From: an uncultured Neomegalonema sp.
GTDB taxonomy: Bacteria; Pseudomonadota; Alphaproteobacteria; Rhodobacterales; Rhodobacteraceae
Direction: 5' to 3'
DNA: 64,000 nucleotides
Assembly (NCBI GenBank): GCA_937928005.1
Contig: CALFVD010000028.1
Span: 1-64,000, forward strand
Positions 1 through 64,000 of the stretch are shown here, in pieces (position 1 is the stretch's first letter; every line of letters begins with the position of its first letter). Made by a program: the position numbers and the translations under genes. The notes beneath the pieces are model-generated. The model was not told the origin of the DNA. It searched no databases and saw only the letters and a program-made list of their open reading frames with translations.

Positions 1-144
1 TCCCTGCGGGGGGCAGCACCGAAACGCTCCCGCTGGCGCAGCGCGACATTCGAGACCATTCGCCGGTCGTTTCTGAAGATCGCCGTGCGCGTCGAGCAAC
101 TCAAAACTCGCATCAAGATATCCCTGCCGTCGGCCTACCCATAG
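1..144 (+). pseudogene. C-terminal end of an IS1380-family-like transposase (5' part lies outside the window)
   Basis: Frame 1 reads SLRGAAPKRSRWRSATFETIRRSFLKIAVRVEQLKTRIKISLPSAYP*, resembling IS1380-type transposase C-termini (RSFLKIA.RVEQLKTRIK). Absent from the ORF track because there is no start in the window. Confidence 0.75.
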
Positions 145-336
145 GCCGCAATGCTGCGGGTCATGCTCGGTCGTATCCGCGCCCAAAGTCCATGACCAAC
201 GCGGCCGTTGCCGCCGGATAAATCCCATCAGATCAACCCCAAACACCCGCCAAATCATGACAACAACATCAACCGGCAAAGCCGGGCAATCCTTCGTGCC
301 GAAACAATAGACGATCAGGACGGTGAATAAGTCGGG

Positions 337-371
337 CTAGTGGGTTCGTTTCGTTAGAAGCAACCCACTAG
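337..371. repeat. 35-bp hairpin CTAGTGGGTTCGTTTCGTTAGAAGCAACCCACTAG, related to one end of the 135-bp repeats at 1264 and 50594
   Basis: Read directly: terminal CTAGTGGGTT/AACCCACTAG inverted repeat; near-identical to 50694-50728. Confidence 0.8.
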
Positions 372-445
372 GGCGGAATCATAAATTGTTAATGCGCTGA
401 AGGATGAAATGGATTCTGATCATCGGTTCCAGAGGAGGATTGACG

Positions 446-561
446 ATGAGTGAGATGTTTCTTGAACATATTGAGGGGATTGAAGACCCGCGAATACCGG
501 GGATGATTTTGTGCCCGCTCGACGAGATGCCGCTGAGCATTCAGGTCGGTTTGCTGCGTCG
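446..561 (+). pseudogene. Truncated ISAs1-like transposase N-terminus
   Basis: MSEMFLEHIEGIEDPRIPGMILCPLDEM resembles ISAs1 N-terminal motif (DPR...YPLDEIL); good RBS (agaggagg); similarity stops near where the 123-bp repeat begins. Confidence 0.5.
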
Positions 562-684
562 GCTGAAAGGGTGCGACAACTTGTCCATCACTGCCCAAAC
601 AGCCAGCCTTACTGGGGCTGCAAGATGGTGAACATGGAATTATATCGATTAGTATTCAAAGGAATAAGGTGACAGTGGCCGCAA
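562..684 (+). repeat. 123-bp dispersed repeat, copy 1 (inverted relative to 16022-16144)
   Basis: Base-by-base comparison: reverse complement of 16022-16144 with one mismatch noted (position 662). Confidence 0.93.
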
Positions 685-696
685 AAAGCATACCAT

Positions 697-1236
697 ATGT
701 ACATGTTTACCATGCCACTAATTATATTAGCGGTATTATTAAACGAGAACAGATTGATGGATCAGAAGAGCTCTCATACCCGTCAAAATCTTGATGCCAT
801 AAAACAATTAGGTGGCACATTTGACAGCATCAGCCAAGTATTAAACGCATTAACATTACCCACAATTTTGACAGACCGCAAATACGGCCAAGGCTTTCCA
901 ACTGTGCTGCTCGTAAACTCTGCATTTGAAGACATGTGTGGTTATAAAGCCGATGAGATATGCGGACTTACCCCAAAGGTCCTGCAAGGCCCAGAAACAG
1001 ACATTGAATCGGCGCGGAAATTTCGGTGGGAAGTTGAATCTACTGGAAGTGGTGTTGTTGATTTAGTCAATTACCGTAAAGACGGCTCACCATATGAAGT
1101 TATGTTATTTGGGGGACGCATTGATCCGCCACCTGATGCAAATGGCGACGAGAGAGGGTTTCTTGTGACTTTCGCATTCCATTTTGGCAATGCCGAATTA
1201 TGCCTACCCATGTCTTTTCTGGAAGATCCGATCTAA
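697..1236 (+). CDS. PAS-domain protein (start may be 757)
   Basis: VNSAFEDMCGYKADEICGLTPKVLQGPETD...NYRKDGSPYEVMLFGGRI is a PAS_9-like pattern. Confidence 0.7.
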   Translation: MYMFTMPLIILAVLLNENRLMDQKSSHTRQNLDAIKQLGGTFDSISQVLNALTLPTILTDRKYGQGFPTVLLVNSAFEDMCGYKADEICGLTPKVLQGPETDIESARKFRWEVESTGSGVVDLVNYRKDGSPYEVMLFGGRIDPPPDANGDERGFLVTFAFHFGNAELCLPMSFLEDPI

Positions 1237-1263
1237 CAGTCCCCAGAAACCCTATATTCGCCA

Positions 1264-1398
1264 CTAGTGGGTTGTTTCCAACGAAACGAACCCACTAGGT
1301 TTTGGTTTGGTGGATCATCTTATCTCGACATTTGAATAGCTTACATCAAACGTCTGTTTTTCAGAACCGGGACTCACATGTCTCGGTCGATCCACTAG
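1264..1398. mobile_element. 135-bp MITE-like element, copy 1
   Basis: Bounded by CTAGTGG...CCACTAG; inverted near-copy at 50594-50728; no coding capacity. Confidence 0.75.
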
Positions 1399-1931
1399 TT
1401 CAACTGGTCTGGTATGCCGGTTAGTTCAGGGCTATCGCAGCGGGGATCATCAAGATCCGCAAACGGTGACGGTTCCCCAGCAATACGTACCGGCTCACTC
1501 ATGACCCCATGCCCGCTGTTGCAGATAATTGGATCCGCAAAGTCGAAACCACCACCATCGAAGCTAGGGCGATCATTGCTGGCTTCGGGCTTGCCGCTTG
1601 GCGCATCGGCACGATCCGAACGGTTCGCGCGGCCACCATCAAAGCGAGGGCGGTCATTGCTGGCTTCTAGCTTACCACTTGGCGTATCGGCACGATCCGA
1701 ACGGTTTGAAGCGCCGCCATCAAAGCGAGGCCGCTCATTGCTGACTTCTGGCTTATTCGCCGAACTTCCGACCATAAGTGAAAAAGAGCCTGAGGGTCGA
1801 ATGTCTGATGAGACTTTTGGCTGATGACTGATATGCATTACTCGCTCCGATATAGGAAAAGATGACGAGAATGTGTACCGTTTCAAAACACCCTGGTCAA
1901 CAGATATAAACTTTCCGTGAGGCACAATCAA
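1395..1931 (-). CDS. Hypothetical repeat protein with 27-aa tandem repeats (SN[ED]RPRFDGG..NRSDRAD.PSGK.EA)
   Basis: 178-aa ORF; two full 27-aa (81-bp) units and a partial third. Confidence 0.5.
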   Translation of the reverse strand: MIVPHGKFISVDQGVLKRYTFSSSFPISERVMHISHQPKVSSDIRPSGSFSLMVGSSANKPEVSNERPRFDGGASNRSDRADTPSGKLEASNDRPRFDGGRANRSDRADAPSGKPEASNDRPSFDGGGFDFADPIICNSGHGVMSEPVRIAGEPSPFADLDDPRCDSPELTGIPDQLN

Positions 1932-2096
1932 ATTGGGCTAAAGCCCTCCAAAAAATTGTAATATATTTATAATTCCTGATCCAATTTTCTTATGTCCTGC
2001 AATAGCAAGCTCAAGAAATCAATCTGTCAGAATCTACTTATGACCCATAATGGGACAAAAGAAGATAAAGAATAGACGCCCCCATCTCTACCATGA

Positions 2097-2183
2097 CTTG
2101 CGATAAACCTGAGCCATGTTTCGCGACAAGAGCTGCACGAAACATGGCGTTTGGTGATTCAGGATAATCGCAATTCGCTTTAG
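2097..2183. repeat. Family A nested palindrome, copy A1
   Basis: TTGCGATAAACCTGAGCCATGTTTCGCGACAAGAGCTGCACGAAACATGGC...GCAATTCGCTTTAG; near-copy of 48783-48876 in opposite orientation. Confidence 0.85.
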
Positions 2184-3469
2184 TGGATGATGCTTGGCCG
2201 CTTTGTTGAGACCTTCATTATGGAGTCACCAAAGCTCTGGAACGCATCAGGAATATCACTCGCCTTCTCAACATCCCAAAAGTTATCAAGATCTTCAGCA
2301 CAGCCAGACATCAATGAAGCACCTTCATCCCGCGACTTAGCACCACGATCACTGTAGAAGGACGTGTAAATATCCGCATCAGGATGATTTCGGAAAAGCG
2401 CACATATATCTAATGTCGCTTGTACAGCCGCTTTTTTCCCGCCCTTACGGACTTTTGCCACATCATGCATGTCTGTCACGAGGCCATCCGAGAAGACAAA
2501 GACAGCTTTGCGACCTTCAGCAGGTTCAACGCCGTTGCGCATGGGCATATCATAATTATCGAAAAGCGCACGCCATGCCCAAATAAGCCCGGTTTCGGTG
2601 CCAGTACCAAAGCCCAATTCAAGATTATTGATATGGTCAACAATCGCAGCTTCATCATCCGAGAAGAACAATGCCTCAGATGTCGCCGGTGAACAAAATG
2701 GGAATTTTTCGCCTATCGACGCCGAATTCTTGATCTTATCGCCCATCCATTCCAGAGAGCGGTCTACCGCCATATCGCCAGCGGCAATGGACGCATAAGA
2801 TTCCGGTGCGAAACACCCGTTCCATACCGATGGATCATCGCACCGGGATTTAGAAGTACATGTGGAGGTTTTCAGGTAGCGTTCAAAGCCCTGATTAACC
2901 GGAAATCTGACACCTGTTGCGAAAGGAATAATCGACACCTTAGGATCGCCAGCCGCGTGTAGGCGCGTCACGAGATCGGCGGCGGCTTCACGCAGATCAT
3001 CAATCTCATGGCGCATTGATGCGGAGACATCCAAAACAAGGACGATTTCGGATACGCCAAGTTCTTCTTTGCTCGGGCTTTGCACAGACACAACTGTTGA
3101 TACTGAAACATCGGTCAAGTTTGACATCTGCCCGAAAATTGCGCTTACGCCGGTTATCATCGACGAGTTAACTGTAAACTTGGCCGATCCCTCTACACGG
3201 TCATCGACAACTTCCAACGAGACTTCCGGCTCACCGTCGAATCTATCAGCGTCCTGCCCAAAGTTGGTGGCGAACAAATTAGTATCACATGGTCCCCCAG
3301 ATCGAGCACAAGACAGCGCAGCAGAATCGAGCGCCCTTTGTGCAGAAGCGCGAAGTTGTGATGCCGCCGTATAATCAATTGCAGCAACCGCCCCAATAGC
3401 CATCACACCAATCATAAGCCCGGCCATCATTGCGACACTGCCGCGTTCATCGTTTGAGAAATTTGTCAT
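2180..3469 (-). CDS. TadG-like pilus-assembly protein with von Willebrand factor A domain
   Basis: N-terminal DERGSVAMMAGLMIGVMAIGAVAAIDYTAA TadE/G-type segment; MIDAS-like DVSASM. Confidence 0.8.
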   Translation of the reverse strand: MTNFSNDERGSVAMMAGLMIGVMAIGAVAAIDYTAASQLRASAQRALDSAALSCARSGGPCDTNLFATNFGQDADRFDGEPEVSLEVVDDRVEGSAKFTVNSSMITGVSAIFGQMSNLTDVSVSTVVSVQSPSKEELGVSEIVLVLDVSASMRHEIDDLREAAADLVTRLHAAGDPKVSIIPFATGVRFPVNQGFERYLKTSTCTSKSRCDDPSVWNGCFAPESYASIAAGDMAVDRSLEWMGDKIKNSASIGEKFPFCSPATSEALFFSDDEAAIVDHINNLELGFGTGTETGLIWAWRALFDNYDMPMRNGVEPAEGRKAVFVFSDGLVTDMHDVAKVRKGGKKAAVQATLDICALFRNHPDADIYTSFYSDRGAKSRDEGASLMSGCAEDLDNFWDVEKASDIPDAFQSFGDSIMKVSTKRPSIIH

Positions 3470-3701
3470 GATGTTCCCCCGAAAAATAAGTTATGGGGAA
3501 AATAAACGGAAAAACTTAATTATTAGAAAAGCAGATACTTTTGTGTTTATTCATAGGAAATTAATTTCCAAATACGAAGTACACCCTAATAGTTATAAAT
3601 CATTATATTTACAGTGGTTTGCGGGTTCAGTGAATTTTATTTTTCGCCAAATCCTGCGCAAAATCTGATTCTATATGAGCCAATGCTTGCGGAACACGGC
3701 C

Positions 3702-4433
3702 TCAACCATCGAGAGTACTATCTTGATCATGGACAATTCTGAAGCCGACAAATGGCAGCGGATTGCCTGCGCCGCATCCAGACTTGCTTGGGTCGCTTAC
3801 CAGTTCTGGTAATATGGAAAGGTGGGTTCCCATAGCGATGCGAACGCTACTGCACTCCGCCTGATCGCCATCCGCTGTTTCCCGACAGGACGCGGTCCAT
3901 TCCCAAACCGAATCTTGCAAACCGACGACACCGAAACTGTTTTCGATTTCATCCGCTTCTGCAAGCTTGGACTCAGGTAGGGGCCGAGGATTCATGTTGT
4001 AATCTGCGGCCCAGGCAAGCTCAGGGGCGTCGAATAGTTTTTCCAATGGGATCGGTGCGTGCTCGGCGGCCAGTAACACCCATTCAGCATGGGTTGGTAG
4101 CCGATATGCGACACCATCCTTTGCCGACCGCCAAGCAATATACGATTGGGCGTCCAGCCAATTCACATGGGTCAGGGTGGCATCGGGCACCACTTGGCCC
4201 GGTCTTGGTTGGCAGGTGCCATCCGCCACACATTCCAACCATTCGCCCACGGTCACGGCACGCCGCGCCACGAGTAAATTTGACTCAGACCCGATATCAA
4301 TCTGAATGAAGTCAGTCTCTTGCCCCCTCGGCTCCATCATAGAAGCGGAGCCGAATGATATCAGGCCGATGCCAACAACACATACCAGCGAAGCGGCAGC
4401 AACCTTTATGGATCGGTTAGCGGATTGGCCCAT
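3702..4433 (-). CDS. nirV: NirV-like formylglycine-generating-enzyme-domain protein
   Basis: SUMF1-type features ([35 protein letters not shown]...WEWTASC); start MGQSANRS at 4433 overlaps nirK 3' end. Confidence 0.75.
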
Positions 4434-5934
4434 GATACACCTGTTCCATGAGCTTCTTGTCCCATTCACCATCGACCACGACATGGGCCGCCGCGCCGAA
4501 CTCCACAGCCTCAATCAGGTTATGGTTCAGATAGACGTAAACTCCGGGCTGGCGGAACGTGTACAAGGCTGCACCAGCGGAGCCGCCCCGAACGAACCAT
4601 GTCTCCAGATCCCGCATTGGTGCGTTTCCGAACGCCCCTTCCTCCCAGACATAATCACCGTGACCGCCGATAAGGTGGGGGCGGGTATCGCGGTTTGCTT
4701 GACTGTGAACGAAAAGAACAGTCTCACCGACATCTGCTTTCAATGCATCCGGCCCGGTCATCGAGCCGACCCGCCCGTTGAACACGACATGGCTGGGGGT
4801 AAGCGTGTGCATCTGCTCTACCCAATCGCCAAAATCCTCACCGGCGGTTTCATAGGATTTGAACGTCCCGTCATCATTTTTGGGAACGTAGAAATCCTGC
4901 TCCACGACATAGAAAAGCTTATCGTAGCTTATCGGCTCGCCCTTTTCATCCTTCAGGCCATCACGCGGCAACACCATAATGACGCCGTTCATTCCATGCG
5001 TGACATGGTACGGTGTCATCGTGCCCTCAGGGGCGCAGTGATAGATGAACACCCCCGGTTTTGTGGCCTTAAATCGGAGTTGTGCCTGTTCTCCGGGTAG
5101 TACGGTCGTCAGACCAGCGCCACCGAGAGCGCCGGTTGCGGCGTGGAGGTCGATATTATGCTCCATGACATTACTGGCGGGGTTTGTAAGGGTAAGATCG
5201 ACATAGTCGCCCTCATGCACAACGATCATTGGGCCGGGCACTGATCCATTAAATGTCAGGGCGATAATCTCGGTCCCGTCACCGTCGATGACCATTTTCT
5301 TCTCTTCGACTTCAAAGGCGACCTCGACAATCTTTGGTGGACCCGAAGCGACCTGTTCGTGTTTTGGGGCATTAGGGGGCATTACCAGTTCTTGACGGAC
5401 CCGAACGTATTTCGAGGTGTCATAATCACTGCCCCTTGCGGCCATTTTGGTTTCAAATGGCGCATCGCCATGCGTCATGCGGTCGGGCGTTTCATCCTTC
5501 ATCATGTCGGCAGTAGCAAAGGTCGCCAGATATGCAGCGACATTGCGTCTCTGCTCTTCGTTTCTGACCTTGAATGTCATCTTCGCTTTTGCAGAGCTAT
5601 CGCCCGTGAATGACTGAATATAAGCCTTGGGGTCTTTCAGCCATTCGGCGATTTTTTCCTCGTCCCATACGGCCCCGTCTGCATTCGCCCGCATCAAGCC
5701 AGACCCATATGCAAACCCTTCGAGCGAGCCCATCGCCCGCCCAACAACGCCCGTCAGATTCGGCCCCACACTGTTCTTGGCACCTGGGCCTATCTGATGG
5801 CAGGCGCGGCAGCGTTTGAACACTTTCTCACCCTTTACCGCATCACCTTGCGCATAGGCGATTGACCCCCCGGACAGGAAGCCACTTGAAAATATTGCCA
5901 CGGCCAGAGCACTGCGAACTATAGATTTGATCAT
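4417..5934 (-). CDS. nirK: Copper nitrite reductase with N-terminal cytochrome c domain
   Basis: CRACH heme motif in [25 protein letters not shown]...; then NirK cupredoxin domains ([54 protein letters not shown]). Confidence 0.93.
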
Positions 5935-6013
5935 GGATTTAGCTTTCTGAATTGAACATATTCACGGTGGATATTGGCAAGAATTCCGTATAGCGGACCA
6001 GAAGCATTCTTAT

Positions 6014-6027
6014 TGAGAGCAATCATT
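6014..6027. promoter_or_regulatory. Candidate FNR/NnrR-type box TTGAGAGCAATCAT upstream of nirK
   Basis: Close to TTGAT-N4-ATCAA; ~80 bp upstream of the nirK start codon. Confidence 0.5.
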
Positions 6028-6413
6028 CGTCTACTGAATATTGCGGGATAAATCGAAGACATGCCTAAATTCTTTCAAAGATATTTATAATCGACATGAA
6101 GCTATCCTCACAATGCTTCCACCCGACCTGCGCGCTGAGAGTTCTATTTCAGATTTCAGTTGAAGTCCGAATTTTCAGAAATCTCATCACTTCACATCAA
6201 GCTAGGATTGAGAGTGATCGACGTATTTCAGAAAAAGGAAATGTCAATTTCCTGCTGTAATTTTGAGGAGGCGCTCAATGACACTATCAACTCATTGCCG
6301 TAGGCGGCATGCGTTGCACTTTATCCATCACATCGCTATGTATAGGGCCATTCCTGCACCATTACGGCAGAGCCAATGCGCGCCCTTCCCCCATATTTTA
6401 CGAATTGCTTTCA

Positions 6414-6737
6414 ATGAGCCTCGCAACCCATATGCGCGTCTCTGCATTGTTGCAAATGTGCCACGCGAAGGGCGAGGGTGCCTATGTCATCCAAAAGGGG
6501 GACAGGACGGCAGGGGCGTTGCTGATACGGCAGAATCATTGCAACGGGACCAGCACGCTCTATGCGCGCCGCTACACGATGGAGGGCGAGGCGGAATGGC
6601 AACCGGTCAGCGATGACGATTTTCAACCCGATGCAGATATCGACACCACCATCGAAAAACGGCTGCGCACCGACCCCGATCTATGGGTGATCGAGGTCGA
6701 AACACGCGATGTCATTGCCCTGCTCAGCGCAGTTTGA
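6414..6737 (+). CDS. DUF1491-like protein
   Basis: RVSALLQMCHAKGEGAYVIQKGDRTAGALLIRQN pattern; starts 6414 or 6432. Confidence 0.65.
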   Translation: MSLATHMRVSALLQMCHAKGEGAYVIQKGDRTAGALLIRQNHCNGTSTLYARRYTMEGEAEWQPVSDDDFQPDADIDTTIEKRLRTDPDLWVIEVETRDVIALLSAV

Positions 6738-7029
6738 GAATCTCGCGCTTGGATGCCGGAACGTGGAAATCACGCAGGAACGCCGGAATCGTGCGTGCTT
6801 TGACACCCTGTGGCAGGCAAAGCGGATCGGTGATGAAGGCACCTATCAACGTCTTGTTGCTGAATTCCAGCTTTGCGTTGCACCCGGTCGGGCGGTGAAT
6901 CGCCGTGACATGCTCGACCGAAAAACTCGGCGACACATCCGGCAATCGTGCCGAAGCGCCGCCCGTCGTGAGCATAGCCATTACCGCAAAAACACAATAT
7001 GGACGGATCGACCGTCTTAACTCTAGCAT
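6724..7029 (-). CDS. Small hypothetical protein, possibly exported
   Basis: 101-aa ORF with N-terminal hydrophobic segment; convergent with DUF1491 gene. Confidence 0.4.
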   Translation of the reverse strand: MLELRRSIRPYCVFAVMAMLTTGGASARLPDVSPSFSVEHVTAIHRPTGCNAKLEFSNKTLIGAFITDPLCLPQGVKARTIPAFLRDFHVPASKREILKLR

Positions 7030-7213
7030 GTCATCCTCCCTTACTACTCATTAACTCTTCTACATTTGCGTGAACTCAGATCAGCACAGTCGCAACAATC
7101 CCCTGAGTCGTAAATCAGACAATCACATCAACCCAAACGCGATTAGTTGCCCAATCAACACAAGATCGCGCTTTGTTCTCGACACAATAAAGCGAATAGA
7201 CTAACAGGTCGTC

Positions 7214-9490
7214 ATGGACAACGAAAAAGAAACACCCGGAAAACCCGGTTCCGGCGACACAGGTCGCAACCCGGGACTGATCGAGGATGAAACGCTGATT
7301 CGCGCGCTTGGTCGCCGATATCTGACCTATGCACTTTCGACGATCATGCACCGGGCATTGCCCGATGTACGCGATGGTCTTAAACCCGTGCATCGACGGT
7401 TGTTGTTCGCGATGCAACAGTTGCGGATGCCCCCGGATGGACCGTTCAAAAAGTCGGCTCGCGTGGTCGGCGATGTGGTCGGCAAGTACCACCCCCATGG
7501 CGAACAATCGGTTTATGACGCTCTGGTGCGACTGGCGCAGGATTTCTCCGCGCGCTATCCACTGATTGATGGACAGGGGAATTTCGGCAATATCGACGGC
7601 GATAACCCCGCCGCGATGCGCTACACAGAATGCCGCCTGACCACTACGGCAAGCGCGCTGCTGAGCGGATTAAGCGATGACGCGGTGGATTTTAGCCCGA
7701 ACTATGACGGGCAAGAAACCGAGCCGGACGTGTTGCCCTCGGCCTTTCCAAACTTGCTGGCGAATGGGGCGAACGGGATTGCGGTGGGGATGGCGACCTC
7801 GATCCCGCCGCATAACGCCGGGGAATTATGCGATGCGCTATTGCACCTGCTGAAACACCCCGGCGCATCCATCGAAAAGCTGATGGAATTCGTGCCTGCG
7901 CCCGATTTTCCAACCGGGGCGATATTGGTCGAGCCTGCATCCTCAATGCTAGACGCCTATAAGACCGGGCGGGGCGGGTTTCGGCTAAGGTCCAAATGGC
8001 ACAAGGAAGACCTTGGGCGGGGCCGCTATGAAGTGATCGTCACCGAGATCCCCTATCAGGTACAAAAAGCCAAGCTGGTCGAGCGGATCGCGGCGCTGGT
8101 AACAGAGAAAAAGCTGCCCATCCTTGCCGATGTACGGGACGAGTCAGCGGAAGACCTACGCCTCGTGCTGGAGCCGCGCTCTGGCAATGTAGATGCGGCG
8201 GTGTTGATGGAGGCGCTGTTCCGCCAGACTGATCTGGAAGTGCGCATTCCGTTGAACCTGAACGTACTCGACTCCAAACGCACCCCGCGCGTGATGTCGC
8301 TGGGCGAAGCATTGCAGGCATTTCTCGATCACCGGCGCGAGGTGTTGCTACGCCGGTCGCGTCACCGAATCGGCAAGATCGACGCGCGGGCCGAAACGCT
8401 CGACGGCTATATCATCGCGTATCTCAATCTCGACCGGGTGATCGAAATCATCCGCGAGGAGGACGAACCGAAGCCGATTATGATCGCGGAATTTGGCCTG
8501 ACCGACAATCAAGCCGAAGCAATTTTGAACATGCGGCTGCGCAGTTTGCGTAAACTCGAAGAAATGGAGCTGCGCAAGGAACGCGCAGCACTGGCCGAGG
8601 AACGCGATGGCCTCGCCGCGTTACTGGAAGACGAGGGCGCGCAATCCAAGACACTCGCCGAGGAAGTGCGCGAAACGCGCAAGAAATTCGGCCAGAAAGC
8701 CCCCGGCGGCGCGCGGCGTACTGAGATTGCAGATGCGCCAAAGATCGAAGCCCCTTCCATCGAATCGATGATCGACAAGGAGCCTGTGACAGTCATTTGC
8801 TCTGAAAATGGCTGGATTCGCGCGATGAAAGGCCATGTCGCGCTGGATTCGGAGGTCAAATACAAAGATGGTGACGGCCCTCGCTTCATGTTTCACGCGC
8901 AGACAACCGACCGGTTGCTGATGATGGCGACAAACGGGCGGTTCTATACGATTGGAGCCGACAAGCTGCCCGGTGGGCGGTCAATGGGCGAGCCTGTGCG
9001 GCTGTTGGTCGATCTACCGAACGAAGAAAAGATGGTCGCCCTCTTCGCGCATAAACCGGGCGCAAAGGGCATCGTAGCCACCACTGCCGGGCGCGGATTC
9101 GTGCTGCTAGAGGCGGATGCGCTGGCCCAGACACGGACGGGTAAGCAGGTGTTGAACACCGACCCGCTCGCCCCTGCTGCGCTGTATCGGCGCGTCGAGG
9201 ATAACGACGATACGGTCGTCGCCATCGGCCAGAACCGCAAGCTACTGGCGTTTCCACTGGAAGAATTACCTGAGATGTCAAGAGGTAAGGGCGTGCTGCT
9301 GCAACGGTATAAGGATGGCGGGCTGGCCGATCTTGCGACGCTGCGCTGGGAAGACGGGCTGAAATGGACAATGGGCGGGGGGAATACCCGCCATGTTCAG
9401 CCGGATGAGTTGGCCCAATGGCGCGGCAAACGGGCCGGGGCGGGCCTGATGGCCCCGCGCGGCTTCCCGCGAGATAACAAGTTCGGTTGA
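7214..9490 (+). CDS. parC: DNA topoisomerase IV subunit A
   Basis: RALPDVRDGLKPVHRRLLFAM, KYHPHGEQSVYDALVRLAQDFSARYPLIDGQGNFG. Confidence 0.97.
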   Translation: MDNEKETPGKPGSGDTGRNPGLIEDETLIRALGRRYLTYALSTIMHRALPDVRDGLKPVHRRLLFAMQQLRMPPDGPFKKSARVVGDVVGKYHPHGEQSVYDALVRLAQDFSARYPLIDGQGNFGNIDGDNPAAMRYTECRLTTTASALLSGLSDDAVDFSPNYDGQETEPDVLPSAFPNLLANGANGIAVGMATSIPPHNAGELCDALLHLLKHPGASIEKLMEFVPAPDFPTGAILVEPASSMLDAYKTGRGGFRLRSKWHKEDLGRGRYEVIVTEIPYQVQKAKLVERIAALVTEKKLPILADVRDESAEDLRLVLEPRSGNVDAAVLMEALFRQTDLEVRIPLNLNVLDSKRTPRVMSLGEALQAFLDHRREVLLRRSRHRIGKIDARAETLDGYIIAYLNLDRVIEIIREEDEPKPIMIAEFGLTDNQAEAILNMRLRSLRKLEEMELRKERAALAEERDGLAALLEDEGAQSKTLAEEVRETRKKFGQKAPGGARRTEIADAPKIEAPSIESMIDKEPVTVICSENGWIRAMKGHVALDSEVKYKDGDGPRFMFHAQTTDRLLMMATNGRFYTIGADKLPGGRSMGEPVRLLVDLPNEEKMVALFAHKPGAKGIVATTAGRGFVLLEADALAQTRTGKQVLNTDPLAPAALYRRVEDNDDTVVAIGQNRKLLAFPLEELPEMSRGKGVLLQRYKDGGLADLATLRWEDGLKWTMGGGNTRHVQPDELAQWRGKRAGAGLMAPRGFPRDNKFG

Positions 9491-10437
9491 TCATAGGAGC
9501 AGAGCGGCATAGACGGGATCACCCATTCCTCGTGAAAGTCGCCGTCGTGCCCTCGATAATCGCCGCCCCGGCTTTCCTGCTGACCCTTACCGCCCTGTTC
9601 TGGGCGGGCAACGCAATCGCGGGTCAATTAGCGGTCGGACACGTGCATCCGTTCCAGCTCGTGCTGCTGCGCTGGATCATGGTGGCGGGTGTTTTATGGG
9701 CGATCTATGGGCATGAGGTACGGGCGCATTGGCCAGTGATCAAGCCGATGTTCTGGCGGCTGGTGTTGCTGGCCTTTACCGGGTTTACGGCGTTCAACAT
9801 CCTGTTCTACCTCGCATCCGAGCGAACCACGGCGGTCAATGTCGGCATCCTTCAGGGGGCGATGCCCGGGCTGGTGCTGATCGGGACGGTTCTGGCCTAT
9901 CGCACGAGGGTATCGGCGTTGCAGAGCGCCGGGGTCATCATCACGATGGTCGGCGTCGTGCTGATTGCGACGCGCGGCAATCCGGCTTCGCTGCTAACCG
10001 AGGCGATCAATAGCGGCGATGCGCTAATGTTGGTCGCGGCCTTGTTCTATGCGGCCTACACAGTCGCCCTGCACAACCGGCCCAGAATCCCGGGGGCGGT
10101 GTTCTTCACACTGCTGGCGGCCTTCGCGGCGGTAACTTCCCTGCCCCCAGCCATTGGCGAGGCATTATTGCTGGAGGGATATCGGATGCCCAGCATGCAG
10201 GGCTGGCTGGTCACGCTCTATATCGCGATCTTTCCGTCCTGCCTTGCGCAACTCTTCTTTCTGCGCGGGGTAGACGCCATCGGGCCGGGGCGCGCGGGGG
10301 TGTTCATCAACCTCGTGCCGGTCTTTGCATCGCTGCTGGCCGTCCTGTTACTGGGGCAAGAATTCGCATGGTATCACGGCGCTGCGCTTGCCCTCGTGCT
10401 GGGCGGGGTATGGCTGGCGCAGCGGCCCGGCAGTTGA
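9487..10437 (+). CDS. EamA/DMT-family transporter
   Basis: ~10 TM segments; LFWAGNAIAGQLAVG and C-terminal EamA repeat. Confidence 0.85.
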   Translation: MIIGAERHRRDHPFLVKVAVVPSIIAAPAFLLTLTALFWAGNAIAGQLAVGHVHPFQLVLLRWIMVAGVLWAIYGHEVRAHWPVIKPMFWRLVLLAFTGFTAFNILFYLASERTTAVNVGILQGAMPGLVLIGTVLAYRTRVSALQSAGVIITMVGVVLIATRGNPASLLTEAINSGDALMLVAALFYAAYTVALHNRPRIPGAVFFTLLAAFAAVTSLPPAIGEALLLEGYRMPSMQGWLVTLYIAIFPSCLAQLFFLRGVDAIGPGRAGVFINLVPVFASLLAVLLLGQEFAWYHGAALALVLGGVWLAQRPGS

Positions 10438-10470
10438 GCCACAAGATTACCTTTGCATTCTATTTTACGC

Positions 10471-10566
10471 TTAAAGCGAATTGCGCAAACGTTGATCCAT
10501 AAAGCATCAGGTTTCACGCGAATCTTGGCGGGAAACCTGATTCAACAAATGTGCAAATCGCTATAG
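10471..10566. repeat. Family A nested palindrome, copy A2 (between convergent genes)
   Basis: TTAAAGCGAATTGCG...CAGGTTTCACGCGAATCTTGGCGGGAAACCTG...CAAATCGCTATAG. Confidence 0.75.
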
Positions 10567-10650
10567 AAGGCATCGAAGGAAGGCTGCGCGATCGAGATCG
10601 AGGTGGAAAACCACGAGAATCTCTACTGCAACCCTTTTACCATGGCCTGC

Positions 10651-11241
10651 TCAGATGGTGATGGTCATTAGCACGACCTGCTCACCCATCCCGTCTCCAT
10701 TTATCGTATCGCCGCTGATGCTCTCATAGACGATATCCATATCATATGGCCTGCGCGACGATGCACCAACCCATGTTACGAAACGGTCAACCCGATTCAA
10801 ACCGCCTTCAGGCGTTGCATCCGTAAATGGCATGACAAGACGAGATAGAGAGTAGCGCGGACCATGTTCGAGCTTAGGCTGTAGTATAGAAAAGGTCGGC
10901 TGACGTGTACGCTCACTTTCGACATAGGGCGCTAGGGCGAGTGATAAGGCATTACCAGTTAGGCTATCCTCAACGTATTTCTTATGAAGATTTGCACCGA
11001 CATATTCCTGTGTCCGCCCCCCATGCAGCGTCACAAAATACCGCTTTGTGCCCCTGTGCAGCTCCAAAATACTGATATCTGAAAGCCAATGACGCCAATC
11101 AACTGGCTTCAAGTTCGCACGCGATGGCAACGCCCGTCCGCCGCACAATCGCTTCCAGAGGGTGAGCGCCCCTCTAGCAGCTTCTGGAAGCGCAAGTTCA
11201 CCATGCGGCGAGGTCAGAAAGGTTTCTTCATACGAGGTCAT
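10651..11241 (-). CDS. PAS_5-like domain protein
   Basis: LWKRLCGGRALPSRANLKPVDWRHWLSDISILEL typical of alphaproteobacterial PAS_5 proteins. Confidence 0.65.
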   Translation of the reverse strand: MTSYEETFLTSPHGELALPEAARGALTLWKRLCGGRALPSRANLKPVDWRHWLSDISILELHRGTKRYFVTLHGGRTQEYVGANLHKKYVEDSLTGNALSLALAPYVESERTRQPTFSILQPKLEHGPRYSLSRLVMPFTDATPEGGLNRVDRFVTWVGASSRRPYDMDIVYESISGDTINGDGMGEQVVLMTITI

Positions 11242-11484
11242 CGCCGAAATCTAGCAACAATCGGTCAACACAGAATTAGCCGCGCAGAAACATTTGATTA
11301 CAATTATTACTTGTTCCTTGTGCAAAAATAGCGGCCTATAAAACGCTTGGGTCGCGTTTACGGGCAACCATAATCAGCAGCATAATTCGAAAAAACTCAC
11401 AATTCTCTTTGATGCTTGAAACCGTTTCGCGTTCAATTCGGACCAGTAATCCGTCGTGATGCGGATAGACGGAGGGATATAGAG

Positions 11485-12087
11485 ATGTTTTGCGTATTAT
11501 TCGAGGTCGAGCCAAAACACGGGCAAGGCCAAGCTTATCTTGATATTGCCGCCGCCATGCGCAGGCAAGTAGAGGCCATTGATGGGTTTATCGGTGTTGA
11601 ACGATTTCGTGACCTGAGCCGGGATGGTGCATTTCTGTCATTTTCGCGCTGGCGCGATGAGAAGGCACTTATCCGCTGGCGCATCGACGCAAAACATCAT
11701 GTGGTACAAGCACGAGGACGTACTGAAATCTTCGACGGCTATCGTATCCGCATTGGCGAAATGACCGCCGATAGCGACCATGCTGATCCGCCCGCCCAGT
11801 TCCGTTTCGATGAAACAGAGACAGGAGCAGCGAAATCCGTGGTTTTGGTCGAGCACGCGGCGGGTGTTGCTGTGCCAGCGCCCGGTGCCTTGAGCCATGT
11901 TACCTTCGACAGCGTGACAAACGAGGGACGTTCCGCGACTTTGACGGGATGGCTCGATGATGTGACGGCGGCTGGGCAAGCCATTCCGAGCGGCACACGG
12001 GCGCGTCGTTTTCGAATCGTTCGCGACTACACGATGGTCGAGCGGACCGAAGCGCCGCAATATTTCCCAGAGGTGGCCTTTGCGTGA
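11485..12087 (+). CDS. Antibiotic biosynthesis monooxygenase (ABM)-domain protein
   Basis: MFCVLFEVEPKHGQGQAYLDIAAAMRRQVEAIDGFIGVERF...LSFSRWRDEKALIRWR. Confidence 0.75.
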   Translation: MFCVLFEVEPKHGQGQAYLDIAAAMRRQVEAIDGFIGVERFRDLSRDGAFLSFSRWRDEKALIRWRIDAKHHVVQARGRTEIFDGYRIRIGEMTADSDHADPPAQFRFDETETGAAKSVVLVEHAAGVAVPAPGALSHVTFDSVTNEGRSATLTGWLDDVTAAGQAIPSGTRARRFRIVRDYTMVERTEAPQYFPEVAFA

Positions 12088-12249
12088 GTAAGGCAAAAAG
12101 TTAGCGGCATGAAATAATCATGCCGATGCGCCATGCTGTTTCCGCCTCATTATAGCGGCTTACGCGATACCAGAGCCACGTTTGTGGTTTCATGATCGTT
12201 GGCCAAGCGGTATAGCGACCACCGGCTACACCCGATTAGCGAGGCAGAT

Positions 12250-13284
12250 GTGAGCAAGACGAATCCGGGACGTTTTTTTGAGGATTTCACTGTGGGCGAG
12301 ACACTCGTTCACGCGACACCGCGCACCGTGACCGAAGGGGACCGGGCGCTCTATACCGCGCTGTATCCCACCCGGTTCGCGCTCCCCTCCTCGGACCAAT
12401 TTGCCCGCGATTGTGGCTTTCCCGAAAGTCCGCTGGAGGATCTGATCGGCTTTCACGTCGCTTTTGGCAAGACGGTGCCGGATATTTCGCTGAATGCGGT
12501 GGCCAATCTTGGCTACGCGGAATGTCGTTTTCTCGCGCCCGTTTTCCCCGGCGATACGCTGGCCACGGTGTCGGAGGTAATCGGCGTCAAGCAGAACTCA
12601 AACGGCAAGACCGGGATCGTCTGGGTCCGCTCGACCGCGCGCAATCAGACGGGCGAGGATGTGCTGACCTGGGTGCGATGGGTCATGGTCAAAAAGCGCG
12701 ATGCGGACAGCGCCGCCCCCGTGGAAGTGGTGCCAGAACTGGCGGCGGCAGTCGCCGTTGAGGATATCGTGTTGCCCGAAGGGTTTGGGTTCCAGAACTA
12801 CGATTTCGATCTAGCGGGGGAGCCGTATCGGCTCGATGACTACGAAACCGGCGAAATCATTGATCATGTGGATGGCGTAACGATTGAGGAAGCCGAGCAT
12901 ATGATGGCCACGCGCCTGTGGCAGAATACGGCCAAGGTGCATTTCAACACGCAGGCGCGCGAGGGCGGGCAACGGCTGATCTATGGCGGCCATGTCATCA
13001 GCCTCGCTCGTGCGCTTAGCTTTAATGGGCTGGCCAATGCACAGATGATCGTGGCAATCAATGGCGGTAGCCATGCCGCACCCTGCTTCGCCGGGGACAC
13101 GGTCTATGCATGGTCAGAGGTGCTGGAGACAGCCAGCCTCGACACGCCGGGAGTCGGCGCGCTGCGCCTACGGCTGGTGGCGACGAAAGACCGAGCCGAG
13201 ACACCGCGCCTACGCGGGGAAGACGGGAAATACGCCGAAGGGGTGTTGCTCGATCTGGATTACTGGGCGCTGGTGCCACGTTAA
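12250..13284 (+). CDS. mch: MaoC-family mesaconyl-CoA hydratase-like enzyme
   Basis: SKTNPGRFFEDFTVGETLVHATPRTVTEGD...LGYAECRFLAPVFPGDTL, double MaoC domain; alternative start 12199. Confidence 0.8.
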   Translation: MSKTNPGRFFEDFTVGETLVHATPRTVTEGDRALYTALYPTRFALPSSDQFARDCGFPESPLEDLIGFHVAFGKTVPDISLNAVANLGYAECRFLAPVFPGDTLATVSEVIGVKQNSNGKTGIVWVRSTARNQTGEDVLTWVRWVMVKKRDADSAAPVEVVPELAAAVAVEDIVLPEGFGFQNYDFDLAGEPYRLDDYETGEIIDHVDGVTIEEAEHMMATRLWQNTAKVHFNTQAREGGQRLIYGGHVISLARALSFNGLANAQMIVAINGGSHAAPCFAGDTVYAWSEVLETASLDTPGVGALRLRLVATKDRAETPRLRGEDGKYAEGVLLDLDYWALVPR

Positions 13285-13361
13285 AAAAACGGCGGAAACA
13301 AAAACCCCCGGAACGCGAGATGCGGACGGGGGGGGGGTGATTGCATCGATGATCGAAGCCG

Positions 13362-14417
13362 TCAGGCAATCACTCCAGTCATCATTACGCGGCGAGCCTC
13401 GGCATAAGTGACGAGCTTGCGCTTGTTCTCATCCCAAAGCTGTAGCTTCACGCAGGCGAGACTCTCGCGCAGGGTCAGGCGGCTGATCTCGCCCAAATCG
13501 GGGTGATCCTTCAGCACTTCAGACAGCCGGTAATAGGGGATGCGGCTATAGAGGTGATGGACGTGGTGGATGCCGATATTAGCCGATAGCCATTGTAGCG
13601 GCTGGGGCAATACCAGATGCGACGAGCCATGCAGCGCGGCCTCATGCACCTGCCACTCATCCTCAGTATCCCAATGGGTATCCTCGAATTGGTGCTGAAC
13701 GAAGAACAGCCAGATCCCCATCGCCGCCGCCATTAGCGTCACCGGCAGGAAGATCGCGAGGAAGGCAACCACGCCGATATACCATGAGATCGCGGCCCCC
13801 ACAGCAAGCATGGCGATGTTCGTGCCCATCGCGCTAACCCAGTATTTCGCCTGATCCATCAGTCCTAGCGGCAGGCGGTTCATCAGTAGGTACACATAAA
13901 CTGGCCCAACCACGAACATGGTCAGCGGATGGCGATAGGCCCGGTAAGACAAACGCCCCCACCATCCGCGCGCCTCGTATTCACGCACCGTCAACGTCAT
14001 CACATCGCCAATGCCACGCTGATCGAGATTGCCGGACGCGCCGTGGTGGATGGAGTGGTATTTTTTCCACATCTCGTAGGGCGTGACCGTCACAACACCT
14101 AGGATGCGACCCACCCAGTCATTCGCCTTTTTGTTGCTGAAAAATGCCATGTGTCCGCAATCATGCTGGATCAAGAACAAGCGGACGAGGAAGGTAGCCG
14201 CCAACAGCGAGACGGGCAGGGAAAGCCAAAAACTGATCGTATAGGCCTGATACGCAATGACCCAAAGGACAATGAATGGCAGCGCCGTGATCCCAATTTC
14301 ATAGATGCTACGCCAGAGGATCGGTTCACGGTATTGCGATAAGGTGCGTATCCAGTCGCGAGCAGCGATATCGGGTTGATCCGTATCGGCATCGAAGTCG
14401 TGATTCATGGCATTCAT
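13362..14417 (-). CDS. Fatty acid desaturase
   Basis: HDCGHMAFF, HSIHHGASG, HHVHHLYSRIPYYRL histidine boxes. Confidence 0.9.
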   Translation of the reverse strand: MNAMNHDFDADTDQPDIAARDWIRTLSQYREPILWRSIYEIGITALPFIVLWVIAYQAYTISFWLSLPVSLLAATFLVRLFLIQHDCGHMAFFSNKKANDWVGRILGVVTVTPYEMWKKYHSIHHGASGNLDQRGIGDVMTLTVREYEARGWWGRLSYRAYRHPLTMFVVGPVYVYLLMNRLPLGLMDQAKYWVSAMGTNIAMLAVGAAISWYIGVVAFLAIFLPVTLMAAAMGIWLFFVQHQFEDTHWDTEDEWQVHEAALHGSSHLVLPQPLQWLSANIGIHHVHHLYSRIPYYRLSEVLKDHPDLGEISRLTLRESLACVKLQLWDENKRKLVTYAEARRVMMTGVIA

Positions 14418-14682
14418 GCGTGGAAAAGCCTTTTCGTAACAGGGTCGAACGCAGGTGAAGAACGCGGAGCATTGTGATGCGACCGCGTGCATTCAATTGT
14501 GGAATTATCTTCTTTCTGTCACAGGTAGTTGGTTAACGCGAGGTTAATGGACCGGATCATTGTCCTTGCGTCACCCTGTCACCGGCCCTGATACGGGTGG
14601 GTATGGCGCTTGCCCTAGCGCATTGTATTGCCTAATGTTGCGTCGCAAAAGAGGCCATGACACGACGAGGAAGGTTCCGCCC

Positions 14683-15093
14683 ATGTCGCAGACCGAACAC
14701 GGTGCCGCCGTCAATCGCGGAAACCGGCCATTATCGCCGCATCTACAAGTTTACAAACCACAGATCACTTCGGTCATGTCGATATTTCACCGCGTTACCG
14801 GCGTGGGAAATAGTATCGGGGCGATTCTCGTGGCGATATGGTTTATCTCGGCGGCGATAGGCGCGGGGCCGTTCGATACGGTCAACGGGTTGCTGACAAG
14901 CTGGGTCGGGCACCTCATCCTGTTCGGGTTTGCGCTGTCCGTCTGCTACCATCTGTGCAACGGCATCCGGCACCTGCTGTGGGATGCGGGCTATGGGTTT
15001 GAGCTGGATCAGGTAAAGACGACCGGTATCGTCGCGGTTTCGGCGGCGGGGCTGATGTTTCTTGGCCTGATGATCGTCGGCTGGATGAATTAA
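14683..15093 (+). CDS. sdhC: Succinate dehydrogenase cytochrome b556 subunit
   Basis: NRGNRPLSPHLQVYKPQITSVMSIFHRVTG; CYHLCNGIRHLLWD. Confidence 0.95.
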   Translation: MSQTEHGAAVNRGNRPLSPHLQVYKPQITSVMSIFHRVTGVGNSIGAILVAIWFISAAIGAGPFDTVNGLLTSWVGHLILFGFALSVCYHLCNGIRHLLWDAGYGFELDQVKTTGIVAVSAAGLMFLGLMIVGWMN

Positions 15094-15104
15094 GGAGACG
15101 CGCC

Positions 15105-15485
15105 ATGACTATGATGACCTCCCGCGCCCGTGTCCGTGGCCTCGGTTCCGCCAAGAGTGGGACGGAGCATTGGTGGACCCAGCGGCTCTCCGCGATATCG
15201 CTGGCGGTGCTGGCCCCGCTGTTCTTCATCCCGTTTGCCATCGCTTTGGGCAAGCCGTGGGATGAGGTGGTGACGATCTACAAACACCCCTTCAACGCCA
15301 TCGTCGCCGCCGCCTTTTTACTGGCGGTGTTCCACCACATGCGCCTCGGGTTGCAGGTGGTGATCGAGGACTACATCCACGCCCCCGCCCTGCGCACGGG
15401 TTTGCTGATCTTCGTAAAACTCGGCTCGCTCCTGCTGGGCTTCGCGGCGGCGTTCTCGGTCGCAATGATCGCGTTTGCGGTTTGA
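15105..15485 (+). CDS. sdhD: Succinate dehydrogenase hydrophobic membrane anchor subunit
   Basis: HWWTQRLSAISLAVLAP...HHMRLGLQVVIEDYIH. Confidence 0.93.
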   Translation: MTMMTSRARVRGLGSAKSGTEHWWTQRLSAISLAVLAPLFFIPFAIALGKPWDEVVTIYKHPFNAIVAAAFLLAVFHHMRLGLQVVIEDYIHAPALRTGLLIFVKLGSLLLGFAAAFSVAMIAFAV

Positions 15486-15846
15486 ATGGTGTGTAAATTT
15501 TTCTAAAAGTACCATAATAATATGTCAGGGCAATCGCTTGAAAGATTTTTCCGCTGCCCCGCACTTGGATGGCCCCGCGCAGCAGCGGAACCTCCTTATG
15601 CTTTGCGTTGACTACAAATTATAGGAGGTCCCGCATCTGCAAAGCGTCATTTCATGCCGCATTGCGTTCGGGGCAGCATGATTTCTTCTTTGAGCGATTG
15701 CCTTGAATAATATGTTTTTAATTTTTTTTCATCACGATCTATTGAATTTTAAATAAAGCCTCCTTTAATAATTGGGCTTTTCATTTTTTTGGTGCGTGCT
15801 TTATCTTATTTGCGCTTTTTTTAACAACTGTGCTAGAGTGTAACAC

Positions 15847-15942
15847 ATGGCAAATCTAATCGTAAGTAGTGGCGTCTCTTTCTCAGTAGAAATAGGTAGT
15901 TTTAAGTTTGAAACGCAACGGTTGGATGGAGTCGCAAGTTGA
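15847..15942 (+). pseudogene. Possible truncated N-terminus of a repeat adhesin-like protein (31 aa)
   Basis: MANLIVSSGVSFSVEIGSFKFETQRLDGVAS* preceded by AT-rich promoter-like DNA; very short, tentative. Confidence 0.2.
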
Positions 15943-16021
15943 CGGATTTGCCAAATTTTTCTAAGAGGGCTTCGACAGATTACTTGAAAACGAGGAATTT
16001 ACGAGTATAAATAGTTTGTTC

Positions 16022-16144
16022 TTGCGGCCACTGTCACCTTATTACTTTGAATACTAATCGATATAATTCCATGTTCACCATCTTGCAGCCCCAGTAAGGC
16101 TGGCTGTTTGGGCAGTGATGGACAAGTTGTCGCACCCTTTCAGC
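16022..16144 (-). repeat. 123-bp dispersed repeat, copy 2 (inverted relative to 562-684)
   Basis: Reverse complement match to 562-684. Confidence 0.93.
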
Positions 16145-16324
16145 GGCCCCCTAATCCATAGCAAGATTTTGAGACCACGGTACAGAATCTGGAATATTCG
16201 CGCGGGCAAGTCTGCGACTGAATATGTGTTGCAAGCATTTCTCTGAGGAGAACACGCCTACAACAGGTGTGGCTTCGGTGAAGCGCATGGAGAAAACCGG
16301 TATCGATTAGGAGACGATTTTACC

Positions 16325-16804
16325 ATGGCCCGACAGTATGAAGAATCGGTTGATGCTCACACATATCATTCTGAAGGGCAGGGTCGGATTGGCCGGAAAC
16401 ATGGGGTAATGCGCCCATTCACTAATGCTTATTGGGATAGTATGCGATCCGGCATTTATGTCGATATCGTCTCTGGCGAGCCGCTCTTTGCTTCCACCGA
16501 CAAGTTCGATTCTGGTAACGGTTGGTCGAGTTTTACGCGCCCACTTGAAAGACAGCATATCGTTGAAGTTTCCGATGAGAGCCACGGTCTTGCACGCATA
16601 GAAGTACGATCAAAAAATGCGGGCAGTCATCTCGGCCATGTCTTTCCGAATGGATCGGCGGACAAGTCAGGTATGCGGTATTGCATTAATTCGGCTGCGC
16701 TCCGGTTCGTCCCGGCTGATGAGCTTGAACAAGAAGGCTACGGCGAGTTTCGACAAATGTTTGAAATTGCTTTGGGGAGGGCGGATCGTGCACCGGGATC
16801 TTGA
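16325..16804 (+). CDS. msrB: Peptide-methionine (R)-S-oxide reductase
   Basis: [31 protein letters not shown]...[10 protein letters not shown]...[13 protein letters not shown]. Confidence 0.9.
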
Positions 16805-17324
16805 GCGCGCAATTCTCGCCGGTGGTTGCTTTTGGGGAATGCAGGAAGCGTTACGCAAGACAATGGGCGTCCTTGGCACCCGCGTCGGATATACGGGCGG
16901 CATGACACTAAACCCGACCCATGCCGATGTGATGACTGGGCAAACCGGCCATGTCGAAGCGTTAGAGCTGGTCTTCGACCGAAACATGCTCACATTTCGG
17001 AGCTTGCTGAGTTTGTTTTTCCAAATACACGATCCAACCACAGTCGATCAGCAAGGTCGTGACCACGGAACCCAATATCGCTCGATGATCTTCAATACGA
17101 CAGATGAACAACTCTGGATTGCGCGTGATTTTATTGCCGATATGGAGGAATCCGGTCTTTGGCCGGGTAAAGTCGTGACAGAGATACGCCCGGTAGGAAT
17201 ATTTTGGGATGCAGGGCCCGAACATCAAGACTACTTACAGCGCGTACCAGATGGTTATACATGCCACTTCCCACGACCAAATTGGAAGCTACCAGAGCGA
17301 GTAAAAAAAGAACTAATGAATTAA
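16788..17324 (+). CDS. msrA: Peptide-methionine (S)-S-oxide reductase (GTG start, overlaps msrB)
   Basis: [33 protein letters not shown]...[10 protein letters not shown]...[22 protein letters not shown]. Confidence 0.93.
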
Positions 17325-17619
17325 TTAAGTTGACGGTCAGTCGTGCTGAATATTGCGGAAAATTCGTATATTTTACCAATAAGTTATTTTTTAGTATTTT
17401 TTAGACGCTCCAAATTTTTTATATTTGAGAAAAATTCTGATTTAGGGCGCGTTTGTGCCTTCCTTGAAAAGGCTTTCGCCAGTGCTACCGTATTTCTCGG
17501 TTAGAGTGGGAAGGGGGGCCAACAGTCCAATCGCAACGGTTTTGCCGAGCTGGACATTGTGGAAACCCCTGAAAACATCACCCTAACCGTGTGTGACTTC
17601 ATTTCGCTAAAGAGAGATT

Positions 17620-19053
17620 TTGATGCCTGATTTTGATGTTGATGTTGCCATTTTAGGCGCAGGGTCCGCTGGTATGTCTGCCTATCGCGAGGCCCGTAAA
17701 TATACGGACCGGATCGCCATGATCGATGGTGGGCCTTTGGGTACCACCTGCGCGCGGGTAGGGTGTATGCCGTCTAAATTACTGATTGCGGCATCAGAGG
17801 CATTGCATCGCACGCATTATCTCGACGAATTCGGTATCAAAGCAGGCGAAGCTAAAGTCGATGGTGCCGCCGTTATGAAGCGTGTGCGCGACGAGCGTGA
17901 TCGTTTCGTCGGCTTCGTCGTTGATGCAGTCTCCGGCTATGATGAGGGTCATTTGATTGCGCAATATGCGCGTTTTGAAAATGATACGACCCTGATTCTC
18001 GATGACGGAAAGCGTCTGACAGCGCGTTCGGTGGTGATTGCTACAGGCTCGCGCCCGAATATCCCCAAGCCTTTTGAGGCAGTGACCGATCGTTTGATCA
18101 TCAATGATGATGTGTTTGACTGGCAAGATTTGCCTCGGTCTGTTGCCGTATTTGGTGCAGGCGTCATTGGCCTAGAGCTTGGGCAAGCGTTGCATCGTCT
18201 CGGGGTTAATGTTCATCTTTTCGGGCGTGACAACCTCGTTGGCCCGCTCTCTGATCCCGATATTCTTAGCTATGCTGCCAAAACATTCGCGGCGGAGTTT
18301 CCGGCGCATTGGCATGCGGATACCAATATCCGGCGCGAAGGGGACGAGGTGGTCGTTTCCTGGTCGGGGGCCGATAGTGGCGAGGAACGGTTCGATTATC
18401 TACTCGCGGCCACCGGGCGGCGGGCGAATGTCGATCAGCTTGGTTTGGAGAATACATCGCTGACCCTCGATGATCGTGGGGTTCCGGTATACGATCCCTT
18501 GTCGATGCGTTCCGGGGACAGCACAATTTTCATCGCTGGCGATGTCACCATTGATTTGCCGTTGCTGCACGAAGCCGCCGACGAAGGGCGTCTAGCGGGT
18601 GAAAATGCCGCGCGGTTCCCCAATGCCTATCGCAGGGCGCGGCGCACGCCGCTCGGCATCATGTTTACCGATCCTCAAATCGCGCTTGCGGGGCGTAGCC
18701 ATCGTGATCTTGTGGCGGCGGGTATCGAGTTTGAAACCGGGCATGTCTCCTTTGAAGATCAAGGTCGGGCGAGGGTCATGCAGGTCAATAAAGGCTTGCT
18801 GCATATCTACGGCGAGAAAGGGACAGGGCGTCTTTTGGGGGCCGAAATGGTTGGCCCATCGGCAGAGCATCTTGCGCATCTTCTCGCTTGGGCAATTGCG
18901 AGCAACCTTACCGCTGGTGAAGCGTTGGAGCGGCCTTTCTATCACCCCGTGATCGAGGAAGGGGTGCGTACGGCGCTACGCCGCCTAAACCATGCCTTAG
19001 GCTTCGGGGCCAGCCCTCCCCCACGTTGTATTGATTGTGGACCGGGAGGGTAA
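17620..19053 (+). CDS. Dihydrolipoamide dehydrogenase-like pyridine nucleotide-disulfide oxidoreductase
   Basis: AILGAGSAGMSAYREARKY; CARVGCMPSKLL; VFGAGVIGLELGQALHRLG; FIAGDVT. Confidence 0.88.
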   Translation: MMPDFDVDVAILGAGSAGMSAYREARKYTDRIAMIDGGPLGTTCARVGCMPSKLLIAASEALHRTHYLDEFGIKAGEAKVDGAAVMKRVRDERDRFVGFVVDAVSGYDEGHLIAQYARFENDTTLILDDGKRLTARSVVIATGSRPNIPKPFEAVTDRLIINDDVFDWQDLPRSVAVFGAGVIGLELGQALHRLGVNVHLFGRDNLVGPLSDPDILSYAAKTFAAEFPAHWHADTNIRREGDEVVVSWSGADSGEERFDYLLAATGRRANVDQLGLENTSLTLDDRGVPVYDPLSMRSGDSTIFIAGDVTIDLPLLHEAADEGRLAGENAARFPNAYRRARRTPLGIMFTDPQIALAGRSHRDLVAAGIEFETGHVSFEDQGRARVMQVNKGLLHIYGEKGTGRLLGAEMVGPSAEHLAHLLAWAIASNLTAGEALERPFYHPVIEEGVRTALRRLNHALGFGASPPPRCIDCGPGG

Positions 19054-19057
19054 GCCT

Positions 19058-20215
19058 ATGGTCAGGAATGCGAGTGGCCGCCGGTTCGTATTCGCGGCCT
19101 TGATCGGTTGCCTTGCGATGGCTGTATCGGGCTGCGGAAGCACGCGCCCGGAAGAAAGTCCCACAATCCGCTCCCTCCTGCCTATGGAGGCGATTGAGCG
19201 CAGGGATCCAGACGTACTGCCCGCCGGAAGCACCGGGTACGAAGACCCGGACGGGGTTCTGAATATTCTCGCGCTGTCGGGTGGCGGGGCTTATGGTGCT
19301 TTTGGTGCGGGTGTTCTTGCGGGATGGACCGAGACAGGGACACGCCCTGAATTCGACATTGTTACCGGCGTCTCCACCGGCGCATTGATATCGGTGTTTG
19401 CTTTCCTTGGCTCGGATTATGATCCGCAGCTCAGCGACCTCTACACCAATGTTACGAATACCGACATTTTCGTCGATAAGGGGACGGTTGGTTTTCTAGA
19501 TGTTAGCCTCTACGATAACGACCCGCTCAAAAAACAGATCGAACAGGTTATCACCCCCGACATCATCGAGAAGATTGCCGCCGAACATGCGAAAGGACGC
19601 AGGCTTTACGTGGCCACCACAAACCTCGATTCTGGCGATTTGGTTGTCTGGGATATGGGTGATATCGCAAGTGGTGGGCGCACCGACCCCGCGCAGCATT
19701 TCCGAAAAGTGCTACGCGCCTCGGCGGCAGTTCCAGGGTTCTTTCCGCCAGAATATATCAAACCGCAACGGGGCGTGCAGCTTCGTCAGGCCCATGCGGA
19801 TGGCGGTGTCAAATCCCCTGTATTGCTGAGCGATTTCCTTTTCCGCAGCGGTGTTGACGATGCCCGCCTCTATGTTGTCATTAATGATGTGCTGGCCGAC
19901 CATGACCCTTTCGCCGCTGTGGAGGCAAGCGTCGCGAGTATCGCGCAAAAATCGATCTCCATAATGCTGCGCGAGTTGCTGCTTGAAAAAATTTACCGAG
20001 GGTACGTTCGAGCGTTGAATTCGGATACCGCGTTCTTCCTCACGTCAATTCCGCCAAAAGCTGACCCCCATGCCGGGCCACTGAATTTTGACCCATCTTT
20101 CATGCGTAGTCTCTTCGACACAGGTAAGGCGCGCTTTTCGTCACAGAACCCTTGGGATGATCATCCACCAGGGCTGCGTTCCTTCGATGCAATGCATGAG
20201 AAATCGAAGAAATAG
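19058..20215 (+). CDS. Patatin-like phospholipase, predicted lipoprotein
   Basis: Lipobox AVSGC; LSGGGAYGAFGAGVLAGW; GVSTGAL. Confidence 0.88.
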   Translation: MVRNASGRRFVFAALIGCLAMAVSGCGSTRPEESPTIRSLLPMEAIERRDPDVLPAGSTGYEDPDGVLNILALSGGGAYGAFGAGVLAGWTETGTRPEFDIVTGVSTGALISVFAFLGSDYDPQLSDLYTNVTNTDIFVDKGTVGFLDVSLYDNDPLKKQIEQVITPDIIEKIAAEHAKGRRLYVATTNLDSGDLVVWDMGDIASGGRTDPAQHFRKVLRASAAVPGFFPPEYIKPQRGVQLRQAHADGGVKSPVLLSDFLFRSGVDDARLYVVINDVLADHDPFAAVEASVASIAQKSISIMLRELLLEKIYRGYVRALNSDTAFFLTSIPPKADPHAGPLNFDPSFMRSLFDTGKARFSSQNPWDDHPPGLRSFDAMHEKSKK

Positions 20216-20429
20216 ACGGATATTCAGCTTGGTGTAAAGGTACGTACTGGTGTGATGGCTCGTTATTTCCATCTGTAGGACAAAAAGTCAGATGCCACTG
20301 CATGTACCTGCCACTCTCAACAAAAGTACATACTTCAGCGAAATCTGTGGAAGTTGAGCGATTTATTGAACCTCTTCAACGCGACGAAATGTCGATCTGT
20401 TGCTTGTCACTAAAACATGACTGGAAGAT

Positions 20430-20903
20430 ATGATGACCCATAATCTTAAAATTGAACCATCTGAAAATTGTGATCAAGTATGTAATTTACTACAGAATGT
20501 TCTCTATGATTTTATTGATCTTTCAGCCCAAGCAAAGCAGGCGCATTGGACTTTGAAAGGGTCAAACTTTCTGTCGCTCCATGATTTCTTTGATACTATC
20601 GCTGAAACGGCATCAGGACATGCAGATTTGATCGCAGAGCGGATCATTATACTGGGCAGATACCCGGTGGGCACTTTGCAAGCGTGTGCGGCCCAATCGT
20701 CCTTGCCCGAATATCCCTCAAACTTGCGCGATGAGGGCGAACACATAAAGGCCTTATCCATTCCGGTTTCGATGATCGCACAATCTGCACGGGAATGTAT
20801 CGATGATCTGGAAGGTTTTTCTGACCCTGTCAGCGCCGATATCCTGACCGAAGTGTCTCGCAGTATGGACATGCTGTTATGGAAACTGTCTTCAAGCCGT
20901 TGA
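20430..20903 (+). CDS. dps: Dps-family ferritin-like protein
   Basis: QAHWTLKGSNFLSLHDFFDTIAETASGHADLIAERIIILG. Confidence 0.88.
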   Translation: MMTHNLKIEPSENCDQVCNLLQNVLYDFIDLSAQAKQAHWTLKGSNFLSLHDFFDTIAETASGHADLIAERIIILGRYPVGTLQACAAQSSLPEYPSNLRDEGEHIKALSIPVSMIAQSARECIDDLEGFSDPVSADILTEVSRSMDMLLWKLSSSR

Positions 20904-21026
20904 GCCATGGTGGCTCACAAAGGATGTTGCACTTGAATTAAATCGTTTCTGCTCTAACTATATTAACTAAGGACAGAATTTTTCTGTGGTCCTACGCGCC
21001 TAGCTATAATTACGCCGGAGAGTAGG

Positions 21027-21872
21027 ATGCCACGAACATCTGTGCAGAGACCTTGGCCGTTAGCGGGAAAAGTCATTGCGCCAGGGGACTTTATGATCGG
21101 CGTTGTTCCGCCGATACAAGATTTGCAAACAGAGTTTGTTGACCCGATGAACCTGTTTGCATTGCATCAAAGTAGGTTCAGTGGTGTTGCTGAATTGGAT
21201 GGGAACAGACGACAATTTTCGGTCGCCCCCGGTCAGTTTTCCTACGTGCCAAAAGGTACGTCGCAATTGATCGAGACGGAGGAATCGGGTGAGATTCTCT
21301 ACTTGCGATGTGGCGATAAACTACTGGGTCGGTTTGAGGATGAGATTGGGCGCGCTGACGCATTTCTAGAACCCATCGATCACAACCCAAAGTTGGAAAG
21401 AAGCGCGCAGCTCTCAGCTCTCGTTATTGATTATCTGGCGAGCGATGGGTTTGGAGGGCGCCTAAAAGGCGAAGCACTCGCATCTTTAATGTTATGCGAA
21501 GTGATGAATTTTCGCGAGAGGGTGGATCAATCAGAATCTGCAGGACTTGGCAGGCGTAAACTCGAGAGGGTTCAAAGCTATATCGATGCCCATAGCGATG
21601 ATGACCTGAGCCTTGCAACGCTGGCTGAAATCGTAGGTGTCAGCACATTCCATTTCTCGCGCATGTTCAAGATGGAGACAGGGATGACGCCGCATCAATT
21701 CGTGATGCAGCATAGGGTTAACCGTGCCCGTGCCATGCTACGCGATACGGATACCAGCCTTGCCGAAATTGCGTATAATCTGGGCTTTTCATCTCAAAGC
21801 CATATGACAGAATGTTTCAAGCGATTTGTTGGGGCGAGTCCTGGCCGGTATAAACGCATGATCCGTGAGTAA
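21027..21872 (+). CDS. AraC-family transcriptional regulator
   Basis: C-terminal double HTH: VSTFHFSRMFKMETGMTPHQFVMQHRVNRARAMLRDTDTSLAEIAYNLGFSSQSHMTECFKRFVGASPGRYKR. Confidence 0.95.
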   Translation: MPRTSVQRPWPLAGKVIAPGDFMIGVVPPIQDLQTEFVDPMNLFALHQSRFSGVAELDGNRRQFSVAPGQFSYVPKGTSQLIETEESGEILYLRCGDKLLGRFEDEIGRADAFLEPIDHNPKLERSAQLSALVIDYLASDGFGGRLKGEALASLMLCEVMNFRERVDQSESAGLGRRKLERVQSYIDAHSDDDLSLATLAEIVGVSTFHFSRMFKMETGMTPHQFVMQHRVNRARAMLRDTDTSLAEIAYNLGFSSQSHMTECFKRFVGASPGRYKRMIRE

Positions 21873-21898
21873 ATATAAGTTTTTGCCCATTAGAGCGT

Positions 21899-23038
21899 TT
21901 AGAAAAGCTTCTTTATCAGGCTTATTGAGACACCCATAGACTCTGGTAAGTTGTCGTTGATGACTGATGATGTTGCTTTAATTTTAATCGCCGATTTAAT
22001 TTCTGGGATTGTGGCTATTCCCACAAAGCCTAACGAAAGCGATTTTGCTGGGCGTCCATCGGGGCGAACGGGTTGTCCGAATTGTTCGTCCCCTTCAATT
22101 TGATCGTAGTATTCGCCTGCAAGACCGACTTGAAAGCGGCCTATTTTTTCGGTAACTGCAAAATCTACCCCCCATAAGTCGCCGGTTGAGTAGTCGGTAT
22201 CAGAATTCGATAAGTACTTATTATAATGAAATTTAAAGCTGAATTCAGTCGCTTCACCAATAATCGGTGGTGTCGTGTAAGTTATAGCGGCGTGTGGAAC
22301 AAAGTCCCAAATATTCCGCCCCAGTGTGAGGCCATGAGATTGCGCAAGTTCAAGATCATACTTCCCGATAGGCACAATAACGCCCATACCTAAGCGCAGG
22401 CTTAGACCCTCGATGATTGGCGGAGCGCCTTCATACTCCGAGAAACGTAGTTTTCCGAAGGATTTTGACCAAGAAAGCTCAACATACGGATCCCGAAACC
22501 CTCTCAGGCAGCGTTCGTCCGTTGAGGCAAACGTCCGCCCGCAGATCTGACCGCCAGCTAGCACCGTCAGCAGACCAACAGACCCGTCGAAAACTTTCAC
22601 GTCCGGCACGTAGAGAAAAGTCGCCCCCACGATCTCGGATGTTGAATCAAGGTCATCTAAAAACGAAACGCGATCACCTCTTGTGTTGAAAAATCGCTCG
22701 TTCGTAACACTTACAAGGCTTGCGGCGGAATATAAGCCCGGAGGCGGTAGAAGTGCGGCTTGAACATCCGAAAAACCGATGGGTCCAGATACGCCACGCT
22801 CAACAGCAATAGCTTGTGATGGCAAGATCAGAATCGAAATTGATGTAAACGTAGAAGAGGCCAAAAAGAGTGTGAGAAAAAAGCGTGCTCCAGTTTTCCA
22901 ATCAAAGATTGTGCCGGATTGCCTCAAAGGAATCCAGAGTCTGATTGCAGCAAAAACTGCCGGGTAATTAGTTTGATTACACCACAATTTATTTGCGTCC
23001 TCATGCTGAGATTCAGGCTGCTGATTGCGATACCTCAT
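21899..23038 (-). CDS. Phenol MetA-degradation/SphA-like outer membrane protein
   Basis: AALLPPPGLYSAASL... followed by amphipathic beta-rich C-terminus ending in F. Confidence 0.6.
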   Translation of the reverse strand: MRYRNQQPESQHEDANKLWCNQTNYPAVFAAIRLWIPLRQSGTIFDWKTGARFFLTLFLASSTFTSISILILPSQAIAVERGVSGPIGFSDVQAALLPPPGLYSAASLVSVTNERFFNTRGDRVSFLDDLDSTSEIVGATFLYVPDVKVFDGSVGLLTVLAGGQICGRTFASTDERCLRGFRDPYVELSWSKSFGKLRFSEYEGAPPIIEGLSLRLGMGVIVPIGKYDLELAQSHGLTLGRNIWDFVPHAAITYTTPPIIGEATEFSFKFHYNKYLSNSDTDYSTGDLWGVDFAVTEKIGRFQVGLAGEYYDQIEGDEQFGQPVRPDGRPAKSLSLGFVGIATIPEIKSAIKIKATSSVINDNLPESMGVSISLIKKLF

Positions 23039-23161
23039 GAATTTAATGCATTATATTGCGATTAAACGCAAGATTTTGACATCAAAAATTACTTTCTGGA
23101 ATCATAGCTGGCTCGACCTAAGTAACTTTCACTGGAATTCACCATTTGTTGGAGAAGAGCA

Positions 23162-24040
23162 ATGACTATCAAGAACTCCGAAGCTGGCTGTGATTGTCAT
23201 CAAAGCGATGCGGCGCAGGAAAAAGTGGATGCGGGACGGCGCAGATTGCTCAGCAAAGGCGGAATGACGTTGGCCGCTGCGACGGCGGCAATCACGACTG
23301 GTATGGGCGGCTCGACACTCGCAGCAACCGAAGAGGCCAAGGATCTCTACGCGGATCCTGAGAAGCCCGGACTTCCCGCAACCGATATGGATGTTGACAA
23401 GAGCAGAACGGCGCTCGTTGTCATCGACCCCCAAGTTGATTTCCTATCTCCTACAGGCGTGGCGTGGGGCGTTGTGGGCGAAAGCGTCACCGAACAGCAA
23501 ACCGTTGACAATATCGAGTCATTGTTTAAGGCGGCGAAACAGGTTGACATGCCGGTCTTCATCTCACCGCACTACTATTATCCCCATGATCATAAATGGA
23601 AATTTGAGGGCGCGCTCGAAAAAACGATGCACTCGATTTCGATGTTCGATCGTGAAGGCCCACTGAATGTCGATAATTTCGAGGGTTCGGGTGCGGATTG
23701 GATGCCGCAATATAAGAAATATATCAATGACGGCAAAACCGTCGTCTGCTCCCCCCACAAAGTCTACAGCCTCGCTCAGAACGACCTGAATTTGCAGCTG
23801 CGCAAGCAGGGGATCGACAAGATTATCCTTGCTGGCATGTCCGCTAATCTCTGCGTTCAAGCACATCTTTATGAAATGTTGGAACTTGGGTACGAGGTCG
23901 CCGTTGTACGTGATGCGACAGCCGGTGCGAAGGTTCCAGAAGGCGATGGATATCTTGCCGCCTTGATTAACTACCGGATGGTCGCAAATGCCGTCTGGTG
24001 GACCGAGGACGCCGTCAGCCGCATCATCGCGTCGACATAG
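23162..24040 (+). CDS. Tat-exported isochorismatase-like cysteine hydrolase
   Basis: GRRRLLSKGGMTLAAATAAITTG Tat-like signal; TALVVIDPQVDFLSP, GMSANLCVQAHLYEMLELGYEVAVVRDAT. Confidence 0.85.
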   Translation: MTIKNSEAGCDCHQSDAAQEKVDAGRRRLLSKGGMTLAAATAAITTGMGGSTLAATEEAKDLYADPEKPGLPATDMDVDKSRTALVVIDPQVDFLSPTGVAWGVVGESVTEQQTVDNIESLFKAAKQVDMPVFISPHYYYPHDHKWKFEGALEKTMHSISMFDREGPLNVDNFEGSGADWMPQYKKYINDGKTVVCSPHKVYSLAQNDLNLQLRKQGIDKIILAGMSANLCVQAHLYEMLELGYEVAVVRDATAGAKVPEGDGYLAALINYRMVANAVWWTEDAVSRIIAST

Positions 24041-24102
24041 GCAAAGCTCGCCTTTTCTTTCACCCTCTGCGCCACCTTTTCTTCAAGATTGGGACAGTTA
24101 TC

Positions 24103-25392
24103 ATGACCTCTTCAAGGCTCTTACCCCCTTCACCAGAGGACCACGCGGCTTCAGGCGGTCTTATCAATCGTCGATGGTTGTTGCGGTCTAGTCTTGCGGT
24201 TGGGTCGCTTGGCCTGTCCACCAATCTTACGCGCGCAGGGCAGCTTGAAGTTCCAGAATGGAGCTCGAAGCCCGGCTTGGGAATGAGTGCGTATGGCCAA
24301 CCATCTCCTTTTGAAGATGGTGTCGTACGCTCTCGATTTGATCTGTTTCCTGAGGGGATCGGCGATGGGTCAGGCGTCTCTTTCACCCCTCTAGAAAAAC
24401 TGGCCGGAACGATAACGCCGAATGGCCTTTTCTTTGAACGCCATCACAGTGGTATCCCGGAGATCGACCCGGACGCGCATAAATTTGTGATCCATGGAAT
24501 GGTCGAGCGTTCCTTGCTTTTCGATGTTGAGAGTTTGCTGAAATACCAAATGGTATCGCGGACCTGCTTCATTGAATGCGCGGGCAACAGCTTTTTCAAC
24601 AGTCTGGGTGAGCCGCAACAGCGCACGGCAGGCGAAATCCATGGCCTGATTGGGAACGCCGAGTGGACCGGTATCCCACTCCGGGTGTTGCTGGAAGAAG
24701 CAGGTATTGACCCCCGTGCGAAATGGCTCGTCGCCGAAGGTGCCGATGCCGCGAAGATGAGCCGCAGTATCCCTGTGGAAAAGGCTCTTGAGGGTGATGC
24801 AATGATCGCTCTTTATCAAAATGGCGAGCGCCTGCGCCCTGAGCAGGGATATCCGATGCGTCTGGTTGTGCCGGGGTGGCAGGGCAGCATGAATGTGAAA
24901 TGGTTGCGCCGGATCAAGGTTAGCGACACACCTTTCCACACCAAAGATGAGACGTCGAAATACACGCTCCTCCAGAAGGACGGTAAGTCGCGCCAGTTCA
25001 CCTATCAGATGGGTGTCAAATCCGTCATTACATTCCCGTCGCCGGGAATGACGCCTGCCGGGCCGGGGCTATACAATATTTCGGGCCTTGCATGGTCTGG
25101 TGGTGGCCGGATCAAACGGGTTGAGGTTTCTGCCGATGGTGGACGGTCTTGGTCCGATGCCGTGATCGATGCGCAGCCTTTGCCTCAGGCGGTAACGCGC
25201 TTTCAGCAGCCTTGGCAATGGGATGGAGGCCCGCTTACTTTGATGAGCCGGGCAACGGATGAAACCGGGGCGGTTCAGCCGACGCGTGAGGCTTGGTACG
25301 AACCCTATGCCGCCGATCAGTTGTTCCATCAGAATTCAATCCAGTCTTGGTCTGTTTTGCAGGATGGGGAGGTGCGTAATGTCTATGCTTAA
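24103..25392 (+). CDS. SoxC-like sulfite/sulfane dehydrogenase molybdopterin subunit
   Basis: RTCFIECAGNSFFNSLGEPQQRTAGEIHGLIGNAEWTGIPLRVLLEEAGI; GYPMRLVVPGWQGSMNVKWLRRIKVSD; NRRWLLRSSLAVG Tat-like start. Confidence 0.88.
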   Translation: MTSSRLLPPSPEDHAASGGLINRRWLLRSSLAVGSLGLSTNLTRAGQLEVPEWSSKPGLGMSAYGQPSPFEDGVVRSRFDLFPEGIGDGSGVSFTPLEKLAGTITPNGLFFERHHSGIPEIDPDAHKFVIHGMVERSLLFDVESLLKYQMVSRTCFIECAGNSFFNSLGEPQQRTAGEIHGLIGNAEWTGIPLRVLLEEAGIDPRAKWLVAEGADAAKMSRSIPVEKALEGDAMIALYQNGERLRPEQGYPMRLVVPGWQGSMNVKWLRRIKVSDTPFHTKDETSKYTLLQKDGKSRQFTYQMGVKSVITFPSPGMTPAGPGLYNISGLAWSGGGRIKRVEVSADGGRSWSDAVIDAQPLPQAVTRFQQPWQWDGGPLTLMSRATDETGAVQPTREAWYEPYAADQLFHQNSIQSWSVLQDGEVRNVYA

Positions 25393-25912
25393 GATTTCGG
25401 TTAAACTTGCCTTCCTCTGGGCAGTTGCTTTTCTCTTTATTGAGGTAAACGCTCAACAGCTCGGTAAGGGGATATCCGAGGAAGATCTTGCCCCTTGGGA
25501 TATCTCCGTCGATCCAAATGGATCGCGCTTACCTTCTGGGTCTGGCACAGCGGCAAAGGGAGCCGAAGTTTGGGCGGATAACTGCTCGGCCTGCCATGGG
25601 GAGAAAGCTGAGGACGGTCCCGCAGGTGCCCTCGTTGGCGGTGTTGGCTCTCTGACATCGGATGCGCCGGTCAAGACCGTCGGTAGTTTCTGGCCCTATG
25701 CGACCACGCTGTTCGATTATGTGCGCCGTGCGATGCCCTATCACGCGCCGGGCAGCCTCAGCGATGATGACCACTACGCGGTTGTCGCCTATCTGCTGGA
25801 GCGTAACGGGATCATTGACGAAGATGACGTGATGTCGGCGAAGACCTTACCCAAAGTAAAGATGCCGAACCATGACGGCTTCATTCAGTATTGGCCGTCA
25901 AAAGGCGACTGA
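25379..25912 (+). CDS. SoxD-like cytochrome c
   Basis: CSACHG; VGSFWPYATTLFDYVRRAMPYHAPGSLSDDDHYAVVAYLLERNGII; overlaps soxC-like 3' end. Confidence 0.88.
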   Translation: MSMLKISVKLAFLWAVAFLFIEVNAQQLGKGISEEDLAPWDISVDPNGSRLPSGSGTAAKGAEVWADNCSACHGEKAEDGPAGALVGGVGSLTSDAPVKTVGSFWPYATTLFDYVRRAMPYHAPGSLSDDDHYAVVAYLLERNGIIDEDDVMSAKTLPKVKMPNHDGFIQYWPSKGD

Positions 25913-25947
25913 TTGAATATTTGCACCAATTTAAAAAGGAAGAAACG

Positions 25948-26715
25948 ATGTCGGATAAAATCAGCTATATCATTGGTGGATCGTCAGGAATGGGCCTTGC
26001 CACGGCGAAGAAACTCGTCTCACAGGGCCGAAATGTTTGTATCTATGCCCATGACGCCCCAAAGCTGGAGGCCGCAAAAGCGGAGCTTGAGGCCATGCAT
26101 GGTGGCCGCGTCGAAACGCGCGTCATCAATCTTTATGATTTTAAGGCAGTCGAAGCTGCGATTGAAGTAATCGGCGCGGAAACGCGCCATATTGATCAGT
26201 TGATGAATTCCGCCGGGGTTTTCGCTCCCAAGCCCTTTATCGATAATACTTGGGCGGATTACGACAAGTATATGGATCTCAATCGTTCGATCTTTATGAT
26301 GACCCAAGCCGTCGTGCGCAATATGATTGCGCATAAGGGTGGTGCGATCCTGAATGTTGGATCAATGTGGGCACATCAGGCTATCAAAGCCACACCATCA
26401 ATGGCTTATTCGATGGCTAAGGCGGCGATCCATTCCATGACCCAGCACCTTGCCATGGAACTTGGTGAGCATGGTATTCGCGTAAATGCAATCGCTCCGG
26501 CGGTGGTCGTTACGCCGATCTATGGCGAGTTTATCGATCCGAAGGAAATCGAAAGCGCCCTAACGAGTGGGTTCGACAGTTTCCATCCCATCGGACGGGT
26601 CGGACGCCCGGAAGACATCGCCAATCATGCGGCGTTCTTGCTGTCCGATGAAGCGTCTTGGACGACGGGGGCCATTCATGATGTCGATGGCGGCGTCATG
26701 GCCGGACGCTCCTGA
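25948..26715 (+). CDS. SDR-family oxidoreductase
   Basis: GGSSGMGLATAKKL; YSMAKAAIHSMTQHLAMELGEHGIRVNAIAP. Confidence 0.9.
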   Translation: MSDKISYIIGGSSGMGLATAKKLVSQGRNVCIYAHDAPKLEAAKAELEAMHGGRVETRVINLYDFKAVEAAIEVIGAETRHIDQLMNSAGVFAPKPFIDNTWADYDKYMDLNRSIFMMTQAVVRNMIAHKGGAILNVGSMWAHQAIKATPSMAYSMAKAAIHSMTQHLAMELGEHGIRVNAIAPAVVVTPIYGEFIDPKEIESALTSGFDSFHPIGRVGRPEDIANHAAFLLSDEASWTTGAIHDVDGGVMAGRS

Positions 26716-26745
26716 CACACTCTCAACAGAGGAAGGAACTGGCAC

Positions 26746-27213
26746 ATGCTACGCAGATCAGCACGGATTGGAACGTCGGGTGTGGTTGTCCTTGTCATCG
26801 CTATTCTTAGCGCTTGGTTATGCACATCTGCATTTGCGGGAGGAGCCGGGGTTAAAGACCGGGTTCTTACGGACCAGGAAAAGGTGTTTACACCGGCATT
26901 TCCGGGTGATGATGCGGTTGTCTTTGCGCGTGCATACGGGGATCGCAATACCCATGCGCATGGCACATTTGGGCGGTTTCCCGCTGAATTCGAGACGCCG
27001 CCGCATATCCATTCCCATGGCTATAGGGCGGTGGTTATCTCTGGCGAGATGACGAATCCATTCCCGGGTGAGAAAAGTCCACCTGTCATGCGTGCCGGTT
27101 CTTTCTGGTCGGTGTCGGCGAATAGCCCTCACACGACGGCTTGCGTGTCGAAGACGCCCTGCGAATTCTTTATGTTTTCGGAGAATGCGTTCGACTTCAA
27201 GCCGAGTGAATGA
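26746..27213 (+). CDS. Exported cupin-like protein (DUF4437-like)
   Basis: Signal peptide; TPPHIHSHGYRAVVISGEMTNPFPG...GSFWSVSANSPHTTAC. Confidence 0.7.
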   Translation: MLRRSARIGTSGVVVLVIAILSAWLCTSAFAGGAGVKDRVLTDQEKVFTPAFPGDDAVVFARAYGDRNTHAHGTFGRFPAEFETPPHIHSHGYRAVVISGEMTNPFPGEKSPPVMRAGSFWSVSANSPHTTACVSKTPCEFFMFSENAFDFKPSE

Positions 27214-27311
27214 AGCCAATACCTTCGTAAGAAATAATACGAGACAGAATTTGAAGGCGTCCCTCGATAATGTCGGGGGGCGCTCTAATTGGCGTTTGTA
27301 TCGAGACCTGT

Positions 27312-27400
27312 CGTGAAATGCGATTAGGCTAAACTATAGAGCGTTGGGGGATGTGCAGTCTAGGCGCACTTTCCGACACAATTTGGTCGCGTATCACTCT
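27312..27400. repeat. Family B nested palindrome, copy B1
   Basis: GAAATGCGATTAGGCTAAACTATAGAGCGTTGGGGGATGTGCAGTCTAGGCGCACTTTCCGACACAATTTGGTCGCGTATCAC; similar to 32128-32218. Confidence 0.7.
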
Positions 27401-27442
27401 GGCGAACGATTTAGCCAGAGAGCTTTGTTGGGAGACTTCTTA

Positions 27443-28936
27443 ATGCCCCTGCTGAGTTTCCTCTCTAGCCTTTTCCTGTTCGTTGTGGGGTTAGTTATCG
27501 CAGGTATCATTGCGGTTTTTGTAATCGACAGAACCCAAACCCATGATTCCGTGCGCAGGAATTATCCAGTCATTGGCCGTTTCCGAAAAGCGTTCTCGAC
27601 TCTGGGCGAGTTCTTTCGCCAGTATTTTTTCGCGATGGACCGAGAGGAAATGCCCTTCAATCGGGCCGAGCGGGAATGGGTGGAAAAATCATCGGCGGGA
27701 CATGACAACACGATAGCTTTCGGATCGACACGTAATCTTACGCCTATTGGAACGGCTATCTTTGTGAATTGCCCGTATCCAACGCTGGATGAAGATGCCG
27801 AAGAAGCGCCCGAACTGGTGCTTGGGCCATATACGGCTCATCCATATTCTGCGAAATCAATCATCAATATTTCTGCGATGAGCTATGGTGCGATTTCCAA
27901 GCCAGCCGTTCTTGCGCTCTCACGGGGGGCTAAGAAGGCGGGGTGCTGGTACAATACTGGTGAAGGAGGGCTATCCCCTTATCACCTAGACGGTGGATGC
28001 GATATCGTCTTTCAGATTGGGACCGCGAAATACGGCGTTCGCAATGATGATGGTGGACTAAGCGAGGAAAAACTACGCTCTGTGGCCGCCCATGATCAGG
28101 TGAAGATGTTTGAAATCAAGATGAGTCAGGGGGCCAAGCCCGGTAAGGGCGGTATCCTGCCCGCCGCTAAGGTCACTCCCAAGATCGCCAGCATTCGCGG
28201 AATTCCCGCTGGGGTTGATTCGATTTCACCAAACCGTCATCCTGAGATCGACAATAACGGTGAGCTTCTGGATTTTATCGCGCGCGTTCGCGATGTCTCA
28301 GGCAAGCCGACCGGGTTCAAAACCGTCATTGGTGCCTATGGTTGGCTTGAGGAGCTTTGCGAAGAGATCCATGCGCGGGGTATTGAAAGCGCGCCTGACT
28401 TTATCACCATTGACAGCGGTGATGGGGGTACAGGCGCGGCACCTATGCCGCTGATGGATAATGTCGGCTTACCGATCCGGGAAGCCTTGCCGATCGTTGT
28501 GGATATCCTGTCTCGCTATGGGTTGAGTGAACGCATTCGGGTCATCGCATCGGGCAAGCTAATCACCCCTGCCGAGGTTGCATGGGCTTATTGTGCGGGG
28601 GCTGATTTCGTCACATCGGCCAGAGGGTTCATGTTCTCGCTTGGCTGTATTCAGGCGTTGAAGTGCAATAAGAACACCTGCCCCACAGGGATCACAACGC
28701 ATGATAAGCGTTTGCAGAAGGGTCTCGACCCCGAAGACAAAGCCGAGCGTGTGAAGAAATTTGTCGATAAAATCCATTACGGCGTGGGTTTGATCGCGCA
28801 TTCCTGCGGTGCAAAACATCCCCGCGCGCTCAAGCGATATCATGTGCGACTTGTGCAGCGTGACGGTAAGTCGGCCCCCATGGATGAGGTGTATCCGCAC
28901 CCCGAAGTGAAGCCGCAATTCGCCAAGGCGTCCTAA
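27443..28936 (+). CDS. FMN-binding glutamate synthase-like family protein with N-terminal TM segment
   Basis: AMSYGAISKPAVLALSRGAKKAGCWYNTGEGGLSPYH; DFITIDSGDGGTGAAP; CIQALKCNKNTCPTGITT. Confidence 0.92.
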   Translation: MPLLSFLSSLFLFVVGLVIAGIIAVFVIDRTQTHDSVRRNYPVIGRFRKAFSTLGEFFRQYFFAMDREEMPFNRAEREWVEKSSAGHDNTIAFGSTRNLTPIGTAIFVNCPYPTLDEDAEEAPELVLGPYTAHPYSAKSIINISAMSYGAISKPAVLALSRGAKKAGCWYNTGEGGLSPYHLDGGCDIVFQIGTAKYGVRNDDGGLSEEKLRSVAAHDQVKMFEIKMSQGAKPGKGGILPAAKVTPKIASIRGIPAGVDSISPNRHPEIDNNGELLDFIARVRDVSGKPTGFKTVIGAYGWLEELCEEIHARGIESAPDFITIDSGDGGTGAAPMPLMDNVGLPIREALPIVVDILSRYGLSERIRVIASGKLITPAEVAWAYCAGADFVTSARGFMFSLGCIQALKCNKNTCPTGITTHDKRLQKGLDPEDKAERVKKFVDKIHYGVGLIAHSCGAKHPRALKRYHVRLVQRDGKSAPMDEVYPHPEVKPQFAKAS

Positions 28937-28967
28937 AACGTTAAATTCAGAAATATGGAAGAGCGTC

Positions 28968-30632
28968 ATGCAAAAATTCGACACGATCAAGGCATCTGAC
29001 CTCTTTGTGCGGGCACTCGAAAACGAGGGTGTTGAGTATATTTTCGGGGTGCCGGGCGAGGAAAACCTCGACTTTCTCGATTCCCTGCGTCGGTCGAGTA
29101 TTCGGCTGGTCCTGACACGCCATGAGCAGAGTGCTGGCTTCATGGCCGCCACATACGGGCGTTTGACGGGTAAGGTCGGCGTGTGTCTAGCGACGCTTGG
29201 CCCCGGCGCGACGAACCTAGTGACAGCGGCGGCCTATGCCCATTTGGGTGCGATGCCGATGATGATGATTACCGGCCAGAAGCCGGTCACAAAAAGCAAG
29301 CAAGGCCGGTTCCAGATTATCGATGTCGTTGCGATGATGAAACCGATCACCAAATTCGCCAAACAGATCGTCTATCCCGACACCATCCCTAGCCTTGTTC
29401 GCGAGGCCTTTCGACTGGCCGCAGAGGAGCGCCCCGGCCCGGTGCATCTTGAACTACCGGAAGATATCGCCGAGTTCGATGCCCATGATGCGACCCTGTT
29501 CTATCCGTCAACCGTATGCCGCCCACAATGCGACGACATGACGATGATGCTGGCCGCAAAAATGATCATGGCCGCAAAGCGACCCTTGTTGCTGATCGGG
29601 GCCGGAGCAAACCGCAAGCGCATTATCGATGCGCTCTTGGCCTTCATCGAAAAAACGCAGATTCCGTTCTTCAACACTCAGATGGGCAAGGGCGTCATTG
29701 GCGGCTACCATCCGCTCTATATTGGTACTGCCGCCCTTTCGGAGGGTGATTATGTGCATGATGCTATCGATGCGGCTGATCTGATTATTAATGTTGGCCA
29801 CGATGTTATCGAAAAACCACCTTTCTTCATGGAAAAGGGCGGGAAAGAAGTCATTCACGTCAGCTTCAACACGGCTGAAGTCGATGATGTTTATTTTCCT
29901 CAACTTGAGATGATCGGCGATATTGCATCGACGTTTTACAGGCTGACTGAGCAGGTCAAACATTCCGATGAATTTGAATTTGATCTCTTTGATGAAATCC
30001 GCCGATGCGTGATGCATCATCTGAAAGAGAATGCAGATGATCCGCGCTTTCCAATGGTGCCACAGCGCATCATTGCGGATGTTCGCAAGGTTATGCCGCC
30101 ATCGGGGATTCTGGCCCTCGATAATGGGATGTACAAGATATGGTTCGCTCGAAACTATCGGGCCAGAGAACCGAATACCATTCTTCTTGATAACGCGCTG
30201 GCCACGATGGGCGCGGGCCTGCCCTCCGCAATGATGGCGGCGATGCTCTATCCCAATCGTAGGATAATGGCCGTATGCGGCGATGGCGGCTTTATGATGA
30301 ACAGTCAGGAGATAGAGACGGCGGTAAGGCTGGGCCTTAATCTCGTCGTTCTCATCCTGCGCGATGATTCCTACGGTATGATCCGCTGGAAACAAGAAGT
30401 GGGCGGCTTTCCCGATTGGGGTCTGGAATACGGCAATCCTGATTTCGTTAAATATGCCGAAAGCTATGGCGCAACAGGGCATTGTGTGCCCGATGCAGAG
30501 AGTTTTGTTCCGATACTGGAAAACGCTTTCGAGGCCGGGGGCGTCCATATCGTTGAGGCCGCTATCGACTACTCAGAAAACAAACGTGTGCTGATAGATG
30601 AGCTTGGCGAGCGCAAGACCCAAGCATCGTAG
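28968..30632 (+). CDS. Acetolactate synthase large subunit-like TPP enzyme
   Basis: YIFGVPGEENLDFLDSLR; RHEQSAGFMAATYGRLTGKVGVCLATLGPGATNLVTAAA; GDGGFMMNSQEIETAVRLGLNLVVLILRDDSYG. Confidence 0.93.
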   Translation: MQKFDTIKASDLFVRALENEGVEYIFGVPGEENLDFLDSLRRSSIRLVLTRHEQSAGFMAATYGRLTGKVGVCLATLGPGATNLVTAAAYAHLGAMPMMMITGQKPVTKSKQGRFQIIDVVAMMKPITKFAKQIVYPDTIPSLVREAFRLAAEERPGPVHLELPEDIAEFDAHDATLFYPSTVCRPQCDDMTMMLAAKMIMAAKRPLLLIGAGANRKRIIDALLAFIEKTQIPFFNTQMGKGVIGGYHPLYIGTAALSEGDYVHDAIDAADLIINVGHDVIEKPPFFMEKGGKEVIHVSFNTAEVDDVYFPQLEMIGDIASTFYRLTEQVKHSDEFEFDLFDEIRRCVMHHLKENADDPRFPMVPQRIIADVRKVMPPSGILALDNGMYKIWFARNYRAREPNTILLDNALATMGAGLPSAMMAAMLYPNRRIMAVCGDGGFMMNSQEIETAVRLGLNLVVLILRDDSYGMIRWKQEVGGFPDWGLEYGNPDFVKYAESYGATGHCVPDAESFVPILENAFEAGGVHIVEAAIDYSENKRVLIDELGERKTQAS

Positions 30633-30659
30633 ATCGTATAGGATAATAAGGGGGTCGAC

Positions 30660-32054
30660 ATGGCTCAGGACACGATAACTGTTGAGCAGGCTTATGACGG
30701 CGCACCCATCGGTCAGGTGGCCCTTGATTCATGGGAAAAAGCCGATGCGTTTCTAACGCGCGCACAGGCGCTACATGCAGACCGCAAACAGTGGTTGCCT
30801 GCCCATGAGCGGATTGCGATCCTCAAGCGCCTTGCGCGGCTGGTCGAGCAGGAAAGTGAGGATTTCACGCTGCTTATCGCCAGAGAAGGGGGCAAACCGT
30901 TGGGGGATGCGCGGGTCGAGGTTGACCGGGCCGTTAACGGCCTAGATCTTGCCGCAGAAGAAATCGGCCATCTGGGCGGCGAGGAAATGCCCATGGATTT
31001 GACGGCGGGTGGTGCCGGGCGAATTGCATTCACCCAGCGCAATCCGATAGGTCCGGTGGTGGCGATTAGCGCATTCAATCACCCTCTCAATCTGATTGTC
31101 CATCAGGTTGCCCCCGCCATTGCAACCGGTTGCCCGGTTATCGTTAAACCAGCGGCGACTACACCCCTCTCTTGTCTCAGATTTATTGAATTGGCCCATG
31201 CGGCGGGGTTGTCGCCAGAATGGTGTCAGGCGATTGTCTGCGATCAGGTAACGGCAGAGCGGCTTGCAACGGATCCACGGGTTGCGTTTTTCAGCTTTAT
31301 TGGTTCGGCGCGCGTGGGGTGGATGTTGCAATCGAAATTGTCGCCGGGAACCCGTTCTGCGCTGGAGCATGGTGGGGTTGCTCCCGCCATTGTCGCCGCC
31401 GATGCCGATCTTGATGCAGTTATTCCGTCGATCGTCAAAGGGGGCTTCTATCATTCAGGGCAGGTTTGCGTATCCACCCAGCGGATATTCGTTGAAAGAG
31501 CGAAAATTGATGAATTCACCGAAGCACTCGTCTCTGCGGTTCGTGAGCTGACGGTTGGCGACCCCACAGACCCCGCAACCGATGCCGGGCCTCTGATCCT
31601 GCCACGCGAGGTTGACCGTGTGGAGGCATGGGTTGAGGAGGCGATTGCCGGGGGTGCAACGCTCCTGACAGGGGGTAAACGCATAAGCGACCGCGTCTAC
31701 GAACCGACCGTTTTGCTGGAACCGGCCCCCGATGCGAAAGTATCGACGCTGGAAGTTTTCGGCCCGGTTGTCTGCGTCTATGCCTATGACGAGATTGAGG
31801 ATGCTGTTGCACGGGCCAACGCATTGCCCGTTGCGTTCCAGTCGGCCATCTACACGAAAGACATCGACCGGGCGCTGAATGCTGCACAAAACCTGTCAGG
31901 TGGGGCCGTTATGATCAACGATCACACCGCTTTTCGCGTTGATTGGATGCCCTTTGCGGGGAAAAGGTCGTCCGGCATGGGGATCGGCGGAATCCGGTAC
32001 ACGATGCATGACATGACAGATGAAAAGATAGTCGTCATCAAGTTGGGGCGATAG
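30660..32054 (+). CDS. Aldehyde dehydrogenase family protein
   Basis: PIGPVVAISAFNHPLNLIVHQVAPAIATGCPVIVKPA; GGFYHSGQVCVSTQRIFV; EVFGPVVCVYAYD. Confidence 0.95.
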   Translation: MAQDTITVEQAYDGAPIGQVALDSWEKADAFLTRAQALHADRKQWLPAHERIAILKRLARLVEQESEDFTLLIAREGGKPLGDARVEVDRAVNGLDLAAEEIGHLGGEEMPMDLTAGGAGRIAFTQRNPIGPVVAISAFNHPLNLIVHQVAPAIATGCPVIVKPAATTPLSCLRFIELAHAAGLSPEWCQAIVCDQVTAERLATDPRVAFFSFIGSARVGWMLQSKLSPGTRSALEHGGVAPAIVAADADLDAVIPSIVKGGFYHSGQVCVSTQRIFVERAKIDEFTEALVSAVRELTVGDPTDPATDAGPLILPREVDRVEAWVEEAIAGGATLLTGGKRISDRVYEPTVLLEPAPDAKVSTLEVFGPVVCVYAYDEIEDAVARANALPVAFQSAIYTKDIDRALNAAQNLSGGAVMINDHTAFRVDWMPFAGKRSSGMGIGGIRYTMHDMTDEKIVVIKLGR

Positions 32055-32127
32055 CCGATTTCGACCATAATTCTACGCCCCCGGCTGGTTTTCGGTGGCA
32101 TCAGCCCTATTATCGCAAGTTACTACA

Positions 32128-32218
32128 ATGAAACGCGATCAGGTTAAGTCATAGAGTATCGGGTAATGCGTATTCTAATCGCACTTCCCGACCCAACTTG
32201 ATTGCGTGTCGTTCTAAA
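32128..32218. repeat. Family B nested palindrome, copy B2
   Basis: TGAAACGCGATCAGGTTAAGTCATAGAGTATCGGGTAATGCGTATTCTAATCGCACTTCCCGACCCAACTTGATTGCGTGTCGTTC. Confidence 0.7.
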
Positions 32219-32410
32219 TTGATAGAGCCGCATCCAAAGCGAAGCGAGTTGAACCATGAAAATCCAAGCATGGTTGATTTAAAAACGCAGGATTTCGGAA
32301 ATAAAACAAATATTTTGGAATCCGACGAACCGGGTGCTGCCATTATAATCTGGGGGTGTGCGCAACTCATCGTATCGATGTTTTGCGTAGCGCAATTAAG
32401 GAGACGATAA

Positions 32411-32968
32411 ATGATACGTTTGACAGGTTTAACAGCACTTGCAGCTATTTTTTTCGTAGGTTCCGTGGCAGTGGCCGATGAGGCGCTGGATGGATTTGAA
32501 ATTGCAGTTGATAAGTCAGGTGCCATCCGGGTGCCCGATGTTGATTATCGTGCAGACTGGACGATGCTCGGTACGTTCTCTGTTGCGGGTGAGGAAGGTG
32601 CAGATGGACTACATGTCGTATACGCTCAACCCGGCGCTGCCCAAGCGTATCGGAAAGACGGCGTGTTCCCCGATGGTACGGTTCTGATCAAAGAATTGCT
32701 GGGTACGAAAACAGAGGAACTGACGACGGGAACCGTATCCTATGCGGCGGAAACATCCGGTTGGTTTGTTATGGTTAAGAATGCCAATGATCGTTTTGAT
32801 GATAACCCGCTATGGGGCGACGGTTGGGGTTGGGCTTATTTTGACAAGGACGACAGGAATACGTCACCGACCGAAGATTATGTGGCGGAATGCAAGGCAT
32901 GCCATGTTCCAGCGCAAGCCACTGACTGGGTTTACGTCCGTGGTTATCCGGCTCTGAAATCGAAATGA
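32411..32968 (+). CDS. Cytochrome P460 family protein
   Basis: Signal peptide; C-terminal CKACH heme c motif; GWGWAYFDKDD...DYVAECKACHVPAQATDWVYVRGYPAL. Confidence 0.85.
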   Translation: MIRLTGLTALAAIFFVGSVAVADEALDGFEIAVDKSGAIRVPDVDYRADWTMLGTFSVAGEEGADGLHVVYAQPGAAQAYRKDGVFPDGTVLIKELLGTKTEELTTGTVSYAAETSGWFVMVKNANDRFDDNPLWGDGWGWAYFDKDDRNTSPTEDYVAECKACHVPAQATDWVYVRGYPALKSK

Positions 32969-33009
32969 TTTCTGAACTATACGAGTGATCTCGACATGAA
33001 AGTGATATC

Positions 33010-33381
33010 TTGATCGGGATAAAACGTGTCTACCTGTCCCCTGAAGAAGGGGACGGGTATCGCGTGCTCGTAGACCGACTCTGGCCGCGCGGTGTTACGC
33101 GCGAGCAAGCGCATCTGGATGAATGGCTGAAGATCATCGCCCCTAGTCCAGATTTGCGGAAATGGTACGGTCATCGCGAAGAGCATTGGCTTGAATTTCA
33201 AGCGCGCTACCGAGACGAGCTTTTGGAAGAGCAACAGGCTACGGAAATCGACCGCCTTGCTGAAATTGCCGCTTCGGGTACTCTCACCCTGATTTATGCC
33301 GCGCGTAGCGAAACAGAAAACCATGCGGTGGTTTTGAGCGATGTACTCAGGGACCGATTATCCGATTCGGATTCCTGCTAA
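33010..33381 (+). CDS. DUF488/YeaO-like protein
   Basis: IKRVYLSPEEGDGYRVLVDRLWPRGVTREQAHLDEWLKIIAPS. Confidence 0.88.
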   Translation: MIGIKRVYLSPEEGDGYRVLVDRLWPRGVTREQAHLDEWLKIIAPSPDLRKWYGHREEHWLEFQARYRDELLEEQQATEIDRLAEIAASGTLTLIYAARSETENHAVVLSDVLRDRLSDSDSC

Positions 33382-33470
33382 AGCGAATTGCGATAATCCG
33401 GCCATATTCCACGCCAAGAACCGCGCGGAATATGGCGTTGGTGGTTCAAGATAACCGCAACGTGCTTTAG
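33379..33470. repeat. Family A nested palindrome, copy A3
   Basis: TAAAGCGAATTGCGATAATCCGGCCATATTCCACGCCAAGAACCGCGCGGAATATGG...GCAACGTGCTTTAG between convergent genes. Confidence 0.8.
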
Positions 33471-33808
33471 GTTCCATTCCCCGGCGCGGGGCTAAAGAAG
33501 CGTTCCAGCTTTCCGGCAACGCCATCTAACGCTTCGGCCTCGGCATCTGGCGCGCTCTGGGCGGTAATATTGGGCCATAGAGCCGCGTATTTGCCGTTCA
33601 GGGCTAACCATTCCGGCGTGGCCTCTGGGTCAGTATCGGCAAAGATGGCTTCTGCAGGACATTCCGGCACGCAGACACCGCAATCGATGCATTCATCTGG
33701 ATGGATGACGAGCATGTTCTCGCCTTCATAGAAGCAATCGACCGGGCAGACCTCCACACAATCGGTATATTTGCATCGGATACAATTATCGGTCACGACG
33801 AATGTCAT
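33467..33808 (-). CDS. fdxA: 7Fe-type ferredoxin
   Basis: [55 protein letters not shown]. Confidence 0.95.
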
Positions 33809-33825
33809 CTGTGACAACCTCATTA

Positions 33826-33848
33826 AACATGTATATGAAATGTATGTT
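33826..33848. promoter_or_regulatory. NsrR/Rrf2-like palindrome AACATGTATATGAAATGTATGTT (site 1)
   Basis: 11-1-11 inverted repeat, 17 bp upstream of fdxA ATG; 21/23 identical to site 2. Confidence 0.6.
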
Positions 33849-33991
33849 AAGAAGGATTGGATAGCTGTTGTCAATCCGCGTTCTGGATACAAGCCTGTGA
33901 TGATGAGCCTGAACTGCGTGAAGGAACTATATATGATGCATCTCAGATGCGATGATGCCTGGCATGGTATGCAGAGTTATGGGGTTCTCGC

Positions 33992-35161
33992 GTGTTACTG
34001 ACCTATGGATATCGTCCATTCTTTCTTTGCGCGGGCCTCTGGGCGATTCTTGCTATGGGTATTTGGATACCGATGCTCAGTGGTATAGTCGAGCTTCCGA
34101 CGGCTTTTGACCCGGTGTCATGGCATGCCCATGAATTCCTGTTTGGCTATCTAGGGGCTGTTTTAGGCGGTTTTCTGCTGACGGCCCTGCCAAACTGGAC
34201 CGGGCGTCCGCCGGTTGCAGGCTGGCGGTTGGGGGTGCTTGTCGTGTTTTGGCTGCTTGGCCGCCTTGCCGTGGCGACATCCCTATACTGGTCTGCGGGG
34301 ATCACAGCGGCGGCGGATCTCGTATTCTTTGTTATGCTTGCAGTGCTGGCGATGAGGGAGATTGTTGCGGGGCGAAATTGGCGCAATTTAGTCGTCATTA
34401 TCATCCTGACTATCCTGATCGCCGCGAATGCGCTGTTCCATTGGGAAGCCGCGCAGGGCAGTTTTGTGGCGCAGGGCTATGGGTTTCGCCTTGGGCTAGC
34501 TGCGGGTATTATGATGATCGCCATTATTGGCGGGCGCATTATTCCTGCTTTCACCCGAAACTGGCTTGTGAAACGGGGGGCGCATTCGCTGCCTGTCCAG
34601 ATGAATGTTTTTGACGGCTTTGCGCTGGTGGCGTTGCTGGTCGGGCTTTTTGCATGGGTGGTTATTCCAGAGAGGGCCGTCACTGGCGGGGTGCTGATTG
34701 GGGCCGGGGCGATTCATGCCGTGCGACTGGCCCGGTGGAAGGGAAGTAAGACCCTGAGCGAGCCGTTGGTCTGGGTGCTTCATGCGGGGTATGGATTTGT
34801 ACCGCTTGGCGCGGTTTTGTTGGGCGTCGGGTTGTTGGCCCCGGATACAATTCCCGTTGCCGCTGCGCAGCATTTGTGGATGGCTGGGGCGATTGGTCTT
34901 ATGACACTTGCGGTGATGACCCGCGCGACCCTTGGCCATGCTGGGGCAGAGTTGAGGGCGGGGACGGGTACGGCCATCTTGTATGGTGCCCTTGGTTTTT
35001 CGGTGATTGCGCGGGTGCTGGCCGGAGTGATGCCAGAGCTTGCCGATGCCTTGCACGCTGTTGCCGGGGTTTTTTGGATTGTGGCGTTTGGCGGTTTTGT
35101 CTTGATCTATGGGCCGTTCTTGCTAGGGCGGGTTGATGATCCGCCTGCTAAGGCATCATAA
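33992..35161 (+). CDS. nnrS: NnrS family protein
   Basis: GYRPFFLCAGLWAILAMGIW...WHAHEFLFGYLGAVLGGFLLTALPNWTGR. Confidence 0.92.
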   Translation: MLLTYGYRPFFLCAGLWAILAMGIWIPMLSGIVELPTAFDPVSWHAHEFLFGYLGAVLGGFLLTALPNWTGRPPVAGWRLGVLVVFWLLGRLAVATSLYWSAGITAAADLVFFVMLAVLAMREIVAGRNWRNLVVIIILTILIAANALFHWEAAQGSFVAQGYGFRLGLAAGIMMIAIIGGRIIPAFTRNWLVKRGAHSLPVQMNVFDGFALVALLVGLFAWVVIPERAVTGGVLIGAGAIHAVRLARWKGSKTLSEPLVWVLHAGYGFVPLGAVLLGVGLLAPDTIPVAAAQHLWMAGAIGLMTLAVMTRATLGHAGAELRAGTGTAILYGALGFSVIARVLAGVMPELADALHAVAGVFWIVAFGGFVLIYGPFLLGRVDDPPAKAS

Positions 35162-35203
35162 CTGGTATTCTGTCAGTGGCAGTGGGTTGCACGGGCATAA
35201 TTA

Positions 35204-35226
35204 ATCATGTAAATGAAATGTATGTT
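35204..35226. promoter_or_regulatory. NsrR/Rrf2-like palindrome ATCATGTAAATGAAATGTATGTT (site 2)
   Basis: 21/23 match to site 1; 43 bp after nnrS stop. Confidence 0.55.
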
Positions 35227-35236
35227 TGAAGGTCCA

Positions 35237-35347
35237 ATGCCCCTGACGCGCAAATGGGTTTTGCATTGGGGTTTCATGCAGTTGGCAACCAATGGATTCG
35301 GCTTGCTTTTTATTGAAACGGGGATGGTGCAATGGATGCGCCTGTGA
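35237..35347 (+). CDS. Candidate 36-aa small ORF
   Basis: MPLTRKWVLHWGFMQLATNGFGLLFIETGMVQWMRL*; GAAGG just upstream; below ORF-track size cutoff. Confidence 0.3.
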   Translation: MPLTRKWVLHWGFMQLATNGFGLLFIETGMVQWMRL

Positions 35348-35511
35348 ATTTGGCCTCATTGGTAAAGCTGGCTGGAATAAAGGCTTGCGCCGCCGTCTTG
35401 AGAACAGACGAGGCCACCCTGTCGAATACCATGCGCGCTTTTTGCAGATGGATTCGCGAGCATCCGATAATTAAACTCAGTTTTCGTGAAAGCCATCAGT
35501 GGAAGCTGTGA
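35332..35511 (+). CDS. Candidate 59-aa small ORF
   Basis: MDAPVNLASLVKLAGIKACAAVLRTDEATLSNTMRAFCRWIREHPIIKLSFRESHQWKL*; overlaps the 36-aa ORF. Confidence 0.35.
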   Translation: MDAPVNLASLVKLAGIKACAAVLRTDEATLSNTMRAFCRWIREHPIIKLSFRESHQWKL

Positions 35512-35543
35512 CGGCCTGACAAGGGTCGCTGAAGGGGAAGTAA

Positions 35544-37187
35544 GTGATTATGGGGCACCTGACGCAAGGGGAACGCGAGCTGGCGCTATTGACCGGCGCT
35601 TTGCTTTTGGCTCTCGGCATGTTGATGATGGTTATGGCGTGGGGTGATCCGTTATCGGTTCACGGGGCTATGTTCGGCTTCTCTGGGGCCGCTGTTATGG
35701 CCGTGACGCTGAGAGGGATGTTTGCCCCAGCGCCAGACGAAAACCGATTTGCATCCTACTATGACGCCCCCAGCAAGGCGGGAATCGTAATTGCGATGAT
35801 CTGGGGCGTTTTTGCCATGTTCATCGGCGATTGGGTGGCTTGGCTGCTGGTTTTCCCTGAAATGACATTCGATGCAGGCTGGGCGAGTTTTGGGCGGCTG
35901 CGGCCCGTTCACACAACGGGCGTTATCTTCGGCTTTGGCGGCAATGCGCTGATCGCGACTTCCTTCCATGTTGTCCAGCGGACGTGTCGGACGCGGTTGC
36001 CGGATCAGTTCAGCCCTTGGTTCGTGCTGCTCGGATACAACCTCTTTTGCCTGATCGCGGTCAGCGGTTATATGCTTGGCGTCACCCAATCCAAGGAATA
36101 TGCGGAGCCGGAATGGTACGCCGATATATGGCTGGTCATTGTCTGGGTTGCCTATTTCCTATTGTACATGCGCACGTTGGCCCGTCGCAACGAACCTCAT
36201 ATCTATGTGGCGAATTGGTACTTCCTCGCCTTTATTCTGGTGGTGGCCATCCTGCATATCGTCAATGGGCTGGCGGTTCCGGTTTCGGCCTTTAGCGCGA
36301 AAAGCTATTCGGCGTTTTCGGGGGTTCAGGATGCGATGACCCAATGGTGGTACGGGCATAATGCCGTTGCATTCTTCCTGACCGCCGGGTTCTTGGGCAT
36401 GATGTATTACTACCTGCCGATGCAGGCGGGCCGCCCGATCTATTCCTATCGCACATCCATCGTTAGCTTCTGGGGCATCACGTTCTTTTATATGTGGGCG
36501 GGGTCACACCATCTGCATTACACCGCGCTGCCGTTTTGGGTGCAGACCCTTGGGATGAGCTTTTCGATCATGCTGCTGATCCCCTCTTGGGCATCGGCGG
36601 CGAATGCCCTGCTGACCCTGAATGGCGCATGGGACAAGGTGCGGACCGATGCGACTTTGCGCTTTATGGCTTTGGCGGCAATTTTCTACGGGCTATCCAC
36701 GTTTGAAGGCTCGTTCATGGCAATTCGCCCCGTCAATGCGCTGTCCCATTACACGGATTGGACGGTTGGGCATGTCCATGCCGGGGCGCTTGGCTGGGTG
36801 GCGCTGATCGTCTTTGGAGCCTTTTATGCGGCAACGCCAAAGCTGTGGAAATGCGAGCGTATGTACTCGCCGGGCTTGATCGAAGTCCATTTCTGGCTCG
36901 CCTTGTCCGGGACGCTTATCTATGTCTTTGCGATGTGGAATTCGGGCATCATACAAGGGCTGATGTGGCGGACTTATAACGACGGCGGAACGCTGGCTTA
37001 TTCCTTTATGGATTCCGTCAATGCGATGTACCCTTATTACATCGCGCGTGCCTTTGGCGGCTTGTTGTTCCTGTTGGGTGCGGTTGTCGGATTGTATAAT
37101 ATCGTGATGACGATCCGTACCGCTGCTGACACCTTGAGCGAGGCCGAAGACCGGCCACTTGGTCCAATCCTTGAGCCAGCGGAGTAA
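35544..37187 (+). CDS. ccoN: cbb3-type cytochrome c oxidase subunit I (GTG start)
   Basis: Multi-TM heme-copper oxidase; [52 protein letters not shown]. Confidence 0.97.
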
Positions 37188-37192
37188 CGGGC

Positions 37193-37942
37193 ATGTTCGG
37201 CGCACATTACAAACTTGAACGCAACGCTATCGGGCTGGTCCTTATGATTATCGGCGTTGCCTCGATTGGCGGCCTTGTCGAGATTGCCCCCCTTTTCACC
37301 ATTGACGAGACGGTTGAGGAAGCGCCCGATATGCGCGTCTATACCCCGCTCGAACTAGCCGGGCGCAATATCTATATCCGCGAGGGGTGCTATGCTTGCC
37401 ATTCGCAGATGATCCGTACCCTGCGTGATGAGGTTGAGCGATACGGCCCCTATTCGCTCGCAGTCGAATCCCAATACGATCACCCGATGCTGTGGGGATC
37501 AAAACGCACCGGCCCGGATTTGGCGCGTCTTGGCAACAAGTATTCCGATGACTGGCATGTTGCGCATCTGCTCGATCCACGATCCGTCGTGCCGGGATCA
37601 GTGATGCCCGCCTATGCATGGCTCGCCCGTACCGAGCTTGATACCGACGATATGTCGGCGCATCTGTCGGCGCAAAGAGCGGTTGGCGTGCCCTATGACG
37701 AGGACATGATTGCCGAGGCGGCGGCGGATGCAATAGGCCAAGCGCGCCCCGATAGCGACGGTGCAGAGGGTGTGATCGACCGCTATGGGGATGACACGGC
37801 CATTAGGAACTTTGACGGCGCGCCCGGAAAACCAACGGAGATGGACGCGCTGGTCGCCTATCTACAAATCCTTGGGCGGCTGACCGATGTGGCCCATGCG
37901 GGGGCATCCGAAAACGTGGAAAGCGCGGAAAGCGGGAGTTGA
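37193..37942 (+). CDS. ccoO: cbb3 oxidase subunit II, mono-heme cytochrome c
   Basis: [54 protein letters not shown]. Confidence 0.97.
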
Positions 37943-37946
37943 AGAC

Positions 37947-38117
37947 ATGGAATTCACACATGAAACGCTGGTGGCTTTCTCGAAAACCTTTGGCCTGTTC
38001 TATCTGATTGCTTTGTCGATTGGCGTGCTGATCTATGCCTACCGCCCAAAGAATAAGGAGCGTTTCGAGCGCGCCGCGACCAGTATATTCGGCAACGAGG
38101 ATCGACCATGTCGGTAG
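37947..38117 (+). CDS. ccoQ: cbb3 oxidase subunit CcoQ
   Basis: MEFTHETLVAFSKTFGLFYLIALSIGVLIYAYRPKNKERFERAATSIF. Confidence 0.9.
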   Translation: MEFTHETLVAFSKTFGLFYLIALSIGVLIYAYRPKNKERFERAATSIFGNEDRPCR

Positions 38118-38989
38118 GCGAACGTGACCCCCATTCGGGCTATATGACAACGGGCCATGAGTGGAATGGCATCAAGGAACTGAACACGCCAGTCCCCAGA
38201 CCTGTCTGGCTGTTCCTGATCGCTTCGTTTTTGATCTCAGTTATGATGTGGGTTTTGTTACCTGCATGGCCGCTTGGCTCGACCTTTACGCGGGGTGCGC
38301 TGGGGTATAATGAGCGTGCCGCATTGGACGAAAGGGTGGCAGTCGCGGCAAGTGCGCGCGCGAGTTGGATGACGCCGCTGGAGACGATGAGCTATGAGGA
38401 GGCCCGCGCGGATAGCGATTTGCTGATGCGGGTGAAGCAAACGGGGCAAACCCTGTTCGGTGATAACTGCGCCGCCTGTCATGGGGTCGAGGCAAAGGGT
38501 GGGCCGGGTTATCCAAATCTGGTTGATACGGCTTGGCTGTGGGGGGGGGATATCGACGCGATATCTGAAACCCTACGGGTTGGGATCAATACTGAACATC
38601 CCGATACTCAATATGCGCAGATGCCCTCCCTTGGTCGCGACGGCGCGCTCGACAAGAAATCGATCCTGCGCGTCATCTCCTATGTGCAATCATTGTCGAA
38701 CCCGGCGATAGCGGAGGAAGCCCCGGCACGGGTGGCCGAGGGTAACGCGCTTTTCGCTGAAAACTGTAGTTCCTGCCATGGCGAGGATGCGAAGGGTATC
38801 CAAGAACTTGGTGCGCCCAATCTGGCCGATAAAGCATGGATATATGGTGGCGATAGGGCATCATTGTACCAGACAATCCAATATGGCCGGAACGGCCATA
38901 TGCCAGCATGGGAAGGCCGATTGAGTGAGGCAGAACGGCGGCTTCTTGCGATCTATCTTCTCGATCTTGCCGAGAGTCAGCCACAATGA
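38108..38989 (+). CDS. ccoP: cbb3 oxidase subunit III, di-heme cytochrome c
   Basis: EWNGIKELNTPVPRPWL-like N-terminus; two heme motifs CAACHG and CSSCHG. Confidence 0.96.
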   Translation: MSVGERDPHSGYMTTGHEWNGIKELNTPVPRPVWLFLIASFLISVMMWVLLPAWPLGSTFTRGALGYNERAALDERVAVAASARASWMTPLETMSYEEARADSDLLMRVKQTGQTLFGDNCAACHGVEAKGGPGYPNLVDTAWLWGGDIDAISETLRVGINTEHPDTQYAQMPSLGRDGALDKKSILRVISYVQSLSNPAIAEEAPARVAEGNALFAENCSSCHGEDAKGIQELGAPNLADKAWIYGGDRASLYQTIQYGRNGHMPAWEGRLSEAERRLLAIYLLDLAESQPQ

Positions 38990-39165
38990 AGAGAACGGCG
39001 CGCTTTTATATTGGCCTAGGGGTCATCGGCGCGCTTGCGGTTGTGGCGTTGGCCAATGTGCATCTGGTCTATGTCGCGGTGACGACGCAGCCCGACTGCG
39101 TCGCCCATCAGAAAACGGCGGGGACGGCGGCGGGCGTCTACCGTGCTGCAAAATCGGCCTGCTGA
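38986..39165 (+). CDS. 59-aa small membrane protein ORF missed by the ORF track
   Basis: MKRTARFYIGLGVIGALAVVALANVHLVYVAVTTQPDCVAHQKTAGTAAGVYRAAKSAC*; overlaps ccoP stop (ATGA). Confidence 0.65.
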   Translation: MKRTARFYIGLGVIGALAVVALANVHLVYVAVTTQPDCVAHQKTAGTAAGVYRAAKSAC

Positions 39166-39187
39166 GGCGGAACGAAGGAATACTGGA

Positions 39188-39982
39188 ATGGACACACTCC
39201 CCGATATCGTTCCCCGGTTGCCACGCGAGGAAAGCTGGCACCGGGATGTTCCGCGCACCGAGGCACTGGAATGGTTGCGGGCTGGATGGCGGGATTTCAA
39301 AACGGAGAGGACGAACAGCCTTCTCTATGGTGGTCTGGTCTTCGTGATATCGCTGATCGTTATCGGCGGTATGCTCTTCTTGGGGATGGATTACCTGTTG
39401 TTCCCCGCACTTTCGGCATTCATGGTGTTTGGTCCCGCGCTTGCGATTGGGCTGTATGAAAAAAGCCGCCGCCTTGCAGCGGGCGAGCCTGTGACGCTTT
39501 CCGATATGGTGTTCGTGCGGCCAAAATCGGGATATCAGGTGCTCTACGCGGGCGTGATGCTGTGTTTGCTCGTGGTGCTGTGGATGCGGGCCGCCGTCCT
39601 GCTTTACGCGCTGTTCTTCGGGATGGTGCCGTTTGGGGGGATGGGTAGCATCCTGACAACTTTGTTCACCACATCCGAGGGATGGGGCTTGTTGTTTGTC
39701 GGTAGCCTCGTTGGTGGCCTGTTCGCGGCCCTTTCTTTCAGCATCAGCGCCTTTTCAATCCCGATGATGCTGGACCGCGAGCTTGATGCCTTTACGGCGA
39801 TGGCGCGAAGCATGGCGATTGTCTCGAACAACCTACCGATTATGTTGAGCTGGGGGGCGATTGTGCTCAGCCTCTTTGTGTTCAGCGTGATAACGGGGTT
39901 ACTGGGCCTCGTCATCGCTTTTCCGGTTCTTGGCCATGCGACATGGCACGCCTATAAAACGATGTGCCCGCCCCCGAAATGA
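39188..39982 (+). CDS. DUF2189-like membrane protein
   Basis: RPKSGYQVLYAGVMLCLLVVLWMRAAVLLYALFF...DRELDAFTAMARSMAIVSNNLPIMLSWGAIV. Confidence 0.82.
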   Translation: MDTLPDIVPRLPREESWHRDVPRTEALEWLRAGWRDFKTERTNSLLYGGLVFVISLIVIGGMLFLGMDYLLFPALSAFMVFGPALAIGLYEKSRRLAAGEPVTLSDMVFVRPKSGYQVLYAGVMLCLLVVLWMRAAVLLYALFFGMVPFGGMGSILTTLFTTSEGWGLLFVGSLVGGLFAALSFSISAFSIPMMLDRELDAFTAMARSMAIVSNNLPIMLSWGAIVLSLFVFSVITGLLGLVIAFPVLGHATWHAYKTMCPPPK

Positions 39983-42189
39983 CCACGCCGCAGGATAGAG
40001 GGCTGCGCGAGAGTCGCGGCGATGGGGGAGGGTGCAGCGTCCTATCCGTCCCCGATATGCGTTGCTTTGGGTGTATCGGCAAGATTGAAGCGGGTTTGAC
40101 GGCCCTTGATGGGGTGCGTAGCGCGCGCGCCAATCTCGGTATCCGGCGCGTTACGGTGCATTGGGATGGTGATTGCGAGCCGCCCTTCATCGACACTCTC
40201 GATGGGCTTGGCTTCAAGGCGCATGAGCATCAGCCTGATCTGGCACAGCCTGATGAAACGCTGTCTCGGCTCATTCGTGCGCTGGCTGTTGCCGGGTTTG
40301 CCACCGGCAATATTATGATGCTGTCGATCTCTGTCTGGTCCGGCGCGGATGCCGGGACGCGCGAGATATTCCACTGGATTTCCGCCCTTATCGCCGTGCC
40401 GACATTGGCCTATTCGGGGCAGGTGTTCTTTAAGTCCGCGTGGCGCGCCTTGCGCCGTGGCACGACGAATATGGATGTGCCGATTTCGGTCGGCGTGCTC
40501 GTGACGTTTTTGATGAGCCTTAGCGATACCCTGCGTGGGGGCGATCAGGTTTATTTCGATGCCGGGGTCATGCTGTTATTTTTCCTATTGATCGGGCGGA
40601 CGCTCGACCATGCGATGCAGGAAAAGGCGCGTAATGCGGTGGCGGGGTTATCGCGGCTGATCCCCCCGAAAGCGATGATTGAGCACCCGGACGGAACGAG
40701 AGCACCGCTCGCCGTTGATAGGATCGACCCCGGAATGCGGGTTATTATCGCCGCTGGAGCGCGCATTCCGGTCGATGGGACCGTCGAGGAGGGTGCGTCC
40801 GAGATAGATCGATCCATTGTGTCAGGCGAAAGCCTACCTTGTGCTGTTGCGCCGGGGGATACGCTGCTTGCAGGAACGCTCAACCTGACCAGCCCGCTAA
40901 CCCTACGCGCGACCGCGCGTGCGGGGGAATCGTATCTTGCGGAAATAAGGCGTATGCTGGAGGAGGCAGAGGCCGGACGATCCCGGTATCGGCGTATTGC
41001 GGATCGGGCCGCAAGACTCTATTCGCCGGTCGTTCATCTTGCGGCATTACTGACATTCATCGGCTGGTTTACGATAACGGGTGAGGTTTATCACGCGCTG
41101 ACCATTGCTGTTGCCGTGCTTATCATCACCTGTCCCTGCGCGCTGGGGTTGGCGGTGCCGATGGTTCAGACGGTTGCGGCGCGGCGACTGCTGGAGGAGG
41201 GCGTTCTGGTCCGGGATGGTGCCGCGATGGAGCGGCTCGCCACGATTGACACTGTGGTCTTCGACAAGACCGGAACGTTGACATCGGGGCATCCGCATCT
41301 CGTCAATGGGCCAACCGTCTCTCAGGAGCATTTGGATCTTGCGGGTGCCATCGCCGCCTATTCTCGTCATCCCTATTCGACCGCGTTGACCGCAATCGCC
41401 GGAACACAATCGAAAATTACCTTCGACCATATCGAGGAAATCGCCGGATCAGGTGTGCTTGCACGATCCGGGGCCGTCACATATCGCCTTGGTAGGTCCG
41501 ATTGGGCGGCTTCGGTGGGGCATCCTGATGGGGAGAAATCCTCCACCGTTTTGTCCAAGGACGGCGAAACCCTCGCGGTTTTCGAGTTTGAGCATCTTTT
41601 GCAGGTTGGTGCAGATAAAGCCGTTGCTACTCTGCGTGAGGCAGGTTTGCGCATCGAGATGTTGTCGGGCGATGCGCGTTTGCCGGTTCAGCGCGTTGCC
41701 GCCCAACTCGGAATCGACCATTGGGTCGCCGGGGCGACGCCCGCCGCGAAGATCGAGCATCTGCGCGCGCTACGGGCCTCTGGTCATGGGGTGTTGATGG
41801 TCGGCGATGGCCTGAACGATGTGGCCGCCCTTGCGGCTGCGTCGGTTTCTATGGCTCCGGTAGAGGCGGCGGATATTGGCCGGGCGGCGGCGGATTTTGT
41901 TTTGGTGCGTGAGGACCTGAACAGCATTCCCCGTACCCTTCAAATTGCCCGCCGATCCGCGCATCTGGTCCGGCAGAATTTTGCAATGGCTGTGGGGTAT
42001 AACGCCCTTGCCATACCGTTTGCGGTTTTGGGATATGTCTCGCCACTGGTGGCCGCCTTGGCTATGTCTGGGTCTTCATTGCTTGTGACGATCAATGCCT
42101 TGCGGCTGAACGGGTCTGGCAGGATGATGCAGCGAAACGGGCGCAGCGACCGTGTGGTCCATCCCCCAGCGCAGGAGCGCACAGCATGA
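39964..42189 (+). CDS. ccoI: cbb3 assembly Cu P1B-type ATPase
   Basis: MRCFGCIGKIE; ITCPCALGLAVP; FDKTGTLTSGHP; MVGDGLNDVAAL. Start may be 39979. Confidence 0.93.
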   Translation: MPAPEMTTPQDRGLRESRGDGGGCSVLSVPDMRCFGCIGKIEAGLTALDGVRSARANLGIRRVTVHWDGDCEPPFIDTLDGLGFKAHEHQPDLAQPDETLSRLIRALAVAGFATGNIMMLSISVWSGADAGTREIFHWISALIAVPTLAYSGQVFFKSAWRALRRGTTNMDVPISVGVLVTFLMSLSDTLRGGDQVYFDAGVMLLFFLLIGRTLDHAMQEKARNAVAGLSRLIPPKAMIEHPDGTRAPLAVDRIDPGMRVIIAAGARIPVDGTVEEGASEIDRSIVSGESLPCAVAPGDTLLAGTLNLTSPLTLRATARAGESYLAEIRRMLEEAEAGRSRYRRIADRAARLYSPVVHLAALLTFIGWFTITGEVYHALTIAVAVLIITCPCALGLAVPMVQTVAARRLLEEGVLVRDGAAMERLATIDTVVFDKTGTLTSGHPHLVNGPTVSQEHLDLAGAIAAYSRHPYSTALTAIAGTQSKITFDHIEEIAGSGVLARSGAVTYRLGRSDWAASVGHPDGEKSSTVLSKDGETLAVFEFEHLLQVGADKAVATLREAGLRIEMLSGDARLPVQRVAAQLGIDHWVAGATPAAKIEHLRALRASGHGVLMVGDGLNDVAALAAASVSMAPVEAADIGRAAADFVLVREDLNSIPRTLQIARRSAHLVRQNFAMAVGYNALAIPFAVLGYVSPLVAALAMSGSSLLVTINALRLNGSGRMMQRNGRSDRVVHPPAQERTA

Positions 42190-42350
42190 ACGCCACGATC
42201 TTTCTCATTATTATTTCTCTTTGTCTTGGGGCCGCCGGTCTTGGCGCTTTCTTCTGGTCCCTTAAACATACACAATACGATGATCTTGATGGCTCCGCAG
42301 AGCGCATCTTCCTCGACGAACACGACCGCCCTTTGAACCCGCGCCACTAA
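42186..42350 (+). CDS. ccoS: cbb3 oxidase assembly protein CcoS (absent from ORF track)
   Basis: MNATIFLIIISLCLGAAGLGAFFWSLKHTQYDDLDGSAERIFLDEHDRPLNPRH*; overlaps ccoI stop. Confidence 0.92.
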   Translation: MNATIFLIIISLCLGAAGLGAFFWSLKHTQYDDLDGSAERIFLDEHDRPLNPRH

Positions 42351-42363
42351 TGGACAAGAAACT

Positions 42364-43335
42364 ATGACCGATTTCGCCGCCAGTCTTTCGAGTGATCCGA
42401 CCAAGATCCCTGTGATTGATATTTCTGCCCTCATGGAATCCGGGGAAACCGCCGATGTGGCTCGTGCCATCAATCGGGCGGCCACGGATTTCGGGTTTTT
42501 CTATATTTCGGGGCATGGCATCGAGCCGAGCCTAATTGATAAAGCGTTTGCAGCATCGCAGGATTTCTTTGCGTTGCCCGAAGCCGATAAAGCGACGATT
42601 GCCGTGGATGAAACCCAGCGGGGATGGATGGCCACTGGCATGTCCAAGATGAAGGGTGCGGCAACCCACGATCTTAAGGAGGTGTTTTTCTGGGGTACAG
42701 AAATTCCCCCCGGCCATCCTGATCTAGGCAAACCGCTTGTTGCCAGTAATAAATGGCCCGATGCTGTGTTTCCGCGATTCCATGAGGATATCGCGCAGTA
42801 TTACGCAGCGGTTTGCGCCGTTGGGCATCAACTTCTGCGCGCGATTGCCACGGATTTCGGCGCTCCAGAGGATTTCTTCGAGCAACGATATAAAGACCCG
42901 CTGGCGCGCGGTCAGGCCGTCTACTATCCGCCATCGGGCGCAGGGGACGAGGCAGAGCAACGGTTTGGCGTCGCCGCCCATACGGATTTTGGGGTGCTGA
43001 CCTTGCTTCTTCAGGATTCAAATGGCGGATTGCAGGTGCAAAGCCGTTCGGGCGACTGGATTGAAGCACCGCCCATTCCGGGAACGCTGGTCTGCAATAT
43101 CGGCGACCTTCTGCAACGCTGGAGTAATGACCGGCTCAGTTCGACGGTACATAGGGTCATCAATCGATCAGGGAATGAACGCTACTCGATCCCGGTTTTC
43201 TTTGATCCGCACACGGACACTCTTGTTGATCCGCGTGACTTAGGGGTTGCGGAAGCGGATGCTAAATACCCACCGATTAAGGCGGGTGAGCATATTGCCG
43301 GGCGCAACAAAAAGAGTTTCGCGCAACATAAATGA
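42364..43335 (+). CDS. 2-oxoglutarate/Fe(II) oxygenase, isopenicillin N synthase family
   Basis: IPVIDISALMESGET...FFYISGHGI; AHTDFGVLTLLLQDSNGGLQV; STVHRVINRSGNERYSIPVFFDPHTD. Confidence 0.93.
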   Translation: MTDFAASLSSDPTKIPVIDISALMESGETADVARAINRAATDFGFFYISGHGIEPSLIDKAFAASQDFFALPEADKATIAVDETQRGWMATGMSKMKGAATHDLKEVFFWGTEIPPGHPDLGKPLVASNKWPDAVFPRFHEDIAQYYAAVCAVGHQLLRAIATDFGAPEDFFEQRYKDPLARGQAVYYPPSGAGDEAEQRFGVAAHTDFGVLTLLLQDSNGGLQVQSRSGDWIEAPPIPGTLVCNIGDLLQRWSNDRLSSTVHRVINRSGNERYSIPVFFDPHTDTLVDPRDLGVAEADAKYPPIKAGEHIAGRNKKSFAQHK

Positions 43336-43349
43336 TCCTTGTGCAACGG

Positions 43350-43409
43350 CTATAGCGATTTGCGATAAACTTGGCGCTTGATGATTCAGGGTGATCGCAA
43401 TTCGCTTTA
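43350..43409. repeat. Family A palindrome, copy A4 (60 bp, lacks inner hairpin)
   Basis: CTATAGCGATTTGCGATAAACTTGGCGCTTGATGATTCAGGGTGATCGCAATTCGCTTTA. Confidence 0.7.
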
Positions 43410-43463
43410 CACTCTGGTGCGGGGCCGGGGATGCATGACCCGTATCCTTGTACGATTCTCTGA

Positions 43464-43498
43464 AACGGCCCGCCTCTCCAAAGGAAAGGCGGGCCGTT
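43464..43498. terminator. Hairpin terminator between convergent oxygenase gene and hflC
   Basis: AACGGCCCGCC-tctccaaaggaaa-GGCGGGCCGTTT. Confidence 0.7.
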
Positions 43499-43526
43499 TG
43501 TTGTTTCATCGCTGGTGGAGGTGGCG

Positions 43527-44402
43527 TTACTTGTTCGACGCCCCGTTGATGTCGCGGAGGTATTCAAAGAAATCTGAATCCGGTGACATGACGATGCTTG
43601 AATTACCGCCTTTCAGCGAGCTTTCGTAAGCCTTAAGGGATCGTTGGAACGAGAAGAACTCGATATCGCGACCATAGGCATCGGCGAAGATCGCGTTGCG
43701 CTGGGCATCGGCGATACCCATCCGGGTCGTCGCATCGCGGCGTGCTTCAGCCACGAGTTCAACCGCTTGCTTCTCGGCAATAGCGCGGATTTTCCGGGCT
43801 TTTTCCTGACCATCGGCGCGCAGGCCGAGGGCAACGGCCTTACGGTCCTGCACCATGCGGTTATAGGTGGCCTCCAGCGTTTGTGCGGGCAGGAACCAAG
43901 TGCGGATGCGCACGTCGAGAATTTCGACGCCCAGAGATTTGGATTCCGTCTTGGCAAGCTGTGTGACGCGCTGGAGGATATCCCCGCGCTTGCTCGACAA
44001 CACGGCATCGGCGGATTCGGAACCCAGAACCTTACCGAGACTGTCGCTCAAAACCTTTTCGAGGCGAGGCAGGGCGTTATCCACATCGGCGACGGCTTCG
44101 CGGAACTGCTGTGGATCGGTAATGCGCCAACGGGCGAAGGCGGCGGCGACGCGGCGCTTGCCGTCTTCGGGTAGGATCGTGACTTCGTTTGTTTCCAGCG
44201 GCAAGATGCGCTGTTCATAGACGATTTTAGTATTGAACGGTGCGGGCAGCTTGAAGTGCAGGCCCGGATCCTTGATGACACGGTCCACCTTACCAAAGGC
44301 GAGGACCAGTGCCTGCTTACGCTCATCCACGATGAAGACCGTGGAGTAGATTAGCAGGAGAATGGCGACGATGATGCCGCCGATAATACGACCTTTCGTC
44401 AT
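43527..44402 (-). CDS. hflC: Protease modulator HflC
   Basis: VFIVDERKQALVLAFGKVDRVIKDPGLHFKLP; adjacent to hflK. Confidence 0.95.
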   Translation of the reverse strand: MTKGRIIGGIIVAILLLIYSTVFIVDERKQALVLAFGKVDRVIKDPGLHFKLPAPFNTKIVYEQRILPLETNEVTILPEDGKRRVAAAFARWRITDPQQFREAVADVDNALPRLEKVLSDSLGKVLGSESADAVLSSKRGDILQRVTQLAKTESKSLGVEILDVRIRTWFLPAQTLEATYNRMVQDRKAVALGLRADGQEKARKIRAIAEKQAVELVAEARRDATTRMGIADAQRNAIFADAYGRDIEFFSFQRSLKAYESSLKGGNSSIVMSPDSDFFEYLRDINGASNK

Positions 44403-45595
44403 TACTGGTTACTCCCTTTACGGCCAAGCTCATTGAGGGGCAGATAGGGCACCACGCCGGAGCCTCCCCCACCGCCACCGACGGATTCGTCGAGGATAAT
44501 TTTATCAATGCCACCCAAGACACGCTCCATCGTCTCTAGGTAGAGGCGTTGGCGGGTGACTTCGGGGGCTTTTGCGTATTCTTCCTGAATCGCCGTGAAG
44601 CGCGCGGCCTCACCCTCTGCATCCTTGACGACGCGGGCGGTATACCCGTCGGCGTTTTCCAGAAGCTGGGCGCTTTCACCGCGTGCATCGGCGAGTTTTT
44701 GGCGCGAGTAACCCTCGGCCTGTAGCTGAAGCGATTCCTGTTCCTGTGTGGCCTTGGTCACGTCATCGAATGCCTCGACAACAAGGTCGGGCGGCGCGAC
44801 GGAGACGAAGTTGACGCGGATGACATTCACGCCGGATTGGTAGCCGTCGAGCGTCGTCTGGATCAGGTTGCGCACTTCCTGCGTGATGATGCCGTCGCGG
44901 TTCAGCACGGGTTGGATTTCGGATTTGCCGATCACTTCGCGAATCGATGCCTCGGACACCGCCTCAATCGTCTGTTCGGGCAAAGCGAGGTTGAAGAGAT
45001 AGGCGGAGGGGTCGGAGATGTTCCAGACGATCTGGAAATTCACATCGACCACGTTCTCGTCGCCCGTAAGCATCAGCCCTTCGTCGCGAATGCTGCTACG
45101 GCTGTTACGGTTGACGCGGGTGTTATCCACACCGACTTCGACCGAACGTTCGTCGGTGACTTGCAGCGTTTCATGCGTCTGAATCGGCCATGCGGCGAAG
45201 TTCAGGCCCGGCGAACGCGGGGGTGGAGAATATTCGCCCAAAGTCAGCACGATGGCCTTTTCGTTGGTCTCGACCTGAAAGACGGATGCCCAGATCCAAG
45301 CCGCAACCAGAAGAATCGCACCGATGCCAACTAGTGCTTTAGCGGGCAAGGGATCGCCGGGACCGCCGCCACCGTTGCGGCTGACCGCGCGGCGAAAACG
45401 TTCTTGCCCCTGTCGGAACAATTCGTCGAGGTCGGGGGGCTGTTGGCCGCCCCCGCCTCCCCCACCGCCGGGGCCACGTCCGCCACCGCCGCCGGAGCCA
45501 CCGCCCCATGGGCCGTTTCCATTGCCGCCGCCACCGCCGCCGCCAGATGAACCGCCGCCGCCCCAAGGGCCGCCAGAGTTATTGCTCCAGGGCAT
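44402..45595 (-). CDS. hflK: FtsH protease activity modulator HflK (Gly-rich N-terminus)
   Basis: Gly-rich N-term then FQVETNEKAIVLTLGEYSPPPRSPGLNFAAWPIQ. Confidence 0.95.
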   Translation of the reverse strand: MPWSNNSGGPWGGGGSSGGGGGGGNGNGPWGGGSGGGGGRGPGGGGGGGGQQPPDLDELFRQGQERFRRAVSRNGGGGPGDPLPAKALVGIGAILLVAAWIWASVFQVETNEKAIVLTLGEYSPPPRSPGLNFAAWPIQTHETLQVTDERSVEVGVDNTRVNRNSRSSIRDEGLMLTGDENVVDVNFQIVWNISDPSAYLFNLALPEQTIEAVSEASIREVIGKSEIQPVLNRDGIITQEVRNLIQTTLDGYQSGVNVIRVNFVSVAPPDLVVEAFDDVTKATQEQESLQLQAEGYSRQKLADARGESAQLLENADGYTARVVKDAEGEAARFTAIQEEYAKAPEVTRQRLYLETMERVLGGIDKIILDESVGGGGGGSGVVPYLPLNELGRKGSNQ

Positions 45596-45774
45596 TTGCG
45601 CTCCTCGCTTTATTCGTCTCGCGCATTGCGCGCGTACAGAAAATCTGGGTCGTTCTAGGCGGGAACCGTCTCTGGTTCAACGCCACTCTCGCCTTACGTG
45701 ACGATTTGGTACATAGGAGGGCGCTGTTCAAGGTGATGCGACCAGATGGATGCAGGTTGTGGGGAGAAACGGGC

Positions 45775-46341
45775 ATGACGGATAATGTGCGGGCGCAGCT
45801 TTATCTGGCCATTGATACGGGGGGTGTGGATGCTTTGCCCGCATTGCTGGCCGAGGTGGCGGTGGCCTGTGTCCGGCTGACAGTAGCTAGCGAGGCGGAT
45901 GTGCCGGTGGCGGTTGCGTGCCGCGCCTATTGCCATGAACGCGACATTCCGCTGGTGATTGCGGCGGGGGATGACCTCGCGATTATGGTGGCACGGGAAT
46001 CGGGGGCGGACGGGGTTCACCTGATCGGATCGCCCAAAGCTGCACCATGGGTGCGTGACCAGCTCGGCGACGACGTGATTGTCGGTATTGATCCCGGCCC
46101 CTCGCGCCATGACGCCCTGATCGCGGCGGAGAGTGGGGCGGATTACGTGTCGCTCAACGAGGATTGGCCCGAAGATGGAGGCGTGCCGGACGAGATCGTC
46201 TGGTGGTCGCAGATGATCGAAACACCGATGGTGGTGGAGAATGCAGGTGATGCGGCACGCGCGGCCTTGCTGCGCGAAATGGTGGAATTCGTAATGACCG
46301 ATGCTGGCGGAGCGCGGGCGATGGAGGCTGCGTTGGTGTAG
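45775..46341 (+). CDS. Thiamine phosphate synthase-like (ThiE/TenI) protein
   Basis: TIM-barrel pattern; CHERDIPLVIAAGDDLAIMVARESGADGVHLIGSP. Confidence 0.7.
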   Translation: MTDNVRAQLYLAIDTGGVDALPALLAEVAVACVRLTVASEADVPVAVACRAYCHERDIPLVIAAGDDLAIMVARESGADGVHLIGSPKAAPWVRDQLGDDVIVGIDPGPSRHDALIAAESGADYVSLNEDWPEDGGVPDEIVWWSQMIETPMVVENAGDAARAALLREMVEFVMTDAGGARAMEAALV

Positions 46342-46347
46342 GGTTTC

Positions 46348-47442
46348 CTACACCGTGTTCAGCATCCAACCGATTACCACGACCTGCGGCACCGTTAACA
46401 AGGGGAGTAGCAAGGCCGCTTTCAAACGGCCCGTGACTTCCTTGAGGACCATGATTTCTGTGTAATCAGTGGCGGCACCGGCCATTAGGAAGGTGAAGGC
46501 ATTGCCCGGTGCGGCGGCGCGAGTCATCAGGTCTGCGGCGATGGGGACCGACCCTTCTGAGCATACCTCGATCAGCGTGGCGGCCAAGAGAGTCGTGAAC
46601 AATCCGAAGAGAGTGGCGCCAAACCATGTTGCGAAAATCTCTGTTGGCACGGTCGTTTGGATGATTGCCGCCAGAACCACACCGAAGAACAGCCAGCGCA
46701 GAACCATCTTGCTTGCGCTTATGGATCGTTGCGCGACGTCGCGGACGAAAGCCCAATCGTAACGCTGTGCTTTCAGACCGGCCTTCGCCTCGGCCCAGAC
46801 ATGGAAATTATCGGGTAGGTCGATGCGGTTCTCATTGGGTTTGACCCTGCCCGCGCGCTCCAAGGCTTCGACGGCCAATCCAGCAATCAAGGCGATGACG
46901 AGGGATGCGATGATGAACACCACCATCCAACCCCAACCCATCATCACACCGATAATGATCGTCAGGGACAGGGAATTCCACGGCGAGGCGATGAGGAAGG
47001 CGAAGACTTGACCGAGGCTTGCGCCGCGTTCGTATAGCTTGGCCCCGACCATCAGGACGCCGTGGTTGCACAGATCAAGGAAGAATCCGGCAAGCACCGC
47101 CCGCGCAAGGCTTTTGGCTCCCTGATCGCGCCCGATGATGCCGATGACGAATTGACGTGGAACCCGGTCGATCAAGCCCACGGCCACCATACCGATGAGG
47201 ATGCCCCACCACATCAAGTTCATCATCTCGCGGATTGCATGGGTGAAATGCCCAACCCCGAACAGATCGCCATGATCAAGAACGAATGAAGCAAGATAGG
47301 CGACAACGATCACCACCCCAGAAGACCAGAGCAACCAATCGCGCTTGCGCGCAGGCGTAGCGCCGTCATTCGTCTTTGTGTTGCCGCCGCAACAAGCCAT
47401 CGCTTTCGCGCGGGCAGGAGATGGATGAATCGAATCGGTCAT
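46348..47442 (-). CDS. Membrane permease (DUF318/ArsP-like)
   Basis: Multi-TM; SPWNSLSLTIIIGVMMGWGWM; VCSEGSVPIAADLMTRAAAPGNAFTFLMAGAATDYTEIMVLK. Confidence 0.82.
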   Translation of the reverse strand: MTDSIHPSPARAKAMACCGGNTKTNDGATPARKRDWLLWSSGVVIVVAYLASFVLDHGDLFGVGHFTHAIREMMNLMWWGILIGMVAVGLIDRVPRQFVIGIIGRDQGAKSLARAVLAGFFLDLCNHGVLMVGAKLYERGASLGQVFAFLIASPWNSLSLTIIIGVMMGWGWMVVFIIASLVIALIAGLAVEALERAGRVKPNENRIDLPDNFHVWAEAKAGLKAQRYDWAFVRDVAQRSISASKMVLRWLFFGVVLAAIIQTTVPTEIFATWFGATLFGLFTTLLAATLIEVCSEGSVPIAADLMTRAAAPGNAFTFLMAGAATDYTEIMVLKEVTGRLKAALLLPLLTVPQVVVIGWMLNTV

Positions 47443-47668
47443 GGGGTATTCTCCTTGAACAACAGGAGATATGGACCCTCCACTAACAGGAGACTCAAGG
47501 GGTATTTTGAAGAAGGGGCAAAAACGGTTTTTTGAGCGGCTAGCTTGTTTTGCCGGGGTGGCTGATTTTTATGCGTCGAATATCGGTTGCATAGGTCGAT
47601 TCCCGGCTTGATGAGGAACGTCAGATCGCTCACACCATAGGGGTGCATGACGCCGGAGGACAGCGCCC

Positions 47669-48115
47669 ATGAAGCTCGACATCATCATCGCGACTGATCC
47701 GCGCGATATCGGCGTGTGCATGGCTCTGCGCCGGGCCGTCTTTATTGATGAGCAAGGCGTCTCCGAAGCGGAGGAGGTGGACGGCGAGGACCATGCCTGC
47801 ACCCATGTCCTCGCACGGCTAGGCAATGTTCCGGCGGGGGCAGCCCGGTTTCAGTACCGCCAAGACGCAGGTAAGCACTACGCAAAGATACAGCGCGTCT
47901 GTGTACCCGAAGGGCTACGGGGTCATGGGGTTGGCGCAGCGGTGATCACGTTCATCGTGGCGCAGGTCCGGGAGGAAAAGCGCACCCGCATCATCCGCCT
48001 TGGCGCACAAACCCACGCCCTCGCTTTCTATCAAGGGTTGGGATTTCAGGAATACGGCGAGGAATATGACGATGCCGGGATACCCCACAAAGATATGGAG
48101 ATGAAACTGCGCTAA
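47669..48115 (+). CDS. GNAT family N-acetyltransferase
   Basis: FIDEQGVSEAEEVDGEDHACTHVLARLG; RVCVPEGLRGHGVGAAVITF. Confidence 0.9.
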   Translation: MKLDIIIATDPRDIGVCMALRRAVFIDEQGVSEAEEVDGEDHACTHVLARLGNVPAGAARFQYRQDAGKHYAKIQRVCVPEGLRGHGVGAAVITFIVAQVREEKRTRIIRLGAQTHALAFYQGLGFQEYGEEYDDAGIPHKDMEMKLR

Positions 48116-48148
48116 AATGGTTCGCGGCACCCCCCATAAGGATAGCCA

Positions 48149-48631
48149 ATGTCTGTAACAGTTCGACCATTCACCGTGAAGGATTCCGAGGCATTCCTTG
48201 GCCTTCATCGTGCCTGTATGCAGCATTACGAAATCCCCCCAGCCACTCAGGCGCAAGAAGAACGGATTATCTCGTTACTTCTTGCGGAGCAGCATATGGC
48301 ATGTCACCTCGCCTTCGATTGCAATCGCCCTGTTGGCTTTGCCTCATGGGGGCTGAATTTCCCGGCGGGTGCAGGCATTTCCCTCGTGATGAAAGAACTT
48401 TTCGTATCCCCTGAGGCGCGAAAGAAAGGCGTCGGCAGATCATTACTATACGCCCTTGTCGATGTCGCGCGAGCCGAGGGTTGCGTGCGTTTTGATTGGG
48501 CGACGGACGGATCAAACGGCGCGGCACAGCATTTTTACGCGGCGCTTGCGGCCCCTGAGATGGCCAAGCGCAATTACCGCGTTTCCAAAGCTGAATTCGA
48601 CAGTTTTCAGGAGCGTATTGCCAATATTTGA
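48149..48631 (+). CDS. GNAT family N-acetyltransferase
   Basis: MKELFVSPEARKKGVGRSLLYALVDVARAEGCVRFDW. Confidence 0.88.
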   Translation: MSVTVRPFTVKDSEAFLGLHRACMQHYEIPPATQAQEERIISLLLAEQHMACHLAFDCNRPVGFASWGLNFPAGAGISLVMKELFVSPEARKKGVGRSLLYALVDVARAEGCVRFDWATDGSNGAAQHFYAALAAPEMAKRNYRVSKAEFDSFQERIANI

Positions 48632-48782
48632 GAAGATTCTCATGTCCTCCACATCAATAATTAGATGAATCGCCTGCCATCTTCTGGGTTGTCGCTTCTG
48701 GATCGCAAAAACAAGATACCATCGGTTTCAAAACTACGATTGAATCCTGAGAACAGCGCATACCGCCGCCTGTCACCTTTCA

Positions 48783-48876
48783 CTAAGCGAATTGCGATTA
48801 TATTGAATCACCAAGTGCCATGTTTTGCGCGGCTCTTGGCGCGAAACATGGCTCAGGTTTATCGTAAATCGCTATA
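48783..48876. repeat. Family A nested palindrome, copy A5
   Basis: CTAAGCGAATTGCGATTATATTGAATCACCAAGTGCCATGTTTTGCGCGGCTCTTGGCGCGAAACATGGCTCAGGTTTATCGTAAATCGCTATA. Confidence 0.85.
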
Positions 48877-48965
48877 TCTTGACATCGCTGCATCGCAACC
48901 GCACCGTTACGGCGTCAACGTTTTGAAGCGGGCCGTTCTCGTTTCGCCGTGCAAGGAGATTTCCG

Positions 48966-50564
48966 ATGTTGTTCAGAAAACCCGCCAGCCTGCTCTCGGC
49001 TGCTGCTCTCGCCCTCGTAATTGGCGCAACGGCACCAGCTTGGGCCGATACGCCGAAAGATACGCTCGTTGTCGCCGATAAGATCGACGATATCGTCTCT
49101 ATTGATCCGGCGGAATCCTTTGAGTTCTCCGGCAACGATATGCTCAACAACGTGTATGATACGCTGGTTGAGCTGGACCCCTCAAACCTTGGGCCGCTTG
49201 TGCCGGGTCTGGCAACGGAGTGGTCGCTGGGCGATGATGGCGTGACCTATACCTTCAAGATCCGCGATGGCGTGTCATTCCATTCCGGTAATCCGGTCAC
49301 GGCGGAAGACGCGGCGTTTTCGCTGCAACGCGCAGTCATCCTGAACAAAACGCCGAGCTTCATCCTAAACCAGTTCGGATTTACCGCCGATAACGTGGCT
49401 GAGAAGATCAAAGCCACCGGCGACATGGAACTGACTATCGTCACCGACAAGCCCTATGCGCCGTCATTCTTCTATAACTGCCTAACCGCTGTGGTCGCCT
49501 CCATCGTCGACAAGAAGACAGTGATGGAGAACGAAGCGAACGGCGATATGGGCTATGAATGGCTCAAAACGAATACGGCTGGGTCTGGTGCCTATAAGCT
49601 GCGCGTATTCAAGCCCGCCAATAGCTATGTGCTCGACCGCGCGGGCGAATACTGGCGCGGCGATGTGCCGATGAAGCGCATCTTCGTGCGCCATGTGGCC
49701 GAACCTGCAACCCAGCGCCTTCTGCTGGAACGCGGCGATATCGACGTCGCGCGCAAGCTGACTCCAGTGGATATCGATGGCATCGCGGATAACGAAGACG
49801 TCAAGGTCGATAACGAGGTGCGCGGGCGCATCATGTATGTGGCGCTGAACCAGAAGGTCGAACCGCTAAATAACCCAAAAGTCATTCAGGCGATCAAGCA
49901 TCTGATCGACTATGATGGCATGTCGAACAGCTTCCTCAAGGGTCAGTACAAGGTGCATCAGGCATTTCTGCCCGAAGGGTTCCTCGGCGCATCGACTGAG
50001 AAACCATACACATTCGATGTCGAAGCTGCCAAAGCGTTGCTCGACGAGGCCGGGGTCGGCGATATCTCGCTGCGCATCTTCGTGCGTAACGATCAGGATC
50101 GGCTAGAAATGGCACAATCGTTCCAGAACACGCTGGCGCAGGCCGGGATCAAGGCAGAGCTTCGCACGGGGACCGGCAAGGAGATTTTGGGTGAATACCG
50201 TGCGCGCAAGCACGATATCTATCTGGGCGCATGGGGACCGGATTATCCCGACCCCCACACAAATGCCGATACCTTCGCTCGCAACCCCGATAACTCGGAT
50301 GAAGGTAAACATACCGGTATCCTCGCATGGCGGAACGCATGGACGGCAACTGAGGTCAATGATCTGACTAATGCTGCCGTGCTGGAAAAAGACAGCGACA
50401 AGCGGGCGGCGATGTATATGGAGATCCAGAAACTCCATCAGGAAAGCTCGCCCTTCGCACCGATGTTCCAGCTAATCCAACAGGTCGCAATGCGTAAGGA
50501 AGTGGGCAATTTCTCGCAAGGTGGCTCAATACACTCGGTCTTCTACTGGCCGACAACGAAGTGA
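48966..50564 (+). CDS. Peptide/nickel-type ABC transporter substrate-binding protein
   Basis: Signal peptide; LATEWSLGDDGVTYTFKIRDGVSFHSGNPVTAEDAAFSLQR. Confidence 0.93.
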   Translation: MLFRKPASLLSAAALALVIGATAPAWADTPKDTLVVADKIDDIVSIDPAESFEFSGNDMLNNVYDTLVELDPSNLGPLVPGLATEWSLGDDGVTYTFKIRDGVSFHSGNPVTAEDAAFSLQRAVILNKTPSFILNQFGFTADNVAEKIKATGDMELTIVTDKPYAPSFFYNCLTAVVASIVDKKTVMENEANGDMGYEWLKTNTAGSGAYKLRVFKPANSYVLDRAGEYWRGDVPMKRIFVRHVAEPATQRLLLERGDIDVARKLTPVDIDGIADNEDVKVDNEVRGRIMYVALNQKVEPLNNPKVIQAIKHLIDYDGMSNSFLKGQYKVHQAFLPEGFLGASTEKPYTFDVEAAKALLDEAGVGDISLRIFVRNDQDRLEMAQSFQNTLAQAGIKAELRTGTGKEILGEYRARKHDIYLGAWGPDYPDPHTNADTFARNPDNSDEGKHTGILAWRNAWTATEVNDLTNAAVLEKDSDKRAAMYMEIQKLHQESSPFAPMFQLIQQVAMRKEVGNFSQGGSIHSVFYWPTTK

Positions 50565-50593
50565 AACGCTTGCGTTTCATGCCGGACGACCGC

Positions 50594-50728
50594 CTAGTGG
50601 ATCGACCGAGACATTTGAGTACCGGTTCTGAAAAACAGACGTTTGATGCAAGCTATTCAAATGTCGAAATAAGTTGATCCACCAAACCAAAATCTAGTGG
50701 GTTCGTTTCGTTGGAAACAATCCACTAA
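50594..50728. mobile_element. 135-bp MITE-like element, copy 2 (inverted relative to 1264-1398)
   Basis: CTAGTGGATCGACCGAGACATTTGAGTACCGGTTCTGAAAAACAGACGTTTGATG...CTAGTGGGTTCGTTTCGTTGGAAACAATCCACTAA. Confidence 0.75.
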
Positions 50729-50882
50729 CGGTCAATCCAGTATCTCGCTGAATGAAGGTCAGCCTCGGATGCACAGCGCATCTGAGGCTTTTTTTCATCT
50801 GCACCGTATCTCTCGATACCTTGCGCAGAACGGCGCGTCATGCAGTAGTGGCTCGATAAGCAATTCCAGCAAACGAGGCGTT

Positions 50883-51971
50883 ATGGCGATTACGGACGTG
50901 GAAGACCATACCGATACTGCTGGTTATCGGCGTGTTGAACGCCTCTTCGCCCTTGCCAAGAGCACCGCGTCATTGCTGGTGACGCTGGCGGTCACGATCC
51001 TTGGCCTGCTGGCCATTACCTTCATCATCGGGCGCGTGGTTCCCATCGACCCCGTGCTGGCGGTGCTGGGAGAGCGGGCGACCGCTGAACAGGCCGAAGC
51101 CGCGCGCGAGGCGATGGGGCTGAACGAGCCGCTTTGGTATCAGTTCGCCCTCTATGTGCGCGATGCGGTGCAATTCGATTTCGGCAAGTCCACGCTGACC
51201 TCTCGACCCGTGATCGAGGATATCGCCCGCGTGTTTCCCGCCACGCTGGAGCTGGCCACCATCGCGACGATCTTCGGGGTGCTGCTCGGCGTCCCCGCCG
51301 GGGTGTTGGCCGCGACCAAACCGGGAAGCTGGATCGACCAGTTGGTGCGGCTGATCGGGCTGATGGGTTATTCGATGCCGATCTTCTGGCTCGGATTAAT
51401 GGGGCTGTTGGTCTTCTACGGACAGCTTGGCTGGGTCGGAGGGCCGGGGCGGCTCGATACGTCCTACGAGTTCATGTATGATCTGGATGTGCCACAGCGG
51501 ACCGGGGCAATCTTGCTCGATACGGCGCTGGCCGGGGCGTGGGATATCTTCCGCAATGCCCTGACGCATATCATTCTTCCAGCGGCGGTCCTTGGTTATT
51601 ATTCGATGGCCTATATCAGCCGAATGACCCGTTCGTTCATGCTGGAGCAACTCAGTCAGGAATACATTACCACTGCGCGGGTCAAAGGAATGCCCGAATG
51701 GCGGGTCGTCTGGGTCCATGCCCTACGCAATGTGATGGTGCCACTGATAACCGTTATCGCGTTGAGCTACGCTAATCTGCTCGAAGGATCGGTGTTGACG
51801 GAGACGGTCTTCGCTTGGCCGGGCCTGGGCCTCTATATCACCAACGCCCTATTCTCGGCGGATATGGCGGCGGTGATGGGCGGTACGATCATGGTCGGGC
51901 TGGTCTTTATCGTGTTGAACCTGCTGTCAGACGTATTGTATCGCTTCGTCGATCCAAGGGCGCGGATATGA
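50883..51971 (+). CDS. Peptide-type ABC transporter permease (DppB-like)
   Basis: Multi-TM; LEQLSQEYITTARVKGMPEWRVVWVHALRNVMVPLITV. Confidence 0.93.
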   Translation: MAITDVEDHTDTAGYRRVERLFALAKSTASLLVTLAVTILGLLAITFIIGRVVPIDPVLAVLGERATAEQAEAAREAMGLNEPLWYQFALYVRDAVQFDFGKSTLTSRPVIEDIARVFPATLELATIATIFGVLLGVPAGVLAATKPGSWIDQLVRLIGLMGYSMPIFWLGLMGLLVFYGQLGWVGGPGRLDTSYEFMYDLDVPQRTGAILLDTALAGAWDIFRNALTHIILPAAVLGYYSMAYISRMTRSFMLEQLSQEYITTARVKGMPEWRVVWVHALRNVMVPLITVIALSYANLLEGSVLTETVFAWPGLGLYITNALFSADMAAVMGGTIMVGLVFIVLNLLSDVLYRFVDPRARI

Positions 51972-52876
51972 ACGCCCTGAAGCGCGAATGGCTGCTCGAC
52001 CAGAACCCCGCATCACGCGGACAGGCGCGGCTGGGCCAGTTCTATCTTGGCTGGCTCAGACTGGTGCGCAATCCGCTGGCGGTGATCGGGCTGATCATCA
52101 TCGCGCTGTTGATCTTCATGGCCGCATTTGCGCCCCTAATCGCACCGCATGATCCCATCGCCCAGAATTTAGCAGGACGGCTACAACCGCCACTCTCGCC
52201 GGGGCATCTACTCGGAACCGACGAATTCGGGCGCGATATCTTTAGCCGGATCGTCTACGGCTCGCGCGTGACGCTCTACATCGTGCTGCTGGTCACGCTG
52301 ACGGCCCCGATTTTTGGCCTACTGATCGGCACGGTGGCTGGGTATTTCGGCGGATGGGTCGATACGGTGCTGATGCGGCTAACGGATATCTTCCTCGCCT
52401 TTCCGCGTCTGATCCTCGCACTGGCCTTCGTGGCGGCGCTGGGGCCGGGTATCGGGAATGCAGTATTAGCCATAGCACTAACGGCATGGCCACCCTATGC
52501 GCGGGTAGCGCGGGCCGAGACTCTGACGGTCAGGAAGTCCGACTATATTGCCGCCGTACAATTACAGGGGGCGGGCGCAGGGCGCATCCTTGCGCGGCAT
52601 ATCGCACCCATGTGCGTGCCTTCGGTTATCATCCGCGTAACGCTCGACATGGCGGGGATCATCTTGACCGCAGCAGGATTGGGCTTTCTGGGTCTGGGCG
52701 CACAGCCGCCGCTGCCCGAATGGGGGTTGATGATCTCGTCAGGGCGGAAATTCTTGTTTGATTTCTGGTGGGTGGCGACGATGCCCGGACTGGCGATCTT
52801 CATCGTATCGCTGGGGTTCAACCTGCTGGGTGATGGCCTGCGCGACGTACTGGACCCTCGGAGTACCGGCAAATGA
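51968..52876 (+). CDS. Peptide-type ABC transporter permease (DppC-like)
   Basis: LLGTDEFGRDIFSRIVYGSRVTLYI; LGFLGLGAQPPLPEWGLMISSGR. Confidence 0.93.
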   Translation: MNALKREWLLDQNPASRGQARLGQFYLGWLRLVRNPLAVIGLIIIALLIFMAAFAPLIAPHDPIAQNLAGRLQPPLSPGHLLGTDEFGRDIFSRIVYGSRVTLYIVLLVTLTAPIFGLLIGTVAGYFGGWVDTVLMRLTDIFLAFPRLILALAFVAALGPGIGNAVLAIALTAWPPYARVARAETLTVRKSDYIAAVQLQGAGAGRILARHIAPMCVPSVIIRVTLDMAGIILTAAGLGFLGLGAQPPLPEWGLMISSGRKFLFDFWWVATMPGLAIFIVSLGFNLLGDGLRDVLDPRSTGK

Positions 52877-53334
52877 GCAAACCTAATATTACCGATTGGA
52901 TTAAGACCGCCGCTGTCGTTTTCGGTGTTGGTTTCGCATTCTACGAGTTCAGACTCGCGTCAGATATTAGCAAGCGTCAGAAAATCGAACAAGTAGGCAC
53001 TCTTATTAACGCTGCAAACAGCGAGAGGGTATTAGATTCTGCAACTTCGCTTCTAATTTACTCATATGAATCACCAACTAACAATACTTCAAAGAAAATA
53101 GAAATATTGCGAGCGATGACACCGTATCATGAACATCTATCTACTTGGGCTTTTTGCTATGATAGTAATTTGTGCGATCAACATCTGACCAAAGAATACA
53201 CCTGCAAACGACTCATAGCCTATGAAAGAACGACAAAAAAAATATTTGAAAATTTCAAAATTTTATATGGTGGCGAAAATCGACCACTGCAGAAAACTCA
53301 GCTCTGGGCTGATTGCAAGGCAACAGCATCGTGA
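52873..53334 (+). CDS. AT-rich hypothetical protein inside the ABC transporter operon
   Basis: 153-aa ORF with ATGA overlap upstream and GTGA overlap downstream; one N-terminal TM. Confidence 0.7.
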   Translation: MSKPNITDWIKTAAVVFGVGFAFYEFRLASDISKRQKIEQVGTLINAANSERVLDSATSLLIYSYESPTNNTSKKIEILRAMTPYHEHLSTWAFCYDSNLCDQHLTKEYTCKRLIAYERTTKKIFENFKILYGGENRPLQKTQLWADCKATAS

Positions 53335-54161
53335 GCCTGCTTGACGTTGAAAACCTGCGCGTTGCCTTCGACACCGAAGCCGGGGCGGTCGAAGCGGTAC
53401 GGGGCGTCAGTTTCGCTGTGGACCGCGAGCGAGTGGCCATCGTTGGCGAGAGTGGGTCGGGCAAATCGGTCACGGGCCGCTCGATCCTGCGACTGGTCAG
53501 GCCGCCGGGGCGAGTCACCGCCAAAACGCTGCGCTTCGATGGGCAGGATTTGCTATCCCTATCCGAGCGAAAAATGCGCGCCATTCGCGGTCAACACATT
53601 GCGATGGTGATGCAAGACCCAAAATTCGCGCTTAACCCGGTGATGAGTATCGGCGACCAAATGACCGAAGGACTACGCCGACGCGAAGGAATGGGGCGGC
53701 GGGCAGCCACAGCGAAAACTATCGAGATGCTGCGCGCGGTACAAATCCGTGACGGCGAGCGGGTCATGCGTGCCTATCCGCATGAAATGTCGGGCGGGAT
53801 GGGGCAGCGCGTGATGATTGCCATGATGCTGATCCCCGACCCTGATCTCCTCATTGCCGACGAGCCGACCTCGGCGCTGGACGTGACGGTGCAAGCGGAA
53901 GTGCTGGCGATTCTCGACGATCTGGTGAAAGAGCGGGGTATGGGCTTGATCTTCATCAGCCACGACTTGCGCCTCGTCTCGCGATTCTGCGACCGGGTGT
54001 TGGTCATGTATCTGGGCAAGATTGTGGAGCGGCTGGACGCGCGCGATCTAGAGGCGGCGCAGCACCCCTACACACGGGGGCTGCTCAACTGCCTGCCGAG
54101 CATCGGTGGCGACCGGAAGCCACTGCCCGTGCTGGATCGGGATGCGGCATGGGCGGAGTAA
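53331..54161 (+). CDS. Peptide-type ABC transporter ATP-binding protein (OppD/DppD-like, GTG start)
   Basis: GESGSGKSVTGRSIL; MSGGMGQRVMIAMMLIPDPDLLIADEPTSALDVTVQ. Confidence 0.95.
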   Translation: MSLLDVENLRVAFDTEAGAVEAVRGVSFAVDRERVAIVGESGSGKSVTGRSILRLVRPPGRVTAKTLRFDGQDLLSLSERKMRAIRGQHIAMVMQDPKFALNPVMSIGDQMTEGLRRREGMGRRAATAKTIEMLRAVQIRDGERVMRAYPHEMSGGMGQRVMIAMMLIPDPDLLIADEPTSALDVTVQAEVLAILDDLVKERGMGLIFISHDLRLVSRFCDRVLVMYLGKIVERLDARDLEAAQHPYTRGLLNCLPSIGGDRKPLPVLDRDAAWAE

Positions 54162-54185
54162 TGATGGCAAAACAATGCGATAGGC

Positions 54186-54215
54186 TCGCTCTCCCGCTTA
54201 CGGGGGAGGGAAAGA
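54186..54215. repeat. Short GC-rich palindrome (CTCTCCCGCTTACGGGGGAGGG) between ATPase genes
   Basis: Read directly; related motif at 63770-63875. Confidence 0.6.
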
Positions 54216-54222
54216 AAATGCA

Positions 54223-54975
54223 ATGCTGATCGAGATCGACGACCTCTCCGTCACCTTCGGCAAAGGTCGCGATGCCGTGCGCGCCGTACGGGAAGTATCC
54301 TTCGCTGTGGATGCGCGCGAATCTTTCGGGCTTGTCGGGGAGTCTGGGTCTGGTAAATCCACGATCCTACGGGCGATCTGTGGAATGGTCCCTGTCACTG
54401 GCGGTATGATCCGCATCGACGGCGTGCCGTTGCCGAAACGGCGCTCGAAGGCGTTTTCGCGGCGCATCCAGATGGTGTTTCAGGACCCCTACGCCTCGCT
54501 GCACCCGAAACGCAGCGTGGATGCCACCCTCGCCGAACCGCTGGCCATCCACGGCATCAAAGGGCGCGACGAGCGGGTGGTGCAGGCGATGCGCGATGTG
54601 GGCCTCGATCCGCGCTTCCGCTTTCGGTTTCCGCATCAACTATCGGGGGGACAGCGCCAGCGGGTTGTCATCGCCCGCGCGTTGATGCTGGAGCCGGAAA
54701 TCCTGTTGCTGGACGAGCCAACCTCGGCCCTCGATGCCTCGGTGCAGGCGGAAGTGCTGAACCTGCTGTCGCGCATCCGCGAGGAGCGCAACCTCACCTA
54801 CCTGATGGTCAGTCACGATCTGGCGGTGATCGACCACATGTGCGACCGCCTTGCCGTGATGAAGGACGGGCGGGTGGTGGAGCAACTCGGCCGGTCTGCG
54901 CTGGCCAGTGGCGATGTGCGGGAGGACTATACGCGCACTCTCTTCACCGCGAGCGCGCATGAAGTTGCCGAGTAA
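54223..54975 (+). CDS. Peptide-type ABC transporter ATP-binding protein (OppF/DppF-like)
   Basis: GESGSGKSTILRAI; LSGGQRQRVVIARALMLEPEILLLDEPTSALDASVQ. Confidence 0.95.
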   Translation: MLIEIDDLSVTFGKGRDAVRAVREVSFAVDARESFGLVGESGSGKSTILRAICGMVPVTGGMIRIDGVPLPKRRSKAFSRRIQMVFQDPYASLHPKRSVDATLAEPLAIHGIKGRDERVVQAMRDVGLDPRFRFRFPHQLSGGQRQRVVIARALMLEPEILLLDEPTSALDASVQAEVLNLLSRIREERNLTYLMVSHDLAVIDHMCDRLAVMKDGRVVEQLGRSALASGDVREDYTRTLFTASAHEVAE

Positions 54976-54979
54976 CGGC

Positions 54980-56944
54980 TCACCCCTCCTGAAAATGCCC
55001 AAAAATCTTCTCCGCCATCGCTTTTGACACGCCTTCGACCGCCTGCAAATCGCTGACACCCGCCCGGCTCACCGCCTTGGCGGAGCCGAAATGGGCCAGC
55101 AGGGCGCGCTTGCGGGCGGGGCCGATGCCGCCGATCTCATCAAGGGGGTTAGCCATCTGAGTCTTGGCGCGTTTGGCCCGATGGGTTCCGATGGCGAAGC
55201 GGTGGGCTTCGTCGCGCAGGCGTTGCAGGAAATAGAGCGTCGGGTCGCGGTGCGGCAAGGCGAAGGGCTGGCGGCCTTGCATGTGGAAGATTTCCTTGCC
55301 CGCATCGCGTTCCTGCCCCTTGGCGACGGCAACCAGCGCCACATCGTCCACGCCCAATTCGTCGAACACGGCCTGCGTCGCCGATAGCTGACCCGCGCCA
55401 CCGTCGATTAGCACCAGATCGGGCCAGTTGCCCTTGTCGCGATCCGGGTCTTCCTTCATCAGCCGGGTAAAGCGGCGGGTGAGGACTTCCTTCATCATAC
55501 CGAAATCGTCGCCGGGGATCAGGTCCGCATTCTTGATGTTGAATTTTCGGTACTGGTTCTTCATCAAACCTTCCGGCCCACTGACGATCATCGCACCTAC
55601 CGCATCCGTACCCATGATGTGCGAGTTGTCGTAGGTCTCGATCCGGTTGGGCCGTTCACCCAGATCGAAGGCTTCCATCACGCCGTCGAGCAGGCGCGAT
55701 TGCGCGGCAGAGTCGGCCATGCGGCGGGCGAGGCTCTCACGGGCGTTCCTAAGCGCATCCGTGACCAACTCGCGTTTCTCGCCGCGTGCGGGCACGGTGA
55801 GCGTGACCTTATGGCCCGCATTTTCAGTCAGCGCCGCCTCCATCACTTCACGGCCTTCGATCTCGTGGGAGAGGAACAGCGCCTTCGCGGGGGGGCGGGT
55901 GTCGTAGAATTGGCCGATAAATGCGGCAAGCACCTCGGCTTCGTCGGCATCGCTCGCAAGCCGGGGGAAGTAGGCTTTGTTGCCCCAGTTCTGACCATTG
56001 CGAAAGAAGAAGACCTGCACGCAGGCCTGTCCACTCTGCATATGCAAAGCGATCACATCGGCCTCAGCTACCCCGCGCGGGTTGACGCCCTGATGCGCTT
56101 GTACCTGTGTCAGCGCCTTGATGCGGTCACGAAAAACGGCGGCGCGCTCGTAGTCGAATTCGGCGGCGGCCTCCTCCATCGATTTGGCCAATTCCGACTG
56201 CACCTTCGTCGATTTGCCGGAGAGAAAGGCGGTCGCCTCACTGCGCAGATCTTCGTAATCCTTCTTGGTCACATAACCCTCGACACAAGGCGCGCAGCAT
56301 CGCTTGATTTGATAGAGCAGACAGGGCCGGGTACGCCCCTCAAACATGGAATCGTTGCAAGTGCGTAGTAAGAATGCCTTCTGCAATTGGTTGAGCGTGC
56401 GGTTGACGCTGCCTGCGCTGGCGAAGGGACCGAAGTAGTGGCCCTTGGACGATTTCGCGCCGCGATTCTTGCGCAAGCGGGGAAATTCATGGTCCGTGTC
56501 AATCAGGATGTATGGGAAGCTCTTATCGTCGCGCAGCAACACATTATAGCGGGGTTTGAGCCGCTTGATGAGATTACTCTCCAACAGTAGCGCCTCTGTC
56601 TCGGTCTTTGTCACCACGAAGATCAGAGAGGCGGTATTGGATATCATCCGCTTAATGCGCGAGGTATGGCCATCATAGCGGGTATAGCTGACCACGCGCT
56701 TTTTCAGGCTGCGCGCTTTGCCGACATAGAGAACCTCGCCTTTGGCATCGAGCATCCGATAGACGCCGGGACCATCGGGAAGGGTCTTGAGCGCACGGGC
56801 GATGACCCCCGGCCCGGTTTCCTTTTCGGTCGGCGCGCCATCGATTTCATACCGCGCGCCCTCCTCCTCAAAACCAATGGGTGAGCCGGATTCGGATAGC
56901 GTAGGGGCGGGGTCGGGGCGGTGCGCTTTCGTCATGATCCCCAA
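54980..56944 (-). CDS. uvrC: Excinuclease ABC subunit C
   Basis: [57 protein letters not shown]-terminal HhH. Confidence 0.97.
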
Positions 56945-57282
56945 TCTAGTGGCAGGCTCGAATCATTGCGAGTATCAAGTCGAATTAAGAATTTGGTAAG
57001 GCTTCTGCGAGGGTTAGCCGGGGTGCTTTTCTCCGCCCCCAGCCCCTGTGCATAACTCTGTTGGCAACACGGGTGTTAACCTCTTCCGGTGCCGGATTCA
57101 CTGGATTAAAGCGAGTTGCACAATTCTTCAGCAGAATCCATAACCCATTGATATAAAATAAATCTACCGAAGGAAACATATAACGATTCTGTGAACTGTC
57201 GCTGAAAGCTGCGTTATTGAGCCAGACGGGAGAGTCAACTCACCATGTGCAAAACATCGTAAGAATTTAAAACGCCGTGTCC

Positions 57283-58218
57283 TCAGTTACCCATCACCAC
57301 CAGCACGACGAAAATACCGTAGAGAACAACAAGTAACGATCCTGCAGCCCGCCCTAGCGGCTTATTCATCAGCAAGAATGGCAGCAGCAGTAGCGTCACG
57401 CCAACCATGATCGGAATGTCTAATACGGCAAAACCACGCGATACCGGAATCGGGCTGACCAGCGAGGTCACACTAAGGATGGCAAGAATGTTCAGAAGAT
57501 TCGAACCGATGATGTTTCCCAATGCCACCTCGGAACGCCCTCGCCATGCCGCCGCAACTGATGCCGCCAATTCTGGCAGTGATGTACCAAGCGCCACGAG
57601 CGTCAAGCCGATGGCCGCCTCTGAAATACCGATGGACAAGGCAATCTCGCGTGCGCCCTCGATCAAAAAATGCGCACCAATGGGCAGGCCGATAAGGCCA
57701 AATGCCAATAACGCGGCAATCTTGAGCGATGGCATCGCCCCGCTAGCCGTATCGATCTCGCCATCTTCAAGATCACTGCCTTGCGACCTACGCCAAGCAT
57801 CGAAGAGAAACCCGACAAGCAAGCCGAGCATAATCAACGCGGCTCCGCGCCCGATCATACCCGTCCATGCAAGGGCGAGCAGTAGAATACTGGCCCCGAC
57901 CATGAACACATAGTTTCGTAGATCTTGCGACCCGCCCATCGCAATCGGCACGATCATCGCGGGCACGCCCAAAACAAGAAGCACATTGGCGACGTTGGAC
58001 CCCACCACGTTACCCAGTGCAATGTCGGGAGAGCCTTCCAGAGCCGCCTGAACGCTGATGACGAGTTCGGGGGCCGAGGTGCCAAAAGCAACCACCGTCG
58101 AGCTGATAAGGGCGATGGAGAGGCTCAAGCGCAGACTGAGAGCAATAGCTCCCCGCACGAGCGCATCACCGGCGAATATCAACAGGGTTGCCCCGCCGAT
58201 GGCATAGAGAACACTCAT
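57283..58218 (-). CDS. Calcium/sodium antiporter (CaCA family)
   Basis: Two alpha repeats: VVAFGTSAPELVISVQAALEGSPDIALGNVVGSNVANVLL and LVALGTSLPELAASVAAAWRGRSEVALGNIIGSNLLNIL. Confidence 0.93.
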   Translation of the reverse strand: MSVLYAIGGATLLIFAGDALVRGAIALSLRLSLSIALISSTVVAFGTSAPELVISVQAALEGSPDIALGNVVGSNVANVLLVLGVPAMIVPIAMGGSQDLRNYVFMVGASILLLALAWTGMIGRGAALIMLGLLVGFLFDAWRRSQGSDLEDGEIDTASGAMPSLKIAALLAFGLIGLPIGAHFLIEGAREIALSIGISEAAIGLTLVALGTSLPELAASVAAAWRGRSEVALGNIIGSNLLNILAILSVTSLVSPIPVSRGFAVLDIPIMVGVTLLLLPFLLMNKPLGRAAGSLLVVLYGIFVVLVVMGN

Positions 58219-58230
58219 AGATAGGTCCGA

Positions 58231-58443
58231 TCAGGAAGAGGAGCAGTCGCAGGTTTCGCCGGGTGTATGCCACGCATTGCACTGGGCACAACGTACCATC
58301 GGTTCGCTGTTCTTTTGCCGCTCAGCCATAATGCGCGCGGATTTGCGTTTCGCTACCCGTGCGGTGGTGTCACCGCTAACTAGGCGTAGGACTAACAAGG
58401 CGGCGAGGACGAAAATGATCGTCACGATAATTTTCAGGACCAT
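58231..58443 (-). CDS. PP0621-like small protein with CXXC motif
   Basis: 70 aa; N-terminal TM; MVRCAQCNAWHTPGETC. Confidence 0.65.
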   Translation of the reverse strand: MVLKIIVTIIFVLAALLVLRLVSGDTTARVAKRKSARIMAERQKNSEPMVRCAQCNAWHTPGETCDCSSS

Positions 58444-58461
58444 GCCGGTCTCCCTTCGACG

Positions 58462-59325
58462 CTATAGACCGTAGCGGCCCCATGCGAGGCGCTGTTCAAC
58501 CACGTCTACCGCAGCCTCAGCCGCACCTGCGCCTATCTCAGTACCGAGCGATGGACCAACCACGTCGCGCCCCATAAGGCGAGCAAGTAGACCGCGTTTT
58601 TCACCACCATATTCCTTGAAAGTGACATCCTTGCCGAAGCGTTCTTTTAGCACGGGCTGCAGCTCGCCGACTCCATCAGCGAGACCAACTTCAACGGCGC
58701 TTTCCCCGACCCAGACATCACCATCAAACAGGGGCGTGCCCTCGGTCAGTCGGTCCTTGCGCGAGCCTTTAACCCAATCAATAAAGCGAGCATGGATAAC
58801 TTTCTGGAGCGCCTTGAGCCGTGCGATATCTTCGGGCTTTTCCTCGCTGAACGGGTCCATCAGCACCTTGCGCTCACCGGCAGTATGCACGCGGCGTTCA
58901 ATACCGATTCGTTGGATTGCATCCTGCGCCCCAAAGCTGGCGGAGATAACACCGATGGAGCCTGCGATGCTGTATTCATTGACGAAAATCTCATCTGCCG
59001 CATAGGCCAGCAGATAGCCGCCCGAAGCGGCCACATCTTCGCAGAAAGCAATAACGGGGATTTCCTTCTCGTCAGCCAACCGCCTTATATGTCGCGCAAT
59101 CAGGCTGGATTGACCGGGCGCGCCGCCGGGGGAATTGATAGCCAGCGCCACAGCCTTGACACGCTTACTCTCAAAGGCAGCGTCGATGGCTTTTTCCAAT
59201 GGCGGGTGAGATAGGCCACGCCCACCGATCCCGCGTGAGACGCCGATGGCTCCATAGAGGCGCAGGACGGATATCTCGTCGCTACGCGCGAACCAGCTTT
59301 TTGGGTTAAACAATGATCTTTTCAT
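58462..59325 (-). CDS. S49 family peptidase (SppA/SohB-like)
   Basis: VLRLYGAIGVS; AINSPGGAPGQSSLIARHIR; AFCEDVAASGGYLLAYAADEIFVNEYSIAGSIGVI. Confidence 0.93.
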   Translation of the reverse strand: MKRSLFNPKSWFARSDEISVLRLYGAIGVSRGIGGRGLSHPPLEKAIDAAFESKRVKAVALAINSPGGAPGQSSLIARHIRRLADEKEIPVIAFCEDVAASGGYLLAYAADEIFVNEYSIAGSIGVISASFGAQDAIQRIGIERRVHTAGERKVLMDPFSEEKPEDIARLKALQKVIHARFIDWVKGSRKDRLTEGTPLFDGDVWVGESAVEVGLADGVGELQPVLKERFGKDVTFKEYGGEKRGLLARLMGRDVVGPSLGTEIGAGAAEAAVDVVEQRLAWGRYGL

Positions 59326-59369
59326 AGGCTGGACATAAGCGGGCCAGAGCAGCGACACAAGACATGCGC

Positions 59370-60248
59370 TCAGGTGTCGCCTTTCCAAACGCTATCATAG
59401 AGGTCGGGGCGACGGTCGCGCAGGGTACGCACGGCCCCATGGTCACGCGCCCAATCGAGGCGCGTCATATCAAGATCGGCAAAGATGATTTGCTCGACAT
59501 TAGATTCCGCTTCCGCCGCGATGCCATCGCGGGCGAAGGGCAGATCACAGGGCGTGAAGATGGCGCTCTGCGCATAGTTTATGTCAATGTTAACAACACC
59601 GCGCAGCGTATCACAACTGCCCGCCAGTGCCATGTAACATTGGTTTTCGACCGCCCGCGCTTGACTACAAAGCCTCACGCGCATGGTGCCCGCGCGCTGG
59701 TCGGTCTGGAACGGGACGAAGACCAGCCGCGCGCCTTGATCCGCCAGCCTGCGTCCTAGTTCGGGGAATTCGCTATCATAGCAGATCAGCGTTGCTACCG
59801 GACCGCAATCTGTCTCCACCACGTCCAATGCCCGCCCACCTTCAATGCCCCAGACGGCGTGTTCATCCGGGGTCGGGTGCAGTTTTTCCTGCGCATGAAT
59901 GCTGCCGTCTTTAAGGCACAAATAACTGATATTACGGCGTTTTTCTGCGTCGTTACGGGTCAAGTGCGAGCCTGCAACAATGTGGATGCCATGGGCCTGT
60001 GCCATGGCGCTCATGCGGGCGCGGAAATCGGGTGTTTCTTCCGTCAGCGCGTCGATAAAGGCGTCGGGATCATGCCCTGCGCCAACCGCAAGCGGAAACG
60101 TCATCATTTCCGGAAACACAACAAAATCAGAGCCATACCCCGCAGCAATACTCACAAAATGTTCCACCGGCGCGTAGAACGCATCCCGGCTTTGCACATT
60201 GCGCATGGGCAGTTGAACACAGGCGACGCGGACGATTGGCTTGCCCAT
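59370..60248 (-). CDS. Carbon-nitrogen hydrolase (nitrilase family)
   Basis: VRVACVQLPM; VVFPEMMTFPL; EKLHPTPDEHAVWGIEGG; VATLICYDSEFPELGRRLADQGA. Confidence 0.9.
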   Translation of the reverse strand: MGKPIVRVACVQLPMRNVQSRDAFYAPVEHFVSIAAGYGSDFVVFPEMMTFPLAVGAGHDPDAFIDALTEETPDFRARMSAMAQAHGIHIVAGSHLTRNDAEKRRNISYLCLKDGSIHAQEKLHPTPDEHAVWGIEGGRALDVVETDCGPVATLICYDSEFPELGRRLADQGARLVFVPFQTDQRAGTMRVRLCSQARAVENQCYMALAGSCDTLRGVVNIDINYAQSAIFTPCDLPFARDGIAAEAESNVEQIIFADLDMTRLDWARDHGAVRTLRDRRPDLYDSVWKGDT

Positions 60249-60259
60249 GTCGCGTGTCG

Positions 60260-60412
60260 TTAGGTACGGAAGATCAACAAGAATAGGCAGACCGCGATAG
60301 ACAGGAGCGTCACGCGGATCGCCCAAGTAATAAACCCTGCAAAAGCAGCATGTTGGCTATCGATATCCATCTCGCCACGCACATACTTATCGGGGTCGTA
60401 ATCGGTGCTCAT
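60260..60412 (-). CDS. aa3-type cytochrome c oxidase subunit IV-like small protein
   Basis: MSTDYDPDKYVRGEMDIDSQHAAFAGFITWAIRVTLLSIAVCLFLLIFRT. Confidence 0.7.
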   Translation of the reverse strand: MSTDYDPDKYVRGEMDIDSQHAAFAGFITWAIRVTLLSIAVCLFLLIFRT

Positions 60413-60493
60413 ACAATCGTCCTCGTTCGGATTCTGGCGCGACAATACGCCTGCACGCCTGCCCCCGCAAGCCTGTTTACGCAAGGAATTCGG

Positions 60494-61042
60494 CTACTTT
60501 CGCCGCAGGTGTTCGTCAAGCCGGGGCATGATTTCGATCAGATTACAGGGGCGGTGGCGGTAGTCGAGTTGCAGGCGCAGAATCTCGTCCCACCCGTCCT
60601 TACACGCCCCCGGAGAGCCGGGGAGCGCGAAGAGATACGTGCCCCCGGCCACCCCGCCACAGGCGCGCGATTGCATCGTGCTGGTGCCTATTTTTGCGAA
60701 TGAAATCATATGGAAAAGCGCCGCAAACCCCTCGACTTCCTTCTCATAGACATCGAAATGCGCCTCCACCGTCACGTCCCGCCCCGTCAGCCCCGTCCCC
60801 CCGGTCGAGATCACCACGTCCACAGCATCGTCCGAAATCCACCCGCGCAGCACGTCTGCGATGTCATTACGTTCGTCGCGCACGATGCGTCGTTCGACAA
60901 GGCGATGCCCTGCTTCCTCAACGCGCGCGGCCAATACGTCGCCAGAGCGGTCATCCGCCAATTGCCGCGTATCCGACACGGTGAGGATGGCAATTCCGAC
61001 CGGAATGAAGTCACGGCCCTCATCGATTCTAACAGCACTCAT
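60494..61042 (-). CDS. moaB: Molybdenum cofactor biosynthesis protein B
   Basis: AILTVSDTRQLADDRSGDVLAARVEEAGHRL; STGGTGLTGRDVTVEA. Confidence 0.93.
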   Translation of the reverse strand: MSAVRIDEGRDFIPVGIAILTVSDTRQLADDRSGDVLAARVEEAGHRLVERRIVRDERNDIADVLRGWISDDAVDVVISTGGTGLTGRDVTVEAHFDVYEKEVEGFAALFHMISFAKIGTSTMQSRACGGVAGGTYLFALPGSPGACKDGWDEILRLQLDYRHRPCNLIEIMPRLDEHLRRK

Positions 61043-61848
61043 TGCAATTCCTCAATTTTCGCCTTTAGCGCGAGTAAATCAGTCCACGCCTTATGCTTGT
61101 CCATCGGTTGGCGCAGAAGGTAGGCGGGGTGCAGCATCGGCAGGCAGGGGCGCGCCACCTCGCCGACCATTATATCGGTCCACCCCCCGCGCATCTTCAT
61201 GATTCCGGTCGTCGTGTCGAGCAATGCCTTGGTTGGCGTATTCCCCATTGTCACGATGAGGGCCGGATTGATCAACTCGATATGCCGCCGCACATAGGGC
61301 AGGAAGATTGCCGATTCCTCCGTACTCGGCGTGCGGTTCTGGGCGGGTCGCCATGGCACGATATTGGTGATGTAGACCGCTCGCGCCGCGTCCTCGTCAT
61401 GCCGCGACAGGCCGATGGCCGCGAGCATCCGGTCGAGCAATTGGCCCCCCATCCCGACGAAGGGTTTACCCTCGATATCCTCGTTCCGCCCCGGTGCCTC
61501 GCCCACGATCATCACGCGCGCCGCCGGATTTCCATCGGCAAAAACGCAAGTGCGCGCGCCGTGTTTCAACGGATGCTCATGCGCCTCGATTGCCGCGCGT
61601 AGGGCATCGAGATCGGCGCAGTCATCGGCGGGATGCGCCCCGTCCGCCACCAACGCGAGGGCAGGCGCAGCCTGCGATTCGGGTTTCGGGGCCGGAACGG
61701 TGCGGTCCACAAAAACATCCCCGATGGCCTCATCGGCCCCCAGCTCCCCCTGCCATACGAGCGCCGCCAACAACGCATCCCGCGATTCCGTCATCCCGTC
61801 CTCCCTGCGCCATAGGTAGCGCGAAGGGCGAGCAACGGAAAGCCTCAC
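61039..61848 (-). CDS. Uracil-DNA glycosylase family protein (start may be 61794)
   Basis: MIVGEAPGRNEDIEGKPFVGMGGQLLDRMLAAIGL; MLHPAYLLRQPMDKHKAWTDLLALK. Confidence 0.92.
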   Translation of the reverse strand: MRLSVARPSRYLWRREDGMTESRDALLAALVWQGELGADEAIGDVFVDRTVPAPKPESQAAPALALVADGAHPADDCADLDALRAAIEAHEHPLKHGARTCVFADGNPAARVMIVGEAPGRNEDIEGKPFVGMGGQLLDRMLAAIGLSRHDEDAARAVYITNIVPWRPAQNRTPSTEESAIFLPYVRRHIELINPALIVTMGNTPTKALLDTTTGIMKMRGGWTDIMVGEVARPCLPMLHPAYLLRQPMDKHKAWTDLLALKAKIEELQ

Positions 61849-61856
61849 CCGCCACT

Positions 61857-61886
61857 GTCATTCCCGCAAAAGCGGGAATCTATCCA
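61857..61886. repeat. Small palindrome ATTCCCGCAAAAGCGGGAAT
   Basis: Read directly; resembles a common dispersed bacterial repeat. Confidence 0.6.
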
Positions 61887-61930
61887 TAGACGCAATTTCT
61901 GACCCAACTGAATCGCGTATCGCTCAAGCG
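61886..61930. repeat. Partial family B palindrome, copy B3
   Basis: ATAGACGCAATTTCTGACCCAACTGAATCGCGTATCGCTC matches the right arm of B2. Confidence 0.5.
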
Positions 61931-63247
61931 CTAAATCGCCGGTCCCATGATCAGGTTCGGCAACCACGTCACGATGCCGGGGAAGATGCATAGGATGATG
62001 ATTGCAGCCACCATGCACAGCATGAAGGGCAATGCGCCCTTCAGCACAGTGGATAGCGGTACATCCGGCACGATTCCGTTGATGACATAGAGGTTTAGCC
62101 CTACGGGCGGGGTAATCAGCCCAATCTCCATATTGATCGTAAAGATCACCGCGAACCAGTACGGATCGAACCCGGCGGCTATGACTATGGGCAGCAGGAT
62201 CGGCGCGGTCATCAGGATCACGGCCACGGGTGGCAAGAAAAACCCGGCGATGAGCAGGAAGACATTGATCGACCCCATCAACACCCATTTATTCAGCCCC
62301 GCCCCGGCGATGGCCTCGGCGGCGGCCTGAGTGATGTAGAAGGACGAGAGCATCTGGCTGAATAATGCGGCGCATGCGATAATCATGAGGATCATCACGC
62401 TTTCGCGCATCGAGGTGGATAGGATGGTCCACAGCGCCTTGGGGTTCCACATCCGGTAGATGATGATTGCGAGCAGGATGCAGAATGCGGCCCCTACGCC
62501 AGCGGCTTCAGAGGGCGTCGCGACCCCACCGTAGAGAACGCAGAGCACACCGACGATGATAGCGATAAAGGGCAGTACGCGCGGCAGGATCGAAAACCGT
62601 TGTCCCCATGTCACCTCGCGCCGGTTGGCAAAATCATAGCCTGAGCGCGAGGCAGTATAGAGCGACCACGCCATGAACAGGCCCGTCAGCATTAAACCGG
62701 GGAGTAATCCGGCGATGAACAGACGACCGATACTCGTCTCGGTCGCGATGCCATAGACGATCATTGTGATTGATGGTGGAATGAGAATGCCGAGCGTTCC
62801 GCCCGCTGCAATGGCCCCCGTCGCCAAGCAGTCCGGGTAGCCGCGCTGGCGCATCTCTGGGATGCCCATCTTGCCGATGGCGGCGCAGGTGGCGGGGGAT
62901 GACCCGCTGAGCGCCGCAAAGATCGAACACGCCCCGATATTCGAGATGATCAGACCACCGGGCACACGGTTCAGCCAGCGATCCAAGGCTTCGTACAGGT
63001 CTTTACCGGCGGGGGTCGCCGCCACCGCCGCGCCCATGACGATGAACATTGGGATCGACAGCAGTGTGAATTCCGCCAAGCCAGCAAAAAAGTTCTCCGC
63101 GATGGACGATACCGCCAACATCCCCCGATCCGCGATCAGGAATATAACGGCGGTAATCGCTAATGTGAAAGCCACTGGCACCCCGATGGCCAGCAATCCA
63201 AAGACGCAAAGGGCAACGAGCAGTCCTGCGATTCCCGGTTCCATCAA
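61931..63247 (-). CDS. TRAP transporter large permease (DctM)
   Basis: 12-TM DctM; GGTLGILIPPSITMIVYGIATETSIGRLFIAGLLPG; GLITPPVGLNLYVINGI. Confidence 0.95.
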   Translation of the reverse strand: MMEPGIAGLLVALCVFGLLAIGVPVAFTLAITAVIFLIADRGMLAVSSIAENFFAGLAEFTLLSIPMFIVMGAAVAATPAGKDLYEALDRWLNRVPGGLIISNIGACSIFAALSGSSPATCAAIGKMGIPEMRQRGYPDCLATGAIAAGGTLGILIPPSITMIVYGIATETSIGRLFIAGLLPGLMLTGLFMAWSLYTASRSGYDFANRREVTWGQRFSILPRVLPFIAIIVGVLCVLYGGVATPSEAAGVGAAFCILLAIIIYRMWNPKALWTILSTSMRESVMILMIIACAALFSQMLSSFYITQAAAEAIAGAGLNKWVLMGSINVFLLIAGFFLPPVAVILMTAPILLPIVIAAGFDPYWFAVIFTINMEIGLITPPVGLNLYVINGIVPDVPLSTVLKGALPFMLCMVAAIIILCIFPGIVTWLPNLIMGPAI

Positions 63248-63741
63248 TGCGCTCCTGCACTGGTTAAAGGATCACCGCGTCGGATGCGCGCGATACAGGC
63301 AAGACATTGCAGGGCCAGCAATCCAAAGCCGATGGGCATGGCGGAATAGGGTATCCACATCGCGAATTCGTAGATCGAGTCAGAGGTCCACCCCCCGTCC
63401 CACGCCTCCCAAGTCAGCTCGGCTGATTTCCATGTCATCAACGCCGCGAAGGCGAATACCACCGCATCCGACAGAATCAGCATCCCGCGCTTTACGGGAT
63501 CGGGCATTGCATTGGTCACGATCCCCACTGCCACGTGGCCGCGTTCCTTAAGGACATAGGCACTGCCTAATAGGGTCGCCGCCACCAGTGAAAAGGTCAC
63601 AACTTCGGTCTGCCATGGGGCCGAGGCAACCAGGACATAGCGTAACCACACCATCTGACAGACGATGCAGATAGCGATACCCAACAACGCGGCGGCGACA
63701 ATCGCGCCAAGCAGGGACAGGCGTTCGATGAAGGTTATCAA
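63244..63741 (-). CDS. TRAP transporter small permease (DctQ)
   Basis: 4-TM; adjacent to DctM with overlapping stop/start. Confidence 0.88.
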   Translation of the reverse strand: MITFIERLSLLGAIVAAALLGIAICIVCQMVWLRYVLVASAPWQTEVVTFSLVAATLLGSAYVLKERGHVAVGIVTNAMPDPVKRGMLILSDAVVFAFAALMTWKSAELTWEAWDGGWTSDSIYEFAMWIPYSAMPIGFGLLALQCLACIARIRRGDPLTSAGAH

Positions 63742-63769
63742 GAGAGAGCCTCGCAGAATGGAGCGATCT

Positions 63770-63875
63770 TCTCCCTCTCCCGCTTGCGGGGGAGGGCCGG
63801 GGAGGGGGTGTTGCCGTTCGCGCTAGTGGACGACCCTTTCCTAGCCTCCCCCTGCAAACGGGGGGAGGTGGGATT
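63770..63875. repeat. GC-rich dispersed-repeat pair in the TRAP operon intergenic region
   Basis: CTCCCTCTCCCGCTTGCGGGGGAGGGCCGGGGAGGGGG ... CTCCCCCTGCAAACGGGGGGAGG. Confidence 0.6.
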
Positions 63876-63899
63876 GAGCTTCGTCGCAACGCTAAGCGA

Positions 63900-64000
63900 T
63901 CACTCGACGTCCAGCGCCATGTCGATGATGTCCTGCCCGTTCTTCACCTTCTTGGCGAATTTCGCGTAGGAGGTTTCCTGCGCGATGTCGCGCCAAGCAT
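63900..64000 (-). CDS. TRAP transporter solute-binding protein (DctP), C-terminal end; continues past window
   Basis: Reverse strand reads AWRDIAQETSYAKFAKKVKNGQDIIDMALDVE*. Confidence 0.7.
   Translation of the reverse strand, partial: AWRDIAQETSYAKFAKKVKNGQDIIDMALDVE

Follow-up and report, generated by a model that had tools for sequence, protein, structure and literature searches.

Two near-identical candidate NsrR-type operators in an fdxA–nnrS–cbb3 oxidase cluster of an uncultured Neomegalonema sp.

The window—the whole 64,000-nucleotide stretch of DNA analyzed here—carries a cluster in which genes for a cytochrome P460 and a DUF488 protein are followed by fdxA on the minus strand, nnrS, the cbb3 oxidase genes ccoN, ccoO, and ccoP (all three present), and genes for a DUF2189 protein and a copper ATPase. 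Two near-identical 23-mers lie within this cluster, and the features are as follows:

32411..32968, plus strand: cytochrome P460 (PF16694), whose homologue in the same-genus genome G003 sits behind an NsrR-type site
33010..33381, plus strand: DUF488 protein (PF04343/PF22752), present too in several nnrS/nsrR loci of relatives
33467..33808, minus strand: fdxA, 7Fe ferredoxin (NCBIfam FdxA_Protbact, above cut-off)
33826..33848, no strand assigned: site 1, AACATGTATATGAAATGTATGTT, candidate NsrR-type operator of fdxA, possibly nnrS
33992..35161, plus strand: nnrS, NO-response membrane protein (PF05940, E 4e-105)
35204..35226, no strand assigned: site 2, ATCATGTAAATGAAATGTATGTT, candidate NsrR-type operator of the cco cluster
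35553..37187 (alternative GTG start 35544), plus strand: ccoN, cbb3 oxidase subunit I of the nsrR/trHb-linked clade (TIGR00780 above cut-off; tree; linkage test)
37193..37942, plus strand: ccoO (FixO; PF02433)
38108..38989, plus strand: ccoP (FixP; PF14715 and cytochrome c domains)
39143..39982, plus strand: DUF2189 membrane protein (PF09955), adjoining ccoN also in G112, G006, and G176
39964..42189, plus strand: copper-transporting P-type ATPase, ccoI-like (E1-E2 ATPase and HMA domains)

Both 23-mers are intergenic and share 21 of their 23 positions, just as the initial annotation had described them, and their placement agrees as well: the ATG of fdxA (33808, minus strand) lies 17 bp downstream of the end of site 1 and nnrS lies 143 bp from it, while site 2 starts 42 bp past the nnrS stop codon and ends 326 bp ahead of the ccoN ATG at 35553. 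This puts one site in the fdxA/nnrS intergenic region and the other ahead of the cco cluster, upstream of NO-response genes, as NsrR operators are. The shared similarity runs slightly beyond the 23-mers (ATTAA-N-CATGTA-N-ATGAAATGTATGTT-NN-GAAGG). A 22-base query allowing up to 3 mismatches retrieved exactly these two sites from the window and none from shuffled sequence; no third copy was found at ≤3 mismatches in the whole 3.96-Mb metagenome-assembled genome (MAG), and a scan of 298 family genomes for the exact motif found it essentially absent and gave no useful further sites.

Measured against the 11-1-11 NsrR geometry first ascribed to the sites, the inverted symmetry is modest (8/11 pairs at site 1, 6/11 at site 2). 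The published core, ATGYAT-N5-ATRCAT, is matched with one mismatch by site 1 and two by site 2, and ∼9 chance matches are expected per 64 kb at ≤2 mismatches. Either site taken singly would be weak evidence for NsrR; what goes beyond chance is the pairing and placement of the sites, rather than the consensus fit of either. That the resemblance arose by chance, or through duplication of a short sequence with no part in regulation, would accord with the core fit of each single site, which does not rise above the level of chance matches in the window, but we find this barely credible given the absence of chance pairs in shuffles, the intergenic position of both sites, and an independent match to an operator in the same gene context in another genome (G138, discussed below). 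Each site can also be viewed as a direct repeat of ATGTAT with 11-bp spacing, and a non-Rrf2 regulator, for example an OmpR-type response regulator, might recognize ATGTAT-N5-ATGTAT; at site 1 the direct repeat (8/12) is as good as the palindrome (8/11), and both copies have the same orientation. Yet where related sites adjoin nsrR, as in G112, G006, L044, and other loci, they are palindromes, and casual inspection of the cluster revealed no regulator of the direct-repeat kind, so that we consider this reading highly unlikely.

The window cluster is an accessory cluster, since nnrS is missing from all 13 other genomes of the genus and a ccoN match occurs in just 3 of these 13. Its FdxA, too, is a separate protein, divergent from the housekeeping version found in the genus, because it shares 67 to 71% identity with genus copies that share 77 to 100% among themselves; the two genus fdxA loci that we read both adjoin carD, one of them with an S4-domain gene as well. 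Because nnrS is missing from the genus and the genus fdxA encodes a different protein in a different context, orthologous footprinting was not possible. That the window contig belongs to this genus is supported by a repeat around GCGAATTGCGATTATC, which is common to the window (including a copy beside fdxA), contig C200, and the same-genus G006 and rare elsewhere (2 copies in 818 kb of other nnrS-fetched loci).

An intergenic hairpin-like repeat, whose ends lie near AAGCGAATTGCGATTATCCTGAA, occurs in the window at 2163, 33383, 43355-43390, and 48787, on contig C200 of G000 (L197), and on contig C68 of G006 (L193); it is present in several copies in the genus, is rare in other Rhodobacteraceae loci, and looks like a REP/MITE element. 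An identical inverted pair of at least ∼58 bases, at ∼562-619 and ∼16087-16144 of the window, is part of a longer repeat. An Rfam search returned no matches, and a search for sigma-70-like promoters matched nothing informative.

The initial annotation had called for an nsrR-like gene and for further sites in the genome, and each was found once. The 87%-complete MAG holds three Rrf2 genes: (i) IscR, adjoining cysteine desulfurase; (ii) a protein without the three cluster cysteines; and (iii) an NsrR-like protein on contig C52, unlinked to the window cluster, with Asp8 and a C-X6-C-X5-C arrangement. The best structural match of the C52 protein is Streptomyces coelicolor NsrR (5n07, 2e-20, compared to 1.5e-8 for IscR); we name it NsrR-like because its score against the NCBIfam NsrR equivalog (104.6 bits) is below the cut-off of 182, and it passes the Rrf2 superfamily model. 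Its recognition helix reads HLAK, and the site near it, at the 3′ end of its own gene, belongs to a different operator type (GGTAT, see below) from that of the window sites. As for further sites, one additional good site of the window type lies in the genome, ahead of wrbA, and a regulon-wide set was not found there. The wrbA site, AAGGTGCATTTAATATGCATCTT, is a canonical NsrR-type site (G000 contig C200, 6100-6122; L105, 1501-1523) ∼70 bp upstream of the gene; at the corresponding place in G003, beside smc, there are an NsrR-type site and a cytochrome P460 gene.

Named genomes supplied 80 nnrS loci for comparison. The majority have an NsrR-like gene near nnrS, and in these loci a 23-bp 11-1-11 palindrome, typically AATAGGTATTGTAAATACCTATT, lies ∼40 bp (in some, ∼70 bp) upstream of that gene. 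A first position weight matrix, built from hand-collected operators of other loci with the window sites left out, ranked the window sites first and second across the 64 kb, with scores of 19.4 and 10.7 against 5.2 for the next best. A stricter matrix, derived from 33 palindromes picked automatically upstream of nsrR and almost entirely of the GGTAT dialect, missed them (P of 0.40 for site 1 and 1.0 for site 2 over the window; 0.013 and 0.16 in intergenic DNA alone). Both outcomes can be reconciled if the window sites belong to another dialect, and because of this miss we undertook an analysis of two operator dialects, in which each NsrR gene was represented by its best upstream site, scored against two consensus forms drawn up in this work. 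Genes with an HL[AST]K helix had GGTAT-type sites (GGTAT..ATACC) in 56 of 58 cases, the other 2 being ties; all five genes with an HLMK-like helix, a small group in which two sites are weak, had ATG-type sites (ATGYAT..ATRCAT); and four other helices were split between GGTAT (three) and ATG (one). The operator dialect of NsrR thus appears to follow the recognition helix. Both window sites score as ATG type: 20/22 versus 15 for GGTAT at site 1 and 18/22 versus 13 at site 2.

The closest counterpart to site 1 among the loci fetched for gene content is found in G138, where an HLMK-type nsrR is divergent from a trHb-fdxA (72%)-nnrS operon (trHb, truncated hemoglobin) and the operator AACTAACATTTCATATGCATATT lies between them, 18 bp upstream of nsrR. 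Aligned with site 1 in reverse complement, this operator agrees at 19/23 positions, and it is the sole match to the ATG-type pattern in the 4.37-Mb G138 genome; the next-best match among these loci is the nsrR operator of L044 (17/23). The same type of site stands beside nsrR and orthologous targets in G138 and beside nsrR in L044. Matches of 18 to 19/23 in L118, L120, and L125 were left out of the evidence, since these loci had been brought in by pattern searches. In G003, an NsrR-type operator precedes the cytochrome P460 gene, which is shared with the window cluster.

Which NsrR would read the window sites can be narrowed down in the same way. No NsrR with an HLMK-type helix, matching the dialect of the sites, was found in the 87%-complete assembly. 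Because the sites are ATG type, the C52 protein is HLAK, and HLMK-type NsrR genes stand beside cco genes in relatives—next to DUF2189-ccoNOP in the same-genus G006 and within an nsrR-trHb-ccoN arrangement in G188—the simplest regulator would be an HLMK-type NsrR whose gene is probably missing from the assembly. The C52 protein remains the second candidate because, in G003 and G112, its orthologues have nearby sites that fall between the two dialects. Binding of the window sites by this protein, with tolerance of a broad operator range, would fit with its being the sole NsrR in the assembly and with the location of its G112 orthologue, which lies in a cluster of cco/heme-copper oxidase genes that holds three sites, one of them ahead of trHb-DUF2189-ccoNOP; we nevertheless regard it as rather unlikely, given the strong association of HL[AST]K helices with GGTAT-type operators and the GGTAT-type site near the C52 gene. 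In G112, nsrR is divergent from a COX2-COX1-SCO1-formate/nitrite transporter operon, with two NsrR-type sites between (L194, 5055-9018); this operon possibly encodes an unusual NO reductase or oxidase.

The CcoN tree places the window protein in a clade (clade 1) fully separated (100/100) from housekeeping CcoN, and several genomes with a CcoN of this clade also carry a housekeeping CcoN. Taking one locus per genus, we found nsrR, an NsrR-type operator, or a truncated hemoglobin gene within 1.5 kb of ccoN in 10 of 18 clade 1 loci compared to 0 of 11 housekeeping loci (Fisher P 0.002, a test that, like those that follow, treats phylogenetically nonindependent loci as independent). Taken separately, and each against 0/11 in housekeeping loci, nsrR was found in 6/18 (0.04), truncated hemoglobin in 8/18 (0.01), and a strong operator in 7/18 (0.02). 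Beyond the loci of the clade test, five further nnrS-fetched contigs have nsrR directly before ccoN. In ten loci (L035, L041, L042, L059, L072, L223, L225, L226, L227, and L229; L042 is from Maritimibacter sp. 55A14 and L059 from Gemmobacter megaterium) nsrR lies directly ahead of ccoN in the same direction with an operator before nsrR. G188, which has the nsrR-trHb-ccoN order, is among the closest CcoN relatives; in G112 one operator precedes nsrR and another precedes trHb-DUF2189-ccoNOP. No recognizable site was found near the G138 ccoN, which belongs to the same clade as that of the window. Clade 1 also differs from housekeeping CcoN by two Pro-to-Ser changes, one at window residue 317, in WAG[S/P]HHLHY just ahead of the conserved His-His pair, and one at 386, in TFEG[S/P]; any influence of these changes on NO chemistry would be speculative.

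These linkages bear on whether site 2 is functional. Site 1 alone could serve fdxA and nnrS, with site 2 an accidental or degenerate copy and the cco genes under some other control, since site 2 is the weaker in every scan and lies >300 bp from ccoN with just unconserved small open reading frames between. We consider this unlikely, because site 2 shares 21/23 positions with site 1, many relatives have nsrR or NsrR-type operators adjoining a ccoN of the window clade, and no FNR-type box was found upstream of the window ccoN. The small frames themselves (35237-35347 and 35332-35511) overlap and occupy the stretch between site 2 and ccoN; neither had a homologue in the loci fetched up to that search, and 35332-35511 had no Pfam or NCBIfam matches.

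Taken together, we put at roughly two in three the probability that a dimeric Rrf2 repressor of NsrR type uses both 23-mers as operators. In the absence of NO, an Fe-S NsrR would occupy site 1, across the fdxA start region and the shared fdxA/nnrS intergenic stretch, as well as site 2, in the cco leader, repressing both; NO would destroy the Fe-S cluster and release NsrR, and NnrS, the dedicated FdxA, and a second type of cbb3 oxidase would then be made. cbb3 oxidases are strongly inhibited by NO, and some reduce it; under nitrosative stress the second-type enzyme would keep respiration going, remove NO by reduction, or both. Comparison with relatives suggests an NO-defense gene pair and a separate high-affinity oxidase under one NO alarm. 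The initial annotation had proposed one NsrR over fdxA, nnrS, and possibly the cbb3 genes; a single NO-sensing repressor of all three is plausible because of the G138 operator between nsrR and trHb-fdxA-nnrS, the nsrR-ccoN order in ten loci, and the nsrR-trHb-ccoN order in G188, whereas the sole NsrR of the assembly is unlinked and, being HLAK, carries the helix found with the other dialect. More tentatively, Rhodobacteraceae may possess a separate NO-stress cbb3 clade, repressed by NsrR, linked to truncated hemoglobin, NnrS, and a dedicated FdxA, and marked by the CcoN Pro-to-Ser changes, with NsrR operators in two dialects set by a recognition-helix residue. If so, these bacteria would make a terminal oxidase on purpose when NO appears, which would account for the two cbb3 operons retained by some Rhodobacteraceae, and the helix-operator correspondence would offer a testable rule for assigning each NsrR to its sites, even where a genome encodes two.

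The window sites resemble the NsrR operators described by Rodionov et al. in 2005 (consensus gATGyAT-N5-ATrCATc; PMC1274295) in their approximate 11-1-11 layout and ATG core and in their position upstream of nnrS and NO genes. They depart from that consensus at a G outside the core, replaced by C, and at a C in the right half, replaced by T, as well as in their targets, fdxA and the cbb3 genes. The C52 protein shares Asp8 and three cysteines with S. coelicolor NsrR, whose half-site sequence differs from that of the window sites. The S. coelicolor NsrR/hmpA1 operator is 23 bp, as in the window, and the targets there (hmpA1, hmpA2, and nsrR) differ from ours (PMC9338935; 5n07/7b0c). In beta- and gammaproteobacteria, nnrS is a known NsrR target, and the same survey reported no nsrR orthologue in alphaproteobacteria except Rhodobacter capsulatus E1F1 (PMC1274295). 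In the same family as the window, Dinoroseobacter shibae has a cbb3 oxidase whose known regulation is by oxygen through FnrL (PMC5398030), a likeness of enzyme type and family; no FNR box was found before the window ccoN. The literature searched, which leaves out most subscription papers, yielded no report of a cbb3 oxidase controlled by NsrR; the reference lists of PMC6472365 and PMC8780969 include work on the inhibition of cbb3 enzymes by NO and on their NO reductase activity. The Vibrio fischeri alternative oxidase, as cited in those two papers (Dunn 2010), is NO induced and under NsrR: a terminal oxidase under this repressor, as proposed here, yet an alternative oxidase rather than a heme-copper cbb3 enzyme. 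NsrR control of nnrS, and of a terminal oxidase in V. fischeri, is already known.
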